From Cyanothece sp. BG0011 (GTDB taxonomy: Bacteria > Cyanobacteriota > Cyanobacteriia > Cyanobacteriales > Microcystaceae), in assembly GCF_003013815.1 (NCBI RefSeq), contig NZ_PRLH01000093.1, positions 1 through 64,000 of the forward strand: a stretch of DNA of 64,000 bases, in the 5' to 3' direction. Numbering within the stretch: position 1 is the first letter of the stretch; every line of letters begins with the position of its first letter. A model generated the notes under the pieces. The model worked only from the letters and a program-made list of their open reading frames with translations. It searched no databases and was not told the origin of the DNA. Made by a program: the position numbers and the translations under genes. Positions 1-64,000 of the stretch are shown piece after piece.

Positions 1-3000
1 AAGTGGGGGTTCCTGAAACTTGATCCCCATAAGCCAAAACATAGTAGGTTCCGGTTTGTTCGATGGGAATGACAATTTCGGGATCAGCGTTAAAAGGTTG
101 TACTGTCGTTAGGTCAAATTGTCCTCTGGTGGGCATTTCCCCATAACTGACATAAAGTTCGTTAAACGCTTGATCCGAACTACTATCTAACTGTAAACGA
201 ATCGCTTGCCCGGCATTGGCATCGAAACGGTAGTAAATGGCTTGTCCTTGCGCTAAGGTCCCTGTGTCTGGCGTATCTAGGGTTAAAACTTCTACGTCTA
301 AGGTCACTTGTTCCCCAGAAACCCCGACATTGTTACTCTCATCCACTTCCGGAACTTGGTTACGGATATCACTGCGAACAATCACATGATAATCCCCTAA
401 ATTGACCCCTGGGACAACACCGTTTAAGGTTTGACTATAACTGTCTCCACTGGCAATATTTCCAGAACGAGTGACTTGCCCCACTAAGGTGTCGTTAATA
501 TCCCATTGGGTATCCCTAGACAGATAAACCGAATCGGTCCAAGTGCCGAAAGCGGTGTCAGTTCCTTGGTTTTCGACGCTGTAACTAATACTAATCCCTT
601 GGCCTGGAATGGCACTGTTAGGAACCGTAACATCTGTGACGACTAAATCGGAGGGTGCCGGTAAAATAATCTCAGTCGAAAAGCCATCAAAATTGGTATT
701 ATTTGACTCTCCATCCCTTTCATAAACGGCATTACCGCTATCTGTGACCACAAAGGCATAATACCGTCCGGCTAACCCACGGGGTACGTTAAAGCTTTCG
801 GTGACGGTATAACTTTCACCCTCATTAATGACTCCTGTCTGGTTGCGGAAACCTAAATAAATATCACTGCTGCGATCAAATACCTGATCACGGGATAGAT
901 ACACCGCATCATACCAATTTGCTCCTGTGGCAGCCCCATTATTGGCCACGGTCCAGGTTAAGGTTAAAGGTTGTCCTGCAATACCTTGGGTGGGTGCATC
1001 TACGGATTGTACAGTCAAATCAGCCGTCGGTGTCGGGGTAATGGGCAGTTTTCCCTCGCTGGTACTACCACCACCACTACTACTATCACTGGCTTTAACG
1101 TTATTATTCTCAAAATTCCCCTCAATGACATTATTATCCCGATCTGTCCTCACTAAAACATGATAATTACCATCACGATCAACCGGCAGATTAAAGGTTG
1201 CTGTTGCGGTATAACTTTCTGAGACATTTAACGCCCCGGAACGGAACACAGAACCTAAAGAAATATCATCGTTACTGATGGTAGTATCTAAGGATAAATA
1301 GACATCATCGTACCAATAATTGCTATTGGTGCGGCCAAACCCAAGATTTTCTACGGTCCAACTAATATTAACCGGGGTTCCTGACTCTAGGGTTGTGGGT
1401 AAAGTGATGGCCGTAACTTGTAAATCAGGGGTATCACGAGCAATGGTTATGGGTAAAGCATTAGACCCATTATTCCCTTCATTGCTGCCTTCATAGACGT
1501 TATTGGTGGCATCTGTGACCACAAAGAACTGATAATCCCCGGCTAAACTGAAGGGTAGAGCAACGGTTTCTGTCCGACTATAGGTTTGATTGGGGGTTAA
1601 TAATCCAGTTCGGCTAAAGGTGGCGAGGGTAATATCGTCGGCATCCCCTAATACGCCATCCACAGAAGCAACAATGCGATCGCTCCAACTGGTGACAATG
1701 GTATCCCCAACTCCCTGATTTTGCACCGTCCACTGTACTTGAATGGATTTTCCAGCTTCTCCTGTGGTGGGAATAACCGCTTCTGTCACCACTAAATCGA
1801 CGGGTTGAGAAACAATTTCGACTTGATTGGCACTTTGAACTAAATTATTGTCATTATCTAACTCAAAAACCCGATCGCCGTCATCGGTTACCCCAAAAAC
1901 GTAATAGGTTCCGGTTAAGGTATTACTGAGGGCAAAATTGGCCGTACGTTCATAACTATCCCCTGGGTTAAGAATACCGTAACGGTTAACACTACCCAGT
2001 CGAATGTCTGTAATAGGATCAAAGTCCTCATCCGTTGAAAGATAAAAAGTATCGATCCAAGAACCATTAGGGGTTTCCGTTGCGCCATAGTTAGTGACAC
2101 GGTAATTAATAGTTAAATTGCTACCAGAACGGGCATTATTGGGAATAACTAAGGTTTCAAATTCTAAATCAGGGGGTGGGGTTAAAAGAATGCTAGTAGG
2201 GGTGGTATCAAGGTTACTGTTGTTATTGTCAAAGATATGTTCGTAAACTTGGTTATAAATATCGCTTTGAACAAAGAAGAAGAAGTCGCCATCAACCCCA
2301 ATGGGTAAATTAACTGTGGCAGAACCGGTATAACTATCCCCTGCATTGAGCGCACCACTATGATAAAAGGTGCCTAAAATGCGATCGCTTGCGTCTAAGG
2401 TTTCATCTTCGGACATAAACACCCGATCCCACCAGGCCGTCTCTAAAGTGCGTCCATTGCCTTCATTGGTCACAGTCCAACTTAAGTTCATGGGTTGCCC
2501 AGAAAATGCCCCTATGGGTGCATTAACATTAGTCACTTGTAAGTCTGGGGGTGGGGTTAAGTCCACATCCGTCGGACTGCCAGCACCCCAGTTATCCCCT
2601 TCGTTACCCACTTCTGTGACATAGTTATAAGCATCTGTCTGCACTAAGAAATAGTAATTACCATTGATTCCTTGGGGTAGGGTAACGCTTAAACTGTTGC
2701 TATAACTATCTCCTGTATTGAGATAACTAGGATTGGTGGTTCGTCCTAAATAGGTATCCGTATCATCAAAGGTTTGATCTAAGGATAAATAGACTGTGTC
2801 GTACCACACCGGTGCGTTGGTTCCCCCTGTACCCACGTTACTCACAGTCCATTCTACGATGGTGTCTTGACTGGAAAAGGCTGTCTCTGGTGCGGTGACA
2901 CTGCTAACTTGTAGGTTAGGAATGGGAGAAAGTTCTAGGGTGAGGGTGTCCTCATCTGTCGTGGTGTTATTGGACTCGTTTTGGGTTCCTTCGGGAAGAT

Positions 3001-6000
3001 TGCCATAATAATCCGTGGTGACAGCAACTTGATAATCCCCAGTGAGATCCAAGGGTAGGGTAAAAGATTGAGTTCTTTCAATGGATTCTCCTGACGCAAT
3101 ATTGCCGGTAAAGTTAAAATAGCCTAAATCTCTAACAAATGCCCCTGTACTAGCATTAACCAAATAAACGCGATCCCACCAAGTTCCCTCCGCCTCGGCT
3201 GGCCCTTGGTTGGTAACGGTCCAACTAACATCAATGGGTTGCCCTGATAAGGATTCAACAGGTGCATTAATATCACTTACGACTAAATCAGGGGCGTTAA
3301 GATTAATGGCCACCGCACGAGCATTATTATTATTATCCGTCTCTCCTTGGTTTCCTGAACCATCGGCCACAAAGATTAAATAGCGATCGCCAGTGGAAAA
3401 ATTGGGTAAGTTCAGATTACGGGTGACAGTGTACTCTTCTCCTGCACCGAGAGGGGTTTGCTCAGAAATCAATTCTTGAGTCACCAATGTATCAGCATTG
3501 GCATCAAAAACAGCATCGTTGGAGAGATAAATGCGATCGTACCAATCCGTTGCAGCCGAGGTGGTTCCTTGGTTTTGCACCGTCCAAGACACTTCAATAC
3601 TCTTACCCAAAGTTCCTATTGTGGGAACTGTCGCACTCGAAACGATTAAATCTGGTGCGGTTAAGGTGATAGGAACAACCGTTAAGTTATTATTTTCGTT
3701 GATTTCTCCTTGACGATTATTATGATCCGTTGCAAAGATTAAATATTGATCCCCGGTGGCGAAACTGGGTAAAACAACGTTTTTACTGATGGTATAGTTA
3801 GCCCCTACCTCTAAGGGAGTTTGGGTAGCAATGTATTCTGCAGTGACTTGAACATCACTACCGTCTAAGGTTTGGTTACTGGATAAATAAACTCGGTCAT
3901 ACCAGTCTCTGGTGGCTGTTCCGGTGCCTTGGTTGCTAACGGTCCAGGTTAATTCTACTGTGTCCCCTAAAACTGCCGTTTCTGGGGCATCAGTAGCGGT
4001 TATGGTTAAGTCTGAAGCAGAAATATTGATGGGAACTGCCCGCACATTGTTGGTTTCGTCTGTTTCCCCTTGGCGGTTGTTCAAAGATGAGGAATAAGTA
4101 TAAATGCTATCGGTGACAAACAATAAATAGCGATCGCCGGTTTCGGTGCTGGGTAAGCTAATATTGCGACTGCTTGTATAGGTAGCATTGGCATCTAAAG
4201 GGGTATTACTGCCTTGCCACAGAGCGGTCAAATACTGATCACTACTATCAAAGGTTTGATCACTAGAGATATACACCGAATCATACCAGTCTGCATTGGC
4301 AGCCACAGTTCCCTGGTTCGTCACATCCCAAGATACGGCAAAGGTTGCTCCGACGGTAACTGACTCTGGGGCAGAGGCATCACTGACAGTTAAGTCAGGG
4401 GCATCTATGCGGAAAGCAACGGCGCGATCGTTATTGGTTTCGTCGGTTTCTATTTGAGCGTTATTGCCATCGGTACGGAAAATTAAATAACCATCCCCGA
4501 TAAAGTTTGTCTGAGTGGGTAGGGTAATGTCTTGGGTTTGGGTATAACTTCCCCCTGGTTCGATGGGGGTTTGAGACGCTGCTGAAATACTGGTAATAAA
4601 GGTGTCAGAAAAATCATAGGTATCATCACTAGACCAATAAACATAATCAAACCAATCTCCCGGTGCTTCTTCTGTTGTTGATTGGTTTTCCACTGTCCAC
4701 GACAGGCTAACGGTTTCTCCTAATGCTCCTGACTCCGGTGCAGTTGCTGCGGAAACCATTAAATCCGGTGCACCGATGGTAATGGCAATGGCGAGATCGT
4801 TATTATTATCGTTGGTTTCTCCTTGAGCATTGTTACCATCTGCTCGGAAAATCAGATAATAGTCTCCTGGGTTAACATTGGGTAAGGTAAGACTGCGATC
4901 TATGGTATAGTTGCCCTCTGGTGCTAAGGGGGTTTGAGGGCTAATGGATTCAGACGTAATGAAAATATCACCAAAACCACCAATGGTGTCATCGGTTGAT
5001 AGATAAACATAATCGAACCAATCTGCAGGGGCGGCCACCTCTCCTTGATTAGTCACTGTCCAAGAAACATTAATCTCTTGATTACTTACTCCCCGACTGG
5101 GGGCAGTGGCATCACTAATGATTAAATCTGGCGCACTTAAACTAATAGGAAGGATAAACGTATTATCGGTTTCATCGGTTTCGCCCTGCTGATTATATTG
5201 ATCAGCAATAAAAATCAAATAGCGATCGCCTGTTGCCGTGGTCGGAATAACCAGGTCACGGGTTTCTGTATAACTTCCACCTGTTCCTAATGGACTTCTC
5301 GAACCTTGCCAAATTTCAGTTACATAGGTATCAGAAAAATCAACGCTTTGATCCGATGAAATCACCACTCGATCATACCAATCTGCATTGGCTGCAACGG
5401 TTCCGTTATTTTCTACTGTCCAGGAAACGGAAAGGGTTTCTCCTAAAATTGCTGTATCGGGAGCAGTTGCACCAGACAAAGTTAAGTTAGGGGCAGTAAT
5501 ATTAATAGCTTGGCTATAAACGTTATCGTTTTCATTAGTTTCTTGCTGATTGTTATAATTATCTGTTTTAAATAGTAAATAGCCACTACCGACAGCTTGT
5601 CCAGATAAATTAAATGTCCGATTAATGGTATAGGTTTCTGTTGGTTCTAAAGGTAAACCTTCAAAACTATTAACAAATTCTTCATAGAGATAAACATCAT
5701 CACTATCTCCAAAAATATCGTTTTCTGAAAAAACAACGCGGTCATACCAAAAGGTTCCTGTGGTGGCAGAACCGATATTGTCTACTGTCCAAGATAAGGT
5801 AACACTTTGTCCTGTTGTAGCAGTAGTTGGGGCGGTTACTTCCCTAACAACGAGGTTAGGAAAACTATTACTACTGGTTAATGTATAGTCTCCTGTTGCG
5901 CCACTACTAAAGCTGGTTACCCTGACAATATAGTTGGTATCAGCTTCCGCCGTAAAGGTTAATAAGGAGTTTAACCCTTCTCCTCCATCATCATCAGAAG

Positions 6001-9000
6001 TAATTAAGGCTTGAGTATCAGCATTAATTAATTGTAAATAAGTATCGAAAGGTGCCGTTAAACCGATGCTAACTGTCTCACCTGGGTTAACATCTGTTAA
6101 TGTATAATCATCGCTGTACCTTCCTGATCTTGTTGGATTAAGGGCATCATCAACACTTAAAGACCCTGTAATCGTTTCATCAATAGCAGAAATTGTTCCA
6201 ACAATTGGCGGAGGGGGAGGGGTTGTTACTTCAAAAGGAACCGCAAAGGTGTTGTTATTTTCATCGATTTCTATTTCATAATCATAACGATCTGTTGCAA
6301 AAATTAGATAACCATTTCCGTTTAATTCATTGTCATAATCAGGTAAATAAATACTCCTCGTAATGGTATAACTGTCTTCAGGATTGAGGGGTAAGTTATA
6401 GGGATTAAATTCTTCTCCTTCACCAAAATCATAATATTGTATTGGCTCATCGTATAGATATATATCTCCTTCATCTAAGACATCATCAGTAGAAAAATAG
6501 ACTTCATCATACCAAACATTACTAGCAGTGGCTACAGTTCCTTGGTTTTGCACTGTCCAACTGACATCAATATAACTGTTTAACTCACTTGATGCAGGTG
6601 TGCTAACCTCTGTAATAACTAAATCAGAGCCATTTCCTGCAGTACCGAGAAAAAGACTATAAACGTTATCGTTTTCGTTGCTTTCAGGTTGAATTCCATT
6701 CGGCTCAAAGAAGTCAAAATCAGTAATAAAAAGTAAATATTGATTATTGGTGACTCCAAAATCAGGTAAGGTAACCTCCACAGTTTGAGTGTAACTATCT
6801 CCTGGAATTAAGGGATCAAATTGATGATAATCCGTCAAAATACTTGTTAAAAAGATATCCTCAAAGGGGTCAAAGGTTGAATCATCTGATAAGTAAACCC
6901 CATCAGACCAGCTTTCCCACGTATCAAATCCTCCTATATTTTCTACTGTCCAAGATACAGAAATGTTTTCATTTGGCTCAGGATTAATCGAAGCAGTTGA
7001 AGCGTCGGTTACGGTTAAATTAGGTAAGCCAAATGTTTCCCAATCAAAGGAATAAGTATTATCATTTTCTGGTGCAACCCATTGTAAATAATAAATTCCA
7101 TCACTGGTTAATTGAGTTTCAAAATACTGACTATAAGGACTACTTTCTAAAGTCTCTGAGGTAATTAATGTTCCCTCAGCATCGTATAGATTTAAGGTAA
7201 CAGGATGGGTTAAATTACCAAGTTCATAACGAACTCTTAAAAAACTTTCTCCTGTGGTTGCTTCGATTTGATACCAGTCTTCATCAAGCAGCAATAAATT
7301 AGTCAAATAAATCCCTTCTTGTTCCCTAATATCGGCGGCTGTTTCTAAGGTATTATTATCTTCAAATTCATCAGGGACACTACTAAGGACTTGGGTTGAC
7401 CAACTTAGATCATAACTGTTACTAATTTGATTAGTATTGGGATCACTAGAAGGGGAATTAATCCTTAAATAATAATCTCCTGGATCTAAAATCGTAGTAA
7501 TTTCTTGTTGAAAATTACCCGTAATTGAACTAGGACGATAAAGTCCAGAAGCAATTAATGTCCCTGATGGGTTATATAATCCTAAATCAAGATAACGAGA
7601 ATTAGTGGGAAAATTAATAATAGTTGAGAAATATTCTTCTCCAGCATCAACGGTTACTTTATACCAGTCTTGATCCCCTGCATAGGAAATGCCTTGACCA
7701 TTAATACTACTTAATAAAACTCCCTCTGATGCTGTTAAATCATAAGCAGTTGCTAGGGTGTCATTGTCTTCATAATTATCATCGGTTATATCGATGGCAA
7801 ATCTAGCAAAACCACTTCCTGGGGAACGAATTCCCTCGGTCCGTAATGGATCGACATTGCCTTGATCATCAGCAACGGTTAAGGTATCCCCTTGGGTAAC
7901 ATATAAATAACCGTTTAAATAAACAGAAGCACTGCCTTTACCAATATTAAAAGGTGCGTCGGGCAAGTTTTGGCGATCGCTGACATAAACTATTCCTTCA
8001 GGAGTCTCACTAAGGATCACTCTGGCAAAATCAGCGTTATTAATTAATCCTCGTCCTTCATTAAACGGCCAAGTATCATTACTGGTTTCTCCCCGTAACA
8101 AATATAAGACGTTACCGGTTGCGGTAACGGAATTGCCCCATAAACTGGTGCCATTGTCGTTACTGGTCCACCCTAAATCATTGTTTAAAGAGTAAATTAA
8201 AGTCTGTTGAGAGGCCAGAGGGGTTTCTCCGTCGGGGATAGATGTCAAAAAACTTCCCTCTGGATAACCTGTCTCATTGTTAGTCCACATCACCAGTTGA
8301 TCGCCACTGAGATGATACAGTCGATCATTGGTGGCGTTATATTCCCAGTCTCCTCCTCTGGGAAAATGTTGACCCGTAAAATTCCAATTGGGGGTTAACT
8401 GGGTATGGGTTCCCCCACCGTCAATGTTATCGGTTCGGGCAAAGTTATACTGGCCCCCTCCGACATGATGAAGAATGACCGGTTCTCCGTCTACATCTAC
8501 CCCCACCAGGCCAGCATTACTATCAATTAAGGGACTATCGATGGTGGTTTTTTCCCATTCTTGTGTCCAGGTTCCGGTGGTTCCGGTGGTTAAATCATAG
8601 GAATAAAGGGCCGCAATTTGGGGGCCTGAGCGAAATTGATAATAATAAAGAGTATCGCCTGATACAAATAAGGGATTAACTAGATTGCCGGAGGAAAACG
8701 CATCTCCGTCTACTCCATCAAGATTTAAGGTTGGTAATGGATCCCAGGTATCGGTTTCGGGATTATAACGCCCAAAACGAACAGAACCGTTAGTAATACC
8801 TAAATTATCTAATCTTTCATTGGGATCATCTACTAAATCACCGTTCAAATCAATATAATCATCGTTTCCATCTCCACTAAAATCCGCTGCATAGAGGTAG
8901 GTTCCATCAGTAGCTAACCCTCCTCCTGCACTAATACCATAGGTAAAAGGAACATCAGCTAAGGTTTCCCAAGTATCTTCATTGTTTTCTACCTCAATGA

Positions 9001-9562
9001 CTTGTCCGTCGAGATTGATCCATCCGTGATCATTTTCGGTTTTTAACTGGGTTAAAGTCGTCTCTGATAAGGGTTCTCCCATCACTAATGCTGAGAATAT
9101 CTTCCCTTCGTCTCCTTGACTATCATTGTCTGCACCATTTAAGACAACATCCACATGATGGCCATATTCTTCTATGACCACGGCAGTTAAATTGGCGATC
9201 GCTTGTGAGTCTCCTCCGAGAACAGCGGCGTTAATATACTCTAAATACTCATAAGCTAAATAAATTGTCCCTGTTTCGGCACTATAAGCCCCATTTACCC
9301 CATTAAGCTCTGCTCGATAGCGAATTTCTACAGCAGGAAAGTTACTCAATTCTCCTGTAGACCAGGCCGACTGTAAGCTATCCAATGCTGTGGTTGTCTC
9401 AAAGGCCGTTGCCATTTTAGAGACAAATTCCGAGTCGTTGGCAAACCCTTGTAATTGGGTTTGCGTTAAGGAAAAGGCTTGGTTTAATACTGCCTCTAGG
9501 GAGGGTTCAATTAATAAAGAATGGGCTGTTAATAAGGAATCGATCCAAGAGGGTGCGCTCAT
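1..9562 (-). CDS. giant CARDB-repeat surface/secreted protein, partial (C-terminus beyond window)
   Basis: The frame is open from ATG at 9562 to the left edge, giving at least 3187 residues without a stop. No Sec signal peptide is visible at the N-terminus. Order: an N-terminal domain (about 1-165) containing EEYGHHVD (about 130-137) and a following GDEGKIFSALV; a Kelch/propeller-like stretch (about 190-590, with the phrase DTWDPLPTL); two pre-peptidase C-terminal (PPC)-like domains (about 595-720 and 730-840, beginning YEDND and FEDNN); 17 CARDB-like repeats (about 845-3093) interrupted by a third PPC-like domain (about 1114-1228); then a further PPC-like segment to the edge. CARDB and PPC domains are typical of extracellular bacterial proteins. 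I infer a secreted adhesin-like or matrix protein, perhaps exported by type I secretion; the C-terminal signal that would test this lies outside the window. The exact role is unknown. Confidence 0.85.
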   Translation of the reverse strand, partial: MSAPSWIDSLLTAHSLLIEPSLEAVLNQAFSLTQTQLQGFANDSEFVSKMATAFETTTALDSLQSAWSTGELSNFPAVEIRYRAELNGVNGAYSAETGTIYLAYEYLEYINAAVLGGDSQAIANLTAVVIEEYGHHVDVVLNGADNDSQGDEGKIFSALVMGEPLSETTLTQLKTENDHGWINLDGQVIEVENNEDTWETLADVPFTYGISAGGGLATDGTYLYAADFSGDGNDDYIDLNGDLVDDPNERLDNLGITNGSVRFGRYNPETDTWDPLPTLNLDGVDGDAFSSGNLVNPLFVSGDTLYYYQFRSGPQIAALYSYDLTTGTTGTWTQEWEKTTIDSPLIDSNAGLVGVDVDGEPVILHHVGGGQYNFARTDNIDGGGTHTQLTPNWNFTGQHFPRGGDWEYNATNDRLYHLSGDQLVMWTNNETGYPEGSFLTSIPDGETPLASQQTLIYSLNNDLGWTSNDNGTSLWGNSVTATGNVLYLLRGETSNDTWPFNEGRGLINNADFARVILSETPEGIVYVSDRQNLPDAPFNIGKGSASVYLNGYLYVTQGDTLTVADDQGNVDPLRTEGIRSPGSGFARFAIDITDDNYEDNDTLATAYDLTASEGVLLSSINGQGISYAGDQDWYKVTVDAGEEYFSTIINFPTNSRYLDLGLYNPSGTLIASGLYRPSSITGNFQQEITTILDPGDYYLRINSPSSDPNTNQISNSYDLSWSTQVLSSVPDEFEDNNTLETAADIREQEGIYLTNLLLLDEDWYQIEATTGESFLRVRYELGNLTHPVTLNLYDAEGTLITSETLESSPYSQYFETQLTSDGIYYLQWVAPENDNTYSFDWETFGLPNLTVTDASTASINPEPNENISVSWTVENIGGFDTWESWSDGVYLSDDSTFDPFEDIFLTSILTDYHQFDPLIPGDSYTQTVEVTLPDFGVTNNQYLLFITDFDFFEPNGIQPESNENDNVYSLFLGTAGNGSDLVITEVSTPASSELNSYIDVSWTVQNQGTVATASNVWYDEVYFSTDDVLDEGDIYLYDEPIQYYDFGEGEEFNPYNLPLNPEDSYTITRSIYLPDYDNELNGNGYLIFATDRYDYEIEIDENNNTFAVPFEVTTPPPPPIVGTISAIDETITGSLSVDDALNPTRSGRYSDDYTLTDVNPGETVSIGLTAPFDTYLQLINADTQALITSDDDGGEGLNSLLTFTAEADTNYIVRVTSFSSGATGDYTLTSSNSFPNLVVREVTAPTTATTGQSVTLSWTVDNIGSATTGTFWYDRVVFSENDIFGDSDDVYLYEEFVNSFEGLPLEPTETYTINRTFNLSGQAVGSGYLLFKTDNYNNQQETNENDNVYSQAINITAPNLTLSGATAPDTAILGETLSVSWTVENNGTVAANADWYDRVVISSDQSVDFSDTYVTEIWQGSRSPLGTGGSYTETRDLVIPTTATGDRYLIFIADQYNQQGETDETDNTFILPISLSAPDLIISDATAPSRGVSNQEINVSWTVTNQGEVAAPADWFDYVYLSTDDTIGGFGDIFITSESISPQTPLAPEGNYTIDRSLTLPNVNPGDYYLIFRADGNNAQGETNDNNNDLAIAITIGAPDLMVSAATAPESGALGETVSLSWTVENQSTTEEAPGDWFDYVYWSSDDTYDFSDTFITSISAASQTPIEPGGSYTQTQDITLPTQTNFIGDGYLIFRTDGNNAQIETDETNNDRAVAFRIDAPDLTVSDASAPESVTVGATFAVSWDVTNQGTVAANADWYDSVYISSDQTFDSSDQYLTALWQGSNTPLDANATYTSSRNISLPSTETGDRYLLFVTDSIYTYSSSLNNRQGETDETNNVRAVPINISASDLTITATDAPETAVLGDTVELTWTVSNQGTGTATRDWYDRVYLSSNQTLDGSDVQVTAEYIATQTPLEVGANYTISKNVVLPSFATGDQYLIFATDHNNRQGEINENNNLTVVPITLTAPDLIVSSATVPTIGTLGKSIEVSWTVQNQGTTSAATDWYDRIYLSNDAVFDANADTLVTQELISEQTPLGAGEEYTVTRNLNLPNFSTGDRYLIFVADGSGNQGETDNNNNARAVAINLNAPDLVVSDINAPVESLSGQPIDVSWTVTNQGPAEAEGTWWDRVYLVNASTGAFVRDLGYFNFTGNIASGESIERTQSFTLPLDLTGDYQVAVTTDYYGNLPEGTQNESNNTTTDEDTLTLELSPIPNLQVSSVTAPETAFSSQDTIVEWTVSNVGTGGTNAPVWYDTVYLSLDQTFDDTDTYLGRTTNPSYLNTGDSYSNSLSVTLPQGINGNYYFLVQTDAYNYVTEVGNEGDNWGAGSPTDVDLTPPPDLQVTNVNAPIGAFSGQPMNLSWTVTNEGNGRTLETAWWDRVFMSEDETLDASDRILGTFYHSGALNAGDSYTGSATVNLPIGVDGDFFFFVQSDIYNQVYEHIFDNNNSNLDTTPTSILLTPPPDLEFETLVIPNNARSGSNLTINYRVTNYGATETPNGSWIDTFYLSTDEDFDPITDIRLGSVNRYGILNPGDSYERTANFALSNTLTGTYYVFGVTDDGDRVFELDNDNNLVQSANQVEIVSQPVDLVVTEAVIPTTGEAGKSIQVQWTVQNQGVGDTIVTSWSDRIVASVDGVLGDADDITLATFSRTGLLTPNQTYSRTETVALPFSLAGDYQFFVVTDATNNVYEGSNEGNNGSNALPITIARDTPDLQVTAITLPTTLESGTPVNISWTVENLGFGRTNSNYWYDDVYLSLDTTISNDDISLGSVFRSGALNVSESYTATATFNLPVDRDGNYHVLVRTDRDNNVIEGNFENNNVKASDSSSGGGSTSEGKLPITPTPTADLTVQSVDAPTQGIAGQPLTLTWTVANNGAATGANWYDAVYLSRDQVFDRSSDIYLGFRNQTGVINEGESYTVTESFNVPRGLAGRYYAFVVTDSGNAVYERDGESNNTNFDGFSTEIILPAPSDLVVTDVTVPNSAIPGQGISISYSVENQGTDTAFGTWTDSVYLSRDTQWDINDTLVGQVTRSGNIASGDSYSQTLNGVVPGVNLGDYHVIVRSDIRNQVPEVDESNNVGVSGEQVTLDVEVLTLDTPDTGTLAQGQAIYYRFDANAGQAIRLQLDSSSDQAFNELYVSYGEMPTRGQFDLTTVQPFNADPEIVIPIEQTGTYYVLAYGDQVSGTPT
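284..7028 (-). repeat. array of 17 CARDB-like protein repeats encoded in tandem
   Basis: Each unit is about 360-400 bp and starts with a P-(D/N)-L-x-(V/I) strand, continues with SWTVxNxG, then W(Y/W)D, (Y/F)LSxD, SYT, a GxYxxx(V/T)D strand, and ends ExNNN. Unit starts lie near 7028, 6632, 5858, 5497, 5136, 4774, 4404, 4020, 3659, 3293, 2927, 2553, 2177, 1803, 1430, 1026 and 656. Units 3 to 9 (5858-3300) look most alike, keeping phrases such as ADWYDRVY and TGDRYLIF. Units 11 to 17 form a second subtype with (Y/W)WYDxVYLS and LNxGDSYT. The gap between units 2 and 3 holds a PPC-like domain. The units are diverged at DNA level, so this is a protein repeat array, not a recent DNA satellite. Confidence 0.85.
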
Positions 9563-10139
9563 TTCTAGTCTAAATTTAATCTTAAGTTAATGATAGTTTC
9601 AACGGATAAACTCAAAAATCTTCGTGAATTCTAGTTAGTTTTTTCAAATTTATCAACCCCAATCACCAAAGCAACAAAAATCCTTTATTTTTTGTAACTT
9701 TTCTTTATATACCTACTTTAAATAGTTAGCTTAAGCCTATTTATTTCAAGGTTTCAGGGTTAATTATTTTTTCTCAGCCGAAAGCAATCAACTTTTGTGT
9801 TGATAAAAAATATATGAATTTAATCTCATATCAAAACCGAAGAAACAAGAGGATTGATATAAGGAAAAAATAAGGTTAGGGAGATTTAATTTTGAATATC
9901 TTTTGATATCACAGCCTATATTAAAGCATAAATAAATACTCGATGGTGTTATCGTTATGTATAACTTCGTGTTATTTTTTAGGAAATACTGACATTTTGC
10001 ACGCTGTACAAAAAAACTTAAATGAGGGTTCAGTGGTGAATCTCCAACTATAGTCTGTGATTTCGTTGGGGTGTGTTCAAAACAACAGGTAGATTAGTTA
10101 ATTAGCAGATTGATAGGTAGTTTAACAACAATATCGCTT
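9563..10139. other. 577-bp divergent intergenic region, no gene seen
   Basis: AT-rich spacer between the giant minus-strand gene and pheA on the plus strand. It should hold both promoters. A 6-bp inverted repeat (ATATGA at 9812-9817, TCATAT at 9826-9831) could be an operator, but it is short enough to arise by chance in this composition. No open frame with a ribosome binding site was seen. Confidence 0.5.
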
Positions 10140-11006
10140 ATGGTCATTTCTATTGCTCATCTGGGCCCCGTTGGCACCAATGCAGAAACAGCCGCCTTAG
10201 CTTATGCTCATTGGTTAGAAGAAAACCAGGAAAAATCCTCTTTACTCTGTCCTTATCCGAGTATTGCTCAAACCTTGCATTCTGTGGCTCAAGGAGACAC
10301 GAATAAAGCCGTGGTACCGGTGGAAAATTCAACAGAAGGCAGTGTGGCCATTACCTTAGACACGCTCTGGCAACTCGATCGCCTACAAATTCAGCAAGAG
10401 GTGGTTTTACCGATCATTCATGCTTTCTTTTCACGGGGAACCGCTCTGAGTGGCATCAAAACCGTTTATTCCCACCCTCAAGCCTTGGCACAATGTCAAC
10501 GATGGTTGCAGCAAAACCTGCCCAATATCCCTTTAATTCCCACTAATTCTACTACCGAAGCCCTACAAAAAATCAGCCTCGAACCCACGGCCGGGGCGAT
10601 CGCGGCCCCCCGTGCGGCCAAACTGTATCACGTTCCCATTTTAGTCAATCAGATCAACGATTATCCGGATAACTGTACTCGGTTTTGGGTGATGACCTTA
10701 AACCCTACGCCGACGGTGGGCAGTCGTATCTCCTTAGCCTTTAGTGTCCCTGCTAATATTCCTGGTTCTCTGATGAAACCGTTGCAAGTATTTGCTGAAC
10801 GGGACATTAACCTGAGTCGCATTGAATCTCGTCCCACTAAGCGATCGCTTGGGGAATATGTCTTTTACCTCGATGTTGAAGGCAACCAAGATGATCCCAA
10901 GATTATGGATGCTCTCAAGACGTTAACCAACCATACAGAAGTTCTCAAAATCTACGGTAGTTATCCGGTTGTGTTTCTGCGAGATACAGATATTGAGCAA
11001 CTTTAA
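10140..11006 (+). CDS. pheA: prephenate dehydratase (PheA)
   Basis: Converts prephenate to phenylpyruvate in phenylalanine biosynthesis, in the cytoplasm. The 288-residue protein has the catalytic PDT domain (about 3-185) with the N-terminal HLGPVGTNAE strand and the family-defining TRF motif at 180-182. A C-terminal ACT regulatory domain (about 195-275) carries GSLMKPL and ESRP, the regions that bind phenylalanine in this family. It is monofunctional: there is no chorismate mutase domain. The frame opens upstream at a TTG (10110), but ATG at 10140 gives the usual MxISIAHLGP start and length. It converges with the LON-domain gene, 23 bp away. Feedback inhibition by phenylalanine is expected from the ACT domain. 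Confidence 0.95.
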   Translation: MVISIAHLGPVGTNAETAALAYAHWLEENQEKSSLLCPYPSIAQTLHSVAQGDTNKAVVPVENSTEGSVAITLDTLWQLDRLQIQQEVVLPIIHAFFSRGTALSGIKTVYSHPQALAQCQRWLQQNLPNIPLIPTNSTTEALQKISLEPTAGAIAAPRAAKLYHVPILVNQINDYPDNCTRFWVMTLNPTPTVGSRISLAFSVPANIPGSLMKPLQVFAERDINLSRIESRPTKRSLGEYVFYLDVEGNQDDPKIMDALKTLTNHTEVLKIYGSYPVVFLRDTDIEQL

Positions 11007-11029
11007 GGGGTTGCTGTTCATTGATAAGC

Positions 11030-11668
11030 CTATTTCAGCACATCTTTAAGGGCGGTTCGTGCCGCTAAATGATTACGGGTAGAGGTTAAAATTTCGATTT
11101 CCCGTTCTAGACGACCTTTGGTTTCTTGCATCTCTAAAAGGGCTTGTTGTTCTGCTGCAACACCGTATAAATTACCGGCTACCCAGTAAGATAATTCTAC
11201 CGGAAGGTCGGGCAAATCATCGGGTAATTCGATTTTCTGGTCGGTCAACTTGGCCGAAAGACGGACCACATCCCGTAATAATTGTCCTACTTCCGTGGCC
11301 AAGGGTTCAACGTTTTCTGTAGTTGGCTTATCTTCAAGCCATTCAACTAAACCCACTCGATAAGGCTTTTCGCGAACATATTCGAGGATACGGAACCGTT
11401 GTTGTCCCATGGTTAAAATTTTCATGCGATCATCCGGAAGACGCTGAAAGCGAACTAACTCCGCACAGGACCCTACTTTAGCAATTTCTCCGTTGACGGG
11501 GTTGACCATGACCACACCAAAACGGCGATCCCCTTCTAAGATGGTATTCATCATCATGCGATAACGAAACTCAAAGATATGCAGAGGAAGAGGACGACCA
11601 GGAAATAATACGACTTCGGGTAGGGGAAAGATAGGAAGTTCTCGAACTGCAAGGGAAGAAGATGTCAT
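11030..11668 (-). CDS. LON peptidase substrate-binding domain protein
   Basis: A 212-residue protein consisting of the N-terminal (substrate-recognition) domain of Lon protease without the AAA or peptidase parts. It opens with ELPIFPLPEVVLFPGRPLPL and HIFEFRYR, the signature of this domain. The C-terminal third is helical (EMQETKGRLEREIEILT) and may form a coiled coil. The longer frame starts with a TTG at 11677; ATG at 11668 is more likely. Standalone LON-domain proteins are common in cyanobacteria. Their job is not well defined, and a role in recognising proteins for degradation is only inference. It is convergent with pheA. Confidence 0.9.
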   Translation of the reverse strand: MTSSSLAVRELPIFPLPEVVLFPGRPLPLHIFEFRYRMMMNTILEGDRRFGVVMVNPVNGEIAKVGSCAELVRFQRLPDDRMKILTMGQQRFRILEYVREKPYRVGLVEWLEDKPTTENVEPLATEVGQLLRDVVRLSAKLTDQKIELPDDLPDLPVELSYWVAGNLYGVAAEQQALLEMQETKGRLEREIEILTSTRNHLAARTALKDVLK

Positions 11669-11888
11669 AATACTCAAGCGCGCGTCTTAGCTTTTAATTA
11701 ATACTTTAACTGATTTTTCTCAATTAGATCAGTTGACTTCTCCAGGGTTTTGTTCAAAATTGTTTCATCAACTTTTCTTATGGTTGAACTATCATTAAGG
11801 AAGTCGGCTAAATTATCTCTGCTTAATTCCTTTAACCCTTATGCCATAAACGGGCATAACCAGCCAAAAGCTAACAAAGTGAATTAAG

Positions 11889-12491
11889 ATGAAAAAACAG
11901 GTTGCTCTGAGTATTCTTGCCCTGTCTTTGGGTTTATTTCCCTTCCAACCCACCCAAGCAGCATGGGACCCACCGACGCTATCAGCTGTTAGTAATGGAC
12001 TAGACGCATTTTGGGGCGGAATTTTGACCCGTTTAGGGATACGCTATACCTATCCGATGGTTTATTCTCATCAAAATCTTGAATTGACCCCTTGTGGACC
12101 TTCGTTATTAGCCCATTATTGTGCTGATTCTAACACTATTCATCTGAATATGGTTCAAATGGATAAATTAGTCGAAACAGTCGGTGACTCTGCTGGCTTT
12201 TTCGCCTTAGCCCACGAATATGGTCATTCTGTGCAGAAACATTTAGGGATTCTTGACAAGAATTTGCCTATCGTGGTTTTGGAGTTGCAAGCTGACTGTT
12301 TAGCAGGGGCGTTTTTTGCTGCGACTGATGAGTTAGGGATATTAGAACCTGGAGATGTCAAAGAAGGGGCTATAACTGCCATGATGACAGGGGATTATGA
12401 TTATGAACATACCCATCATCATGGAACCCCTGAACAACGAGGACGGGCATTTCTCAGTGGATTTAATGACCCTAAATCTTGTTTTCAATAG
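11889..12491 (+). CDS. exported neutral zinc metallopeptidase-like protein
   Basis: A 200-residue protein with a clear Sec signal peptide (MKK, hydrophobic stretch, cleavage near QAA at about residue 24). The zincin motif HEYGH is followed about 25 residues later by ELQADCLAG, which supplies the third metal ligand in the YpfJ/neutral zinc metallopeptidase family (PF04228-like). The mature protein also has a pair of cysteines (CGPSLLAHYC) that could form a disulfide, and a HTHHHGTPEQRGRAF segment near the end matching the family's conserved C-terminal RxxxF region. It is shorter than E. coli YpfJ because it lacks the long N-terminal part. Likely periplasmic; the substrate is unknown. Confidence 0.85.
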   Translation: MKKQVALSILALSLGLFPFQPTQAAWDPPTLSAVSNGLDAFWGGILTRLGIRYTYPMVYSHQNLELTPCGPSLLAHYCADSNTIHLNMVQMDKLVETVGDSAGFFALAHEYGHSVQKHLGILDKNLPIVVLELQADCLAGAFFAATDELGILEPGDVKEGAITAMMTGDYDYEHTHHHGTPEQRGRAFLSGFNDPKSCFQ

Positions 12492-12517
12492 AGATTAATC
12501 TTCTTATTTGATTGTGT

Positions 12518-13714
12518 TTATTTATCAGGTAACTGATATTGAGACACAATTTTTTTTGCATAGTTCGGGACATGATTCTCTAACTTTTCAGGATGATTTC
12601 GTTTGACATATAAATAATTACGGGTGAAATGGGAATCAATAGAAAAACGGGCATATTCTAAGCCTTTGGGTCCAACTCTTTCAATGACAACGCCCATTAA
12701 TTTGGCTGCCCACATGGGTAGGGTAACTCCTTTATCATAAGCGGGAATGCTTTGTTGAACCGCTTGTTTTCTATCCCCTTGAGAAATGACTGGTTTTGTG
12801 TTGATTTGGTCTTCTACTAAGGCTAACATTTCTTTTCCTGTCTCATTACGAACCATAATCCATTGCCAGCCAAATTCTGCCCCCATATAGCCTACCACTA
12901 AGTCAGCTAGGGAGTTAACATAATCAAAACAACTCATACAAGATGGGGCAAAAACATCTTTTAATTTATTCGTTTTTAAGCCAAAAAAGGGAACTTTTTC
13001 TACGGAACCATCTTTATGTTTAAAATGAACTCGAAAGTCCTGCATAAATTCATAATGAACCACTGTATCGGGAGATTGACTGGTGGTTTCTAAGAATTTT
13101 TGTAACCCTTCACGGGTCACATTATCGACACAGGGAGTTCCTAATACATAGAGTTTCTCTAATCCTAATTCTTTTTCTACTGCCCTTAATGCTTGAATTT
13201 GACAGCCAACTCCAATCACTAATAAGCGTTTGAGGTTAGATTGTTCGATTTGTTCTAAGATAGATAAATTAGGGGATAAAGTGGGTTTATTTACCCTAGC
13301 CGCCAAAACCTCCTCAGAAGTCCTAGCAATGACTGGCATCGGTTGAAATCTATCTTCTTTTGTATTTTGAACACATACGACTCCTTCAACTAACCCTTTT
13401 TCTAACATTTCACAAGCAATGGTACTCACAATTCCTGTCCATTGTGCGCCTTCTATGGGGTCTTTTTTTTGGGCTGCCATCATCTCTTGATGAACCCCAA
13501 AATAGCAGTCATTTTCATCTTCTAAATTGCGACTTTTTCCGTGAGCAATGGTTTCTAATTCTGCAATTTGTTGATTGAGAAATGCACAAGCTTCTTTAAC
13601 ATAATGAATATAATAGGTATCACATAACCCACACTCACTACAGAGTTCTTTTGCGGGACGACGACTACCAGATTTAAGGGCTTTTGCTTTACTGTGAGGG
13701 TGAATAGATGTCAT
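12518..13714 (-). CDS. bciB: divinyl (proto)chlorophyllide 8-vinyl reductase, F420-hydrogenase beta type (BciB)
   Basis: A 398-residue protein of the coenzyme F420 hydrogenase/dehydrogenase beta-subunit family. In cyanobacteria the ortholog (Slr1923 of Synechocystis) is the ferredoxin-dependent 8-vinyl reductase that makes monovinyl chlorophyll. The N-terminal CSECGLC (about 24-30), the GVGCQIQAL and GTPCVDN strands, and CMSCFDY (about 262-268) provide cysteines for the iron-sulfur clusters and flavin-site framework of this family. Length is typical. It is single-gene, convergent with the metallopeptidase-like gene (26 bp apart). The family also includes 7-hydroxymethyl chlorophyll reductase, but that is mainly in plants, so BciB is the better call here. 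Confidence 0.88.
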   Translation of the reverse strand: MTSIHPHSKAKALKSGSRRPAKELCSECGLCDTYYIHYVKEACAFLNQQIAELETIAHGKSRNLEDENDCYFGVHQEMMAAQKKDPIEGAQWTGIVSTIACEMLEKGLVEGVVCVQNTKEDRFQPMPVIARTSEEVLAARVNKPTLSPNLSILEQIEQSNLKRLLVIGVGCQIQALRAVEKELGLEKLYVLGTPCVDNVTREGLQKFLETTSQSPDTVVHYEFMQDFRVHFKHKDGSVEKVPFFGLKTNKLKDVFAPSCMSCFDYVNSLADLVVGYMGAEFGWQWIMVRNETGKEMLALVEDQINTKPVISQGDRKQAVQQSIPAYDKGVTLPMWAAKLMGVVIERVGPKGLEYARFSIDSHFTRNYLYVKRNHPEKLENHVPNYAKKIVSQYQLPDK

Positions 13715-13915
13715 AGATTATAGTATTTCTTAAATTACATTGAATCAGTGAACAGTGAACAGTATATATGATATTAGATTACGCTATTATCGTCAGTTAT
13801 TATTTTTTTGTAAACTAATGTAACAAAACCTAGTATAGTTACTATTTTATCCTTAAACTTTTGATTAAACTTTAGCTATAATATTGATATAATTACTCAT
13901 TTATCATTAAAAACT

Positions 13916-14479
13916 ATGATTAAAACTTCTTCTAAATCTCTTAGCTTAAAGGAATTTTTGGCATTACCAGAAACAAAACCAGCCAAGGAATATATTAACG
14001 GAAAAATTGTTAAAAAGCCAATGCCAAAAGGGAAACATAGTACCATCCAAACTGAACTTTCTACCGCTATTAATGTTACTTTAAAAACTCAAAAAATAGC
14101 TCGTGCTTTTTCCGAATTAAGATGTACTTTTGGCGATCGCTCTATTGTTCCTGATATCACTATTTTAAAATGGGATCATATTCCTCGTGATGATAATGGT
14201 GAAATTGCAGACTCATTTTGTCTTGCACCAGACTGGGTAATTGAGATTTTATCCCCTGAACAAAGTCAAACAAAAGTTGTCAAAAATATTTTATATTGTT
14301 TAGATCATGGAACAGAAATAGGATGGTTAATTGATCCTAATGATAAATCTGTAGTCGTTTATTTTTCTCAACAAAAACCTATGTGTTTTGAAGCAAAAAA
14401 AGATAATTTACCTGTTCCTAATTTTGCCAATTCTTTTCAATTAACGATAGAAGAATTATTTGTATGGTTATTAGAATAA
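13916..14479 (+). CDS. Uma2 family (DUF820) PD-(D/E)XK endonuclease-like protein
   Basis: A 187-residue protein of a family that is greatly expanded in cyanobacterial genomes. It has the N-terminal LKEFLALPETKPAKEYINGKI, the central VPDITIL aspartate, PDWVIEILSPEQS with the catalytic-type Glu, and a GWLIDP strand, the usual order of the restriction-endonuclease-like fold. Family members are predicted nucleases, but the biological role is unknown and no partner gene is adjacent. The spacer before it (13715-13915) is AT-rich with a short direct repeat of AGTGAAC near 13750. Confidence 0.85.
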   Translation: MIKTSSKSLSLKEFLALPETKPAKEYINGKIVKKPMPKGKHSTIQTELSTAINVTLKTQKIARAFSELRCTFGDRSIVPDITILKWDHIPRDDNGEIADSFCLAPDWVIEILSPEQSQTKVVKNILYCLDHGTEIGWLIDPNDKSVVVYFSQQKPMCFEAKKDNLPVPNFANSFQLTIEELFVWLLE

Positions 14480-14495
14480 TCAACTAAGATAAAAT

Positions 14496-16685
14496 CTATT
14501 TGTTATTCATCGATTCTATCCAACTATCATTAAAAATCCCTTCATAAATGGGATTATGAACCTTTAAAAATTGATCATCTTTAATAATGAGTCCTGATAA
14601 AATAAGTTCTCTAATTTCTTCATCATCACTGATAGGATAATTAGGTTGATGTAGTATTGTCTGATAGCGTTTTAAGAGTCGTTTTTTATCAAGAGAACTT
14701 TTCAAAATGCGATCGCGAATGGTTCTCAAATGTTCCGGTTCGTCTTGACATTCCCAATTTTCTATAATCTGCGATCGCACTAATTCTCTAATCCATTCAT
14801 CTTCTTGATCTTCAGGAATTTCCCTGGGAGAATTATGAATTAATTGACAAATTTTTTGTGTTAAAAAGGGTTGCCCATTAGTCCAATATAAAACAGCTTT
14901 CAACACAGCTTGAGGATGATTAACTTTAAATTTCAATCCCTCTAATAAAGGTTGTGCTTCATGAAACTGAAACCCTTGTAAATGAATAACTTGACCAATA
15001 TTGAAGGGAGTTCGTTGTTTATCTTCTAATAATTGAGAAGGACTAGCAACCCCTAATAAAGCAAAAGTAAGCCGTTTATAATCAGGATTATCAGCCCTTT
15101 TATTATAACAACTTCTCAAGAAAATAAAAAAGTCATCCATAGGAAAATCTAAACTTAATACACTATCAATTTCGTCAACAAAAACAACAATATTATGAGA
15201 AAGATTCGGCAAAATAATCTGATAAATCAATTCTCCTAACCCCTGTACAGGTGATAAAAAGTCATGTTGTTTTAACCAGTCTCTAATATTCACTTTATCT
15301 AATAAATTTAACCCACTTAATAGGATATAAATAAATCCTGCATACCATTGTTTTATTGTTAATTTTCGATTGCCAATTTCTGATAAATCCACAGCAACAC
15401 AAGCAAAATTTTCTGCTTGTAATCGTTTCATAATTTGAACTCGAAGGCTCGATTTTCCCATTTGTCTTGCATTTAAAATATAGCAAAATTCGGCTGCTTT
15501 TAAGGCTTTATAGACATAGCGATCAGCGGAACGAACAACATAACTAGGAGCATCTATCGGTAAACTTCCACCCACTTGATAATCATAGCTTTTTTCATTT
15601 TCAGCACTCCTGAGTAAAGCATTTTCTATTATTAAATCGGCTTGAGTTGCTTTGAGAATTTTTAAGGTTGCTGTTAGTTCTTCGGTTCTTTCAAGAACTT
15701 TTTTTTCTAGGGTAGCATTATAATGAGATAGTTGCTCTTTAGTTTGTTGTAAATCAAGATTTTTTTTCGCTAATTCTTCAGTAAAATGAATGCGATCTGC
15801 CTCTGCTTTTTTTCTTTGTGTAATATCTTGAAATGCCGCAATAACATAAGAAATATTTCCTTTTTCATCATAAATTGGTTGGGCAGAAATTTCTAGAGGA
15901 ATATGCTGTTCCTTATGGCGAATTTCTACATCTGACACCGTGGTGCTTTCCCCTTGTAAGGCGCGTCTAACTGGTAATTTATCAAGCGGATATTTTTGCC
16001 CAGTCTGTAAACAATAGGGTTGATAAATCTTAGTCAAATCATCAAAATTAACTTCGCTCAAAAGTTCTTCTCCGAAAATTTTTTTAGCTTGATTGTTAGC
16101 ATAATAGGGGTATCGAGTCTTAGCATTAATAATAAAAATACCAACGGGAATATCGGCTAAAAATTGGGTTAATTGCTTTTCATTATTGCGTAACGCTTCT
16201 TCAACTTTTTTACGCTTTTCAATTTCTTGTTTTAATTTATTTAAAGACTTTTCTTGTGCTTCTCTGGCTGCTTTTTCCTGGGCGAAAGCCCTTTTAATTT
16301 GTTGAACATGATTTAAGGTTTTAGTGGTCGTAATTTCTAAATCCTTAAAATCAATCGGTTTTGTTAAAAAGTCAAACGCCCCGCAATTCATAGCTGAGCG
16401 AATATTATCAAGATCCCCATAAGCAGATATAATAATCGCTTTAATAATGGGATCAATTTCTTGAATTTTACTTAATAGGGTGAGTCCATCCATTTCAGGC
16501 ATATAAATATCCGTCAAAACCATATCAATATTGCCATAGACTCGGATATACTCTAACGCTTCTAGTCCATTATGAGCAAAGACAAAATCAAGTTCTTTTT
16601 GTCTTATTTTTTTTCTAAATTTTTGTCTAATTAGTCGTTCTAAATCTAATTCATCATCAACGACTAAAATTTTCGGGATTTCCAT
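14496..16685 (-). CDS. response receiver - PAS - AAA-like ATPase signalling protein
   Basis: A 729-residue multidomain protein. Residues 4-122 are a CheY-like receiver with the acidic pair VVDDE, phospho-acceptor Asp about 59 (VLTDIYMPEMDG) and Lys about 109 (LTKPID). A short coiled coil leads to a PAS/PAC sensor (about 170-292, ending AAFQDITQRKKAEADR), then a second coiled coil (about 297-365). The C-terminal part (about 370-700) is an AAA-like P-loop domain with NARQMGKSS as Walker A and VVFVDEID as Walker B. There is no histidine kinase or DNA-binding output. The ATPase domain resembles the cyanobacterial AAA_35 type often found fused to sensors. The upstream receiver gene ends 16 bp before this ATG, so the two are probably one operon. 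The target is unknown. Confidence 0.85.
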   Translation of the reverse strand: MEIPKILVVDDELDLERLIRQKFRKKIRQKELDFVFAHNGLEALEYIRVYGNIDMVLTDIYMPEMDGLTLLSKIQEIDPIIKAIIISAYGDLDNIRSAMNCGAFDFLTKPIDFKDLEITTTKTLNHVQQIKRAFAQEKAAREAQEKSLNKLKQEIEKRKKVEEALRNNEKQLTQFLADIPVGIFIINAKTRYPYYANNQAKKIFGEELLSEVNFDDLTKIYQPYCLQTGQKYPLDKLPVRRALQGESTTVSDVEIRHKEQHIPLEISAQPIYDEKGNISYVIAAFQDITQRKKAEADRIHFTEELAKKNLDLQQTKEQLSHYNATLEKKVLERTEELTATLKILKATQADLIIENALLRSAENEKSYDYQVGGSLPIDAPSYVVRSADRYVYKALKAAEFCYILNARQMGKSSLRVQIMKRLQAENFACVAVDLSEIGNRKLTIKQWYAGFIYILLSGLNLLDKVNIRDWLKQHDFLSPVQGLGELIYQIILPNLSHNIVVFVDEIDSVLSLDFPMDDFFIFLRSCYNKRADNPDYKRLTFALLGVASPSQLLEDKQRTPFNIGQVIHLQGFQFHEAQPLLEGLKFKVNHPQAVLKAVLYWTNGQPFLTQKICQLIHNSPREIPEDQEDEWIRELVRSQIIENWECQDEPEHLRTIRDRILKSSLDKKRLLKRYQTILHQPNYPISDDEEIRELILSGLIIKDDQFLKVHNPIYEGIFNDSWIESMNNK

Positions 16686-16701
16686 ACAACTCACATTTTA
16701 G

Positions 16702-17070
16702 TTAAATTAATTCACTAATTTTTTCTTTAAGATGTTCAAATTCAATGGGCTTAGTTAGATAATCATCGGCTCCATATTGTATGGCTGTTTGATAATTATA
16801 ATCATCTCCATAGGCTGTGATCATAAATACCTTGATATCGGGATAATTATCTTTAATGATTTTCAGCAATTCTAAGCCATTCATTCCTGGCATATTAATA
16901 TCAGCCAAAATCAGAATCAAATGATTTTCTTGTTTGTCTATACAATTTAAGGCATCCTCAGCCGAAAAAACAAAAGAAAATTCTACCTTTTTTTGTCGAA
17001 TTTCTTTTCTAAACTTTTGTTTAAACAAGAGGGTGATATCTTGTTCATCATCCACAACCATTATATTCAT
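16702..17070 (-). CDS. single-domain response regulator (CheY-like)
   Basis: A 122-residue standalone receiver with VVDDE near the N-terminus, phospho-acceptor Asp about 57 (LILADINMPG), Thr in MITAYG and Lys in LTKPIE. The alpha1/beta2 region KFRKEIRQKKVEFSF is nearly the same as KFRKKIRQKELDFVF in the receiver of the downstream gene, so the two receivers are close paralogs, probably from a local duplication. With no output domain it should act through protein contact or phosphotransfer, and the downstream ATPase protein is the obvious partner. ATG at 17070 is chosen over a TTG one codon upstream. Confidence 0.9.
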   Translation of the reverse strand: MNIMVVDDEQDITLLFKQKFRKEIRQKKVEFSFVFSAEDALNCIDKQENHLILILADINMPGMNGLELLKIIKDNYPDIKVFMITAYGDDYNYQTAIQYGADDYLTKPIEFEHLKEKISELI

Positions 17071-17257
17071 CAAAACAATACCTTAGAATTTTTTTGATTC
17101 AGTAAAATTGGTGAACATCTGAGACAGAATTGCTTCTATTTTAGCAGTGTATTCTCTTAAACCTTCCTTAATTGTCCATTTATTCAGTTTAGTTCACCCA
17201 AAGTTCTCAGACCCTGGTAGGATAAATCCTGACAGCTACTATAAAAATATAATTAAG

Positions 17258-18421
17258 ATGACACAAACAGATGGCATTGCCCCTCACGGCGGTCAATTAA
17301 TTAATCGTATTGCGACCACCGCAGAAAAAGAGGAATTTTTAGCCCAAGCCGACAAACTCCCCAGAATTACCCTAGATAAACGGGCCACTTCTGACCTGGT
17401 TATGATTGCCATTGGTGGGTTTAGCCCTCTTAAAGGCTTTATGGAAAGGGCCGACTATGAAACCGTTGTCGAAGATATGCACTTAAGCAATGGGGTTCCT
17501 TGGTCAATTCCGGTTACCCTATCAGTGAGTGAAGAAGTAGCCGACTCTCTCCAAGAAGGGAACTGGGTGAGATTAGACGATCCCAATGGTAACTTTATCG
17601 GGGTGCTAGAACTGACCCAAAAGTATCACTATAATAAAACCCACGAAGCTGTCAACGTCTATAGGACTGACGAAAGCAAACATCCAGGGGTGAAAGTTGT
17701 TTACGATCAAGGGGCCGTTAATTTAGCTGGTCCTGTGTGGTTATTACAACGGGATGAACACCCCCTATTCCCCAAATATCAAATTGATCCGGCTGAGTCT
17801 CGCAAACTCTTTAAAGAAAGAGGTTGGGCCACTGTGGTTGGGTTTCAAACCCGTAACCCCATCCACCGCGCCCACGAATATATTCAAAAATGCGCCCTAG
17901 AAGTGGTAGATGGCCTGTTCTTACATCCCCTCGTCGGTGCCACCAAAAGCGACGACATTCCGGCCGATGTACGGATGCGTTGTTATGAAATTATGATGGA
18001 TAACTATTTTCCTCAAGATCGGGTAATTCTCGCCATCAACCCTTCTGCCATGCGCTATGCAGGCCCGAGAGAAGCCATTTTTCATGCCATCGTTCGCAAA
18101 AATTATGGCTGTACCCACTTTATTGTCGGACGAGATCACGCAGGGGTAGGGGATTATTACGGCACCTACGATGCTCAACATATTTTTGATGAATTTGATC
18201 CCGACGCATTGGGTATCGTTCCCATGAAATTTGAACACGCTTTTTACTGTAAGCGAACCGGACAAATGGCCACCACCAAAACCAGTCCCAGTAGCAAAGA
18301 AGAACGCATTCACCTCTCAGGGACAAAAGTTCGAGAAATGCTCAGACGGGGAGAAATGCCACCCCCTCAGTTTTCTCGTCCAGAAGTGGCAGCTGAATTA
18401 ATTAAAGCCATGCAAAATTAA
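17258..18421 (+). CDS. sat: sulfate adenylyltransferase (ATP sulfurylase)
   Basis: Makes adenosine 5'-phosphosulfate from ATP and sulfate, the first step of sulfate assimilation. The 387-residue single-chain enzyme shows the ATP-binding [11 protein letters not shown] loop, the [12 protein letters not shown] segment and the C-terminal [20 protein letters not shown] region, all diagnostic of homo-oligomeric ATP sulfurylases. The reading frame is open 37 codons further upstream, but ATG at 17258 gives the normal length. No APS kinase domain is fused. Upstream it is divergent from the receiver gene pair. A GC-rich inverted repeat follows 28 bp after the stop. Confidence 0.97.
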
Positions 18422-18448
18422 TTATCCCTTCTCTGGCTGATGGGTGTG

Positions 18449-18477
18449 GGGTGTAGTAACTCTTAACCCCTACACCC
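18449..18477 (+). terminator. possible hairpin downstream of sat
   Basis: GGGTGTAG (18449-18456) pairs with CTACACCC (18470-18477) around a 13-nt loop. There is no T-run after it, so it is a weak intrinsic terminator at best. It may instead be part of a GTGTGGGGTGTAG-type intergenic repeat common in cyanobacteria. Confidence 0.35.
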
Positions 18478-18647
18478 TGTTCAACAGAGACCAAAAACAG
18501 AGAACCACTCCCTACTCCATTGTTGTCATGGTTGTGATTCTTCGATATACTCCCTGTAAGCAACAAATATGTAATAAAATAAATGAAGCCTATACATATT
18601 AGCGCGAGTGTAATAGCGGTATCTTCCCAAGAGAGCAAACAGAAACC

Positions 18648-20864
18648 ATGAAATGGGATCGGCGGACTTTTTTACAGACCTTACTCACCTGGGGGGTCGC
18701 TCAAGAAAGCCTGACATGGCTAAATTCTAATCGGCAACTGAAAAAATATTATCAAACCCTAGCAGAACCAACCCATCGTAAACTGGCCTTGTTGGTGGGA
18801 ATTAACGATTATGGAAAAGGATATAGCCTAAAAGGCTGTGTCACCGATGTTGAACGACAAAAAGACTTACTGATTCATCGGTTCGGGTTTAATCCTCAAG
18901 ATATTCTCACCTTGACCGATAAAGAAGCAACCCGTCAAGGCATCGAAACCGCCTTTATCGAACATTTAGTTCAACAAGCTAAAGCAGGGGATGTGGTGAT
19001 CTTTCACTTTAGCGGTTATGGAAATTACGTTAATATTCCTCCTGATATTGTCCCCACCCTGACCAAAGGCCAACTACCAGGGATAATTGCTCAAGATGGC
19101 ATTACCTTAACCCAAGGCAATCCTAGCACCAATAATATTCTTGAAGATACCCTACGGTTATTAGGGCGATCGCTTTTGACCGATAAAGTGACCATGGTTC
19201 TCGATACCAGTTATCACAGTAGTGGACAAACGGTTCAAGGGCATCTTCGGGTGCGATCGTTTCCTTATCCGACCGATACGATAGAACGAGACGAATTTAC
19301 CTTTCAAGCAGACCTCAAACAAAAACTCCCCAAAAGCAAAGCCGGAAGCAGCGCCGGAATCATTCTCTCGGCCGCCAAGTCCGAACAAATGGCCACAGAA
19401 ATTAAAGGTAACGGTTTTAGTGCAGGACTCTTTACCTATGCCTTAACTCAACATCTATGGTCTACGGTTCCTGCCAGTCGAGTTAATATAACCCTCAACA
19501 AAACCACAGAACAAATACTCCCCATCATGGGAGGACAACAAGAACCGCAACAAGAAAACAGTCCTTCTCAACCCCTGTTTACCTATTATCTCCTTCCTCC
19601 CGTATCTCAAGGATCAGAAGCTTTCATTAATAGTGTGGAAGACTCAGAAAGAGCGGACATTACTTTAACTGGTTTTCCAGCCAATATTGTCCGATATTAC
19701 GGTGTTAACTCCATCTTTTATCCTGTAACTAATCAGTCGTCATCCGTTCCTCTACAATTGCGTTCTCGCAATGGACTAAAAGCTAAAGTTCGTCGACTCT
19801 CTTCTCAACCAGGAGACAATGAATCTTTAGCCGTAGGACAATTATTACAAGAATCGGTTCGTTGTTTACCCAAGACTATTGGTTTAACCGTTGCCTTAGA
19901 CCCCCAATTACAACGAATTGAGCGAGTGGATGCCACCAGCGCCTTTTCAGCCATTGATATTGTCTCCGATGTGATGACAGAAGGAGAACAACCCATCGAT
20001 TGTATTTTAGGGTTACGTTCCTCTTTCTCGACTCCCTCCTCCCAACCCCAAGAAACAGGAACTTACTCCCTGTTCCTTCCAGGGGGAGTCCCCCTTCCCA
20101 ATACCCTTGGTAAATCCGGAGAAGCCATAAAATCCGCTATTGAACGATTACGTCCCACCCTAGAAAAACTTCTAACGATGAAACTTTGGGGCTTAACCCT
20201 TAATGAAGGCTCCTCTCAAGTCCCTTGGCGCGTCACCCTCGAAGGTCTTGATCCCAAACCCTACGGCATCGTACAAAGGCAAACCACTCGCATCAAAACC
20301 CAGACCCCACAAGCAGAAACTGATAAGAATAAACCCATAACGCCAGAGTCTAATAATATTCCAGGGTTACCCAAAGTCCCCCGAGGAACTCGGTTACGTT
20401 ATCGGTTGGAAAATTTAGGAGAAACGCCCCTGTATTACCTTGTATTAGGGATTAATAGTAGTGGCAAAGCCATCGCTTATGTTCCTCCTTATGAAGAAGA
20501 CATTGAACCCAGTGAAGATGAACAACGATTTATTGAACCCGGAAGGAACGATTTTGTCCCCGCCACTTCCACCGGACTCACCTGGACAACCTCCAGTACA
20601 AAAGGATGGGAGCATATTTTGGCGATCGCAGCCATTGCCCCTTTTCAGAAAACCTTAGAAGCCCTGAAAAAAATCTCCGAGTTTAAAACCGATAAAGATC
20701 AAATTCTCACCCTCAAAAATCCCTTGGAGGTATCTAAAGCACTGTTAGAAGATTTAGAAACCGCCAGCCAGCAAACTAATTCCCTGGTTGAAGGGAACCC
20801 TGATAGTTATATTCTCGATGTTAAAGCTTGGTCAACCTTAAGCTTTATGTACCAAGTGATTTAG
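18648..20864 (+). CDS. caspase-family protein with Tyr/Ser in place of the His/Cys dyad (pseudo-orthocaspase)
   Basis: A 738-residue protein. The N-terminus MKWDRRTFLQTLLTWG looks like a twin-arginine (Tat) export signal. Residues about 44-310 have the caspase/metacaspase p20 fold: KLALLVGINDY, then FHFSGYGN where the catalytic His of HxSGHG is Tyr124, then VLDTSYHSSG where the catalytic Cys of D-x-C is Ser188. Both catalytic positions are therefore lost. Y/S pseudo-variants of orthocaspases have been described in cyanobacteria. The C-terminal region (about 570-720, PRGTRLRYRLEN and YLVLGINSSGKAIAYVPP) resembles DUF4384, frequent in these proteins. It is unlikely to be a protease; a binding or scaffold role in the periplasm is inference. 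It stands alone as a transcription unit. Confidence 0.87.
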   Translation: MKWDRRTFLQTLLTWGVAQESLTWLNSNRQLKKYYQTLAEPTHRKLALLVGINDYGKGYSLKGCVTDVERQKDLLIHRFGFNPQDILTLTDKEATRQGIETAFIEHLVQQAKAGDVVIFHFSGYGNYVNIPPDIVPTLTKGQLPGIIAQDGITLTQGNPSTNNILEDTLRLLGRSLLTDKVTMVLDTSYHSSGQTVQGHLRVRSFPYPTDTIERDEFTFQADLKQKLPKSKAGSSAGIILSAAKSEQMATEIKGNGFSAGLFTYALTQHLWSTVPASRVNITLNKTTEQILPIMGGQQEPQQENSPSQPLFTYYLLPPVSQGSEAFINSVEDSERADITLTGFPANIVRYYGVNSIFYPVTNQSSSVPLQLRSRNGLKAKVRRLSSQPGDNESLAVGQLLQESVRCLPKTIGLTVALDPQLQRIERVDATSAFSAIDIVSDVMTEGEQPIDCILGLRSSFSTPSSQPQETGTYSLFLPGGVPLPNTLGKSGEAIKSAIERLRPTLEKLLTMKLWGLTLNEGSSQVPWRVTLEGLDPKPYGIVQRQTTRIKTQTPQAETDKNKPITPESNNIPGLPKVPRGTRLRYRLENLGETPLYYLVLGINSSGKAIAYVPPYEEDIEPSEDEQRFIEPGRNDFVPATSTGLTWTTSSTKGWEHILAIAAIAPFQKTLEALKKISEFKTDKDQILTLKNPLEVSKALLEDLETASQQTNSLVEGNPDSYILDVKAWSTLSFMYQVI

Positions 20865-20899
20865 ATGAGCTAAACGCCTAAGTAGTTATGTTTTAACAA

Positions 20900-20939
20900 T
20901 GTCCCTTGGTGTCCGCTAGGGGACTATTTTTATTTTATT
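20900..20939 (+). terminator. stem-loop with T-rich tail, copy 1 of a duplicated element
   Basis: GTCCC at 20901-20905 pairs with GGGAC at 20920-20924, followed by TATTTTTATTTTAT. It lies just after the caspase-like gene and can act as its terminator. An almost identical element lies at 21314-21353, on the other side of the 106-residue gene: the first 12 and last 20 bases match exactly and only the loop differs. Confidence 0.6.
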
Positions 20940-20955
20940 GCCTTCGTAAAAATGG

Positions 20956-21276
20956 TTAAGGTTTCAATAATAGAGAAGGTAATCTAAACACTGCCGTAAC
21001 GATTCCCCCAATAACGGCACTAATACCACCGACAATTAAAGGGAGGATTAGGGAACGAAAACCTTTCAAGTCAGATACTTCTTTTACTAAAGTATTTTGG
21101 ACAGTTTTTATGTCTCTAACGTCTTCTTTGAGGTTTCTTACTTCTGTCTTGATTTCTGCTAACTCAACCTCAATGGTGTTTAGTTTCTCAAGCTTGGTGT
21201 TTACGTCTTTGATGTCCTGTTTTAGTTCTTTGAGGACTTCTACCAAGTCATAAGTAACGGTAATAGGTTCATTCAT
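20956..21276 (-). CDS. small coiled-coil protein with C-terminal membrane anchor
   Basis: A 106-residue protein of no recognised family. Residues 10-72 are a heptad-rich, charged coiled coil (VLKELKQDIKDVNTKLEKL, then repeated LxxIKTEVRNLKEDVRDIKTVQ). Residues about 75-98 (LILPLIVGGISAVIGGIVTAVF) form one glycine-rich hydrophobic helix close to the C-terminus. This coil-then-anchor layout resembles small phage-holin-associated or XhlA-like proteins, but the similarity is only architectural. A probable ribosome binding site (AGGAGTTTAACTC) precedes the ATG. It sits on the opposite strand to the caspase-like gene and is flanked by two copies of a hairpin element. Confidence 0.7.
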   Translation of the reverse strand: MNEPITVTYDLVEVLKELKQDIKDVNTKLEKLNTIEVELAEIKTEVRNLKEDVRDIKTVQNTLVKEVSDLKGFRSLILPLIVGGISAVIGGIVTAVFRLPSLLLKP

Positions 21277-21313
21277 GAGTTAAACTCCTAAATAAGAATT
21301 ATTTATTTGATGA

Positions 21314-21353
21314 TGTCCCTTGGTGGCCTCGGTGGGGACTATTTTTATTTTAT
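21314..21353 (+). terminator. stem-loop with T-rich tail, copy 2 of a duplicated element
   Basis: GTCCC at 21315-21319 pairs with GGGAC at 21335-21339, followed by the same TATTTTTATTTTAT tail as the copy at 20900-20939. Here the T-rich tail is on the plus strand although no plus-strand gene precedes it, which argues for duplication of a cassette rather than a terminator placed for its own gene. Confidence 0.5.
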
Positions 21354-21464
21354 GCTTACATATTGCACCTTCGATAAAATTATCTAGTGAGAATAGGAAA
21401 AAGGAATAATTTTATGATCGGAATGTCTAGAACACTAAAATAATTTATTTTTGAGGAGTGTTTA

Positions 21465-21521
21465 ATGCGTCCATACTTGGGGTTTGCTGCACTTATTGCT
21501 ATGTCTATGATAACGACATAA
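21465..21521 (+). CDS. possible 18-residue hydrophobic peptide
   Basis: ATG at 21465 follows a good ribosome binding site, TGAGGAGTG at 21452-21460, and encodes MRPYLGFAALIAMSMITT before a TAA. The peptide is hydrophobic, like a signal-peptide core or a type I toxin-like peptide. It may be the leftover 5' end of a decayed gene. Only the strong Shine-Dalgarno sequence supports translation. Confidence 0.3.
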   Translation: MRPYLGFAALIAMSMITT

Positions 21522-21540
21522 GTTTATTTCTTTTGTTCAA

Positions 21541-21891
21541 CTAAACGTTTGATAACTGATGTTCTCGTTCAGAACTTGAATTTATTTTCACTTCAATATT
21601 TACGTTTAGTTCTTTACACAAAATAGAATAAATAGCGGTTAAATTATCCATTGTCGGATTACCTTTTGCTGATAGCATTCGATGAAGACTTTTACTAGGT
21701 TTAGATGTTTGATTTGCTAGTTCTTCAAATCCTATTGTTGAATTCACCAAGTCTCTCAAGATAAGTCTAGCTGTCTCTGGTTCCCCATTAAGAAAAAGAG
21801 ATGTAGCTTCGTCTAGCAAAGCTTTAGCCAGTTCAGCATCTTGTTTGACTCTCTTATTGATTGTTTCAATATAATCTCTAGTTAAGTCCAT
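21541..21891 (-). CDS. HigA-like antitoxin, helix-turn-helix addiction module antidote
   Basis: A 116-residue protein with a helix-turn-helix at about 51-95 (IGFEELANQTSKPSKSLHRML, then NPTMDNLTAIYSIL), the pattern of the putative addiction-module antidote family (TIGR02684-like). The N-terminal 45 residues are an extra helical region (DAELAKALLDEATSLFLNG) not seen in the shortest family members; similar extensions occur in cyanobacterial versions. It follows the toxin gene by 5 bp on the same strand, giving the toxin-first order of HigBA systems. It probably neutralises the toxin and represses the operon promoter. Confidence 0.85.
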   Translation of the reverse strand: MDLTRDYIETINKRVKQDAELAKALLDEATSLFLNGEPETARLILRDLVNSTIGFEELANQTSKPSKSLHRMLSAKGNPTMDNLTAIYSILCKELNVNIEVKINSSSEREHQLSNV

Positions 21892-21896
21892 AATAA

Positions 21897-22229
21897 TTAA
21901 GTCTTTTTTTTCTCCTGTTGTTTTCGGTTTTTGTACTCTTGGTAAAACTTTTTGGCTTTTTTAATATCAGATGATTGATTCTTTTTTGTTCCACCACCCA
22001 ATAAAATTATTAGTTGTTTCCCTTCCATGACTAAATAAATTCGATATCCAGGCCCCCAGTTAATTCTGTATTCCCCAATCCCATTAATCCACTTAATATT
22101 TGACGTATTACCTAACTCTAAACGAGACAAGGCAACGGTTACTTTGGCCGCACCTTGAACATCAAGACTGTTAAACCATTTCTCGTAGGGACTTGAGCCA
22201 TCTTCTCTAATATATTCTTGAACTTTCAT
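21897..22229 (-). CDS. RelE/ParE-superfamily toxin, HigB-like
   Basis: A 110-residue protein matching the phage-derived Gp49-like/HigB toxin type: KVQEYIREDGSSPYEKWFNSL at the N-terminus, the basic core EYRINWGPGYRIYLVMEG, and KQLIILLGGGTKKNQSSDIKKAKKF near the end. In this family the strand with GPGYRIY carries the RNase active-site region. The predicted activity is mRNA cleavage at the ribosome. It is the first gene of a two-gene operon with the antitoxin and lies downstream of rpsJ, with a hairpin between them at 22274-22300. The highly basic tail (KNRKQQEKKKT) is a little longer than usual. Confidence 0.88.
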   Translation of the reverse strand: MKVQEYIREDGSSPYEKWFNSLDVQGAAKVTVALSRLELGNTSNIKWINGIGEYRINWGPGYRIYLVMEGKQLIILLGGGTKKNQSSDIKKAKKFYQEYKNRKQQEKKKT

Positions 22230-22273
22230 CTTAGGCTCAATAGTAACATATAAGTTACTGCCTGGGTTAGAAA

Positions 22274-22300
22274 CGCCTACTTATTATGCTAAAGTAGGCG
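22274..22300 (-). terminator. hairpin between rpsJ and the toxin-antitoxin pair
   Basis: CGCCTACTT (22274-22282) and AAGTAGGCG (22292-22300) form a perfect 9-bp stem with a 9-nt loop. It lies 15 bp beyond the rpsJ stop, in the direction of transcription, so it probably ends the str cluster. The T-tract on the minus strand is weak (CGTTTCT); the better T-rich side faces the plus strand. Confidence 0.6.
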
Positions 22301-22314
22301 TATTTTATACAAAC

Positions 22315-22632
22315 TTATAGTTTAACTTCGATTTCAACCCCTGCAGGTAAATCTAATTTCATCAAAGCATCAATGGTTTTAGAAGATGGCTGATAAATAT
22401 CAATGATGCGTCTATGGGTTCTAGTTTCAAAGTGTTCCCGTGAGTCCTTATCAACGTGAGGTGATCGCAGAACACAATAGATCCGTCTTTTTGTCGGTAA
22501 AGGAATCGGGCCGATCGCAGTTGCGTCGGTACGGTTAGCAGTATCGACAATCTTTTCGCAAGAGGTGTCTAATAAACGACGATCAAAAGCTTTTAAACGG
22601 ATGCGGATTTTTTGTTGTGCTAGAGTTGCCAT
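22315..22632 (-). CDS. rpsJ: 30S ribosomal protein S10
   Basis: A 105-residue small-subunit protein with the S10 landmarks [45 protein letters not shown] and THRRIIDIY. Length is normal for the family. It is the last gene of the str cluster here (rpsL-rpsG-fusA-tuf-rpsJ), an arrangement common in cyanobacteria; in enterobacteria rpsJ instead begins the S10 operon. It is separated from tuf by a strong hairpin, so its level may depend on read-through. S10 also serves as NusE in antitermination. Confidence 0.97.
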
Positions 22633-22682
22633 AATGTTTAATTGTCAAGGTTCAGAAATTTACAACAAGAGATGGGAAAATT

Positions 22683-22723
22683 AAGTGACCAGCTAGGATA
22701 ACATTTACCTGAACTGGTCACTT
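22683..22723 (-). terminator. stem-loop between tuf and rpsJ
   Basis: AAGTGACCAG (22683-22692) and CTGGTCACTT (22714-22723) form a perfect 10-bp stem around a 21-nt loop. On the transcribed minus strand it is followed by AATTTTCCC, so it could be a partial terminator or a processing site lowering expression of rpsJ relative to tuf. Confidence 0.65.
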
Positions 22724-22741
22724 ATGGATTATTTGGTTGTC

Positions 22742-23971
22742 CTACTTAAGAATTTTAGAAACAACACCGGCACCGATAGTACGGCCACCTTCACGGATAG
22801 CAAAACGCATTCCTTGTTCAATAGCAATCGGGTTAATTAACTCTACAGTCATTTTAATGCGATCGCCAGGCATAACCATTTCTACAGCACTACCATCATC
22901 AGCAGTGTAGTCTTGAATGGTTCCGGTTACGTCGGTGGTTCTTACATAGAACTGAGGACGATAGTTCTTGAAGAAAGGAGTATGACGGCCACCTTCTTCT
23001 TTGGTGAGAACGTAAACTTCTCCTTCAAACTGGGTATGAGGGGTGATCGATCCGGGCTTAGCAATCACCATCCCCCGTTCGATGTCTTCTTTTTTAACCC
23101 CCCGTAACAGGAGACCAACGTTATCCCCTGCCATCCCTTCGTCGAGGGTCTTCTGGAACATTTCTACCCCAGTAACGGTGGTGCTGCGGGTGTCTCTGAT
23201 ACCAACGATTTCGATGGTTTCGCCCACTTTTACTTTACCCCGTTCAATCCGTCCGGTGGCAACCGTACCCCGACCAGAGATGGAGAAAACGTCTTCTACT
23301 GCCATTAAGAAAGGCTTATCAATTTCCCGTTCAGGCTCAGGGATATTTCCATCCACTTCTTCCATAAGTTTGAGGATTTTATCGGTCCATTGGTTTTCCC
23401 CAGGTTTGAGCATCGGATTTTCTTTAAGGGCTTCTACGGCCATTAAAGCTGATCCGGTAACGATGGGAATATCATCCCCAGGAAAATCGTACTCACTGAG
23501 AAGTTCCCGTACTTCGAGTTCAACGAGTTCTAAGAGTTCTTCGTCATCAACTTGGTCTTCTTTGTTCAAGAAAACCACAAGACTAGGAACCCCAACCTGT
23601 TTGGCTAAAAGGATATGCTCACGGGTTTGAGGCATTGGACCATCGGCCGCGGATACCACTAAGATACCGCCGTCCATTTGGGCTGCGCCTGTGATCATGT
23701 TTTTCACGTAGTCAGCGTGTCCAGGACAGTCAACGTGAGCGTAGTGACGGTTAGGGGTTTCGTATTCCACGTGAGCGGTATTGATGGTGATACCCCGTGC
23801 TTTTTCTTCGGGGGCAGCATCAATGTCTTCGTAGTTACGAGCTTTTGCACTACCGGCTGCGGCTAAGGTCATGGTAATAGCAGCAGTTAAGGTTGTTTTA
23901 CCATGGTCAACGTGACCGATAGTACCGATGTTAACGTGAGGTTTAGTCCGTTCAAATTTTGCGCGTGCCAT
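22742..23971 (-). CDS. tuf: translation elongation factor Tu
   Basis: A 409-residue GTPase that delivers aminoacyl-tRNA to the ribosome. It shows the P-loop GHVDHGKT (19-26), the switch [10 protein letters not shown], and the guanine-specificity NKED motif. Domains 2 and 3 are complete, ending VVSKILK. At 409 residues it is about 15 longer than the E. coli protein, as is normal for cyanobacteria and plastids because of an insertion in the G domain ([13 protein letters not shown] region). It has an AAGGAAC ribosome binding site and lies 118 bp after fusA in the same direction. Confidence 0.98.
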
Positions 23972-24089
23972 GAATTAATTGTTCCTTTTTTTGTCTTCTT
24001 TATTCTAAGCAGTGAGGTTTTTTGGATCATCAGTTACCAATAGTCTATTATCCACTATCAATGGCTGACTCTGCACTGATTTCTCATAA

Positions 24090-26183
24090 TCATTCACTGT
24101 CGTAGGTGTAGGCGTTCCCTGTGTTTTTCAGGACTATCGCTTCTGCGACATTACGAGGGACTTCTGCATAATGGCTAAATTCCATAGAGAAGATCCCTCG
24201 TCCTTGGGTTTTTGACCGGATATCGGTCGCGTAACCAAACATTTCTGCTAGCGGAACGTCAGCAGAAATCTTGGCAAGTCCGTCGTCGGTGTTCATCCCC
24301 TCGATATTCCCGCGACGAGCGTTGAGATCCCCGATGACATCGCCTAAGAAATCTTCTGGGACTTCGACTTCAACTTTCATCATGGGTTCGAGGAGGACTG
24401 GTGAGGCTTTTTTGACCGCGTTGCGAATGGCCATCGAGCCTGCAATTTTAAAGGCCATTTCTGATGAGTCAACATCGTGATAAGAACCATCGACTAAGGT
24501 GACTTTAACATCAATAAGGGGATAACCTGCAATAATTCCTGAGTTACAGGCTTCTTTCATCCCTTGTTCGGCCGGAGAAATAAATTCTTTAGGAATCGCA
24601 CCCCCGACAATTTTGGAGACGAATTCAAAACCGCTGCCTGCTTCGGCCGGTTCTAGTTCAATGACCACGTGACCATATTGACCTTTTCCGCCACTCTGAC
24701 GAATATATTTGCCTTCAGCTTCGCTGGCTTTGCGAATGCTTTCTCGATAGGCCACTTGGGGTTGACCAACGGTTGCCTCAACCTTATATTCTCGCAACAT
24801 CCGATCCACTAAAATTTCTAAGTGGAGTTCCCCCATTCCTGCGATCACGGTTTGGTTGGTTTCGGGATCAACACTGACTTTAAAGGTGGGATCTTCGTCT
24901 GATAGGGCTTGCAAGGCTTTAGACAGTTTTTCCATGTCTTGCTTGGTTTTGGGCTCTACGGCCACGGAGATCACGGGTTCTGGAATATACAAGGATTCTA
25001 GAAGGATGGGATGTTTTTCATCACATAAGGTATCCCCTGTAATGGTATTTCTTAGGCCAATGGCTGCCCCTAAGTCCCCTGCTCTGAGTTCGTCTACTTC
25101 AATGCGATCGTTGGATTTAAGAACGATTAAGCGAGAAATTCGCTCTTTCTGCTCTTGGGTGGCATTATAAACATAATTACCTTTTTCTAAGACACCGGAA
25201 TAGACGCGCATAAAGGTTAAACGGCCATAAGGATCTGAGGCAATTTTAAAGGCCAAAGCAGAAAAAGGTTCTTCATCGTCGGCTTTTCGGGTCTCTTCTG
25301 ACCCATCTTTTAATAACCCTGTGATGGGAGGAACATCAAGGGGGGAAGGCAAGTAGTCCACTACGGCATCTAACAATAGTTGAACTCCTTTGTTTTTAAA
25401 GGCAGAACCGCACAACATGGGGATGATGGTCTTATCGAGGGTTCCTTTGCGGAGTCCCTGTCGAATTTCTGCTTCGGTAATTTCTTCCCCTTCTAGATAT
25501 TTTTCTAAGAGGGTTTCGTCGATTTCTGCGATCGCTTCGATGAGTTTAGCGCGGTATTCTTGGGCCTGTTCTAGGTATTCCTCTGGGATCTCGGTATCTT
25601 CGATGTTTTTCCCTAAGTCATCTTGATAGATTTTTGCCCGCATCCTCACTAAATCCACAATGCCACGAAATTCGCTTTCGGTGCCGATGGGAATTTGAAT
25701 GGGAACGGCGTTGGCTTTGAGGCGATCGCGGATTTGCTGATACACTTTGAAGAAGTTAGCCCCGGTTCGATCCATTTTATTGACAAAGGCAATACGAGGC
25801 ACATGATAGCGGTTGGCTTGTCGCCATACCGTCTCTGACTGTGGCTGAACTCCACCCACGGAACAAAATACGGCAATGACACCGTCCAATACTCGCATAG
25901 ACCGTTCCACTTCAATGGTGAAGTCTACGTGGCCCGGAGTATCAATGATGTTAATGCGGTGATCGAGCCAACTGGTACTAATGGCTGCTGCTGTAATGGT
26001 GATGCCCCGTTCTTGTTCTTGGGCCATCCAATCCATTGTTGCCGTCCCTTCATGGACTTCACCGAGTTTGTATGCGATTCCTGTGTAGAAGAGAATGCGC
26101 TCTGTGGTTGTTGTTTTGCCCGCGTCAATGTGGGCAGCAATGCCAATATTTCGCACCCTCTCTAGGGGGATATTCCGTGCCAC
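24090..26183 (-). CDS. fusA: translation elongation factor G
   Basis: A 697-residue GTPase that drives ribosomal translocation. Motifs seen are AHIDAGKTT (P-loop), DTPGHVDF, and NKMDRTG, followed by the complete domains II to V, with HLEILVDRM and the C-terminal [12 protein letters not shown]. The start codon is GTG at 26183, supported by a strong AAGGAGGT ribosome binding site 5 nt upstream. It is the conventional EF-G: length and position between rpsG and tuf fit, and no domain looks lost, unlike the paralogous EF-G2 forms. It is in the str cluster, 161 bp after rpsG. Confidence 0.98.
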
Positions 26184-26344
26184 AGCTACCTCCTTCTGCT
26201 TTGCCTGGCTGTTTTTCTGCCTTGAGGCCGTCTATAAGTTTACACTATTTACAATTCTATACTTTCCTTTGCAACAGTTTACCCTAAATCCTTCATAAAA
26301 TTAGGAAGTTACCTTTTAGTTTTGATCGGATAACCCCCCTATTT

Positions 26345-26815
26345 CTAATAACGGTAATGAGCAAAGGCTTTGTTTGCGTCTGCCATGCGGTGGGTTTCAT
26401 CCCGTTTTTTCATGGCTGCTCCTGTTTCGTTGGCTGCGTCCATGATTTCGTTTGCTAGTTTACTGGCCATACTACGACCCCCTCTGATGCGAGAATAGCG
26501 GATTAACCACCGTAGGGCTAAGGTTGTTCCTCTCGCGGGACGCACTTCCATCGGGACTTGATAGGTTGCCCCACCCACCCGTCTTGCTTTGACTTCTACT
26601 AGGGGGGTTAAATTTTTCATGGCTCTTTCAAAGACTTCTAGGGGATCTTCTCCTGTCCGTTCTTTGATCATGGTCATGGCATCATAGACAATGCCAGCCG
26701 CGACGGAATTTTTCCCACTCTTCATAACCCGACGAATGGTCATGTTTAATAAACAACTATTATAAATCGGATCGGGGGGAACGGGTTTTCTTTTGATGTT
26801 TCCTCGGCGAGACAT
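26345..26815 (-). CDS. rpsG: 30S ribosomal protein S7
   Basis: A 156-residue protein with S7 signatures [34 protein letters not shown] (the family signature near residue 78) and the C-terminal [14 protein letters not shown]. It binds the 3' major domain of 16S rRNA and nucleates head assembly. In enterobacteria S7 autoregulates the str operon through an rpsL-rpsG intercistronic RNA structure; whether the 134-bp spacer here does the same cannot be judged. An AAAGGAAC ribosome binding site precedes the ATG. Confidence 0.97.
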
Positions 26816-26949
26816 AGTGGTTGGTTCCTTTGTACTAAGTTGACATTACAGAGTTTACAATTTTGTTTATCAAACGACCCCATCAGGGCTGTTTGTCATT
26901 TTCAAGGTTCAGAATAATCCCTAAATATTGCTTATTTCAAGTGTTGATC

Positions 26950-27324
26950 TTACTCTTTGGGTTTTTTGGTTCCGTACTTAGAACGGCCTTGCTTACGATC
27001 TTTTACCCCTTGAGCATCTAGGGTTCCCCGAATGATATGATAACGCACTCCAGGTAAATCTTTTACCCGTCCTCCGCGAATTAATACCACTGAGTGTTCT
27101 TGTAAGTTATGACCAATTCCAGGGATATAAGCGGTGACTTCAAACCCTGATGTTAAACGAACCCTGGCTACTTTTCTTAGGGCTGAGTTGGGTTTTTTGG
27201 GGGTGGTGGTATATACTCTAGTGCATACACCGCGACGTTGGGGACACTGCTTTAGGGCAGGGGATTTTGTTTTCTTCTTGGCTTTGGAGCGTTCACTCCG
27301 AATGAGTTGTTGAATGGTTGGCAT
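26950..27324 (-). CDS. rpsL: 30S ribosomal protein S12
   Basis: A 124-residue decoding-centre protein beginning [12 protein letters not shown]. It contains the S12 signature [18 protein letters not shown] and the [28 protein letters not shown] loop region in which streptomycin-resistance changes map (Lys in the PKKPNSA loop). The open frame extends 22 codons upstream, but those codons do not resemble S12; ATG at 27324 gives the canonical N-terminus. It is the first ribosomal gene of the str cluster. Confidence 0.97.
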
Positions 27325-27433
27325 AATTTCATATATAACAAAACTGTCAGACCTTTCGATTCTATAAAATCGCTGACAAATTGCCATCATACCAATATAT
27401 ACTATGCTGTGTCAATGTCCTTGAGGAAAGGCT

Positions 27434-27766
27434 TCAACTTTCTTTAAGGGTAAAAGATAGACCACACCGACAGGAAGTAGCAATTAAGGGGTTGTGGAAA
27501 CGAAACCCTCCTCCCATTAAGTCCTCTGCATAGTCTAACCGTAAGTCTGATAAATAGTTTAAACTGTGTTCATCGATCAGTAAGGAAATGTCTTCTACGG
27601 TTTGAAGGCGATCGCTATTTTCTTTAGTTTCAGATAAATCAAATGTATAATAGAGTCCATCACAACCCCCTGGTTTAACCCCTAGACGAAAGTAACTATT
27701 CGGTTGTTGACGACTATTTTGCATTCGTTTTATTTCTTGTATGGCTGCGGATGTCAGTTCGATCAT
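27434..27766 (-). CDS. HesB/IscA-type iron-sulfur cluster assembly protein
   Basis: A 110-residue A-type carrier. The three conserved cysteines of the family are present: GGCDGLYY (about 34) and SCRCG near the C-terminus (the C-x-C pair, about 102-104), with GGGFRFHNP just before. A-type proteins accept or hold Fe-S clusters for delivery to apoproteins. It lies 109 bp upstream of rpsL, on the same strand, so it may share the str promoter. The sequence is more diverged than standard IscA/SufA (DGLYY in place of SG-FxY), so it is probably one of the cyanobacterial side branches, and the symbol is left open. Confidence 0.85.
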   Translation of the reverse strand: MIELTSAAIQEIKRMQNSRQQPNSYFRLGVKPGGCDGLYYTFDLSETKENSDRLQTVEDISLLIDEHSLNYLSDLRLDYAEDLMGGGFRFHNPLIATSCRCGLSFTLKES

Positions 27767-27890
27767 AGTTTAGGTATCATAACCTCTCAAATATTAATTA
27801 TAAGATGAGAAGGTTAGTTTATTAACATACTTGATAATCGGTTTTCCCGACGGTGTGGTGTCGACCTAGAATGGACTACATCGCTAAAAT

Positions 27891-27959
27891 GGTGGGTTAC
27901 GGCGCAGAGCAAAACTGATTGTGTTTTCATCAAAATAAAACCTGCACCTAACCCACCCT
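27891..27959. repeat. short palindromic intergenic repeat (GGTGGGTTA...TAACCCACC)
   Basis: GGTGGGTTA at 27891-27899 is matched by TAACCCACC at 27949-27957, about 50 bp apart, followed by CTACC. Paired ends of this kind, reading GGTGGGTTA and TAACCCACC, are a well-known type of dispersed palindromic or MITE-like remnant in cyanobacterial spacers. No coding content. Confidence 0.5.
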
Positions 27960-27987
27960 ACCAAGTTAAACAATTACCAGAAAAACC

Positions 27988-28446
27988 TTATGGCAAAAAA
28001 TCAATATTCAATAACTGTTCTGGGGTAAAAGGACAAGTTTCAGGAAACAGATTAGAGGGTAAGTTTGTCTTTTTTATAACTCGTTTCTTCGCTTTAGGAT
28101 AAAGTTCGTCGATTCGTTTTAAATAGTAATTATAAAGCGTTTTTGATTCAAATAATAGTTCTAACTCCAAACGGAAATTGTCAATTTCATTTTCCCAACC
28201 TCGTTGACATTTTTCTTTTTCTGCTTGCCAATAACGATATAATAGTAAGTGGATTAAAAGTTGTACTAAATAACTATCAACCTTGTGACGTTGTTCTCGT
28301 CCCAACCCTTCTATCTCCTCTATTAAATGTGGCCAGTCGATGTGTTCTAAGTCTTTATTATAGAGGGATTTGACTGTTTCATCGACCCATAAAACAAAAT
28401 CTTGGTCGTAGAGTTGAGAGAGTTGACTATGATAAGAACTAACCAT
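27988..28446 (-). CDS. DUF29 family protein
   Basis: A 152-residue protein with the DUF29 pattern: LYDQDFVLWVDETVKSL near the N-terminus, then DWPHLIEEIEGLGREQRHKVDSYL and a LLIHLLLYRYW helix, ending with the FPETCPFTPEQLLN motif. DUF29 proteins are abundant in cyanobacteria, are all-helical and have no established function. A GTG three codons upstream (28455) is an alternative start. It is a solitary gene between the palindromic repeat and the cupin gene. Confidence 0.88.
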   Translation of the reverse strand: MVSSYHSQLSQLYDQDFVLWVDETVKSLYNKDLEHIDWPHLIEEIEGLGREQRHKVDSYLVQLLIHLLLYRYWQAEKEKCQRGWENEIDNFRLELELLFESKTLYNYYLKRIDELYPKAKKRVIKKTNLPSNLFPETCPFTPEQLLNIDFLP

Positions 28447-28533
28447 AAAAAACACAAAAAATCTGTCTAATTAATTTTAGCGAATCAGACAGATAATTTA
28501 GGATTGAGTATGACTAATGACAGTAAAATTTAA

Positions 28534-28950
28534 CTATTTATGACGGGAATAATCATCTTGGAAACGAATAATATCATCTTCCCCTAAATATTCACCATTT
28601 TGAACTTCAATGAGGATCAATTTAATCACCCCTGGATTTTCCAGACGATGGGAGGTACACTGAGGAACATAAGTAGATTGATTCGCTCCTAAAATCTCTT
28701 CTTTATCCCCACAAGTTACTTTAGCAGTCCCAGAAACAACGATCCAGTGTTCGCTGCGATGGTGGTGCATTTGTAAGCTAAGACGATGACCGGGATTAAC
28801 TTCAATACGTTTGATCTTATAACCGGGTCCTTCTTCTAGGGTCGTAAAGGAACCCCAAGGGCGCATTTCGGTGGCTGCCACCCCTGTATGGGCAACGGAG
28901 AAAGGGATAGTCGCCAGATCAGTTTTCTTATTTTCTTTAGCTTGAACCAT
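28534..28950 (-). CDS. cupin, type II mannose-6-phosphate isomerase-like
   Basis: A 138-residue single-cupin protein matching the C-terminal isomerase domain of bifunctional mannose-1-phosphate guanylyltransferase/phosphomannose isomerase. The diagnostic RPWGSFTTLEEGPGYKIKRI is followed by LSLQMHHHRSEHWIVVSGTAKV, which supplies the metal-binding histidines and Glu, and by VPQCTSHRLENPG. Standalone versions are common in cyanobacteria. It probably interconverts mannose-6-phosphate and fructose-6-phosphate for GDP-mannose and polysaccharide synthesis, though activity cannot be confirmed from sequence. It lies 135 bp beyond pabC in the same direction. Confidence 0.85.
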   Translation of the reverse strand: MVQAKENKKTDLATIPFSVAHTGVAATEMRPWGSFTTLEEGPGYKIKRIEVNPGHRLSLQMHHHRSEHWIVVSGTAKVTCGDKEEILGANQSTYVPQCTSHRLENPGVIKLILIEVQNGEYLGEDDIIRFQDDYSRHK

Positions 28951-29085
28951 AATATCCTCTAACTATACAAAAACTAAATTTAAAAAGACTCAACCAACTG
29001 TGCAACACGATAGCATAAATTACTAAAAATGGCTGTGATCTGATGAAATTTATCTTACCTTTAAAAGTTAAAGAAATATTACGGC

Positions 29086-29895
29086 TTATTTTAATCTTTC
29101 TGTGGACTGATAATACTGAGACAGTATCCCTAAGGGTTCCCCGGACACCTCTAAGGTGAGCAACTCTCCCTGACAATCGATCTCAGAAAAGGGAATCACT
29201 TCGACAACACTATTGGTATAAGCAATGATTTCTAGGGATTGAACCCATGAGGGAGTCCATGGATTTTCTGCAACGGTGATAGGGTGTTGACGTAACCAGT
29301 GGATTAATTGCGATCGCCCAATACCGGGTAAAATTTTACCCTCTAAAGGGGGGGTGTACCATATTCCTTGTTTCCATCCCCAGAGATTACCTGTACTGGT
29401 TTCGAGCCAATTACCTTGTGAGTCGACTAAAATCGCTTCTTGAAAGCCGAGGGTTTTGGCTTGTTGCAGGGCTAACCAAGCGCCTAAATAATTTCCTGTT
29501 TTATGACGATTTAGGGTTCGTTGAAAGAGGGGATAGGGTGCTAACCATGCTTTAATCCCTTGTTGTTGCAATTGCCCTAAATTTTCGGGTAACAAACGTC
29601 CTGTAATCCATTCTCTTCCATCAGGGAAAATGGTTATTCTTAAAACAGGGTAGGTGGCAATTAAATGTCTTGCCCCTTGAGCGATTTGATGCCAATGGGG
29701 GAGACACCAACCAAAGGCTTCTAAGCTATTTTTTACGCGATTCAGATGTGCTTCCCATTGCGTTAAAGGGTGTTCTAAGGATTGTTCATAAACTCGAAGG
29801 GTTGTAAAAACCGTCGCCCCATATTTTAACCCTAAATCGTTAATGGATAGACAAATTGTCTCTTCTTCAAATAGCTGGCCATTGTACCAATACAT
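29086..29895 (-). CDS. pabC: class IV aminotransferase, probable 4-amino-4-deoxychorismate lyase
   Basis: A 269-residue PLP enzyme of fold type IV. LGLKYGATVFTTLRVYEQ at the N-terminus, the Lys-bearing HKTGNYLGAWLALQQAK segment (PLP lysine expected here), EAILVDSQGNWLETSTGNLW and PPLEGKILPGIGRSQLIHW follow the family order. Aminodeoxychorismate lyase, in p-aminobenzoate and folate synthesis, is the most likely reaction; branched-chain or D-amino acid aminotransferase activity is the alternative. The ATG overlaps the rlmN stop by one base (TGATG), so translation is probably coupled to rlmN. Confidence 0.75.
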   Translation of the reverse strand: MYWYNGQLFEEETICLSINDLGLKYGATVFTTLRVYEQSLEHPLTQWEAHLNRVKNSLEAFGWCLPHWHQIAQGARHLIATYPVLRITIFPDGREWITGRLLPENLGQLQQQGIKAWLAPYPLFQRTLNRHKTGNYLGAWLALQQAKTLGFQEAILVDSQGNWLETSTGNLWGWKQGIWYTPPLEGKILPGIGRSQLIHWLRQHPITVAENPWTPSWVQSLEIIAYTNSVVEVIPFSEIDCQGELLTLEVSGEPLGILSQYYQSTERLK

Positions 29896-30938
29896 CAATC
29901 AAGTGATCCCTCTGATGACTGTGACATCGCTCTTAATTGTCCACAAGCTGCATTGGCTTCTAACCCTCGTGAATAACGAACACTCACAGCAATTTTTTGC
30001 TCTTCTAAAATACTGCTAAATTGGCCAATACTTTGACTATTAGGTCGTTGATAGTCGGCTTCGGCGATGGGATTATAAGGGATTAAATTAACATGGCTTT
30101 GAAACCCTTTTAAGCATTTCGCTAACTGTAGGGCTTGTTCGGGTAAATCATTGACACCCCCTAATAAAATATACTCAAAAGAAACTCTTCTTCGGGTAAT
30201 TTCGACATATTTTCGACAGTCGGATAAGAGTTTAGGAAGGGGATAATATTTGGCACTGGGAATTAATTGTTCTCGTAGGGTTTGATTCGGGGCATGAAGA
30301 CTGAGCGCAAAGGTAACTTGTAGTTTATGATGAGCGAGTTCTAAGATTTTTTTGGGAATTCCAACTGTGGAAATAGTGAGCGATCGCTGGCCAATTCCTA
30401 CGTCTTGATTGAGGATTTTTACGGCTTTAATCACCTCTTTTAGATTTAACAAAGGTTCACCCATTCCCATGAAAACAACATGACTGACTCGTTGTTGAAA
30501 ATCTTCTTGTACCGTTAAGACTTGATCAACAATTTCAGCACAGGTTAAATCTCTGGTATACCCGCCTTTTCCGGTGGCACAAAAATCACAATTCATGGGA
30601 CAGCCCACTTGGGAAGAAACACAAACGGTTAAGCGTTTTGAGGTCGGAATTCCCACGGTTTCAATAATTAATCCATCCCCTAAACTTAAGAGGTATTTTC
30701 TAGTTTGATCATTGGCAATGGTACAATGAGAAATGTTAGAACGACCGATAGGATAATCTTTTAATTCTTCTCGCCAGGTTTTGGGAAAAACAGAAATATC
30801 TGTAAGCGATCGCGCTCCTTTTTGATATAACCATTGATGGAGTTGTTTGCCTCGATAAGCGGGTTGTCCTTGTTGTTGGACCCAGTGGGTTAATTGTTCT
30901 ACAGATTTACCTAATAAGATTTCTTCTTGTACTTTCAT
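29895..30938 (-). CDS. rlmN: 23S rRNA (adenine2503-C2)-methyltransferase (radical SAM)
   Basis: A 347-residue radical SAM enzyme. The Fe-S binding CPMNCDFC (C-x3-C-x2-C) is followed by [30 protein letters not shown] and [15 protein letters not shown] are RlmN signatures, and the catalytic Cys lies in the C-terminal ANAACGQLR. The enzyme also methylates A37 of some tRNAs in bacteria. Length is typical. It is the first gene of a two-gene unit with pabC, with which it overlaps by one base. Confidence 0.96.
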
Positions 30939-31172
30939 AATTGCTGTAAATGTTTGTCCCTTTCACTACCAATGAGAAGCATTATTCTTGGGTTGGCTTT
31001 AGGGGTGTGATTAGTGCCATTGCTGCCTATATGATAACTTGATTAGCTGATTGCGTTATTAATCTTTTCCCTAGTTGTCTGTTCCTTGTTGCCCATAATT
31101 GAGTTATAATTGTCCACAAGTCTTAAATCTTAAGAATATTTACCATTAATAGTGAAAAAAGCTCAGTAAAAT

Positions 31173-31191
31173 AACCAGCAACAACCTGGTT
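31173..31191 (+). promoter_or_regulatory. inverted repeat upstream of petR, candidate operator
   Basis: AACCAG (31173-31178) and CTGGTT (31186-31191) form a 6-bp dyad with a 7-bp spacer about 40 bp before the petR ATG. BlaI/CopY-family repressors bind dyads of this scale, and autoregulation is common in the family. The match is to dyad symmetry only. Confidence 0.3.
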
Positions 31192-31232
31192 AGTGGGTTG
31201 CAATTTTATTTAATTTTTCTCATCATCAAGTT

Positions 31233-31652
31233 ATGGCTCCTTTACCTGAGTATCGACCCGAAAAACTGTCTTTAGGCTCTCTGGAAACGGAAATTTTAGA
31301 AATTCTTTGGGACTTTGGCCAAGGAACGGTTAAACAAATCCACGATCGCATTTTAGCTGATCCCGAACGGGAACTGGCCTATGCTTCGGTGACGACGGTG
31401 TTAAATCGTTTGACGAAAAAAGGGTGGCTCAAATGTTGTAAAACGAAGAAAGCATTTATCTGGGAACCGTTAGTGTCCCGTGAACAGGCAAAAACTCTAC
31501 AAGCTTACGAACAATTACAACAATTTCTGGCGATTAGTAATCCTGATATGGTCGCTTCATTTGCTGATAGTTTAGATACAACCAGTTTAGAACAATTAGA
31601 GGCGATCGCCACTCGTCTCCAGGCTATTCGTCGTCAACGGGGGAATCCTTAA
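31233..31652 (+). CDS. petR: BlaI/CopY-family regulator, PetR-type
   Basis: A 139-residue winged-helix repressor: SLGSLETEILEILWDFGQGTVKQIHDRI, then ASVTTVLNRLTKKGWLKCCK as the recognition helix and wing, with a C-terminal dimerisation region. In Synechocystis the ortholog PetR (Slr0240) represses petE (plastocyanin) and activates petJ (cytochrome c6), and is degraded when copper is present through the protease PetP. The gene order is the same here, with the protease gene 2 bp downstream. A Cys pair is seen only as KCCK in the wing; it is not a CxCx4CxC copper site, consistent with sensing through the protease. Family alternatives are BlaI/MecI-type regulators of beta-lactamase, but no beta-lactamase gene is near. 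Confidence 0.85.
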   Translation: MAPLPEYRPEKLSLGSLETEILEILWDFGQGTVKQIHDRILADPERELAYASVTTVLNRLTKKGWLKCCKTKKAFIWEPLVSREQAKTLQAYEQLQQFLAISNPDMVASFADSLDTTSLEQLEAIATRLQAIRRQRGNP

Positions 31653-31654
31653 CC

Positions 31655-32506
31655 ATGCACTTAATGATGATTATAACTGCGTTGGGGTTAGCCGTAGGAA
31701 TCCGCTTATCTAGTCCTTTATGGTCTTATAAAATGAGTCGTTGGCAGCGATCGCTGATTACTTTTATGGTGCCACCTTTATTATTATTGATGACCGCGAT
31801 CGCCGTTATTTGTATGGGCTATCATGGAGAAATGTTAGGCTTTCAGGCGAGTCGGTTTAGTTATCTATTAACCATTGTTTTCTTAGGATTTAGCGTAATC
31901 AGAGGGTTAGAAATTACTTATCGAGGGTGGTTATCTATCCAAAAAATAAAAAGCTATCCTCAAACAACCATCAATCACAATCCTGCGAGAATTATTGACC
32001 TTACGTTGCCCTATAGCGCACAAGTTGGCTTTTGGAATTCTGAATTAATTATTAGTAATGGTTTACTAGAAACCCTCGATCATGACCATTTAAAAGCAGT
32101 GATTGCCCATGAAAAAGCCCACGCTCATTATCATGATACGTTTTGGTTTTTCTGGTTAGGTTGGTTAAAACGGATTAGCTTTTGGCTTCCGCAAACTAAC
32201 GAACTTTGGCAAGATTTATTACTATTAAGGGAAATTCGAGCGGATCAAAAAGCCGCTCAAACCGTTGATCCTTTAACCTTAGCGGAATCTTTACTGATTA
32301 TTGCTCAAGAAATTAAGAAAATCGTGACAAGTGATGGTTTGGGGGTTTTAGAAGCAGGGTTTAACGATGTTGAAATGAATAATCGACTCGAAGAAAGAAT
32401 TGATGCTTTATTTAATGAATCAGATTACTTTCGATTTGAGGCCATTGATTGGCATTACATTTTATTAATCTTACTTCCATTAGTTTCTATTCCCTTTCAT
32501 CGTTAA
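31655..32506 (+). CDS. petP: M56 membrane metalloprotease, PetP-type
   Basis: A 283-residue BlaR1-family protease lacking the penicillin-sensor domain. Hydrophobic segments lie at about 3-20, 32-55 and 68-85, with a further one at the C-terminus (IDWHYILLILLPLVSIPF). The zinc motif HEKAH (about 152-156), in AVIAHEKAHAHYHD, is followed about 35 residues later by LREIRADQKAA, the expected third-ligand region. In Synechocystis PetP (Slr0241), with copper, causes degradation of PetR to switch from cytochrome c6 to plastocyanin. HAHYHD adds extra histidines beside the active site that could bind metal; that is inference. It is translated almost directly after petR. Confidence 0.85.
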   Translation: MHLMMIITALGLAVGIRLSSPLWSYKMSRWQRSLITFMVPPLLLLMTAIAVICMGYHGEMLGFQASRFSYLLTIVFLGFSVIRGLEITYRGWLSIQKIKSYPQTTINHNPARIIDLTLPYSAQVGFWNSELIISNGLLETLDHDHLKAVIAHEKAHAHYHDTFWFFWLGWLKRISFWLPQTNELWQDLLLLREIRADQKAAQTVDPLTLAESLLIIAQEIKKIVTSDGLGVLEAGFNDVEMNNRLEERIDALFNESDYFRFEAIDWHYILLILLPLVSIPFHR

Positions 32507-32640
32507 ACTGTCGATATTAATGAGTTTTTCTTGACGGAAGAAAGTTGAGCAAAAAAAATATTTTATTGTTTATCTAAAACAAAACAAGCTAGAAAGCGTT
32601 TAAAAGCAATTAAACAATGATTAATTGATAATGCCGAGGG

Positions 32641-33219
32641 TTATCGCCCAACGATCTCAGCTTGAGCAGGGGTTAAAGAGGGTCCTTGGCCGGGTAAAAA
32701 AGCGATCGGATTGATGGCTTTTCCACCGTTAGGACGAATTTCAAAATGTAAATGGGGTCCGGTACTAAATCCAGTGCTACCCATTTCAGCGATTTGTTGA
32801 CCTCTTTCGACGGTTTGTCCTGAGGTGACTAACAGTCGTTGATTGTGGCCATACACACTAACATTACCATCCGGGTGACGAATGCTGACTTGATAACCCA
32901 AACCTTTATTACTCCAACCAGCAAAGATGACGACACCAGAAGCCGCAGCCACAATAGGAGTGCCAATGGCCGCAGCAATATCAACCCCTGTGTGTAATTT
33001 ATTGAACCGCATTCCATAGCCAGAGGTTAGATTTCCCTGGGAGGGCCAAATATAACCTTTAGGGGATGCAGGGGTTTGAGGTAAATATTGATCTGAGGGG
33101 AGAGGGCGTAACTTTGAGCCGGCTTCTCCTTCTCCAGAAGCAGCGACGAGGTTATGGAAGGTTAAGGCGAAGCAGATGCTGACAACAGTGATGATTAATC
33201 GATTTGATAAAAATTTCAT
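32641..33219 (-). CDS. M23 family peptidoglycan metallopeptidase
   Basis: A 192-residue exported LysM-less peptidase. A signal peptide (residues 1-27, LIITVVSICFALTFHNLVAAS) precedes a short linker and one M23 (lysostaphin-like) domain. Zinc ligands are in YGMRFNKLHTGVDIAA (H-x3-D) and HLHFEI (H-x-H), with the VYGHNQ strand between. The fold cleaves peptide cross-links in peptidoglycan, or, without catalysis, activates amidases. The gene stands alone. Its compact size suggests a simple secreted endopeptidase, not a NlpD/EnvC-type activator with coiled coil. Confidence 0.92.
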   Translation of the reverse strand: MKFLSNRLIITVVSICFALTFHNLVAASGEGEAGSKLRPLPSDQYLPQTPASPKGYIWPSQGNLTSGYGMRFNKLHTGVDIAAAIGTPIVAAASGVVIFAGWSNKGLGYQVSIRHPDGNVSVYGHNQRLLVTSGQTVERGQQIAEMGSTGFSTGPHLHFEIRPNGGKAINPIAFLPGQGPSLTPAQAEIVGR

Positions 33220-33535
33220 AAATTAATTAATGGTTTAGCTATATATACACATTAACGAGGAAATCAAGGGTCAAACTCTATCCCTTGAGGGAGTATTAAC
33301 TCCACACTCCTCACACCACACCACACCACACTCCTAGCTCCTAACTTGTGACAACGATTATCACTTCGTAAAGAAAGTTAAAGAGTTGTAAGCTACTGTA
33401 GCAGAAAATCGACTTTTGTAAAGTTTAATCCATTGCCTTGAATCTTTTAATCTGACGATTACCTGATGTTTACCTTCATCTTTTACACTGTCTCGTAAAG
33501 TATTGTCGTTTAACGATGGGAAGACTAAAATTAAA
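33220..33535. other. 316-bp divergent spacer with CACAC microsatellite
   Basis: Holds four perfect tandem copies of CACAC at 33312-33331 in a C-rich stretch, then AT-rich DNA with the likely promoter of the Crp-type gene. No other gene seen. Confidence 0.5.
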
Positions 33536-34177
33536 ATGCTGTTAGCCTATAACCCTACTGAAACTCTGTCCCTTGAAGCTACAGAGGATCGACGACTGCA
33601 CTTTTATGAACGAGGGGAAAGGATTCCTCTGGGAACAGAAGGGGTGTGGCAAGTTTATCGTGGCGTTGCACAATTAAGTCAGTTATCTCCCCAAGGAGAA
33701 GAAATTTTGCTAGGATGGGCCCAACCGGCAACGTTTTTTGGGTGTTGGTTAACTTGTGTCGATTCTTATCAAGTGAGAGGGTTATCGGATCTCTATTTAA
33801 AATGGCATCCCCTCGAAGAGTTGACTAACTCTGCTCAACTCAGTCAAATGGCTTTTACTCAATTAGCCCGTCGAATGCGTCAAACAGAGGCATTATTAGC
33901 TATTTCAGGATTGAAACGAGTGGAAGATCGTCTGCAACAATTACTGAGTTTACTGAAGCAGGAATTGGGGGAAACCACTGAGATAGGAACCCGAATTAAA
34001 GTGCGTTTAACTCATCAAAATTTAGCCGGGGCCATTGGGACGACGCGGGTCACGGTGACTCGGTTATTAGGAGACTTTCAACGTCAAGGATGGCTTAGTT
34101 TTGATAGCGATCGCCATATTATTATTACTGGCGATCGCTTTGATGGAAAGATTAAATCTAATCTGGTTATAAATTAA
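33536..34177 (+). CDS. Crp/Fnr-family transcriptional regulator
   Basis: A 213-residue regulator with an N-terminal cyclic-nucleotide-binding-type beta-roll (about 15-100) and a C-terminal winged helix (about 140-205; LTHQNLAGAIGTTRVTVTRLLGDFQRQGWL is the helix-turn-helix). The HTH is close to that of NtcA and other cyanobacterial Crp regulators. The effector pocket (VQVYRGVAQLSQLSPQGEEILLGW) lacks a clear phosphate-binding GExxxx-RxA cassette, so binding of cAMP is doubtful. An upstream TTG (33503) is in frame; ATG at 33536 is preferred. It is convergent with the large kinase gene, 3 bp apart. Target genes are unknown. Confidence 0.85.
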   Translation: MLLAYNPTETLSLEATEDRRLHFYERGERIPLGTEGVWQVYRGVAQLSQLSPQGEEILLGWAQPATFFGCWLTCVDSYQVRGLSDLYLKWHPLEELTNSAQLSQMAFTQLARRMRQTEALLAISGLKRVEDRLQQLLSLLKQELGETTEIGTRIKVRLTHQNLAGAIGTTRVTVTRLLGDFQRQGWLSFDSDRHIIITGDRFDGKIKSNLVIN

Positions 34178-34180
34178 TGC

Positions 34181-37100
34181 TTACCTTTTAATTCTTTTTT
34201 TACCCATAATATTTTCCATCGGTAACAGTATTTTTAATTCAGTGTATTCGTTCTCTTTACTATCGATTAAAATTTGTCCTTGATGTCCTTGGACAATAAT
34301 ATCATGACTGATAGATAATCCTAATCCGGTTCCTTGTCCGGTGGGTTTAGTAGTAAAAAAGGGATTAAATACTTTATCAATAATGGTTTGAGGAATCCCT
34401 TTACCATTATCACGAATGATAATTTCTATCTCTTCAGCTTTAGCGGTTGTGGTTATGATTAATGTGGGAGTAAAGTTGGTCTGATGGGATTGACTTTTTT
34501 CGTGAACAGCATAACAAGCGTTATTAATTGCATTGAGAAAGACTCGACTAATATCTTGGGGAACGATATTAGTTTCTGGAATATTGTTATCATAATGGGT
34601 GTCAATTTTTATTTTAAAGGAAGGGTCTTTAACTCGCATCCCGTGATAAGCTAAATTGACTGATTCAGCTAATAAATTATTAATATGGGTTAGTTGTCTT
34701 TGTCCGGGTTTTCCTTTGGAGTGCATTAACATCCCATGGACAATTTTATCGGCCCGTTGTCCATGTTCATGAATTTTCTGAGAATTTTGTTTAATATCTT
34801 GTAAAATTTCTTCTATATATTCGATGGTTTCCTCATTTAATTTATCTTTTTGGGTGTCTATTTCTTCATATAATTCGTCTGTTAACTCGACACAAATTTC
34901 TGCAAAGTTATTGACAAAATTGAGGGGATTTTTGATTTCATGGGCAATTCCGGCGGTTAAAGCCCCAAGGGAAGCAAGTTTTTCTTGAGCAATAATTTGA
35001 TTTTGTGTGGCTTTTAATTTGGCTAAGGTTACGTTTAATTGTTGATTTTTATCTTGTAATTCTTGGGTTCTTAGTTGAACTTTTTTCTCTAGGGTTTTGC
35101 TATAGTCTTCTAACTGTTCGTAGAGGCGAGAGTTTTCGATAGAAATCGCAGCCGAACTGGATAAAATTTTGACAATTTCGACTCTTTGTGGGGTAAATGC
35201 ATCGGTGGTTAAATTGTTTTCTAAATAAATAATTCCGTTGAGTTTTCCTTGATTAATAATAGGGGTACAAAGAATTGATTTGGGTTGATTATTGATAATA
35301 TAGGTGGTTTGAGTAAATTTGCCTTCTTGAGTCGCATCATTTAAAACAATACTTTCTTGGGTATGGGCGACATAATTAATAATAGGAATCGATAGTTTAA
35401 TATCCTGGGAGGTTTCCTCAGAATGATGAATGGGAATGGATTGTAAGATAGTAAGATTTTCATCATCAATATTGCCTTCTGCTTCAATTAACCAATTATT
35501 ATTATTTTCTAATAATAAAAATCCTCTTTGTGCGCCAGCATTTTCTATAATGGTTCTCATGAGTTTTTCTAATAAATTTTTTAAGATAATTTCACCAGAA
35601 ATAACTTGAGAGGCTTTTAAAATGCTATTTAAATCTAATTCTTTGGCGAATCTTTTATCGGTTACTTTTGTATTTATTTTATTAGGAGAAATATTATCTT
35701 TTGAGAGTAAATAGGGATAGATTTCTTCGAGGTTTTTTACTTTGGAGATCGCCCCCCAAACGTTATAATAATAATGGGCATTTTGTAAATAGTAATAAGC
35801 TAAGTGGGTGTGTTCTTTTTGTAAATAAAATTTAGCGGCTAGTTCATAAGCGATGGCTTGTTCATGACTATAATCACTTTTTTCAAAGGCTTTAATGGCT
35901 TGATCATAATATTCTCTGGCGTTTTTCTCTTCACTTAAAACACGAGATAATTCTGCTTCAATTAAATAAAATTTGCCTAAATAATGTTGAGGATTATGAC
36001 TAGATAAAAGTTTCATATTTTTCTGATGATGGGTTACTTTTTTAATAATATTCTGTTGTTCTTCATCAGATTTTCGGTCATAGATAGCTAAATGGGTTAA
36101 ACAATAGTAAAACAGAAATTTTGGTGATCCTGCGGTTAACATTTCTCCTATGTATTTTTCCCCTTCTAAGGCATAGTCTAGAGCATTTTCTAACTCACCT
36201 AATAGATAACAAATCGTTGTTTTATGGGTATAAATATGAAATAAAGCCAGATTATAGTTAGCTTTTTTATACAAGGGAAGCATTTGATCTTCGTTAAATG
36301 CTTCACCCACTAAACGACAAGAAAATTCACACTCATTCTGCAAGTTAAGAACAAGTTGATAGTTCATTGCTAAAAAATACAGACTATTCTTGCTTTGCAT
36401 TTTTTTAGCAGCTTCTATATATTTAATTAATTCATTGCTAACGTCATTTAATTCTTTTCCTGTGGCAAATAAATAATTACAATAGAGTTGAGCATTCCAC
36501 ATAGCATACTCAATATTACCAGTTTCTAATCCTTTTTCATAGCCTAACCGTAAAGGATGTAAAAGTTCTTTTATAGGTTCTTTCCAATGTCTAATTGATA
36601 AGATAACAATAAAAGAAGTTTGTGGTTCTAGTTGTTTTGCTTGAAGTTTTGATAATAGGGATAAAGCGAGTTTTCCAAATTCGTAACCCGCGTCAAAGTC
36701 TTTACTAATTTGACATAAAAGTTCACCATAAAAAGCATAGGAAACGCAAGCTTCAGGAGAGTTACCATAACTTAAACACAACTTAATTTGTTGAGTAACA
36801 ATTAAGGTAAATAGTCGAGGACTTGCCAAAAATGCGGCCATACTCATACTGATTAAAATTCTTAAAGAAGCGATGGCCTTACTATCAGTTATCAGGGGTA
36901 AATTAACTAAATCTTGAATCACTTTGTCCTGCAATAAATACTTCGTTTCTTGCAGAGACTTTTCTACCTCTAAACTTGTCGGATTTTTGGGTATCTTTAT
37001 TTCTAATAAATCTAAGGTTGATAATGATAAATCGATGGCTTCTAGTAGCTTATTTTGGGACGTATACGCTTTAATTTTAATTTCATAAGCTTTGACTTTA

Positions 37101-39592
37101 TCGAGAAGAAAGGGACTATATTTGACAATGGTGATAATCAAAACTTCCATGATGTCAAACTGGCCAGTTAAATAGGCAGACTCCGCTGCTTCTAAGTGAA
37201 GTTCTAAAGAAAATTGATATTGAGTTGTCCAGAGTTTATCTTTTTCTAAGAGACTAATGGCAAATTGTAAATAATTTAAAGCAACTTCATAAGCTGCTGA
37301 TGTTTTGGCTTTTTTTCCAGCAATTAAATTTAATCTCGCCAGTTGTTCATATTCTAAAGTATCATCAATCAGTTGATAACCAATATTAATTTGATTGACA
37401 ATATCAAAGATTTTTTCTTCTTGTTTTGATTTGGCTGTATTATTTAATAGTATGTTTCCTATGGTTAAATGTATTTTTTCTTGTCTTTCTTTGGATAATA
37501 AAGAATAGGCGGCCTGTTGAACTCGGTCATGAGAAAATTTATAACTAATTTTTAATGAAGGGGGAATTTCTTGATCATCCTGATAGTTGTTAATTAATTT
37601 ATATTGATTATTTAGGGGTAAAATAAATCCTTTTTCTAAGGCTTGTAATAGATTATTGGCTGTTTTAATTTGTGAATTATTACTAACTATACCCAAGGTA
37701 AATAAATCAAATTTACTCCCAATACAAGCCGCTATTTTTAAAATTTCTTGTATTTCTTTCGGTGTATTTTTAATATTATTTGCCATTAAATCAACAACAT
37801 TGTCAGTAATTTGTAAGGCTTCTATTTCAGTTTCATTGTAATCCCATTGTTTTTTAAAATAATCAAATGCTAAAATTTTGTTTTGATAAAGAGAACTCAA
37901 AAACTCTTTAACAAAAAAAGGATTTCCGTTGGTTTTTTTCTTAACTAATTTAGCTAATTTTTTACGACTGATATCTTCTAGGTTAATGGCATCTTTAATT
38001 AATACTTCAATCTCAAAAATTTTTAAGTTATTAAGTAAAATGTCTTCCGTAATCACCCCTTGATTATGAATATCATTTAAGGTTAGTTTTAACGGATGGG
38101 CTAAATCAACTTCATTATCTCGATAAGCACCAATAATTAATAAAGATTGATCATCTAATGTGGTAATTAAAGACTGTATAAGTTGTAATGAAGCTGTATC
38201 TGACCATTGTAAATCATCTAGAAAAATAACTAAAGGATGCTGTTGTTTAGTAAAGACTTTCAAGAAGTTTTGAAACACTAAATTAAAGCGATTTTGTGCT
38301 GCTTTCGGTTCTAAGGGGATAACGGTTGGTTGGGGTCCAATAATTTGTTCAATTTCGGGGATAACATCAATAATAACTTGTCCATTAACCCCTAAAGCCA
38401 TTAGTAATTTTTCACGCCATTGGCTAATCTTTTGGTCGGATTCAGTTAATAATTGATTGACCAATTCTTGACAAGCTTGTATAATAGCTGCATAGGGAAT
38501 ATTTCGTTGAAATTGTTCAAATTTTCCAGAAATAAAATACCCTTTTTTCTGAGTAACCGAGGGATAAATTTCACGAATTAAAACTGATTTACCAATCCCT
38601 GCATATCCAGACACTAATATCATAGCATTGTGTCCTTTGGTAACGGTATCGAAAGTATTGATTAAGGTCTGTATTTCCTTGTCTCTACCATAGAGTTTTT
38701 GAGGAATCTGAAACTTATCAGAGACATCATATTTCCCTAAGGAAAAGGGTTTAATTTGATTTTGTTCTTGTAATTGATGTAAACATTCTTGTAAATCAGC
38801 TTTAATTCCTGTGGCACTTTGATATCTTTCTTCAGGGGTTTTTGCCAACAGTTTCATAACAATATGTGAAATAATTGGAGGAATATTTATATTAATTTCA
38901 TGGGGATAAACTGGTTTTTTTGCAATGTGGAAATGGATTAATTCTAAGGGATCTTCTGTAATAAAAGGAAGTTGCTTGGTTAGCATTTCGTAAAAGGTGA
39001 CTCCGAGGGAATAAAAGTCGGTATGATAATCAATTTTACGGTTCATTCTTCCTGTTTGTTCAGGAGACATATAAGCTAATGTTCCCTCAATTAAATTAGG
39101 GTTAAATTCTTGGGTTGTTTCTAAAGCAAGTTGAGTAGAAATACCAAAATCTATTAATTTTATTTCTTGGGTTTGGGGATGGATAATAATATTGGTTGGA
39201 TTAATATCTTTGTGAATAATATTATAATGATGAACAACTTCTAATCCTTCAACAATTTTGATAGCAATCTTTAAAAAACAGTCTAGCGTTAAGGTATTTT
39301 CTTTTAATAAACTGTCTAAAGCAATTCCACCAAAATCTTCTAAAACAATCACTAAAGTATTTTGATATTTATCTATTCCATAGCTTTTAATTATTCTTGG
39401 AGAATTTAGCTGACTGAGGATTTTATATTCTTGTTTAAACTGTGATAGGGTGATAGGATCTGGATAACTTTCTTGCAGAATTTTTAAGATAACAGGTTGC
39501 TGATCAATTTCTCTAATACCACGATAAATTAAAGAGTGAGAACTTTCATAGACTTTTTCTCTAATAAGACAATCATTAATAATCATATTCAT
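34181..39592 (-). CDS. dual Ser/Thr kinase - AAA ATPase - GAF - histidine kinase
   Basis: A 1803-residue multi-sensor kinase. Order: Ser/Thr kinase domain (about 1-275; Lys37, HKDINPTN with catalytic Asp128 or so, DFG 148-150, APE-equivalent MSPEQ); AAA/NACHT-like ATPase (Walker A GYAGIGKS at 329-336; Walker B VIFLDDLQWSD); a long helical TPR-like region (about 600-1300); GAF (about 1375-1510); coiled coil; and a histidine kinase with phospho-His near 1551 (AGIAHEIKNPLNF) and ATPase boxes DNGKGIPQ and GTGLGLSI. This architecture is that of the cyanobacterial HstK type (Anabaena). The protein has no receiver. All key catalytic residues seem present in both kinases. The signal and partner are unknown; it lies beside a Crp-type regulator on the opposite strand. 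Confidence 0.9.
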   Translation of the reverse strand: MNMIINDCLIREKVYESSHSLIYRGIREIDQQPVILKILQESYPDPITLSQFKQEYKILSQLNSPRIIKSYGIDKYQNTLVIVLEDFGGIALDSLLKENTLTLDCFLKIAIKIVEGLEVVHHYNIIHKDINPTNIIIHPQTQEIKLIDFGISTQLALETTQEFNPNLIEGTLAYMSPEQTGRMNRKIDYHTDFYSLGVTFYEMLTKQLPFITEDPLELIHFHIAKKPVYPHEININIPPIISHIVMKLLAKTPEERYQSATGIKADLQECLHQLQEQNQIKPFSLGKYDVSDKFQIPQKLYGRDKEIQTLINTFDTVTKGHNAMILVSGYAGIGKSVLIREIYPSVTQKKGYFISGKFEQFQRNIPYAAIIQACQELVNQLLTESDQKISQWREKLLMALGVNGQVIIDVIPEIEQIIGPQPTVIPLEPKAAQNRFNLVFQNFLKVFTKQQHPLVIFLDDLQWSDTASLQLIQSLITTLDDQSLLIIGAYRDNEVDLAHPLKLTLNDIHNQGVITEDILLNNLKIFEIEVLIKDAINLEDISRKKLAKLVKKKTNGNPFFVKEFLSSLYQNKILAFDYFKKQWDYNETEIEALQITDNVVDLMANNIKNTPKEIQEILKIAACIGSKFDLFTLGIVSNNSQIKTANNLLQALEKGFILPLNNQYKLINNYQDDQEIPPSLKISYKFSHDRVQQAAYSLLSKERQEKIHLTIGNILLNNTAKSKQEEKIFDIVNQINIGYQLIDDTLEYEQLARLNLIAGKKAKTSAAYEVALNYLQFAISLLEKDKLWTTQYQFSLELHLEAAESAYLTGQFDIMEVLIITIVKYSPFLLDKVKAYEIKIKAYTSQNKLLEAIDLSLSTLDLLEIKIPKNPTSLEVEKSLQETKYLLQDKVIQDLVNLPLITDSKAIASLRILISMSMAAFLASPRLFTLIVTQQIKLCLSYGNSPEACVSYAFYGELLCQISKDFDAGYEFGKLALSLLSKLQAKQLEPQTSFIVILSIRHWKEPIKELLHPLRLGYEKGLETGNIEYAMWNAQLYCNYLFATGKELNDVSNELIKYIEAAKKMQSKNSLYFLAMNYQLVLNLQNECEFSCRLVGEAFNEDQMLPLYKKANYNLALFHIYTHKTTICYLLGELENALDYALEGEKYIGEMLTAGSPKFLFYYCLTHLAIYDRKSDEEQQNIIKKVTHHQKNMKLLSSHNPQHYLGKFYLIEAELSRVLSEEKNAREYYDQAIKAFEKSDYSHEQAIAYELAAKFYLQKEHTHLAYYYLQNAHYYYNVWGAISKVKNLEEIYPYLLSKDNISPNKINTKVTDKRFAKELDLNSILKASQVISGEIILKNLLEKLMRTIIENAGAQRGFLLLENNNNWLIEAEGNIDDENLTILQSIPIHHSEETSQDIKLSIPIINYVAHTQESIVLNDATQEGKFTQTTYIINNQPKSILCTPIINQGKLNGIIYLENNLTTDAFTPQRVEIVKILSSSAAISIENSRLYEQLEDYSKTLEKKVQLRTQELQDKNQQLNVTLAKLKATQNQIIAQEKLASLGALTAGIAHEIKNPLNFVNNFAEICVELTDELYEEIDTQKDKLNEETIEYIEEILQDIKQNSQKIHEHGQRADKIVHGMLMHSKGKPGQRQLTHINNLLAESVNLAYHGMRVKDPSFKIKIDTHYDNNIPETNIVPQDISRVFLNAINNACYAVHEKSQSHQTNFTPTLIITTTAKAEEIEIIIRDNGKGIPQTIIDKVFNPFFTTKPTGQGTGLGLSISHDIIVQGHQGQILIDSKENEYTELKILLPMENIMGKKRIKR

Positions 39593-39645
39593 AGTTTAGT
39601 GATCATGAATTTTCTAGAAACAATTTATCTAATTTAAAATAAACA

Positions 39646-41685
<2,040 letters not shown>

Positions 41686-41702
41686 TCACTAATTTAGTTC
41701 AA

Positions 41703-42602
41703 CTATTGTAACCAAGCTGTTAAATCTCTGTTGATCAAAGTTGCTAATTGAGTCATATCGTGGGCAAAATATTCTGTTAACGTCTTGCTTAAATTATCGT
41801 CAAGTTTGGGTTTTTCTTGTTTAATTTCTATCATTTTTGCTACTTTAGGATATTTTTTGGCTATTTTTTTAAATAAAATTGAATTGTTATCAATAAACTT
41901 ATGTAATATATTTTTCTTTGAAATACGATAACTAACATTAACTTTTGAGTTAGTATTTGGTTCAAAATTCGGATCAATTCCCAAAAATAAAGCAGTTTCT
42001 TTCATTACTTTTAAAGGATCTTGACAAAAATCTTCGTATAAAAATATTTTCATCTGTTCAGGAGGAAAGTATTTAAAATATCTGGTTAATTGTTCGTAGT
42101 ATAATCCGAAGGGAACATAACCAAATTCCCATGACTGTGACCCGAATAAACGAGATTCTATTTCCCAAATATCTTTGTCTATGGTTGTTAGGGAGCGGAT
42201 TCCTTTTTGAACGTGCATTAGATAGTGAGAAAAGGCTCTTTCTTTGGGGTTTCGCAGAATAAATATGAGTTTCACTGTGGGAAGATTATCCCGTAGTCGC
42301 TGCGCTACCCAGGGACAGGATAGATAAGTGATTGAAGCTTCTCCAATGGCTGGATAATTTTCTGAACCTTCAAATAAGCGTTCATACTTATCTGGATCCT
42401 CGACAATAGGAAAGCGACGTTCAGATTCAGGAAGATTAAGGTTTTTCATATACTTTGGACCTTCAGGCCAATCTCTGACTATCCAATGGGTGGGTTCTTT
42501 TATCGGCGAACAAAATATCTGTGGATGTTGTTTCAACATTTTCCAAAAGGCCGAAGTTCCTGCTTTTTGTGCGCCAGCAACGATAAAGTTAGGTTGAGAC
42601 AT
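41703..42602 (-). CDS. PAPS-dependent sulfotransferase
   Basis: A 299-residue sulfotransferase-fold protein. The 5'-phosphosulfate loop is FIVAGAQKAGTSAFWKML (about 5-22) and the 3'-phosphate motif is FILRNPKERAFSHYL (about 115-129), the two family signatures. The acceptor is likely a sugar or polysaccharide: similarity to heparan-type sulfotransferases (Sulfotransfer_1) is greatest, and cyanobacteria make sulfated exopolysaccharides. No signal peptide, so cytoplasmic. It is 26 bp upstream of ligA on the same strand, though a functional link is not expected. It would draw on APS made by Sat (17.3 kb) after APS kinase, which is not in the window. Confidence 0.85.
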   Translation of the reverse strand: MSQPNFIVAGAQKAGTSAFWKMLKQHPQIFCSPIKEPTHWIVRDWPEGPKYMKNLNLPESERRFPIVEDPDKYERLFEGSENYPAIGEASITYLSCPWVAQRLRDNLPTVKLIFILRNPKERAFSHYLMHVQKGIRSLTTIDKDIWEIESRLFGSQSWEFGYVPFGLYYEQLTRYFKYFPPEQMKIFLYEDFCQDPLKVMKETALFLGIDPNFEPNTNSKVNVSYRISKKNILHKFIDNNSILFKKIAKKYPKVAKMIEIKQEKPKLDDNLSKTLTEYFAHDMTQLATLINRDLTAWLQ

Positions 42603-42975
42603 ATTGATAGAAATTTAAAATCAAAACAAGAATGTGAGTATAGTTTATCCTACAAGGATCATTAAAGCCTATACTCTTACGAAATTAATAGTTTAATTTC
42701 ATTGCTTTGTCATGGGTCTATATAACTCGAAAGTTGAATAACAAGTCTAATTAAATTATTATCAACTCGAAAAGCAGTACAATCAAATGTAAACTCTTAT
42801 AATAACGGAGTTTTTTTGAAGAATAAATTCTTCTTTTTAAATGATATCTTGATGGCTATTATTCAGTTCCCATGCAGTCTCAAACCTTTACGATCTGTTA
42901 AGATATGCTATGATAACAATGTTTAAATTTTTTTACGTTGGTTAAGTAATTGATAGTTGGAAGTGATAGAAGAAA
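42603..42975. other. 373-bp divergent spacer with a possible short transcript
   Basis: Contains a good sigma-70-type promoter match on the plus strand, TTGAAT (42734-42739), a 17-bp gap, TATTAT (42757-42762), and then an AAACTC/GAGTTT hairpin with T-run (42792-42818). The two could bound a transcript of about 50 nt, or simply lie in the leader of the mscS gene. No open frame of note. Confidence 0.35.
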
Positions 42976-44076
42976 ATGGCTGATAGTATTTCATTGAGTA
43001 TCGATATAGATAGCATTATTATTTTTGCTGTTGTTACCCTAATCTTAATAACGGGTGGTATTGGCTTATTTTTGTTACCGAGAATTGTAGGAAACATTAT
43101 TACCAATCTTTTCTCCAGTGAAGTCAAAATTATTTATGAGAAGATTATCCCCCCTTATCAAAACTGGTTAGGATTAATTGGGTTATTAACCATTACGGAT
43201 CTGAGTTTATCAATTTTTTCCTTACCCAGTTGGCTAAAATTTCTAGAAATTCCTTTAAGTCTAGTCATCGTTTTTACGGTTATTTGGGTGGGTATACAAA
43301 TTTGTCAAACCTTTTTTGATGACCATTTGTTACAACTGGCGATCGCCAATAGTAGTAAACTCAATAGTGAATTTATCATTATTGCTAAATATCTGACGAA
43401 AGCTGCTATTATTCTCATTGTTTTGTTCATCTTTGCAGAAACCCATGATATTAATGTTTTCGGGTTATTAGCTAGTTTAGGAATTGGGGGATTAGCAGTA
43501 GCTTTTGCAGCACAGAAAAGCCTAGAACAACTATTAGGGGGAATTGTTCTGTATTTAGATAAACCCTTCATTGCTGATGATTATATCGGCTTACCCGATG
43601 GCACTTTTGGCAGAGTAGAATCGGTGGGGTTAAGGTCAACAAAAATTAGAACCTCTGGGAAAGGAACCTTAATGATCGTGCCTAATAGTTCCTTAACCCA
43701 GATGAATATTGAGAACTACACCGGGGCTAAAAAAGTGGTTTCTCTGATTTATTTGACTTTTTATCGCTTAATTCCTAAAGACGAAGAGGCATTAATTCGT
43801 CAAGTCATATTAGACAGTACAAGCGACATTTTTGGCATTGACTCTCGCAGTACCGATGTTATTTTTAAAGAAATACCTATTAAGAATGGAAATGGCTTAG
43901 TAACTCAAGCCCAAATCAACTTTTTCATCTTAGGATCAGGACAAGTATCTATGGAGTTACGCCGTCAATTTTTAGAGATTGCTAATCAACAAATTACCTA
44001 CCAATTAAAAGAATATGGAATCGGTTTTGATATAGAAGATAAAACCATTAACGTTGATTCACCCATTACTGTTTAA
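42976..44076 (+). CDS. MscS-family mechanosensitive channel (first of a tandem pair)
   Basis: A 366-residue membrane protein. N-terminal helices (about 13-33, 58-80, 93-115, 137-160) lead to the pore-lining TM3 with LGIGGLAVAFAAQ and the conserved beta domain (GRVESVGLRSTKIRTSGKGTLM and IVPNSSL). The channel gates on membrane tension and releases solutes on hypo-osmotic shock. A GAAGAAA ribosome binding site is close to the ATG. The second copy begins 12 bp after this stop, so the pair is one operon. Confidence 0.92.
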   Translation: MADSISLSIDIDSIIIFAVVTLILITGGIGLFLLPRIVGNIITNLFSSEVKIIYEKIIPPYQNWLGLIGLLTITDLSLSIFSLPSWLKFLEIPLSLVIVFTVIWVGIQICQTFFDDHLLQLAIANSSKLNSEFIIIAKYLTKAAIILIVLFIFAETHDINVFGLLASLGIGGLAVAFAAQKSLEQLLGGIVLYLDKPFIADDYIGLPDGTFGRVESVGLRSTKIRTSGKGTLMIVPNSSLTQMNIENYTGAKKVVSLIYLTFYRLIPKDEEALIRQVILDSTSDIFGIDSRSTDVIFKEIPIKNGNGLVTQAQINFFILGSGQVSMELRRQFLEIANQQITYQLKEYGIGFDIEDKTINVDSPITV

Positions 44077-44088
44077 TAATTATTGATC

Positions 44089-45213
44089 ATGACAGTTATT
44101 ATTGACTATTTCACCAATTTATTTCAATTTAATGAAGCAGCCCAAAAGGGGATGATTACCTTTGGCTTACAATTACTCATCTTTCTTGTTTTTGTCCTTT
44201 TATCCATACTAATTGGACGCTATACCCCTTTTTTAGCTAGGCTAATTATTCAACGATTTTCTCCTAAACAAGTTGCTAGTATTTATGAAAAATTAATTAC
44301 TCCCATTGAAGACTTATTTCGCATTACAGGAACTTTAATTTTGGTTTCTATTTCTCTCAATTTTTTGGTTAGATATCCAGGAATTTATCGATTTCTAAAC
44401 TTTTTTATTGATCTAGCGGTTATTAGTAGTTTTGCTTGGCTTTGTTCTCGACTTTTTCGTCAATTTGTGCGCTTTTATGGCATTGATTTAGTGAGAAAAC
44501 TAGGTCGACAAGTTGACGAATTATTATTAGTGTTTGAAACCATTGCCAATGTCATTATTGGCTTTATTGCTGTTTTAGCCTTTGCCCAAAGTCAACAAGT
44601 GAACTTAGTGGGATTATTAGCCAGTTTAGGAATCGGGGGTTTAGCCATTGCCTTTGCGGCACAAAAAACCTTAGAACAACTATTAGGAACCTGCGTATTA
44701 TATTTAGATCGTCCGTTTATTCCTGGGGAATATATACGGCTTCCTAGCGGTTTATTTGGCCGGGTTGAATCCATAGGCTTACGGTCAACAAAAATCCGTA
44801 CAGCAGCCAAAAGTACCCTAATGATTGTCCCTAATTCTATCATGGCCAACCTAGAAATTGAGAACGTCACCCGTGGCAAAAAAGTCATGGTGTTACTTTA
44901 TTTAGACTTTCTAAAACAGTTAGAAGACTCAGAACAAGCATTAGTTGAACAAGTGGTAAAAGAAAGTACCGACGCTTTATTTGGCATCGATCCTGGCAGT
45001 ACCAAAATTTCTTTATTTGCCAAAGAAGGCAGTGACGGAATTCGTGCAAGGGTTACCTTTTTTATCCTAGGTTCCAGTGAAAATTCTATTGAATTAAGAA
45101 AACGGCTATTAGAATTAGCTAACGAAACCATTACCAGTAAACTGAGTAACTATGGTATTGAATTTACGGTGCAAGAACCGACAATTTATGTAGAATCTCC
45201 TGTTACTATTTAA
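44089..45213 (+). CDS. MscS-family mechanosensitive channel (second of a tandem pair)
   Basis: A 374-residue paralog of the preceding gene with the same layout: N-terminal helices, pore helix with LGIGGLAIAFAAQ, beta domain with GRVESIGLRSTKIRTAAKSTLM and IVPNSIM, then the C-terminal alpha-beta domain. The two proteins are alike along their length but clearly diverged, so the duplication is old. ATG at 44089 is preferred to TTG at 44083. Homomeric or heteromeric assembly cannot be told from sequence. The HAD gene follows by 26 bp. Confidence 0.92.
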   Translation: MTVIIDYFTNLFQFNEAAQKGMITFGLQLLIFLVFVLLSILIGRYTPFLARLIIQRFSPKQVASIYEKLITPIEDLFRITGTLILVSISLNFLVRYPGIYRFLNFFIDLAVISSFAWLCSRLFRQFVRFYGIDLVRKLGRQVDELLLVFETIANVIIGFIAVLAFAQSQQVNLVGLLASLGIGGLAIAFAAQKTLEQLLGTCVLYLDRPFIPGEYIRLPSGLFGRVESIGLRSTKIRTAAKSTLMIVPNSIMANLEIENVTRGKKVMVLLYLDFLKQLEDSEQALVEQVVKESTDALFGIDPGSTKISLFAKEGSDGIRARVTFFILGSSENSIELRKRLLELANETITSKLSNYGIEFTVQEPTIYVESPVTI

Positions 45214-45239
45214 CTGGTGTGACTTAAGGAGTAAACATC

Positions 45240-45983
45240 TTGATAAACATTCGTTGTGGTGACGTTGAGTTTAAAGATATTGAAGCCATTATTTTTGATA
45301 AAGATGGCACCTTAGAAGATTCTAATAACTTTTTGAGAGAATTAAGTATTCGTCGGGCCCGTTTATTAGATGCTGAAATACCCGGTATTGGGGAACCTTT
45401 ATTAATGGCCTTTGGTCTTCAAGATAATCAACTCGATCCCACCGGCTTAATGGCTGTCGGCAGTCGCCAAGAAAACTTAATTGCTGCGGCTGCTTACATT
45501 GCCGAAACCGGACGCAGTTGGTTTGAAGCCTTAGACATTGCTGAAAATGGCTTTAGGGAGGTTGATAAATATCTGAAAAAAGATCCCACCACATCCCCCT
45601 TATTTACAGGTAGTTTAGAGGTGTTAAAAAGCTTATCCGAAGCTGGATTAAAACTCGGAATTCTTTCGGCTGCCCCGACTCAAGACGTTCAACATTTTGT
45701 CCAAGAACACCAACTTTCTGATTATATTCAATTAATAATGGGAGGAGATCAAGGATTAAGTAAACCGAACCCCCAACTATTTATTAAAGCCTGTGAAATG
45801 CTTAAAACACCGCCAAATAGGACCCTTATGGTAGGAGACTCTCAAGGGGATATTTCCATGGCCAAACAAGCAGGAGTTGCAGGAACCATCGGTATTTGTT
45901 GGGGGAATCAGACAGTCAGTCATTTAGAGGAGGCTGATATTATTATTAATCAAATCGAAGCAATTCAATTAATAAAGTCATGA
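45240..45983 (+). CDS. HAD-superfamily hydrolase (phosphatase)
   Basis: A 247-residue HAD enzyme of the phosphoglycolate phosphatase/beta-phosphoglucomutase type. Motif I is IIFDKDGTLEDS, motif II LGILSAA (Ser), motif III with Lys in GLSKPNPQLF, and motif IV GDSQGDISMAKQAG. The C1 cap helical region (about 20-110) is present. The start is TTG at 45240, supported by AAGGAG at 45226-45231 with an 8-nt gap; there is no better ATG. The substrate is uncertain. It probably shares an operon with the mscS pair. Confidence 0.88.
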   Translation: MINIRCGDVEFKDIEAIIFDKDGTLEDSNNFLRELSIRRARLLDAEIPGIGEPLLMAFGLQDNQLDPTGLMAVGSRQENLIAAAAYIAETGRSWFEALDIAENGFREVDKYLKKDPTTSPLFTGSLEVLKSLSEAGLKLGILSAAPTQDVQHFVQEHQLSDYIQLIMGGDQGLSKPNPQLFIKACEMLKTPPNRTLMVGDSQGDISMAKQAGVAGTIGICWGNQTVSHLEEADIIINQIEAIQLIKS

Positions 45984-46082
45984 AAAACGATGGTCACATT
46001 TCCTAATTCGGATTTTAGGGTGTATGATCGGAGGTTAACAACAGCTTTAATCCGTATCGTTACTTAGAGAGGGTCAAAAACA

Positions 46083-47333
46083 TTGTCTCGTCGTTATCTA
46101 TTTACATCTGAATCTGTAACGGAAGGTCACCCCGATAAAGTTTGTGACCAAATCTCTGACACTATTATTGATACCCTACTCTACCACGATGATCAAAGTC
46201 GGGTAGCGGCCGAAGTAGTGGTCAACACAGGTTTAGTCTTGATTACTGGAGAAGTTACCTCCAAAGCGAATGTTAATTTTGTAGACCTTGCCCGCAAAAA
46301 AATTGCAGAAATTGGTTACACTGACGCTGATAATGGTTTTTCTGCCAATAGTTGTGCGGTTTTAGTCGCTTTAGACGAACAGTCCCCCGATATTGCCCAA
46401 GGGGTTACCCAGGCACAGGAACAACGTCAGGCACTTAGTGACGACGAATTAGACCAAATTGGTGCCGGCGATCAAGGGATTATGTTTGGTTATGCTTGCA
46501 ACGAAACCCCCGAATTCATGCCTTTACCCATCAGTTTAGCCCATCGTTTCGCCCGTCGTTTGGCTGCGGTTCGTAAAACCGGTGATTTAAGCTATTTACG
46601 CCCCGATGGGAAAACCCAAGTCTCCATCGTTTATGAAGATGGTATTCCTGTGGGTATCGATACTATTCTCGTTTCTACACAACATGATGAAACCATCGGC
46701 TCGATTACCGATAATGATGCAGTTCAAGCTAAAATTAAATCTGACCTCTGGGATGCCGTCGTTATACCTGTTTTAGACAATATTGGTATTAAAGCGTCTC
46801 AAGAAACTCGTTTTTTAGTTAATCCTACGGGAAAATTCGTTATTGGTGGTCCTCAAGGGGATGCCGGGTTAACCGGTCGTAAGATTATTGTTGATACCTA
46901 CGGTGGTTATTCTCGTCACGGTGGCGGGGCATTTTCAGGAAAAGATCCCACCAAAGTCGATCGTTCTGCTGCTTATGCTTGTCGCTACGTCGCTAAAAAT
47001 ATTGTGGCCGCTGGTTTAGCTGATAAGTGCGAAGTTCAACTTAGTTATGCCATTGGGGTTGCTCGTCCAGTTAGTATTTTAGTGGAAACCTTTGGCACTG
47101 GTAAAGTAGACGAAAACAAGTTACTTGATGCTGTAAAAGAACTCTTTGAATTACGCCCTGCCGGTATTATTCAGTCTCTTAACCTGCGTCAACTGCCTTC
47201 ACAACGAGGGGGTCGTTTCTATCAAGATGTGGCTGCTTATGGACATTTTGGACGGAATGATCTCGATCTTCCTTGGGAAGCAACGGATAAAGCAGCCTTA
47301 CTTAAAGAGGCTTTATTAAAAGTTGGCGTTTAA
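46083..47333 (+). CDS. metK: S-adenosylmethionine synthetase
   Basis: A 416-residue enzyme that makes S-adenosylmethionine from methionine and ATP. Diagnostic motifs [24 protein letters not shown] (the family hexapeptide region) and [16 protein letters not shown] are intact. Start is TTG at 46083, with AGAGAGGG 10 nt upstream; no in-frame ATG is nearby. Length is a little above that of E. coli MetK (384), as in other cyanobacteria. A remnant BrnT-like frame overlaps the 3' end on the other strand. Confidence 0.97.
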
Positions 47334-47517
47334 TCTTAACTCGGTTACAACATTTAGGGGGAAAGGGGATAACTCTTTTCCCTTTCATTTTATAATCAAA
47401 GCGATTATCTTCAATAATAACTGTATCGTTCTCAAAAATGCTCTCTACATCCAAAAAGTCAATGCCATGCTTACAGATGTTTATTAGTCTTTTGTGTTCA
47501 TCCCATTCAAACTTCAT
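47302..47517 (-). pseudogene. truncated BrnT-type toxin remnant
   Basis: The first 45 or so residues (MKFEWDEHKRLINICKHGIDF, then ESIFENDTVIIEDNRFDY) match the N-terminal half of BrnT RNase toxins, which are about 90 residues long. The expected second half, a GLxxGRLLVVVYTER-type strand pair and ISARKA tail, is absent. Instead the frame runs through the metK terminator and into the metK 3' end on the opposite strand. No BrnA antitoxin is next to it. This is a degraded toxin gene; metK is unaffected. Confidence 0.7.
47361..47386 (+). terminator. hairpin downstream of metK
   Basis: GAAAGGG (47361-47367) pairs with CCCTTTC (47380-47386) around a 12-nt loop, then ATTTTATAAT. Lies 27 bp after the metK stop and probably ends that transcript. 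Confidence 0.55.
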
Positions 47518-47570
47518 TACATTAATATATTTTGAAAGCGATCGCTTTTTAAAGATATTTTCAGGCTTTT

Positions 47571-47783
47571 TTAAGGATTAAATACGTCATCTTCAATCCC
47601 TACCCACCATTCACCCAATTTCATTAATTCTTGGTGTAATTCAGTCATTTGAGCGATATATTCATTAGATGAGAGATTCTGGCGATTTTCTTGTAATTTT
47701 TTGAGTCTTAATTGTATCAATAACCAGGGTTGTGATATTCTGTCAGTTTCTTCAATATATCGGGCTAATTCTTCACTATTCAT
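47571..47783 (-). CDS. small hypothetical protein (70 residues)
   Basis: A 70-residue, mainly helical, acidic protein (MNSEELARYIEETDRISQPWLLIQ; LHQELMKLGEWWVGIEDDVF at the end). No family recognised. No signal peptide or membrane helix. It is last of three co-directional small genes; the gap to the middle one is 21 bp. Taken as real because of its position and codon use, though it is short. Confidence 0.55.
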   Translation of the reverse strand: MNSEELARYIEETDRISQPWLLIQLRLKKLQENRQNLSSNEYIAQMTELHQELMKLGEWWVGIEDDVFNP

Positions 47784-47804
47784 AATTTAATTAAAATTAG
47801 ACTA

Positions 47805-48128
47805 TTAGTAATCAATAGAACCATCAGGTCTTTTGTAAAAATGATAAGATGGTTTGATACCTAATAGTGTCGGTAAACCATCAACATCAATACAAACTGC
47901 TATAGTTCCATTTTTCTCTACATGATAAGCATCGATAGAACAGCTTATTTGTTGCTCTTCCGATAGGTTAATGATAACGGTTTTTGCTGAAGAAGACAAA
48001 ATTTCTGTGTAGGATTTTTGTTCATACTCTTTACCAATTTTTTCAGCTTCTTGCCATAAAATTTGATAATTTTCTCGTAGCTTTTCTCTATCTTGTTTTC
48101 TAAAAGGAAATAACTCAATCAGTTTCAT
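47805..48128 (-). CDS. hypothetical protein (107 residues)
   Basis: A 107-residue soluble protein of unknown family. The N-terminal half is helical and charged (KQDREKLRENYQILWQEAEKI); the C-terminal half is probably beta (TVIINLSEEQQISCSIDAYHVEKNG as separate strands, then AVCIDVDGLPT and YHFYKRPDGSI). It overlaps the upstream gene by 14 bp in a different frame, which points to translational coupling. The three-gene unit has no recognised function. An immunity- or antitoxin-like role next to the BrnT relic was considered, but nothing in the sequence supports it. Confidence 0.65.
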   Translation of the reverse strand: MKLIELFPFRKQDREKLRENYQILWQEAEKIGKEYEQKSYTEILSSSAKTVIINLSEEQQISCSIDAYHVEKNGTIAVCIDVDGLPTLLGIKPSYHFYKRPDGSIDY

Positions 48129-48570
48129 AAAATTGTTTCAATGGAAAAAATAAAACTTGATCAAGGGGTAAATTATCTATTGATAAATCAAGAATATTAT
48201 TATCAACTTCCGCAATTTTAATCGGAGGAAAACGCTTTAACTTATCTGACCAATATTTCAATAATCCTATCTCTCCATAAGGATAAATTTCAGCTAACCA
48301 GACTAAAAAATCTTGCAAAATATTAGAAGGGGGGAAATAAAACCCCCAATCAATTACACAATAACGATGATAAATTTTATCAGGTAAATCTGCATTAACA
48401 TCTAACTGTTGTAAAAAGTCTGGCAAGCTGAATAAATTATACTGCTCAAAACCAGACTCTACAAAATTCTTCCCTCTATATTCAGTTATCCATGTCTTTA
48501 ATTTATGAGAAAAGTGTTTTTCTATTTGTAAGATTTTCGATGGTATAAATAGAGAAAATTTAGCAGACAC
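48115..48570 (-). CDS. hypothetical protein (151 residues)
   Basis: A 151-residue soluble protein with many aromatic residues (DWGFYFPPSNILQDFLVWLAEIYPYGE, in part; KYWSDKLKRFPP; ending LKQFYETD). No signal peptide, membrane helix or metal motif is visible, and I do not recognise the family. It is first of a three-gene co-directional unit and overlaps the next gene by 14 bp. The ictB-like gene ends 27 bp upstream on the same strand, so the whole set may be read from the ictB promoter. Confidence 0.65.
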   Translation of the reverse strand: MSAKFSLFIPSKILQIEKHFSHKLKTWITEYRGKNFVESGFEQYNLFSLPDFLQQLDVNADLPDKIYHRYCVIDWGFYFPPSNILQDFLVWLAEIYPYGEIGLLKYWSDKLKRFPPIKIAEVDNNILDLSIDNLPLDQVLFFPLKQFYETD

Positions 48571-48597
48571 TTGACGTTAAAAACACTATAAAAATGA

Positions 48598-50001
48598 CTA
48601 AATTCTGACTTCTAATTTCTCCTCTTTGACCTCCTTAACTTTTGATTTTGGTTGATATTGACTAGCAATTAAAGCCACTAGAAACCACCATAAAGTATTA
48701 ACTTGGGGACGATACCAAACCGTATCAAATAATCCTTGGGCCATTAATCCAGCCATAGCAGCGATCGCAGCAATTAACCACATACCATAAGGATTATTTT
48801 GATCCCTTAATTGTTGAATTTGTCGGACTCCTTGATTAACAGTAACAACAATTAACCAAATGAAAATACTTAAACCAATTAAACCGGTTTCTACTGCTGT
48901 TTCTAACAAGACAGAATAAGAACTTAACGCACTATATTTAGGACTCATATAAAGGGGATAAATCTTATTAAAGGCATTATTACCTGGACCAATACCAATT
49001 AACGGGCGATCGCGAATCATATCTAATACCGCCATCCAGACATTCATCCGAAAATTATTACTACTATCTTCTCTTCCCATAAAGATAGTCATAACCCTCA
49101 TTCGTAATGAGTCAACGGAGAGAATTGCAGCAAACATTAACCCCCCTAAAACAGCAAACACTAACGGTAATAACCACTTACGCCAAAAGGGAGATAAATT
49201 GTTTTTAAACCAAACAAAAAATAATAATAAAAAGGTTGCCATTAAAGCGACCATTGCGATCCAACCGCCCCGACTTCCCGTAAAATAAAGACAGGCTGTA
49301 TTGACTAACGTAATAGTAATAGCTAATAGTTTCGGGAATAAACCTCGCCAAACAAAAAAGGCAGCAATCCCTAAAGCAATAGATGGTAACAAATAAGCCG
49401 ATAATAAATTAGGATTACCTAAATAACTATAAACCCTGGTTGCACCGGCTAATTCTGAAGTGGGATCATTCCAAGTTGCTAATTGTTCGACTCCAAAAAT
49501 TTGCTGCCTAACCCCATAACAACCGACGACTAAACCAATACCTAAAACCGCAGTAATTAAGCAATTCGTTAAGCGAGGCGATCGCAAAATCCTCGCACAA
49601 AAAACAAAAAACACCAAATACAAAGTTAACTTAACCAACCCCGAAAAAGCAGCCATTTTCACAGGAGATAACGCCACCGCAACGGCAGAAATTCCCCAAT
49701 AGACAAACACCAATAAATGAATGGGACTAAACCCAGGTTTTGCCGTATCAGATAAGGTTAAAATGCCCCAATAACCCATAATGGCAATTAACCAAACTCC
49801 GATCAAACCAGTGGTAATAAAAGGACTAAAAATAAACACAAAACTAATTAATAATGCCCCAATGGCCTCACTCCACTGTAATAAAAAGCTAGACTCACGC
49901 CAAGTCGACAATAAACCCACCAAACGATAGACATAACTGGCATTTAGCCAAGTTTTCGGTGAAAAGTAAGAGAGGGTAACGAGATCCCAAGTTGAATTCA
50001 T
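48598..50001 (-). CDS. ictB: IctB-type O-antigen ligase/polymerase-family membrane protein
   Basis: A 467-residue integral membrane protein with about 10-12 hydrophobic helices. It belongs to the Wzy/O-antigen ligase family, and the large periplasmic loop with GNPNLLSAYLLPSI and the later GIGPGNNAFNKIYP, RMNVWMAVLDMI and TAVETGLIGL segments fit cyanobacterial IctB. IctB was named for a proposed role in inorganic carbon accumulation, but its direct involvement in bicarbonate transport is doubtful, and the fold suggests glycan ligation. The N-terminus begins MNSTWDLVTLSYFSP. The gene is divergent from lpxA. Confidence 0.82.
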   Translation of the reverse strand: MNSTWDLVTLSYFSPKTWLNASYVYRLVGLLSTWRESSFLLQWSEAIGALLISFVFIFSPFITTGLIGVWLIAIMGYWGILTLSDTAKPGFSPIHLLVFVYWGISAVAVALSPVKMAAFSGLVKLTLYLVFFVFCARILRSPRLTNCLITAVLGIGLVVGCYGVRQQIFGVEQLATWNDPTSELAGATRVYSYLGNPNLLSAYLLPSIALGIAAFFVWRGLFPKLLAITITLVNTACLYFTGSRGGWIAMVALMATFLLLFFVWFKNNLSPFWRKWLLPLVFAVLGGLMFAAILSVDSLRMRVMTIFMGREDSSNNFRMNVWMAVLDMIRDRPLIGIGPGNNAFNKIYPLYMSPKYSALSSYSVLLETAVETGLIGLSIFIWLIVVTVNQGVRQIQQLRDQNNPYGMWLIAAIAAMAGLMAQGLFDTVWYRPQVNTLWWFLVALIASQYQPKSKVKEVKEEKLEVRI

Positions 50002-50222
50002 GAATCCTTACCAAAAAAGATTAGTTATTAGTTATCACGGATCAAGCTTGCTTTTGTCAACCGATATTTAAACCAGTGATAGCTAAGCAGAACCCAAAAT
50101 AAAGAATTTGCGTCATCATATATTATTGTCCCTAATTCTCCTTTCCCGGTTCCCTTAAAAACCTTTATTGTGTACCCTATAACTAAAATTCCATGTTGAC
50201 CTATCCAAAGGGAGATAACCCG

Positions 50223-51020
50223 TTGACTACCCTAATTCATCCTACGGCTGTCATTCATCCGAAGGCACAAATTGATCCCACTGTGGAAGTCGGCCCCTAT
50301 GCTGTCATTGGTGATCAGGTGAAAATAGGCGCAAAAACCACCATAGGACCCCATGTGGTCATCGAAGGACCCACAGAAATTGGGGAAAATAACCGCATTT
50401 TCCCCAGTGCAGTCATTGGTTTAGATCCCCAAGACCTCAAATATAAAGGGGCCCCGAGTCGGGTCAAAATTGGAAATGGTAACACCATTCGGGAATTTGT
50501 CACCGTCAACAAAGCCACCCACGCCGATGAAGTCACAGAAATTGGTAATAATAACTTGTTAATGGCTTATGTCCATGTTGCTCATAACTGTGTGATCGAA
50601 GACCATGTGATCATCGCCAACGCCGTCGCTTTAGCCGGCCACGTTCATATTGAGTCTAGGGCAGTGATTGGGGGTGTGTTAGGGGTTCATCAGTTTGTGA
50701 GAATTGGCCGGAATGCCATGTTAGGAGGAATGAGTCGCATTGATCGCGATGCCCCTCCCTTTATGATGATCGAAGGAAACCCTTCTAGAGTGCGATCGCT
50801 CAATTTAGTGGGGTTAAGACGGGCCGGCCTCACCACCGAAGATGTGGGCTATCTTAAAAAAGCCTTTCGTCTGTTGTATCGGTCTGATCTCACATTGCAA
50901 CAGGCCCTAGAACAGTTAGAAAGCCTCGATAATAATGAATATGCCCAATATTTACGTCATTTTCTTCAACTCTCTACCACAGGAGAAAAACGGCGAGGGC
51001 CAATCCCAGGAAATAATTAA
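50223..51020 (+). CDS. lpxA: UDP-N-acetylglucosamine O-acyltransferase (LpxA)
   Basis: First enzyme of lipid A synthesis: transfers a 3-hydroxyacyl chain from ACP to UDP-GlcNAc. A left-handed beta-helix of hexapeptide repeats ([LIV]-G-x4 pattern such as IGDQVKIGAKTTIG) covers about residues 5-190, with catalytic His in YVHVAHNCVI and a C-terminal helical domain. Start chosen at TTG 50223 (protein begins LTTLIHPTAVIHP, 265 residues) because AAGGGAGA at 50208-50215 is a good ribosome binding site for it. ATG at 50193, adding 10 residues, has none and is the alternative. lpxB follows 39 bp downstream. Confidence 0.93.
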   Translation: MTTLIHPTAVIHPKAQIDPTVEVGPYAVIGDQVKIGAKTTIGPHVVIEGPTEIGENNRIFPSAVIGLDPQDLKYKGAPSRVKIGNGNTIREFVTVNKATHADEVTEIGNNNLLMAYVHVAHNCVIEDHVIIANAVALAGHVHIESRAVIGGVLGVHQFVRIGRNAMLGGMSRIDRDAPPFMMIEGNPSRVRSLNLVGLRRAGLTTEDVGYLKKAFRLLYRSDLTLQQALEQLESLDNNEYAQYLRHFLQLSTTGEKRRGPIPGNN

Positions 51021-51059
51021 GTAATCGTCTATTGATAATGAGGGGTTAAATAGGAAGTC

Positions 51060-52235
51060 ATGCAGATTTTTATCAGTACCGGGGAAGTGTCAGGGGACTT
51101 ACAAGGATCAATGTTAGTTGAAGCCCTGTATCGACAAGCCAAACAGCAAAATATTCCTTTAGAAATTTTGGCCCTGGGAGGTAATCTCATGGAAGCCGCC
51201 GGGGCAAAGTTATTGGGAAATACGGCCGGGATTGGGTCCATTGGTATTGTTGAAGCGTTGCCCTTTATTATCCCCACTTGGTTAATGCAGCGCCGGGTTA
51301 AGGCTTATTTACGGGATAATCCCCCCGATGTGTTAATTTTATTGGATTATATGGGACCGAATGTGGCTTTCGGTAAGTACGCCCGTAAACACTTACCCCA
51401 TGTGCCGATTATTTATTATATTGCTCCTCAGTCTTGGGTCTGGGCCCCGAATAATAAAACCATTGAACAATTTGCTGAAATTACTGATATTTTATTGGCG
51501 ATTTTTCCCGAAGAAGCCCGATTTTTTGAGAAAAAAGGGGTTAAGGTTAAATGGGTGGGTCATCCCTTGTTAGATAGAATGGCCAAAGCCCCCTCCAGAG
51601 AAGCCACCCGTCAAGCTTTGGGAATTAAAGAAGATCAACTGGTGGTGGCTTTATTTCCTGCCTCTCGTTATCAAGAATTAAAGTATCATTTACCCTTAAT
51701 TTGTAAGGCAGCACAGAAGTTACAAACAAAGGTTCCTAATGTGCATTTTCTCTTGCCTGTGTCGTTAAAAGAATATCGCCATACCATCGAAGAAATGGTT
51801 AAACAATATGATTTATCCATTACTTTATTTGATGGACGGGCCATAGAAGTGATGGCCGCTGCTGACTTTGCCATTGCTAAATCAGGAACGGTGAATTTAG
51901 AATTAGCGTTATTAGATATTCCTCAATTAGTTCTGTGTTTAGTGAATCCTTTGACTATGTGGATCGCTAGAAATGTTCTTAAGTTTTCTATTCCGTTTAT
52001 GTCCCCTCCTAATTTAGTGGTGATGGAAGAAATTGTGCCAGAATTATTACAAGAAGAAGCCACTATCGATCGCATTGTGGATGAATCTTTAGACTTATTA
52101 TTAAACCCCGAACGTCGTCAAAAAACTTTCGCTGACTATGAACAAATGAGAACCCTGTTAGGAGAGGTGGGAGTCTGCGATCGCGTGGCTCATGAGATTT
52201 TACACTACCAAAACCAAAGCACCATAGCATCCTAG
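51060..52235 (+). CDS. lpxB: lipid-A-disaccharide synthase (LpxB)
   Basis: A 391-residue glycosyltransferase that joins UDP-2,3-diacylglucosamine and lipid X to make the lipid A disaccharide. It opens with MQIFISTGEVSGDLQGSMLVEA and has IDYMGPNVAF-type (ILLDYMGPN), YIAPQSWVWAP, FPASRYQELKYH and AKSGTVNLELALLDIPQLV motifs, all typical for LpxB. Length is normal. It forms an operon with lpxA; other lpx genes (lpxC, lpxD, fabZ) are not in the window. Confidence 0.96.
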   Translation: MQIFISTGEVSGDLQGSMLVEALYRQAKQQNIPLEILALGGNLMEAAGAKLLGNTAGIGSIGIVEALPFIIPTWLMQRRVKAYLRDNPPDVLILLDYMGPNVAFGKYARKHLPHVPIIYYIAPQSWVWAPNNKTIEQFAEITDILLAIFPEEARFFEKKGVKVKWVGHPLLDRMAKAPSREATRQALGIKEDQLVVALFPASRYQELKYHLPLICKAAQKLQTKVPNVHFLLPVSLKEYRHTIEEMVKQYDLSITLFDGRAIEVMAAADFAIAKSGTVNLELALLDIPQLVLCLVNPLTMWIARNVLKFSIPFMSPPNLVVMEEIVPELLQEEATIDRIVDESLDLLLNPERRQKTFADYEQMRTLLGEVGVCDRVAHEILHYQNQSTIAS

Positions 52236-52299
52236 AAGAAACTCTAGAGGGAGCAAAGGGAGAAAAATGTTAATTTTCTTCTCACACTCACTTACGTTT

Positions 52300-52388
52300 G
52301 CTACCCCCTCTAACTCCCCCTTTTGTTAGGGGGAGAACCCTTGCTACCCCCTCTAACTCCCCCTTTGGTTAGGGGGAGAACCCTTGCC
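52300..52388. repeat. two tandem copies of a 43-bp C/G-rich hairpin repeat
   Basis: Units at 52300-52342 and 52343-52388 read GCTACCCCCTCTAACT, then stem CTCCCCCT, loop TTTGTT (or TTGGTT in the second), stem AGGGGGAG, then AACCCTTGC. Other copies lie at 54140-54184 and 56855-56940. Found in the 280-bp spacer after lpxB. This is a dispersed repeat family of the C/G-rich hairpin kind common in cyanobacterial spacers. Confidence 0.8.
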
Positions 52389-52516
52389 CATTCCCCATTC
52401 CCGATTTCTGCAAGAAGTCTAATAAGGATAAGTTAAGATAAACTAATTCTAAGACCCCATAGTAGGATTGATTTCTATGGGTTCATGATTGTCTTCAAAA
52501 CCTATTGACACAGACC

Positions 52517-53262
52517 ATGATTATGCACCCTCAATTAGAGAAAGCATTAGAACAACGTCAAGCTATCAAGATTATTAGTGGTTTGACCAATTTTGATCAC
52601 AGTAACGTTTCCGCGATCGCCAAAGCAGCCCAAGCAGGAGGGCCACCTTTGTCGACATCGCGGCTTCCCCTAGTTTAGTTCGTCAGGTTCGTTCCTTAAT
52701 TGATTTACCCATTTGTGTTTCTGCTGTGGAAGCCCAGTTATTGGCAGACGCGGTGGCAGCAGGAGCCGATTTAGTCGAAATTGGGAATTTTGATGCGTTT
52801 TATGCCCAAGGACGGCGCTTTGAAGCCCCTGAAGTCCTAGCCTTAACCCAACAAACTCGCGCTTTACTGCCCCATACTCCCCTGTGTGTGACGGTTCCCC
52901 ATATCCTACCCTTAGATGAACAAGTGGCCTTAGCGGAGGCCTTAGTTGAGGCAGGTGCTAATCTCATTCAAACCGAAGGCGGCACCAGCAGTCGTCCCAC
53001 TCACCCAGGAACCCTCGGTTTAATCGAAAAAGCAGCCCCCACCTTAGCGGCAGCCCATAGTATTTCTCGCGCTGTGTCGGTTCCTGTTATCTGTGCTTCT
53101 GGTTTATCTACTGTGACGGCTCCTATGGCGATTACGGCCGGTGCGTCAGGGGTGGGTGTGGGTTCTGCTATTAACCAACTCAATGACGAAGTGGCTATGG
53201 TGGCAGCCGTTCGTTCCCTTGTGGAAGCTCTACAACAAAGCGTGATTAAGGTTAACGTTTAA
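52517..53262 (+). pseudogene. DUF561/Ycf23 family gene, broken by a 1-bp frameshift
   Basis: ATG at 52517 opens MIMHPQLEKALEQRQAIKIISG, then NFDHSNVSAIAKAAQAGG, in good register with Ycf23/DUF561. Then the frame fails and meets TAG at about 52676. The next frame continues at once with ATFVDIAASPSLVRQVRSL, joining into CVSAVEAQLLADAVAAGADLVE and the rest of the TIM-barrel-like protein to 53262. The break is at the GGAGGGCC run, 52637-52643, where one G appears to be missing. If mended the protein would be about 248 residues, normal for the family. This is either a real mutation or an assembly error in a homopolymer. Ycf23 function is unknown. Confidence 0.9.
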
Positions 53263-53272
53263 CCTTGTTGTC

Positions 53273-54067
53273 CTATTCTCCTGATGACACATCAGGAGAT
53301 GATAATAACGCTGCTGATTTTTTATCCAGGAATAATGTCGCGTCGGAATGTTTTCTTAAAATAGAAGCTGGACATTGGGTGGAAATGGCTTCTTGTAGCA
53401 TTTGTTGAATGATTTCGGCCTTGTTTTCTCCTGGAGCTAAACAGATTATTTTTTTCGCTGATAAAATAGTGGGAATGGTCACCGTTAAGGCATATTTTGG
53501 CACTTGATCAAACTCTTTAAAATGGCCTTGACTTACTTGCATCCAACGGGTTTGTTGATCTAATTTGACAATTTTGACCCAGTGGGGATCATCAAAATTA
53601 GCCACCTGGGGTTCATTAAAGGCTAAATGTCCATTCACCCCAACCCCTAAACAACACAAATCAATGGGGTATTGTTTGAGTAATTGGGTGTAGCGATCGC
53701 ATTCTTCTATGGGTTCTAACCCATCGCCAATTAAATAATTAAATGATTTAGGATTAATCCGTTTTTCGACTCTTTCATGAAGATAAAAACGAAAGCTCGC
53801 CGAGTTGTCCCCTTCAATGCCTAAATATTCATCTAAATGTAATAAATTAATCCGTGACCAGTCAATTTTATGGGAAGCAATTAAAATATCGAGAAATTTT
53901 AGTTGGGAGTTACCGGTGGCTAATACAATGGTAGCTTCAGCTTGATTATCTAAAACCTTTTCGATATAGTCTTGACCCATTTTAGCCGCTCCAATAGAGA
54001 GTTGTTCTTCATTTTCATAAATATGGGTCCCTAAAGAATCAATGGTGAAAACTTGCTCGGATTTCAT
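53273..54067 (-). CDS. nagB: glucosamine-6-phosphate deaminase
   Basis: A 264-residue enzyme that converts glucosamine-6-phosphate to fructose-6-phosphate and ammonia. ATGNSQLKFLDIL is the phosphate-loop strand, LLHLDEYLG holds the catalytic Asp, and GVGVNGHLAFNEP is the NagB signature with its active-site Asn and His. The C-terminal ILRKHSDATLFLDKKSA is typical. No adjacent nagA is seen. It may adjust flux between glycolysis and UDP-GlcNAc, which also feeds the nearby lpxA. Convergent with the DUF561 gene. Confidence 0.92.
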   Translation of the reverse strand: MKSEQVFTIDSLGTHIYENEEQLSIGAAKMGQDYIEKVLDNQAEATIVLATGNSQLKFLDILIASHKIDWSRINLLHLDEYLGIEGDNSASFRFYLHERVEKRINPKSFNYLIGDGLEPIEECDRYTQLLKQYPIDLCCLGVGVNGHLAFNEPQVANFDDPHWVKIVKLDQQTRWMQVSQGHFKEFDQVPKYALTVTIPTILSAKKIICLAPGENKAEIIQQMLQEAISTQCPASILRKHSDATLFLDKKSAALLSSPDVSSGE

Positions 54068-54139
54068 ATTAATTTACACAAAATAACTTAAGTGAGTACA
54101 CAAAATTAATTTCCTAGTAAGGATAGGCAAAAGGCAAGA

Positions 54140-54184
54140 GGCAAGGGTTCTCCCCCTTTTGTTAGGGGGAGTTAGAGGGGGTGG
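54140..54184. repeat. inverted copy of the 43-bp hairpin repeat
   Basis: Arms read GGCAAGGGTTCTCCCCC and GGGGGAGTTAGAGGGGGTGGC, the reverse complement of the arms at 52300, but the TTTGTT loop is in the plus-strand orientation as in the other copies. It lies in the 244-bp spacer upstream of nagB, flanked by GGCAAAAGGCAA-type sequence. The rest of that spacer shows nothing else. Confidence 0.75.
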
Positions 54185-54311
54185 CAAGAGGCAAAAGGCA
54201 ACGAGCTTATTGCGATGTGTAATTAATTTTGCTTAGATACTTATTAGTAATGAGTCATTGATTGATAATTGATAATTGTTAAACCCTATTCCCTTAATTC
54301 ATTAGTCAAGA

Positions 54312-54485
54312 TTATACTTGAGGATCAATTTTTTTGTTAGGCATATCGGGAGCCATTTTTGCTTTTTTTAGAGAATAACCTTGTCTTTCTAAATGTTGCA
54401 CAAATTGATCTGAATTTTGAGAAGACTTTTTAAGTTGCTTAGGTTGCTCTTTTCTCTCTTTTTTGAGTTTAGCTTTGCGTCCCAT
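54312..54485 (-). CDS. small basic protein of 57 residues
   Basis: A 57-residue, strongly basic protein: MGRKAKLKKERKEQPKQLKK, then SSQNSDQFVQHLERQGYSLKK and a PDMPNKKIDPQV tail. AGAGGA precedes the ATG with a 9-nt gap. Small proteins starting MGRKAKLKxxRK are, to my knowledge, widespread in cyanobacteria, but have no assigned function. A nucleic-acid-binding role would be in line with the Lys/Arg-rich N-terminus. It stands alone, 161 bp beyond the end of the MFS gene in the same direction. Confidence 0.75.
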   Translation of the reverse strand: MGRKAKLKKERKEQPKQLKKSSQNSDQFVQHLERQGYSLKKAKMAPDMPNKKIDPQV

Positions 54486-54646
54486 TGAGTTAAGTTCCTC
54501 TTGAGATATATCTCTTTAAATCTTACTATACTTAAGACTTTGATCGATCCCTCAATTAATATCACTTAACAGTAGAAAATCTGACTACACCCTTCTTATT
54601 TTTCTTGGGATTTAATTGAAACCAAATGAGCTTGAATGCTGTTCAA

Positions 54647-55894
54647 TTAATCCTCAAAAGCATATAAATCTTTTTCCCTTCCCAAGGCAAAACTAACAGA
54701 GGTTTTCAAATTATAATTAGATTGACTAATAAATAGGAAAAAAGCAGCTAAAGCGAGACTACTATTAATCGTAAAAATAGCTTGATAACTTAAATCACTC
54801 CCTAAACTTCCCACCATTGGACCGGCTAAGGCGATCCCAATATCAAACCCCCCTAAACAAACAGAATAAACCCGTCCTCTTTCGTAGGAAGAAGACCGAT
54901 CAGAAATCAAAGCAATAATCATAGGAATTAAAGTTCCTGCGCCAATGCCTTCAAAGATACCAGCTAATAATATTTGTCGGCTATCGGTGGCTTGAGTTAA
55001 CAAGATCATCGACACAAAATAACACAACAGACTAACGGTTATCAAAGGGCCACGACCATAACGATCAGAAGCAGGCCCCGAAAAAATACGAGAGGAAAAA
55101 CTACCAACGGCTGCTACAGTATAAAATAAACCTGCACTAAACCCTAAATTATTTTCCTGTAAAAAGAGTGGTAAAAATGTGATTAAAGTTCCGAATAATA
55201 ACCCAATCATCAATAAAATTAAAGCAGGAATCACTAAAGAATGACTGCTAACCATTTGTTTAAAATTGCGTATTTTACCTTTAGCATCAGAAGTGTGCTG
55301 ATAGTGAACCTTTGATTTTTCCTGAATAAAACTGACTAAACATAAACCGAGAAACCCAAAACCAGCAGACGTAATAAACAGGGTCGTATATCCAAAAGAT
55401 TCTTGTACAAACCCCCCTAAAGCAGGGCCAATACTCATACCAATAGGAGTCACTAAACTCATATAACCGATCAATTCTCCCCGTTTTTGTACGGGGGCAA
55501 AATCCACCACTAACGCACTATAAGCTGTAGTAAAAGCAGCGATACTAATACCATGAACTGCCCGAACCGCCATTAAAGGGAAAACCGATTGAATTAATAA
55601 ATAACCCAGGGGAGCAAGTCCAGCCACTAGAATACCAATAAAAAGGACTAATTTACGACTTTTTGTATCCGCTAAATAACCTAACAAAGTACGAGAACAG
55701 AGTAACCCAATGGCAAAGCTACCCATGACTAAACCAATTTGGGAACGGGTGCCGCCAAGATATTTAATATAAGTGGGTAACGTGGGTAATAGGGTGGTAA
55801 TACTAATCCAAAAGAATAGCCCTATCCCTAATAAAAATCCTAAACTGCGTCTTTGTTCCGGTTTAAGATGGGCATAAGTGTTTAAAATACTCAC
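54647..55894 (-). CDS. major facilitator superfamily transporter
   Basis: A 415-residue membrane protein with 12 hydrophobic segments. The MFS loop 2-3 signature appears as GYLADTKSRKLVL, and its C-terminal half repeat as GPASDRYGRGPLI. RAVHGISIAAFTTAYSALVVDFAP and GYMSLVTPIGMSIGPALGG (motif C-like, antiporter type) suggest a drug:H+ antiporter or an exporter of the same class. GTG start at 55894. The substrate is not predictable. A promoter is likely in the 167-bp gap before the plus-strand DUF3177 gene. Confidence 0.88.
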   Translation of the reverse strand: MSILNTYAHLKPEQRRSLGFLLGIGLFFWISITTLLPTLPTYIKYLGGTRSQIGLVMGSFAIGLLCSRTLLGYLADTKSRKLVLFIGILVAGLAPLGYLLIQSVFPLMAVRAVHGISIAAFTTAYSALVVDFAPVQKRGELIGYMSLVTPIGMSIGPALGGFVQESFGYTTLFITSAGFGFLGLCLVSFIQEKSKVHYQHTSDAKGKIRNFKQMVSSHSLVIPALILLMIGLLFGTLITFLPLFLQENNLGFSAGLFYTVAAVGSFSSRIFSGPASDRYGRGPLITVSLLCYFVSMILLTQATDSRQILLAGIFEGIGAGTLIPMIIALISDRSSSYERGRVYSVCLGGFDIGIALAGPMVGSLGSDLSYQAIFTINSSLALAAFFLFISQSNYNLKTSVSFALGREKDLYAFED

Positions 55895-56061
55895 AGAAGC
55901 TGTCCAAGGTTTAATAATCGGGTTTTGTTAACTATTATAAAGCAAGTCATTTTTGCCCATCACACAATCAAACATTTCTCTCCCCACACCCCGACTGGTG
56001 GTAAAAAAAGCAAAAACGTTTTAAGCTATTTGAAGCATTTTTCGTCGAATCCACAACCACT

Positions 56062-56691
56062 ATGGAAGACCTTTGGTTTCAACCCTTCATTTGGACAGAT
56101 TATCGACTCGCCCTTTTATTTACACTGATCATTCCCTTAATCTTAACGATTTGGGCATTAATGAAACAAGTTGACGCGATCGCACGTTTATTAATCATCT
56201 ATTGGCGAGTGGCCAGCTTATTATTAATTACCGTTTATTTACTCGCTCCGGGTTGGGTTGGGGAGAATACCCCCTTTGAGGCATTTTGCGGACAAATGGG
56301 CTTCATTACCGCTTTAACTGCTCGTATTCTCATTCCTGTGTCTCTATGGTTTTGGGTGGATTTGAACGATGAAATTAAAGATTTACCCTGGAGTTTCCTA
56401 AAATTGATGGTAACCTCCTGGCGTTGGGCTGTCACGGTTTATGGCAGTATTGGAGCCATGGTTCAAGTTCCCTTTCTCTCTTGTGCGGTGTCCTCAAGCA
56501 CCCTAGAGACTCCCTTTTGCCAAGTTTGGATACAAGCGCCGGTGGGCTACTGGTCCATTGTTCATGGAGATGCTACCCCAGGGTTTATGGGCTTTATGGG
56601 GTTATTGGGATTGTCGATTTATGTTCTTTATTTTGCTTATTTTTTATTGGTGCGTTTGGGAAAACAAGGAAGATCGGCATTAGAGCATTAA
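56062..56691 (+). CDS. DUF3177 family membrane protein
   Basis: A 209-residue membrane protein, specific to cyanobacteria as far as I know. Hydrophobic segments lie at about 18-35, 45-66, 78-100 and 175-200. Motifs include TDYRLALLFTLIIPLILTIW, YWRVASLLLITVYLLAPGW and the C-terminal FMGFMGLLGLSIYVLYF. Two cysteines (SCAVSSSTLETPFCQ, about 144-157) could form a disulfide in a periplasmic loop. Function unknown. Confidence 0.85.
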   Translation: MEDLWFQPFIWTDYRLALLFTLIIPLILTIWALMKQVDAIARLLIIYWRVASLLLITVYLLAPGWVGENTPFEAFCGQMGFITALTARILIPVSLWFWVDLNDEIKDLPWSFLKLMVTSWRWAVTVYGSIGAMVQVPFLSCAVSSSTLETPFCQVWIQAPVGYWSIVHGDATPGFMGFMGLLGLSIYVLYFAYFLLVRLGKQGRSALEH

Positions 56692-56708
56692 GTTAGACTC
56701 ATAACCCC

Positions 56709-56845
56709 ACACCCCCCACACCCCCCACACCCCCCTTTAAAAGGGGGGCAGGGGGGGTTAGGGGCAGGGGGGGTTAGGGGCAGGGGGGGTTAGGGGCAGC
56801 GGAGCAGAGGAGCAGGGAGCAGGGAGCAGGGAGCAGAGGGAGAGT
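56709..56845. repeat. G-rich tandem repeats with G-quadruplex potential
   Basis: In order: an ACACCCCCC run (56709-56735), a CCCCCTTT/AAAGGGGG palindrome (56731-56747), three 16-bp units of GGGGCAGGGGGGGTTA (about 56744-56797), and then an AGGGAGC 7-bp tandem (about 56811-56838). Four or more G-runs of 4-7 bases separated by CA or TTA give strong quadruplex potential on the plus strand. Sits right after the DUF3177 gene. Confidence 0.8.
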
Positions 56846-56854
56846 ACAACTATT

Positions 56855-56940
56855 GCCACCCCCTCTAACTCCCCCTTTTGTTAGGGGGAGAACCCTTGCC
56901 ACCCCCTCTAACTCCCCCTTTTGTTAGGGGGAGAACCCTT
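56855..56940. repeat. two tandem copies of the 43-bp C/G-rich hairpin repeat
   Basis: Perfect or near-perfect units at 56855-56897 and 56898-56940, each GCCACCCCCTCTAACT, stem, TTTGTT loop, stem, AACCCTT. Same family as at 52300 and 54140. Between the G-rich array and csbD. Confidence 0.8.
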
Positions 56941-57044
56941 GCCTCTTGCCTGTCATCACTTTAATGTTTCTTTCGGTAGAGGGGATAGAGATGATCTCTT
57001 GTTTGCATAGTAACTAGAAGGAAAACAAAAGGAGATAATTCTTT

Positions 57045-57227
57045 ATGAGTACCCAAGATAGAGTTGAAGCAACCAAAAGCAACATTGAAGGAAAAGCCCA
57101 AGAGGCCATGGGAGAAATCACCGGAGATCCCCAAGATAAGGCTGAGGGTGAAGCCAAACAACAAAAAGCTGAAGTTCAACATAGCGTTGAAGATGCCAAA
57201 GACAAAGTCAAACAAGCTATCGACTAA
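57045..57227 (+). CDS. CsbD family stress protein
   Basis: A 60-residue, hydrophilic, Glu/Lys/Ala-rich protein with the CsbD layout: TKSNIEGKAQEAMGEITGDPQDKAEGEAKQ (in part), then EVQHSVEDAKDKVKQAI. CsbD-like proteins are general-stress proteins of unknown mechanism. It has a good AAAGGAGA ribosome binding site 11 nt before the ATG and its own terminator at 57252-57284, so it is monocistronic. Confidence 0.93.
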   Translation: MSTQDRVEATKSNIEGKAQEAMGEITGDPQDKAEGEAKQQKAEVQHSVEDAKDKVKQAID

Positions 57228-57251
57228 TCATTGTTGATCATTAAAGCTAAA

Positions 57252-57284
57252 AGTAGGAATGTTACCATAATTCCTGCTTTTTTT
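57252..57284 (+). terminator. intrinsic terminator after csbD
   Basis: AGTAGGAAT (57252-57260) pairs with ATTCCTGCT (57270-57278; one G-T wobble), 9-nt loop, followed by seven Ts (57278-57284). The clearest Rho-independent terminator in the window. Confidence 0.85.
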
Positions 57285-57618
57285 GTTGCGTTAATGAGGA
57301 AATGTTTCAGCCAATAATAAACAATATTAAAAAAGTGTTGATCATATAAAATTATCGGATAGAATATAAACAACAACGACTAACACCTAGATATAAGTTA
57401 TTAAGCTTGTTCTATAAAACCCCCATTTATTAAACAGGGAAAATATAAGACAACCCCCTCCTTATAGCTCTTACTCATTAATTTCATTGACTAAGAAGCA
57501 AATTCAAGGGATTTTGAGTTGTTTAATAATTAAATAACCGAAAGCCAGTTCTAAGTATTCAGTGCCAGAAATGCCACGCTTAGAGATGCCTATCCGCTTT
57601 CTTCAATGAGGATATAAT
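57285..57618. other. 334-bp spacer, nothing seen
   Basis: AT-rich DNA between the csbD terminator and the response-regulator gene. Probably holds the promoter of the latter. No open frame or repeat was noticed. Confidence 0.4.
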
Positions 57619-58068
57619 ATGGACCTGGTTTTTCCTTCTCACACTACTGCTCATACCCATCATCCATCACCGTTAATTCTAGGGGTTGATGGGGATGAAG
57701 ATAACTTATTATTGTTAACCTATATCATGCGATGTATTGGTTGCAGTTTGATCACCACTAACAACGGAAGCGATGTGTTTTCTTTTGTCAAAAATTATCA
57801 ACCTGACTTAATCTTATTAGATATTGTTTTGCCAGGATTGAGTGGGGTTGAGGTAATTGAGCAACTTAAAAGAGATGAAAAAACGAAGAACATACCCATT
57901 ATTGCTGTCACAGGGTTAGCTCATCCTGAAAAAAGAGATTATCTCCTAGAAATTGGTTGTGAACATTGTATTATTAAACCTTATCTCATTGAAGACTTAG
58001 AAAACGTCGTTTCTCATTATGTTAACAAACATTATTCCTTAACGACGGCCAAAAAATTAGTTAATTAG
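57619..58068 (+). CDS. single-domain response regulator
   Basis: A 149-residue protein: a His-rich leader (SHTTAHTHHPSP) and one receiver (about 18-138) with the acidic pair in GVDGDEDN, phospho-acceptor Asp68 (LILLDIVLPG), Thr in AVTGLAHPE, and Lys in IIKPY. GAGGA precedes the ATG by 7 nt. The leader with five His residues is unusual for a receiver. The 3' end overlaps the convergent DUF2294 gene by 8 bp. A partner kinase is probably one of those at 59.6-61.9 kb, but that is inference. Confidence 0.88.
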   Translation: MDLVFPSHTTAHTHHPSPLILGVDGDEDNLLLLTYIMRCIGCSLITTNNGSDVFSFVKNYQPDLILLDIVLPGLSGVEVIEQLKRDEKTKNIPIIAVTGLAHPEKRDYLLEIGCEHCIIKPYLIEDLENVVSHYVNKHYSLTTAKKLVN

Positions 58069-58474
58069 TTTTTTTTTGAATGGACTCCGGGTTACGCACT
58101 TTCGGAGTCTCTTCTAACACCACAATAATACCCATGCGTCCCGTTTCTAAGGTCACATCGCTCAAGATATCTCTAACAGATACTTTCAGAATCTCTTCAA
58201 TTAAGTCTTGTAATCGCGAACGGGTCAAATTATCTAAACTTTCACGAACTTTCTTAGCCAGAGACGATTCTCCTTCGTCGCTTAAAAACTGCTCTGTGGG
58301 ACTGACAGAGTTTTCAATAATTACCGCCAATTTTTGCTCAAATAAATGACAAATGGTCTTTCCTGGCTGATAGCCTAAATTGGTGCGATAAAAAGCCTGG
58401 ATGCTTTGAGAGAGGTGTCTCTCAAGCTGTCCACGGGTCGGATACTGCTCAGATGAAGAACTATCGATATTCAT
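58061..58474 (-). CDS. DUF2294 family protein
   Basis: A 137-residue protein with the DUF2294 pattern: TRGQLERHLSQSIQAFYRTNLGYQPGK (in part), CHLFEQKLAVIIENSVSPTEQFL and the C-terminal RDILSDVTLETGRMGIIVVLEE. Family proteins are seen next to transport and signalling genes in several bacteria, but the function is not known. Next upstream on the same strand is the LuxR-type regulator (94 bp away), so they may be co-transcribed. Convergent overlap of 8 bp with the receiver gene. Confidence 0.82.
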   Translation of the reverse strand: MNIDSSSSEQYPTRGQLERHLSQSIQAFYRTNLGYQPGKTICHLFEQKLAVIIENSVSPTEQFLSDEGESSLAKKVRESLDNLTRSRLQDLIEEILKVSVRDILSDVTLETGRMGIIVVLEETPKVRNPESIQKKTN

Positions 58475-58568
58475 AGTATTCCCTTCTATCTAGATGAAGA
58501 CTATCAATAATAAATCTCAAAGGTGTAAATTTAACGATAGCATTACATGGGAATTATATCTGAATTTT

Positions 58569-59306
58569 TTAGTCAACTAAACCCGATCGCAAGGCCCGAA
58601 CCGCTGCTTGAGTGCGATCGTTAGCACAGAGTTTATTGAGAATACTACGAACATGGGTTTTAACCGTTCCCACGGTGACATAAAGTCGTTCAGCAATTTG
58701 AGCGTTATTACAACCGGCAACGATTAGTTCTAAGACCTCTAATTCTTTGGGGGTTAAAGAAGAACTATCAACCATTTGCTGGGTATCTTCATCGAGTGCC
58801 TCGATCGCTCTGGTGTCATGAATGGGTTCAGGGGCCTCCACATCCATCACTAAATCAGACAATTGACCCGATTGCATTTGCTCAAGCACCACCCTGGCCA
58901 CCGTCGGCTCGATCCAGGCGTTCCCTTCATGGGTAATTTTGATAGCATTGACTAGAGTTTCTAGGGTGACATCCTTAATGCTATAGGAATCAGCCCCGGC
59001 AGCAAAGGCAGCTAACACAATCTCTTTGCTCGTGTTCATGGTCAATATCAAGACTTTCGTGTCGAGGAGTTCAGAGTCTTTTTGAGATTGTTTGAGTCGT
59101 TGACTTAATTCGATGCCATCAATATCCGGCAATCCAATATCAATCACCGCCACATCCGGTTGAGTTTCCCTTAAAACCTGCCAACCCTGACGACCATTGG
59201 CCGCTTCTCCTACCACGTCAATTTCCTTGACCTGTTCCAATGCTGCATGAAGACCAATGCGCGTTAAATCATGGTCTTCAATCAGTACAACCCGAATATT
59301 ACTCAT
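58569..59306 (-). CDS. NarL/FixJ (LuxR-type) response regulator
   Basis: A 245-residue regulator. Receiver (about 4-125) with LIEDHD, phospho-acceptor Asp56 (VAVIDIGLPDIDG) and Lys in SYSIKD. A linker of about 50 residues, acidic and with a run of Asp and Glu, leads to a LuxR helix-turn-helix (about 180-242: LTPKELEVLELIVAGCNNAQIAERL, then VGTVKTHVRSIL). An upstream in-frame start at 59336 exists; MSN at 59306 is the usual family start. Divergent from the histidine-kinase pair, which is a plausible partner. Confidence 0.9.
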   Translation of the reverse strand: MSNIRVVLIEDHDLTRIGLHAALEQVKEIDVVGEAANGRQGWQVLRETQPDVAVIDIGLPDIDGIELSQRLKQSQKDSELLDTKVLILTMNTSKEIVLAAFAAGADSYSIKDVTLETLVNAIKITHEGNAWIEPTVARVVLEQMQSGQLSDLVMDVEAPEPIHDTRAIEALDEDTQQMVDSSSLTPKELEVLELIVAGCNNAQIAERLYVTVGTVKTHVRSILNKLCANDRTQAAVRALRSGLVD

Positions 59307-59635
59307 TACCTCAATTAGCCTCCAACCGATAACCAATCATTTTAATTATAAGGGACTCTTATTATAAAACCTTGAGAGAATCAATGTATGGTTTTTGACC
59401 TACTTAATTTAAACAATATGTCAAAAGGTAGAGGAATATTCAGGATAAAGTCTTTCCTATAGGCCATCTATCAGAAAAATTGTTTCGTATAATTAAAATA
59501 TATAGATAAAATGACCATTTATCCCTATAGTTTAGTTAGCGATATTGATTAAATTTGTTACTGACGAAGGCTTCATTCACAACCACCCAATTAACACAAA
59601 CCTTTGGCGCAGGAAACTGTGTAGACTTTTCTGAA
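59307..59635. other. 329-bp divergent spacer, promoters only
   Basis: Lies between the LuxR-type regulator and the kinase operon. The kinase frame is open from TTG 59555, but those 27 codons do not match a receiver N-terminus and so are counted as leader. No repeat or small gene recognised. Confidence 0.4.
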
Positions 59636-60850
59636 ATGGAACAAGCTCTTAAGATTTTAATTATTGATAATGATAAGACGAATCGCTTGGCTATACAGCG
59701 ATCGCTAAAGCCTATTGTTCCCTTATTGGAATTGACGGAAGTCAACAGTCGCAAAAAAGCCATTTCTCTCCTCAAACAAAAATCATTTAACTGTGTCTTT
59801 TTAGGGTATTTATTATCCGATGCCGACGGACTGACCCTACTCAAAGAACTGCAAAATATGGGTATTCAAACCCCTTTTATTGTTTTAACCCCTTCAAAAA
59901 ATCAAGAAATCACCCAAGAATTTATCAAATCAGGGGCGTGGGACTATATTTTAGAATCAATGATCTCTCCTGATACTCTCTTAAAAACGTTAAAAAATTC
60001 TCTGCGTATTTATAAGGCCGAAAAAGCCTTAACATTAAGCAATCAAAAGTTACGAAAAAACAACGAAATTCTCAAACAAAAAAATAAAGAACTCAAGCAA
60101 CAACAAGAACAAATTAATCTCAAAAATTTACAACTGCAAGAAGCATCCCGTCGTCAGTCTCAATTTTTGGCCACCATTTCCCATGAATTACGAACCCCCA
60201 TGAATGCCATTATGGGATTTTCTCAACTGTTGTTGCGTCAATATCCTGATCCGCTTACCCCTCAACAGGTTGATATTGTACAACGGATTTTTAATAATAG
60301 TCAAAATCTCTTGAGTCTGATCAACGAAGTCTTAGATTTGTCTAAACTGAACACCGATCAGATGGATCTCAAGGTTGAAGAATTTGACTTAGGAGTTCTT
60401 CTACAATTCACTATTGAAGAATTATCGTCTTTGAGGTCCCATAAAAATCTCAGTTTAGAGGTTGATATTGATTTAAAAAATCCCTTAATTATTAATGATA
60501 AAAATTTTCTAAGGCGAATTATCATTAACCTGTTATCTAATGCCATTAAGTTTACCCCTGCCGGCAGTGTTAAGGTTAAGGTATGGGAGATCGATGCTGA
60601 AACAATTGCCATTAGTGTCGAAGATACCGGGGTTGGTATTGCCGAAGAAGATTTAGAGACCATTTTTACTCCTTTTCAACAAGTGGATCAAACCCTGACT
60701 CGTCAACATTCAGGAACCGGGTTAGGTTTAGCGATCGTTGACTCATTAATCAAAATGATGCAAGGTGAAATTCATGTCAGCAGTGAACTGGGGAAAGGTT
60801 CGGTCTTTCGAGTTGAAATTCCACGGTGTTTATCTTCTAATTTGTCATGA
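59636..60850 (+). CDS. pseudo-receiver - histidine kinase
   Basis: A 404-residue protein. Residues 6-125 have receiver topology (ILIIDNDKTN, FIVLTPSK), but the phospho-acceptor position in FLGYLLSDADG is Gly57, and the usual Lys is replaced (DYILES), so it cannot be phosphorylated in the normal way. A Gln/Lys-rich coiled coil (about 130-172) leads to HisKA with phospho-His about 183 (TISHELRTPMNAIM) and a complete HATPase (NAIKFTP, DTGVGI, GTGLGLAI). The next gene overlaps by 4 bp (ATGA), so the two kinases are translationally coupled. Start moved from TTG 59555 to ATG 59636. Confidence 0.9.
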   Translation: MEQALKILIIDNDKTNRLAIQRSLKPIVPLLELTEVNSRKKAISLLKQKSFNCVFLGYLLSDADGLTLLKELQNMGIQTPFIVLTPSKNQEITQEFIKSGAWDYILESMISPDTLLKTLKNSLRIYKAEKALTLSNQKLRKNNEILKQKNKELKQQQEQINLKNLQLQEASRRQSQFLATISHELRTPMNAIMGFSQLLLRQYPDPLTPQQVDIVQRIFNNSQNLLSLINEVLDLSKLNTDQMDLKVEEFDLGVLLQFTIEELSSLRSHKNLSLEVDIDLKNPLIINDKNFLRRIIINLLSNAIKFTPAGSVKVKVWEIDAETIAISVEDTGVGIAEEDLETIFTPFQQVDQTLTRQHSGTGLGLAIVDSLIKMMQGEIHVSSELGKGSVFRVEIPRCLSSNLS

Positions 60851-61917
60851 GTCACTATATTCTAGTCGTAGACGATATTCCAGATAATCTTTTTTTAGTT
60901 AAATTAGCACTCGAACAAGAGGGCCATGAATTGGTTTTGGTGAATGACGGTCCCTCTGCCTTAGCTCAAATTGATCGACGTCCTCCCGATCTGATTTTAC
61001 TCGATGTGATGATGCCGGGGATGGATGGGTATGAAGTCACCCAAAAAATTCGTGAAAATTCTAGCTTGTCTTATATCCCCATTCTCTTAATTACGGCCCA
61101 CGAACAGTCCAATGTGGTCAAGGGGTTAGATAGCGGGGCCGATGACTTTATTCGTAAACCCGTGCAAATCGATGAACTTCAAGCAAGGGTGAGATCCTTA
61201 CTGAGACTCAAACAAAGTATTGATCAACGAGAACACTTTGTTAGCTGTCTCACCCACGATTTACGAACTCCGTTAGTGGCGGCAGACCGAATGTTAAACC
61301 TGATTAATCAAGGACTGTTTGGAGAGATTACCCTCAAGACACAAGAAGCGATTAACAATATTATCCGTAGCAATGAAAACTTGCTAGAGATGATCAATAA
61401 GCTGTTAGATGTTCACTCTTACCAAGAAGGACAAAAAAAGCTCAGTTGTGTGACATTTAATTTCAAACATCTTACTGAACAAGTGATTGCAGAACTCACC
61501 CCGTTAGCGCAAGAAAAATCCTTAGCATTAGATCAGGATTGGCAAGCAGATATAGAGGAAATTTACGGCGATCGCCAAGAACTGCGACGGGTGTTAACGA
61601 ATATCATTAGTAATGCCATTAAATTCACCGATAATGGTTCGATTCACGTGCGGAGTTCTCTCGATGTCGGGGATCAAGAAGAGGATAATTGGTTAATTAT
61701 TGACATTGAAGATACCGGAATCGGTCTCAATGCTAAAGCCAAAGCCAAAATATTTAAGCGATTTTATCATACGAATCGTAAAGGGTTAGGCTATGGATTG
61801 GGACTGCATTTATGTCAACAAATTATCCAGTCCCACGGGGGGAAAATTAGTATTGAATCTGAAGTGGATCAAGGGAGTATTTTTACCCTTCGTTTACCCA
61901 TCCATTCTCTAGGTTAA
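60847..61917 (+). CDS. receiver - histidine kinase
   Basis: A 356-residue protein. The N-terminal receiver (about 4-122) is complete: VVDDIPDN, Asp53 (LILLDVMMPGMDG), Thr in LITAHE, Lys in IRKPVQ. HisKA carries phospho-His about 137 (LTHDLRTPLVAA) and the HATPase domain has NAIKFTDNGS, DTGIGL and GYGLGLHL. The receiver-first layout lets one kinase answer to another, and overlap with the upstream kinase suggests a relay. Convergent overlap of 9 bp with ald. No transmembrane helix, so cytoplasmic. Confidence 0.92.
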   Translation: MSHYILVVDDIPDNLFLVKLALEQEGHELVLVNDGPSALAQIDRRPPDLILLDVMMPGMDGYEVTQKIRENSSLSYIPILLITAHEQSNVVKGLDSGADDFIRKPVQIDELQARVRSLLRLKQSIDQREHFVSCLTHDLRTPLVAADRMLNLINQGLFGEITLKTQEAINNIIRSNENLLEMINKLLDVHSYQEGQKKLSCVTFNFKHLTEQVIAELTPLAQEKSLALDQDWQADIEEIYGDRQELRRVLTNIISNAIKFTDNGSIHVRSSLDVGDQEEDNWLIIDIEDTGIGLNAKAKAKIFKRFYHTNRKGLGYGLGLHLCQQIIQSHGGKISIESEVDQGSIFTLRLPIHSLG

Positions 61918-62994
61918 GTCGTTAAAGGCTTCTTGTACGGCCGGATGCACTAAAACCCCATCTTTGACATTGACCCCTTTAGCTAAACTGGCATCCTTTT
62001 CTAGGGCCTCTAACCCCTGATTTGCCAATTTCAAGACATAGGGTAAGGTACTATTATTCAAGGCTTGGGTGGCTGTCCAAGGAACTGCCCCAGGCATATT
62101 AGGAACGCCAAAATGTACCACCCCTTCGGCCACATAGGTAGGGGAACTATGGGAGGTAGTGCGTAAGGTTTCGATACATCCCCCTTGGTCCACGGCCACA
62201 TCGACGATCACCGAACCGGGGTGCATTTTTGAGACTAATTCCCTAGAGACTAAAGTTGGGGCCCGTTTTCCGGTCACTAACACGGCGCCGATTAATAAAT
62301 CCCCTTGAGGAACCGCTTTTTCAATGCTCGAAGCGTTACTATAGAGCAGTTCCACCCGTGAGCCAAACAGGGTTTCTAAATAGGCTAAACGGTCAACATT
62401 GATGTCAAAGATTTGCACTTTGGCCCCCATTCCCACCGCTATTTTAGCCGCTTCGGTGCCGACGATGCCCCCGCCTAAAATGACCACACGCCCAGCAGAA
62501 ACCCCAGGAATGCCCCCTAAAAGAACACCACGACCCCCTTGTTGTTTTTCTAAATATCGCGCCCCAAACTGCACAGATAAGCGGCCAGCAATGATACTCA
62601 TGGGGGTTAATAACGGGAGTCTTCCGTCGGGAAGTTCCACGGTTTCGTAAGCAATGGCCGTTATGTTCGATGAGATTAACGCTTTTGTTAAGTCCTTATC
62701 TGCTGCTAAATGGAGGTAAGTAAACAGCATTTTAGGATCGTTGAGATACTTATATTCTTCTTTGAGGGGTTCTTTAACTTTTATCACTAATTCTTGTTGC
62801 CATGCTTCGGCTGCACTGGTGACAATCTTCGCCCCTGCTTGTTGATAGTCTTCATCGGTAAACCCGGAGCCTACCCCGGCTTGGGTTTCAATCGAAACTT
62901 GATGTCCTTGATCTGATAATACCCTAACACTGTTAGGACTTAAGCCGATGCGAAACTCTTGATCTTTAATTTCTCTAGGGACACCAATTTTCAT
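61909..62994 (-). CDS. ald: alanine dehydrogenase
   Basis: A 361-residue NAD-dependent enzyme that interconverts alanine and pyruvate plus ammonia. KIGVPREIKDQEFRIGLSP, VKVKEPLKEEY (catalytic Lys about 73), TYLHLAAD and GGGIVGTEAAKIAVGMGAKV (Rossmann loop) are diagnostic. Length is normal. In cyanobacteria it links nitrogen and carbon metabolism. ATG at 62994. Convergent with the kinase gene, and separated from the OmpR regulator by a repeat-rich spacer. Confidence 0.95.
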   Translation of the reverse strand: MKIGVPREIKDQEFRIGLSPNSVRVLSDQGHQVSIETQAGVGSGFTDEDYQQAGAKIVTSAAEAWQQELVIKVKEPLKEEYKYLNDPKMLFTYLHLAADKDLTKALISSNITAIAYETVELPDGRLPLLTPMSIIAGRLSVQFGARYLEKQQGGRGVLLGGIPGVSAGRVVILGGGIVGTEAAKIAVGMGAKVQIFDINVDRLAYLETLFGSRVELLYSNASSIEKAVPQGDLLIGAVLVTGKRAPTLVSRELVSKMHPGSVIVDVAVDQGGCIETLRTTSHSSPTYVAEGVVHFGVPNMPGAVPWTATQALNNSTLPYVLKLANQGLEALEKDASLAKGVNVKDGVLVHPAVQEAFNDLT

Positions 62995-63085
62995 ATGACT
63001 CCTTACACCTAATGATGGTCTATTACTGTAGCTTACAAAAACTTTTGAGGAATGGCTAGGATTTTAAAGAAGGCAGGAGTTGAAA

Positions 63086-63235
63086 GGCAGAAGGCAGGAG
63101 GCCAGTTAGAGGGGGATTTTGACCCACCTCTAACTGAAGACCACCAAATCGCAGATTTTAGTGGGGGACTTAAACCCAGTTGGGCGACGCAGAAAGGCGT
63201 ACTTTGTGACAAAATTTTCCCTCCTGCCCTCTGCC
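63086..63235. repeat. MITE-like structured repeat with inverted ends
   Basis: GGCAGAAGGCAGGAGG (63086-63101) is mirrored by CCTCCTGCCCTCTGCC (63220-63235) with one mismatch. Inside are further hairpins: CAGTTAGAGG near 63103 with CCTCTAACTG near 63127, and CCACCAAATC with GATTTTAGTGG near 63140-63165. No open frame of note. This fills most of the ald-OmpR spacer. Confidence 0.65.
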
Positions 63236-63264
63236 CCCTGCCCCCTGCCTCGCCCGAAGGGCTG

Positions 63265-63942
63265 TTAATCTCGGAGAACGTAACCCACACCTCGAACGGT
63301 TTGGATCAGTCGTTTTTCTTGTTGGGCTTCTAATTTTAAGCGTAAATAGCGCACATAGACTTCAATAATATTAGAATCTCCCATAAAGTCGTAACCCCAG
63401 ACTCGTTCTAAGATTTGCTCTCGAGTGAGAACTTGTTTAGCATGGGACATTAAATAGTCGAGTAAGTCAAATTCTTTGGCCGTGAGTTCAATTAAACGAC
63501 TGCCACGAAACACTTCACGGGTGTTACGATTTAAACTAAGGTCTAAAAATTGTAATTGATCGGGATCTTCGTCGTGATTTCTCCTTAAGTTTGCCCGAAC
63601 TCTGGCTAATAATTCTTCTAAATTAAACGGTTTAACAATATAATCATCGGCCCCTGCATCTAACCCGGCGACGCGATCGCTGATATCATCTTTAGCGGTT
63701 AATAAAATAATGGGGACTTTACTCCCAGTTTGTCGCAGTCGTTTACAAATTTCGAGTCCTGAAATGCCTGGCAACATCCAATCTAATAAAATAAGGTCAA
63801 AGTTGCTTGCTCTTGCTGTTGTAAGTCCCGATAACCCATCATTAACTACAGTAACGTCATAGCCTTCATATTTCAGTTCTAACTCAATAAACTGAGCGAG
63901 TTTGGCTTCATCTTCAACCACTAAAAGACGGGGGTTACTCAT
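63265..63942 (-). CDS. OmpR/PhoB-family response regulator
   Basis: A 225-residue regulator. Receiver (about 5-118) with LLVVEDE, Asp54 (LILLDWMLPG), Thr in LLTAKDD and Lys in IVKPFN; C-terminal winged helix (about 128-223) with LTAKEFDLLDYLM, VLTREQILERVWGYDF and VEVYVRYLRLK-type recognition helix (IIEVYVRYLRLKLE), ending QTVRGVGYVLRD. All residues expected for phosphorylation and DNA binding are intact. The cognate kinase would be upstream, past the right edge (the gene's promoter is in the last 58 bases). Cyanobacteria have several such regulators (RpaB, ManR, RppA), and I cannot say which. Confidence 0.93.
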   Translation of the reverse strand: MSNPRLLVVEDEAKLAQFIELELKYEGYDVTVVNDGLSGLTTARASNFDLILLDWMLPGISGLEICKRLRQTGSKVPIILLTAKDDISDRVAGLDAGADDYIVKPFNLEELLARVRANLRRNHDEDPDQLQFLDLSLNRNTREVFRGSRLIELTAKEFDLLDYLMSHAKQVLTREQILERVWGYDFMGDSNIIEVYVRYLRLKLEAQQEKRLIQTVRGVGYVLRD

Positions 63943-64000
63943 GGTTAATACTTGTCAGATACAAAGTTTTCTAGTTTTAGGAGTCACCGAGTCAGGAGTT

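Follow-up and report, generated by a model that had tools for sequence, protein, structure and literature searches.

The window, by which we mean the whole stretch of 64,000 nucleotides that was analysed, carries a complete gene for a pseudo-orthocaspase with a Tyr-Ser (YS) dyad and, directly ahead of it on the same strand, the ATP sulfurylase gene sat, with a gap of 226 bp between the two (Table 1). Consensus scans of the window placed a promoter-like site within this gap, listed no terminator-like site there, and gave a terminator-like stem 3' of the pseudo-orthocaspase gene. Such promoter-like sites numbered 10 in the region against 7.4 expected. The closest named relatives of the pseudo-orthocaspase come from Unicellular cyanobacterium SU3 (88%) and Crocosphaera spp. 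(71-81%), which marks the window as DNA of a Crocosphaera-like cyanobacterium.

Table 1. Features of the sat and pseudo-orthocaspase region, in window coordinates.
Feature	Position	Strand	Basis or remark
sat (ATP sulfurylase, 387 aa from start used)	17258..18421	+	PF01747, E 2.6e-100
Promoter-like site TTGTCA-17-TATACT (10/12), between sat and the pseudo-orthocaspase gene	18523..18551	+	consensus scan only
YS pseudo-orthocaspase gene	18648..20864	+	complete ATG ORF, 738 aa plus stop
Tat-like leader, aa 1-39	18648..18764	+	RR at 5-6 (18660-18665), TFLQ, weakly hydrophobic stretch, T37-L38-A39, putative signal-peptidase cut next
Caspase fold, aa 41-315 (p20 plus p10-like half)	18768..19592	+	VIA-align to metacaspase-9 9n3e
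C64 to D67, putative S1 pocket	18837..18848	+	mapped here to TbMC2 Cys92 and Asp95
Tyr124, catalytic His position	19017..19019	+	family profile alignment to metacaspases
D186, putative S1 pocket	19203..19205	+	mapped here to TbMC2 Asp211
Ser188, catalytic Cys position	19209..19211	+	family profile alignment to metacaspases
C-terminal module, aa 319-738	19602..20861	+	barrel ~aa 322-405, RIERVDATSA region, DUF4384-like aa 580-662
Terminator-like stem (10 pairs) then T run, 3' of gene	20901..20924	+	consensus scan only

The protein matches PF00656 at residues 44-307 (E 4e-17, 63.1 bits against a Pfam cut-off of 21.4), which is the p20 caspase domain of YS pseudo-orthocaspases. No separate Pfam p10 match was found in it; the caspase fold match nonetheless reaches residue 315. 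An NCBIfam scan returned a sub-threshold match only (23.7 of 140 bits). Structural modelling, which the earlier note had proposed as a check, gave an AlphaFold2 model (mean pLDDT 82.3, pTM 0.84) with a caspase fold, as residues 41-315 aligned to metacaspase-9 (9n3e) with a VIA-align Z of 25.9 and an rmsd of 3.3 over 253 aligned residues. The best Foldseek E value was 3.2e-14. The likeness to metacaspases (Arabidopsis MC9 and MC4, yeast Mca1-type; Z up to 25.9) is limited to these residues, and their His-Cys (HC) dyad is absent from the window protein. In the leader the pLDDT of the model falls below 50 over residues 1-3, 15-26 and 31-39.

The C-terminal module was modelled with a pLDDT of 85.7. 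The DUF4384-like character that the earlier note had assigned to it holds for the relatives, 56 of the 59 members of alignment A2 matching DUF4384 at E<=0.01, but the window protein itself reaches just 21.3 bits for PF14326 (aa 580-662), under the curated cut-off of 27 bits. Foldseek with the C-terminal half alone gave no match at E<=0.001. The barrel of about 70 residues that opens this half resembles those found N-terminally in HerA and in ATP-synthase beta subunits (Z ~9); against ATP-synthase-type N-terminal barrels, residues ~322-405 gave a Z of 9.6 and an rmsd of 2.1-2.2 over 72-73 residues. The rest beyond the barrel is unmatched, which is no proof of a new fold.

In the family profile, FHFSGYG pairs with FHYSGHG of the metacaspases and LDTS with FDSC of metacaspase-1 (7qp0). 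Tyr124 therefore lies at the catalytic His site and Ser188 at the catalytic Cys site, so that the reading of the protein as a caspase homolog with these residues at the catalytic positions is borne out by both the PF00656 match and the profile. Y124/S188 thus stand in place of the HC dyad of active metacaspases. Another His/Cys active-site pair, which according to the earlier note would have overturned this assignment, was ruled out: H120 is common to pseudo members (203/205) and leader-bearing HC members (31/31), and C64 falls at a pocket position.

The residues of the S1 pocket have been named for TbMC2 (Klemencic et al. 2019, PMC6426788). By the mapping made in the present analysis, C64, D67 and D186 are taken as the positions of TbMC2 Cys92, Asp95 and Asp211, and the two putative pocket Asp residues are present in the window protein as in YS pseudo-orthocaspases. 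Conservation was counted over sequences with more than 150 aligned residues (205 pseudo, 31 HC with leader and 38 of the 68 HC without leader), the leader-less non-HC sequences (three YN, two YC) being left out. D67, D186, S122, G123 and G125 each occur in 205/205 pseudo members, and C64 in 195/205. Position 124 is Y in 180, F in 12, C in 8, L in 4 and H in 1 of them, and position 188 is S in 186, G in 17 and C in 2. The dyad drifts after its loss, with both Asp residues of the Arg/Lys pocket staying invariant.

The N-terminus of the window protein, MKWDRRTFLQ, carries a twin Arg at residues 5-6, to which the earlier note had drawn attention, and the pair is kept in 130/130 distinct relatives, whose starts were chosen with an RR rule that no row failed. 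The comparison with other Y/S orthocaspases advised there thus gave a common RR as well as the invariant pocket Asp. An alignment of 59 rows shows no variation at R5, R6, F8 or A39, the +2 residue after RR is F, L or W in relatives, and the conserved A39 fits the -1 position of a signal-peptidase site. Strict RRxFL was found within the first 35 residues of 110 of the 131 family proteins (a set that includes the window gene twice) compared with 0/911 neighbouring ORFs, and a looser RR pattern in 131/131 compared with 10/911. The enrichment is far beyond chance. An AxA-type cut site is present in 119/131 family proteins, the window protein having TLA at 37-39. Its leader is among the weakest of the family in hydrophobicity, with a best 15-residue mean of 0.67 (family median 1.37, lowest 0.51). 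An N-terminal twin-arginine consensus conserved across the relatives is what is expected of a Tat substrate, and TatC is encoded in the window genome.

An RR...AxA leader of about 30 residues was described for YS pseudo-orthocaspases in 2019, motif prediction software making no assignment for this region (PMC6426788). As to the compartment, A0101 of Synechococcus 7002, a homolog of sll0148, is in the 11th row among 123 PsbU-APEX2-enriched proteins (enrichment 7.64), and neither of the cytoplasmic controls yielded it (Dahlgren et al. 2020, PMC7880944); this labelling reports proximity, was done in two replicates and concerns a genus other than the window's. The same source refers to earlier thylakoid-membrane fraction data for sll0148. 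A0101 is probably a YS protein, as PCC 7002 appears in the Klemencic table with one orthocaspase gene, Tyr-Ser. In the main text of a 2025 spatial proteomics paper, as far as it was accessible, neither A0101 nor a caspase is mentioned. Since lumenal labelling enriches A0101, the thylakoid lumen appears more likely than the periplasm for the window protein, whose own export is predicted. The location outside the cytoplasm put forward by the earlier note therefore agrees with the label on the homolog, with the lumen as its more likely form.

The window protein belongs to the already described cyanobacterial YS pseudo-orthocaspases, and a pseudo-caspase with a TAT-like leader has not been new since 2019. 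YS forms, with N-terminal RR and A-x-A, were found in nearly all cyanobacteria, and a photosynthetic or thylakoid role was proposed for them (Klemencic et al. 2019, PMC6426788). The study reports that they are regulated by light and that Gloeobacter lacks them; they are also treated in a 2021 survey (PMC8283722). With that description the window protein has in common the PF00656 p20, the Tyr-Ser dyad, the pocket Asp, the leader and the long C-terminus, and the description offers no distinguishing difference. SyOC (sll0148) of Synechocystis 6803 (Lema et al. 2021, PMC7889975) and A0101 (PMC7880944), here likened by description, fall into the same caspase-domain pseudo-orthocaspase group with a reported thylakoid location; the dyad of SyOC is YG, unlike that of the window protein. 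The SyOC knock-out grew normally without stress, had normal Fv/Fm without H2O2 and tolerated H2O2 better (PMC7889975). Four points have no counterpart in the published descriptions as far as these were consulted, namely RR in all relatives and in an HC sister group, a drifting dyad beside a fixed pocket, retention without intact PSII core genes and the pairing with sat.

A p20 set was assembled from loci similar to the window protein together with 110 among the PF00656 matches listed, over 60 genomes of the order. It comprised 329 p20 ORFs, 316 of them unique and 309 with both dyad columns. YS was the commonest pair (163), followed by HC (99), YG (15), FS (12) and CS (8), the rarer ones being YC (4), LS (3), YN (3), LG (1) and HG (1). 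The RR leader is present in every YS, YG, FS, CS, LS, LG and HG member (one YS by eye), in 31/99 HC and in 2/4 YC members, and absent from the other two YC and the three YN. L201 (MKRREFWQR) escaped the Tat pattern and was scored as RR by eye. The leader has been said to separate YS from presumably active forms (PMC6426788); as a mark of pseudo forms only, it is contradicted by the 31 HC sequences bearing it.

The 14 HC paralog loci L120-L130 and L132-L134 encode a window-type RR leader about 31-36 residues ahead of the p20 start, and the long ones align along most of the window protein with 31-36% identity. They are unlike the window gene in their intact HC dyad, in having no sat neighbour (0/14) and in the same-strand TPR proteins beside 9/14 of them. 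A CHAT domain was detected in three of four such TPR neighbours scanned (E<=1e-66), and an exported caspase and the adjacent caspase-like CHAT protein may form a functional pair.

Phylogenies were computed from this set. With IQ-TREE (LG+C20 PMSF, 68 rows, dyad columns removed), whose bootstrap was not fully settled, the 36 pseudo rows form one clade (100/100), and the leader-bearing group is split from the leader-less HC rows with 99/99. A quick rerun on 62 rows with the longest branches removed gave 98 for the pseudo clade and 99 for the leader-bearing split. FastTree on 238 p20 rows likewise put the leader-bearing rows together (200/200, support 0.94), but the pseudo rows did not form one clade, the best holding 152/171 with the leader-bearing HC group (29/29, support 1.0) nested inside. 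We trust the IQ-TREE result over FastTree on the pseudo clade, yet the conflict stands. The best-modelled tree would thus have an exported HC orthocaspase lose its dyad once, after export had evolved.

The distribution of the gene was surveyed in a phylum sample of 386 genomes, 125 of which match the window protein query (P0001) at 1e-20 and 183 of which match D1/D2; in the window's own family 49/50 genomes match the query at 1e-5. Family code f25 contributes 57 D1-bearing genomes, none of which matches at 1e-20, and the 20 of them tested by profile gave no match either. With genomes of 1.6-3.7 Mb, f25 appears to be picocyanobacterium-like, and picocyanobacteria have thylakoids. Because such genomes have PSII and thylakoids without the gene, the pseudo-orthocaspase is not needed for every thylakoid. 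Among the 126 D1/D2-matching genomes outside f25, where G147 and G268 count only through broken fragments, 122 match the query at 1e-20 and three more by profile, G374 being the one that does not.

Six symbiont genomes among these 49 matching members of the window's family lack intact PSII core genes. Two UCYN-A-like genomes (G416, G417; 1.4-1.5 Mb) have no D1/D2 match, with PsaA/B intact. The diatom-endosymbiont-like G444 (2.5 Mb) has no match to the D1/D2, CP43/47-type or PsaA/B families, and in the similar G147, G183 and G268 these are absent or are short or stop-broken fragments; no intact photosystem core gene was found in the four. A PF00421 gene resembling one of the window genome is open over 347 codons in G417 and reduced to a broken piece in G416; it probably encodes an accessory antenna protein and is not a PSII core gene. 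In all six, the pseudo-orthocaspase is full length with RR and YS kept, and TatC is present. Its dN/dS is 0.15 in the UCYN-A-like pair and 0.13-0.16 in diatom-endosymbiont pairs, compared with 0.125-0.148 in Crocosphaera-like pairs; free-living relatives from the endosymbionts' genus code have 0.18-0.25 (locus L210 of the named set yielded no ORF under the rule applied). In three symbiont pairs the caspase and C-terminal parts are each constrained (0.11-0.16), and the leader gave 0.30-1.17, its 40 codons being too short for a steady estimate.

Purifying selection and retention without intact PSII core genes are, like the dyad replacement and the conservation of RR and pocket, results computed here. 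The replaced dyad, the low dN/dS of the Crocosphaera-like pairs, the conserved RR and TatC fit the proposal of the earlier note that a pseudo-caspase under selection would be exported in a folded state. As the gene is intact and constrained in six PSII-less symbionts and has no 1e-20 match in the 57 PSII-bearing f25 genomes, a role in PSII is argued against. Diatom endosymbionts have lost photosystems yet keep thylakoid membranes, for which respiration was proposed as the reason (PMC11070190, PMC5638926). The pseudo-orthocaspase tracks thylakoids better than PSII.

The pairing with sat is widespread. The sat gene immediately precedes the pseudo-orthocaspase gene, in the same orientation, in 102/134 pseudo loci, spanning 16/27 family codes and 53/71 genera, and in 60/75 pseudo loci of named genomes; the two sets, which overlap and are not independent, consist of loci with at least 800 bp upstream after removal of three duplicates. 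Neither contained a locus with sat downstream or inverted. In 11/27 family codes the pair was not found within the examined flank. The gap has a median of 154 bp over 165 loci and is 60 bp or less in 18 of them. At five distinct loci, all from genus code g3, the stop codon of sat overlaps the gene start (ATGA), which suggests that the two genes may there lie on one transcript. Among neighbour clusters sat accounts for 120/164 loci, the next commonest, a phosphorylase superfamily protein (PF01048), for 25/164. Both UCYN-A-like genomes have the pair; in the four diatom-endosymbiont-like genomes sat and the pseudo-orthocaspase gene are both kept but lie far from each other. A search of one open-access collection found no published report of the pair, PMC4933709 naming ATP sulfurylase only in its reference list.

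Two further observations concern these flanks and sat itself. A tRNA 2-thiolation-type protein (PF03054) is encoded upstream in 23/164 and a DUF6930/DUF7309 protein in 24/164 pseudo loci (e.g. L206, L152). The three f25 genomes compared (G107, G139, G175), from the lineage without the pseudo-orthocaspase, have a clearly more distant ATP sulfurylase (E ~1e-70 to 1e-72, against 1e-97 or better in 12 others).

The explanation we favour, with about even confidence, is a scaffold role in the lumen, in which the protein would bind basic peptide segments and cut nothing. For the window protein we infer export and location, leader cleavage, peptide binding and contact with partners. The protein would fold in the cytoplasm and then be translocated by Tat, the leader probably being cut after A39, and the mature form would be a pseudo-protease that works in the thylakoid lumen without proteolysis. 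Since its caspase half would still offer an acidic S1 pocket to Arg or Lys side chains and has no nucleophile, basic segments of lumenal or membrane proteins might be held, shielded or sorted, uncut, and the barrel/DUF4384 C-terminal half would contact partners. Such a task would be tied to thylakoid membranes generally, respiratory as well as photosynthetic, with photosystem II dispensable. In favour of a lumenal pseudo-protease we count RR in 130/130 relatives, the invariant A39, TatC, the lumenal label on A0101, D67 and D186 in 205/205 pseudo members, the low dN/dS and the caspase fold (Z 25.9); against it we count the weak hydrophobic stretch, proximity data that come from another genus, f25 without the gene and a knock-out that is normal without H2O2.

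Against this scaffold stands the photosynthesis- or photosystem II-specific factor of Klemencic 2019, which would account for light regulation and absence in Gloeobacter (PMC6426788) and for the close tracking of D1/D2 genomes outside f25 (122/126 at 1e-20 plus three by profile). We consider it improbable, as the gene is intact, with no relaxation of selection, in both UCYN-A-like genomes and the four that resemble diatom endosymbionts, has no 1e-20 match in 57/57 D1-bearing f25 genomes (nor a profile match in the 20 tested), and can be deleted in Synechocystis with normal growth and Fv/Fm without H2O2 (PMC7889975). The sat pair raises another candidate, a periplasmic or lumenal regulator linked to sulfur or redox metabolism, and its breadth (102/134 loci, 16/27 family codes, both UCYN-A-like genomes), its lead over the next commonest neighbour cluster (120/164 against 25/164) and the ATGA overlap in five g3 loci all speak for it. 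This remains an unlikely explanation in view of the separated genes in the four diatom-endosymbiont-like genomes, the 11/27 family codes where no pair was found within the examined flank and the mostly long gaps (18/165 at 60 bp or less). Moreover, ATP sulfurylase is, as far as known, a cytosolic enzyme.

That 31/99 HC sequences, as a sister group, carry a Tat-like leader of the same kind brings to mind a decoy or activator of an exported HC paralog, like cFLIP and caspase-8, and the 14 genomes with the HC loci each also had a pseudo locus. We give this little credence: P0001 has a single match at 1e-5 in the window genome, as in each of the six PSII-less symbionts, so that the pseudo form is kept even where a close HC partner is missing, and the HC loci have other neighbours (sat 0/14). 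If the protein were not exported at all and the RR helix had another cytoplasmic role, the weak hydrophobic stretch and the leader left unassigned by motif prediction software (PMC6426788) would be explained; quite improbable as this is, it has to contend with RR in 130/130 relatives, where position +2 is F, L or W, with the conserved A39 and with a lumen-enriched homolog (PMC7880944). A hidden catalyst using Ser188 (or Tyr124) as nucleophile seems very improbable in spite of YS being the commonest pair (163/309), for position 188 is Gly in 17/205 pseudo members, position 124 may be Y, F, C, L or H, and the homolog studied in Synechocystis is YG (PMC7889975).

Extending the favoured scaffold reading, one may picture a photosystem-independent lumen pseudo-protease required by respiratory and photosynthetic thylakoids alike, perhaps ordering lumenal or membrane proteins under oxygen or redox stress, kept in the UCYN-A organelle genome, co-regulated with sulfate assimilation via sat and derived in one step from an exported active orthocaspase. 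As a whole this combination is possible at best and rather doubtful.

Retention in symbionts and absence in picocyanobacterium-like genomes separate dead caspases from PSII and point to a more general, testable thylakoid role. From the HC sister group, which shares the leader, one can begin to trace how a protease that was exported became non-cutting, and the sat pair offers a handle on the regulation of the pseudo-orthocaspase.

Other genes of the window and its genome were recorded as well. On the minus strand, positions 21541-22229 hold a toxin-antitoxin-like pair, in which a 110-aa Gp49/HigB-like protein (PF05973, 23.5 bits, cut-off 23.9) accompanies a 116-aa ORF with no Pfam match that looks antitoxin-like by eye. 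Two tandem response regulators lie at 14496-17073 (-), one of 732 aa with a receiver-PAS-AAA_35 combination that looks unusual, and a Uma2-family protein (PF05685, E 2.9e-33) at 13916-14479 (+). Elsewhere in the window genome (L004, contig C141), an HC caspase-like gene is split over two frames of 148 and 142 codons; its first part is identical to the paralog L002 of the same genome over the 120 residues compared, and it may be a broken copy or an assembly error.
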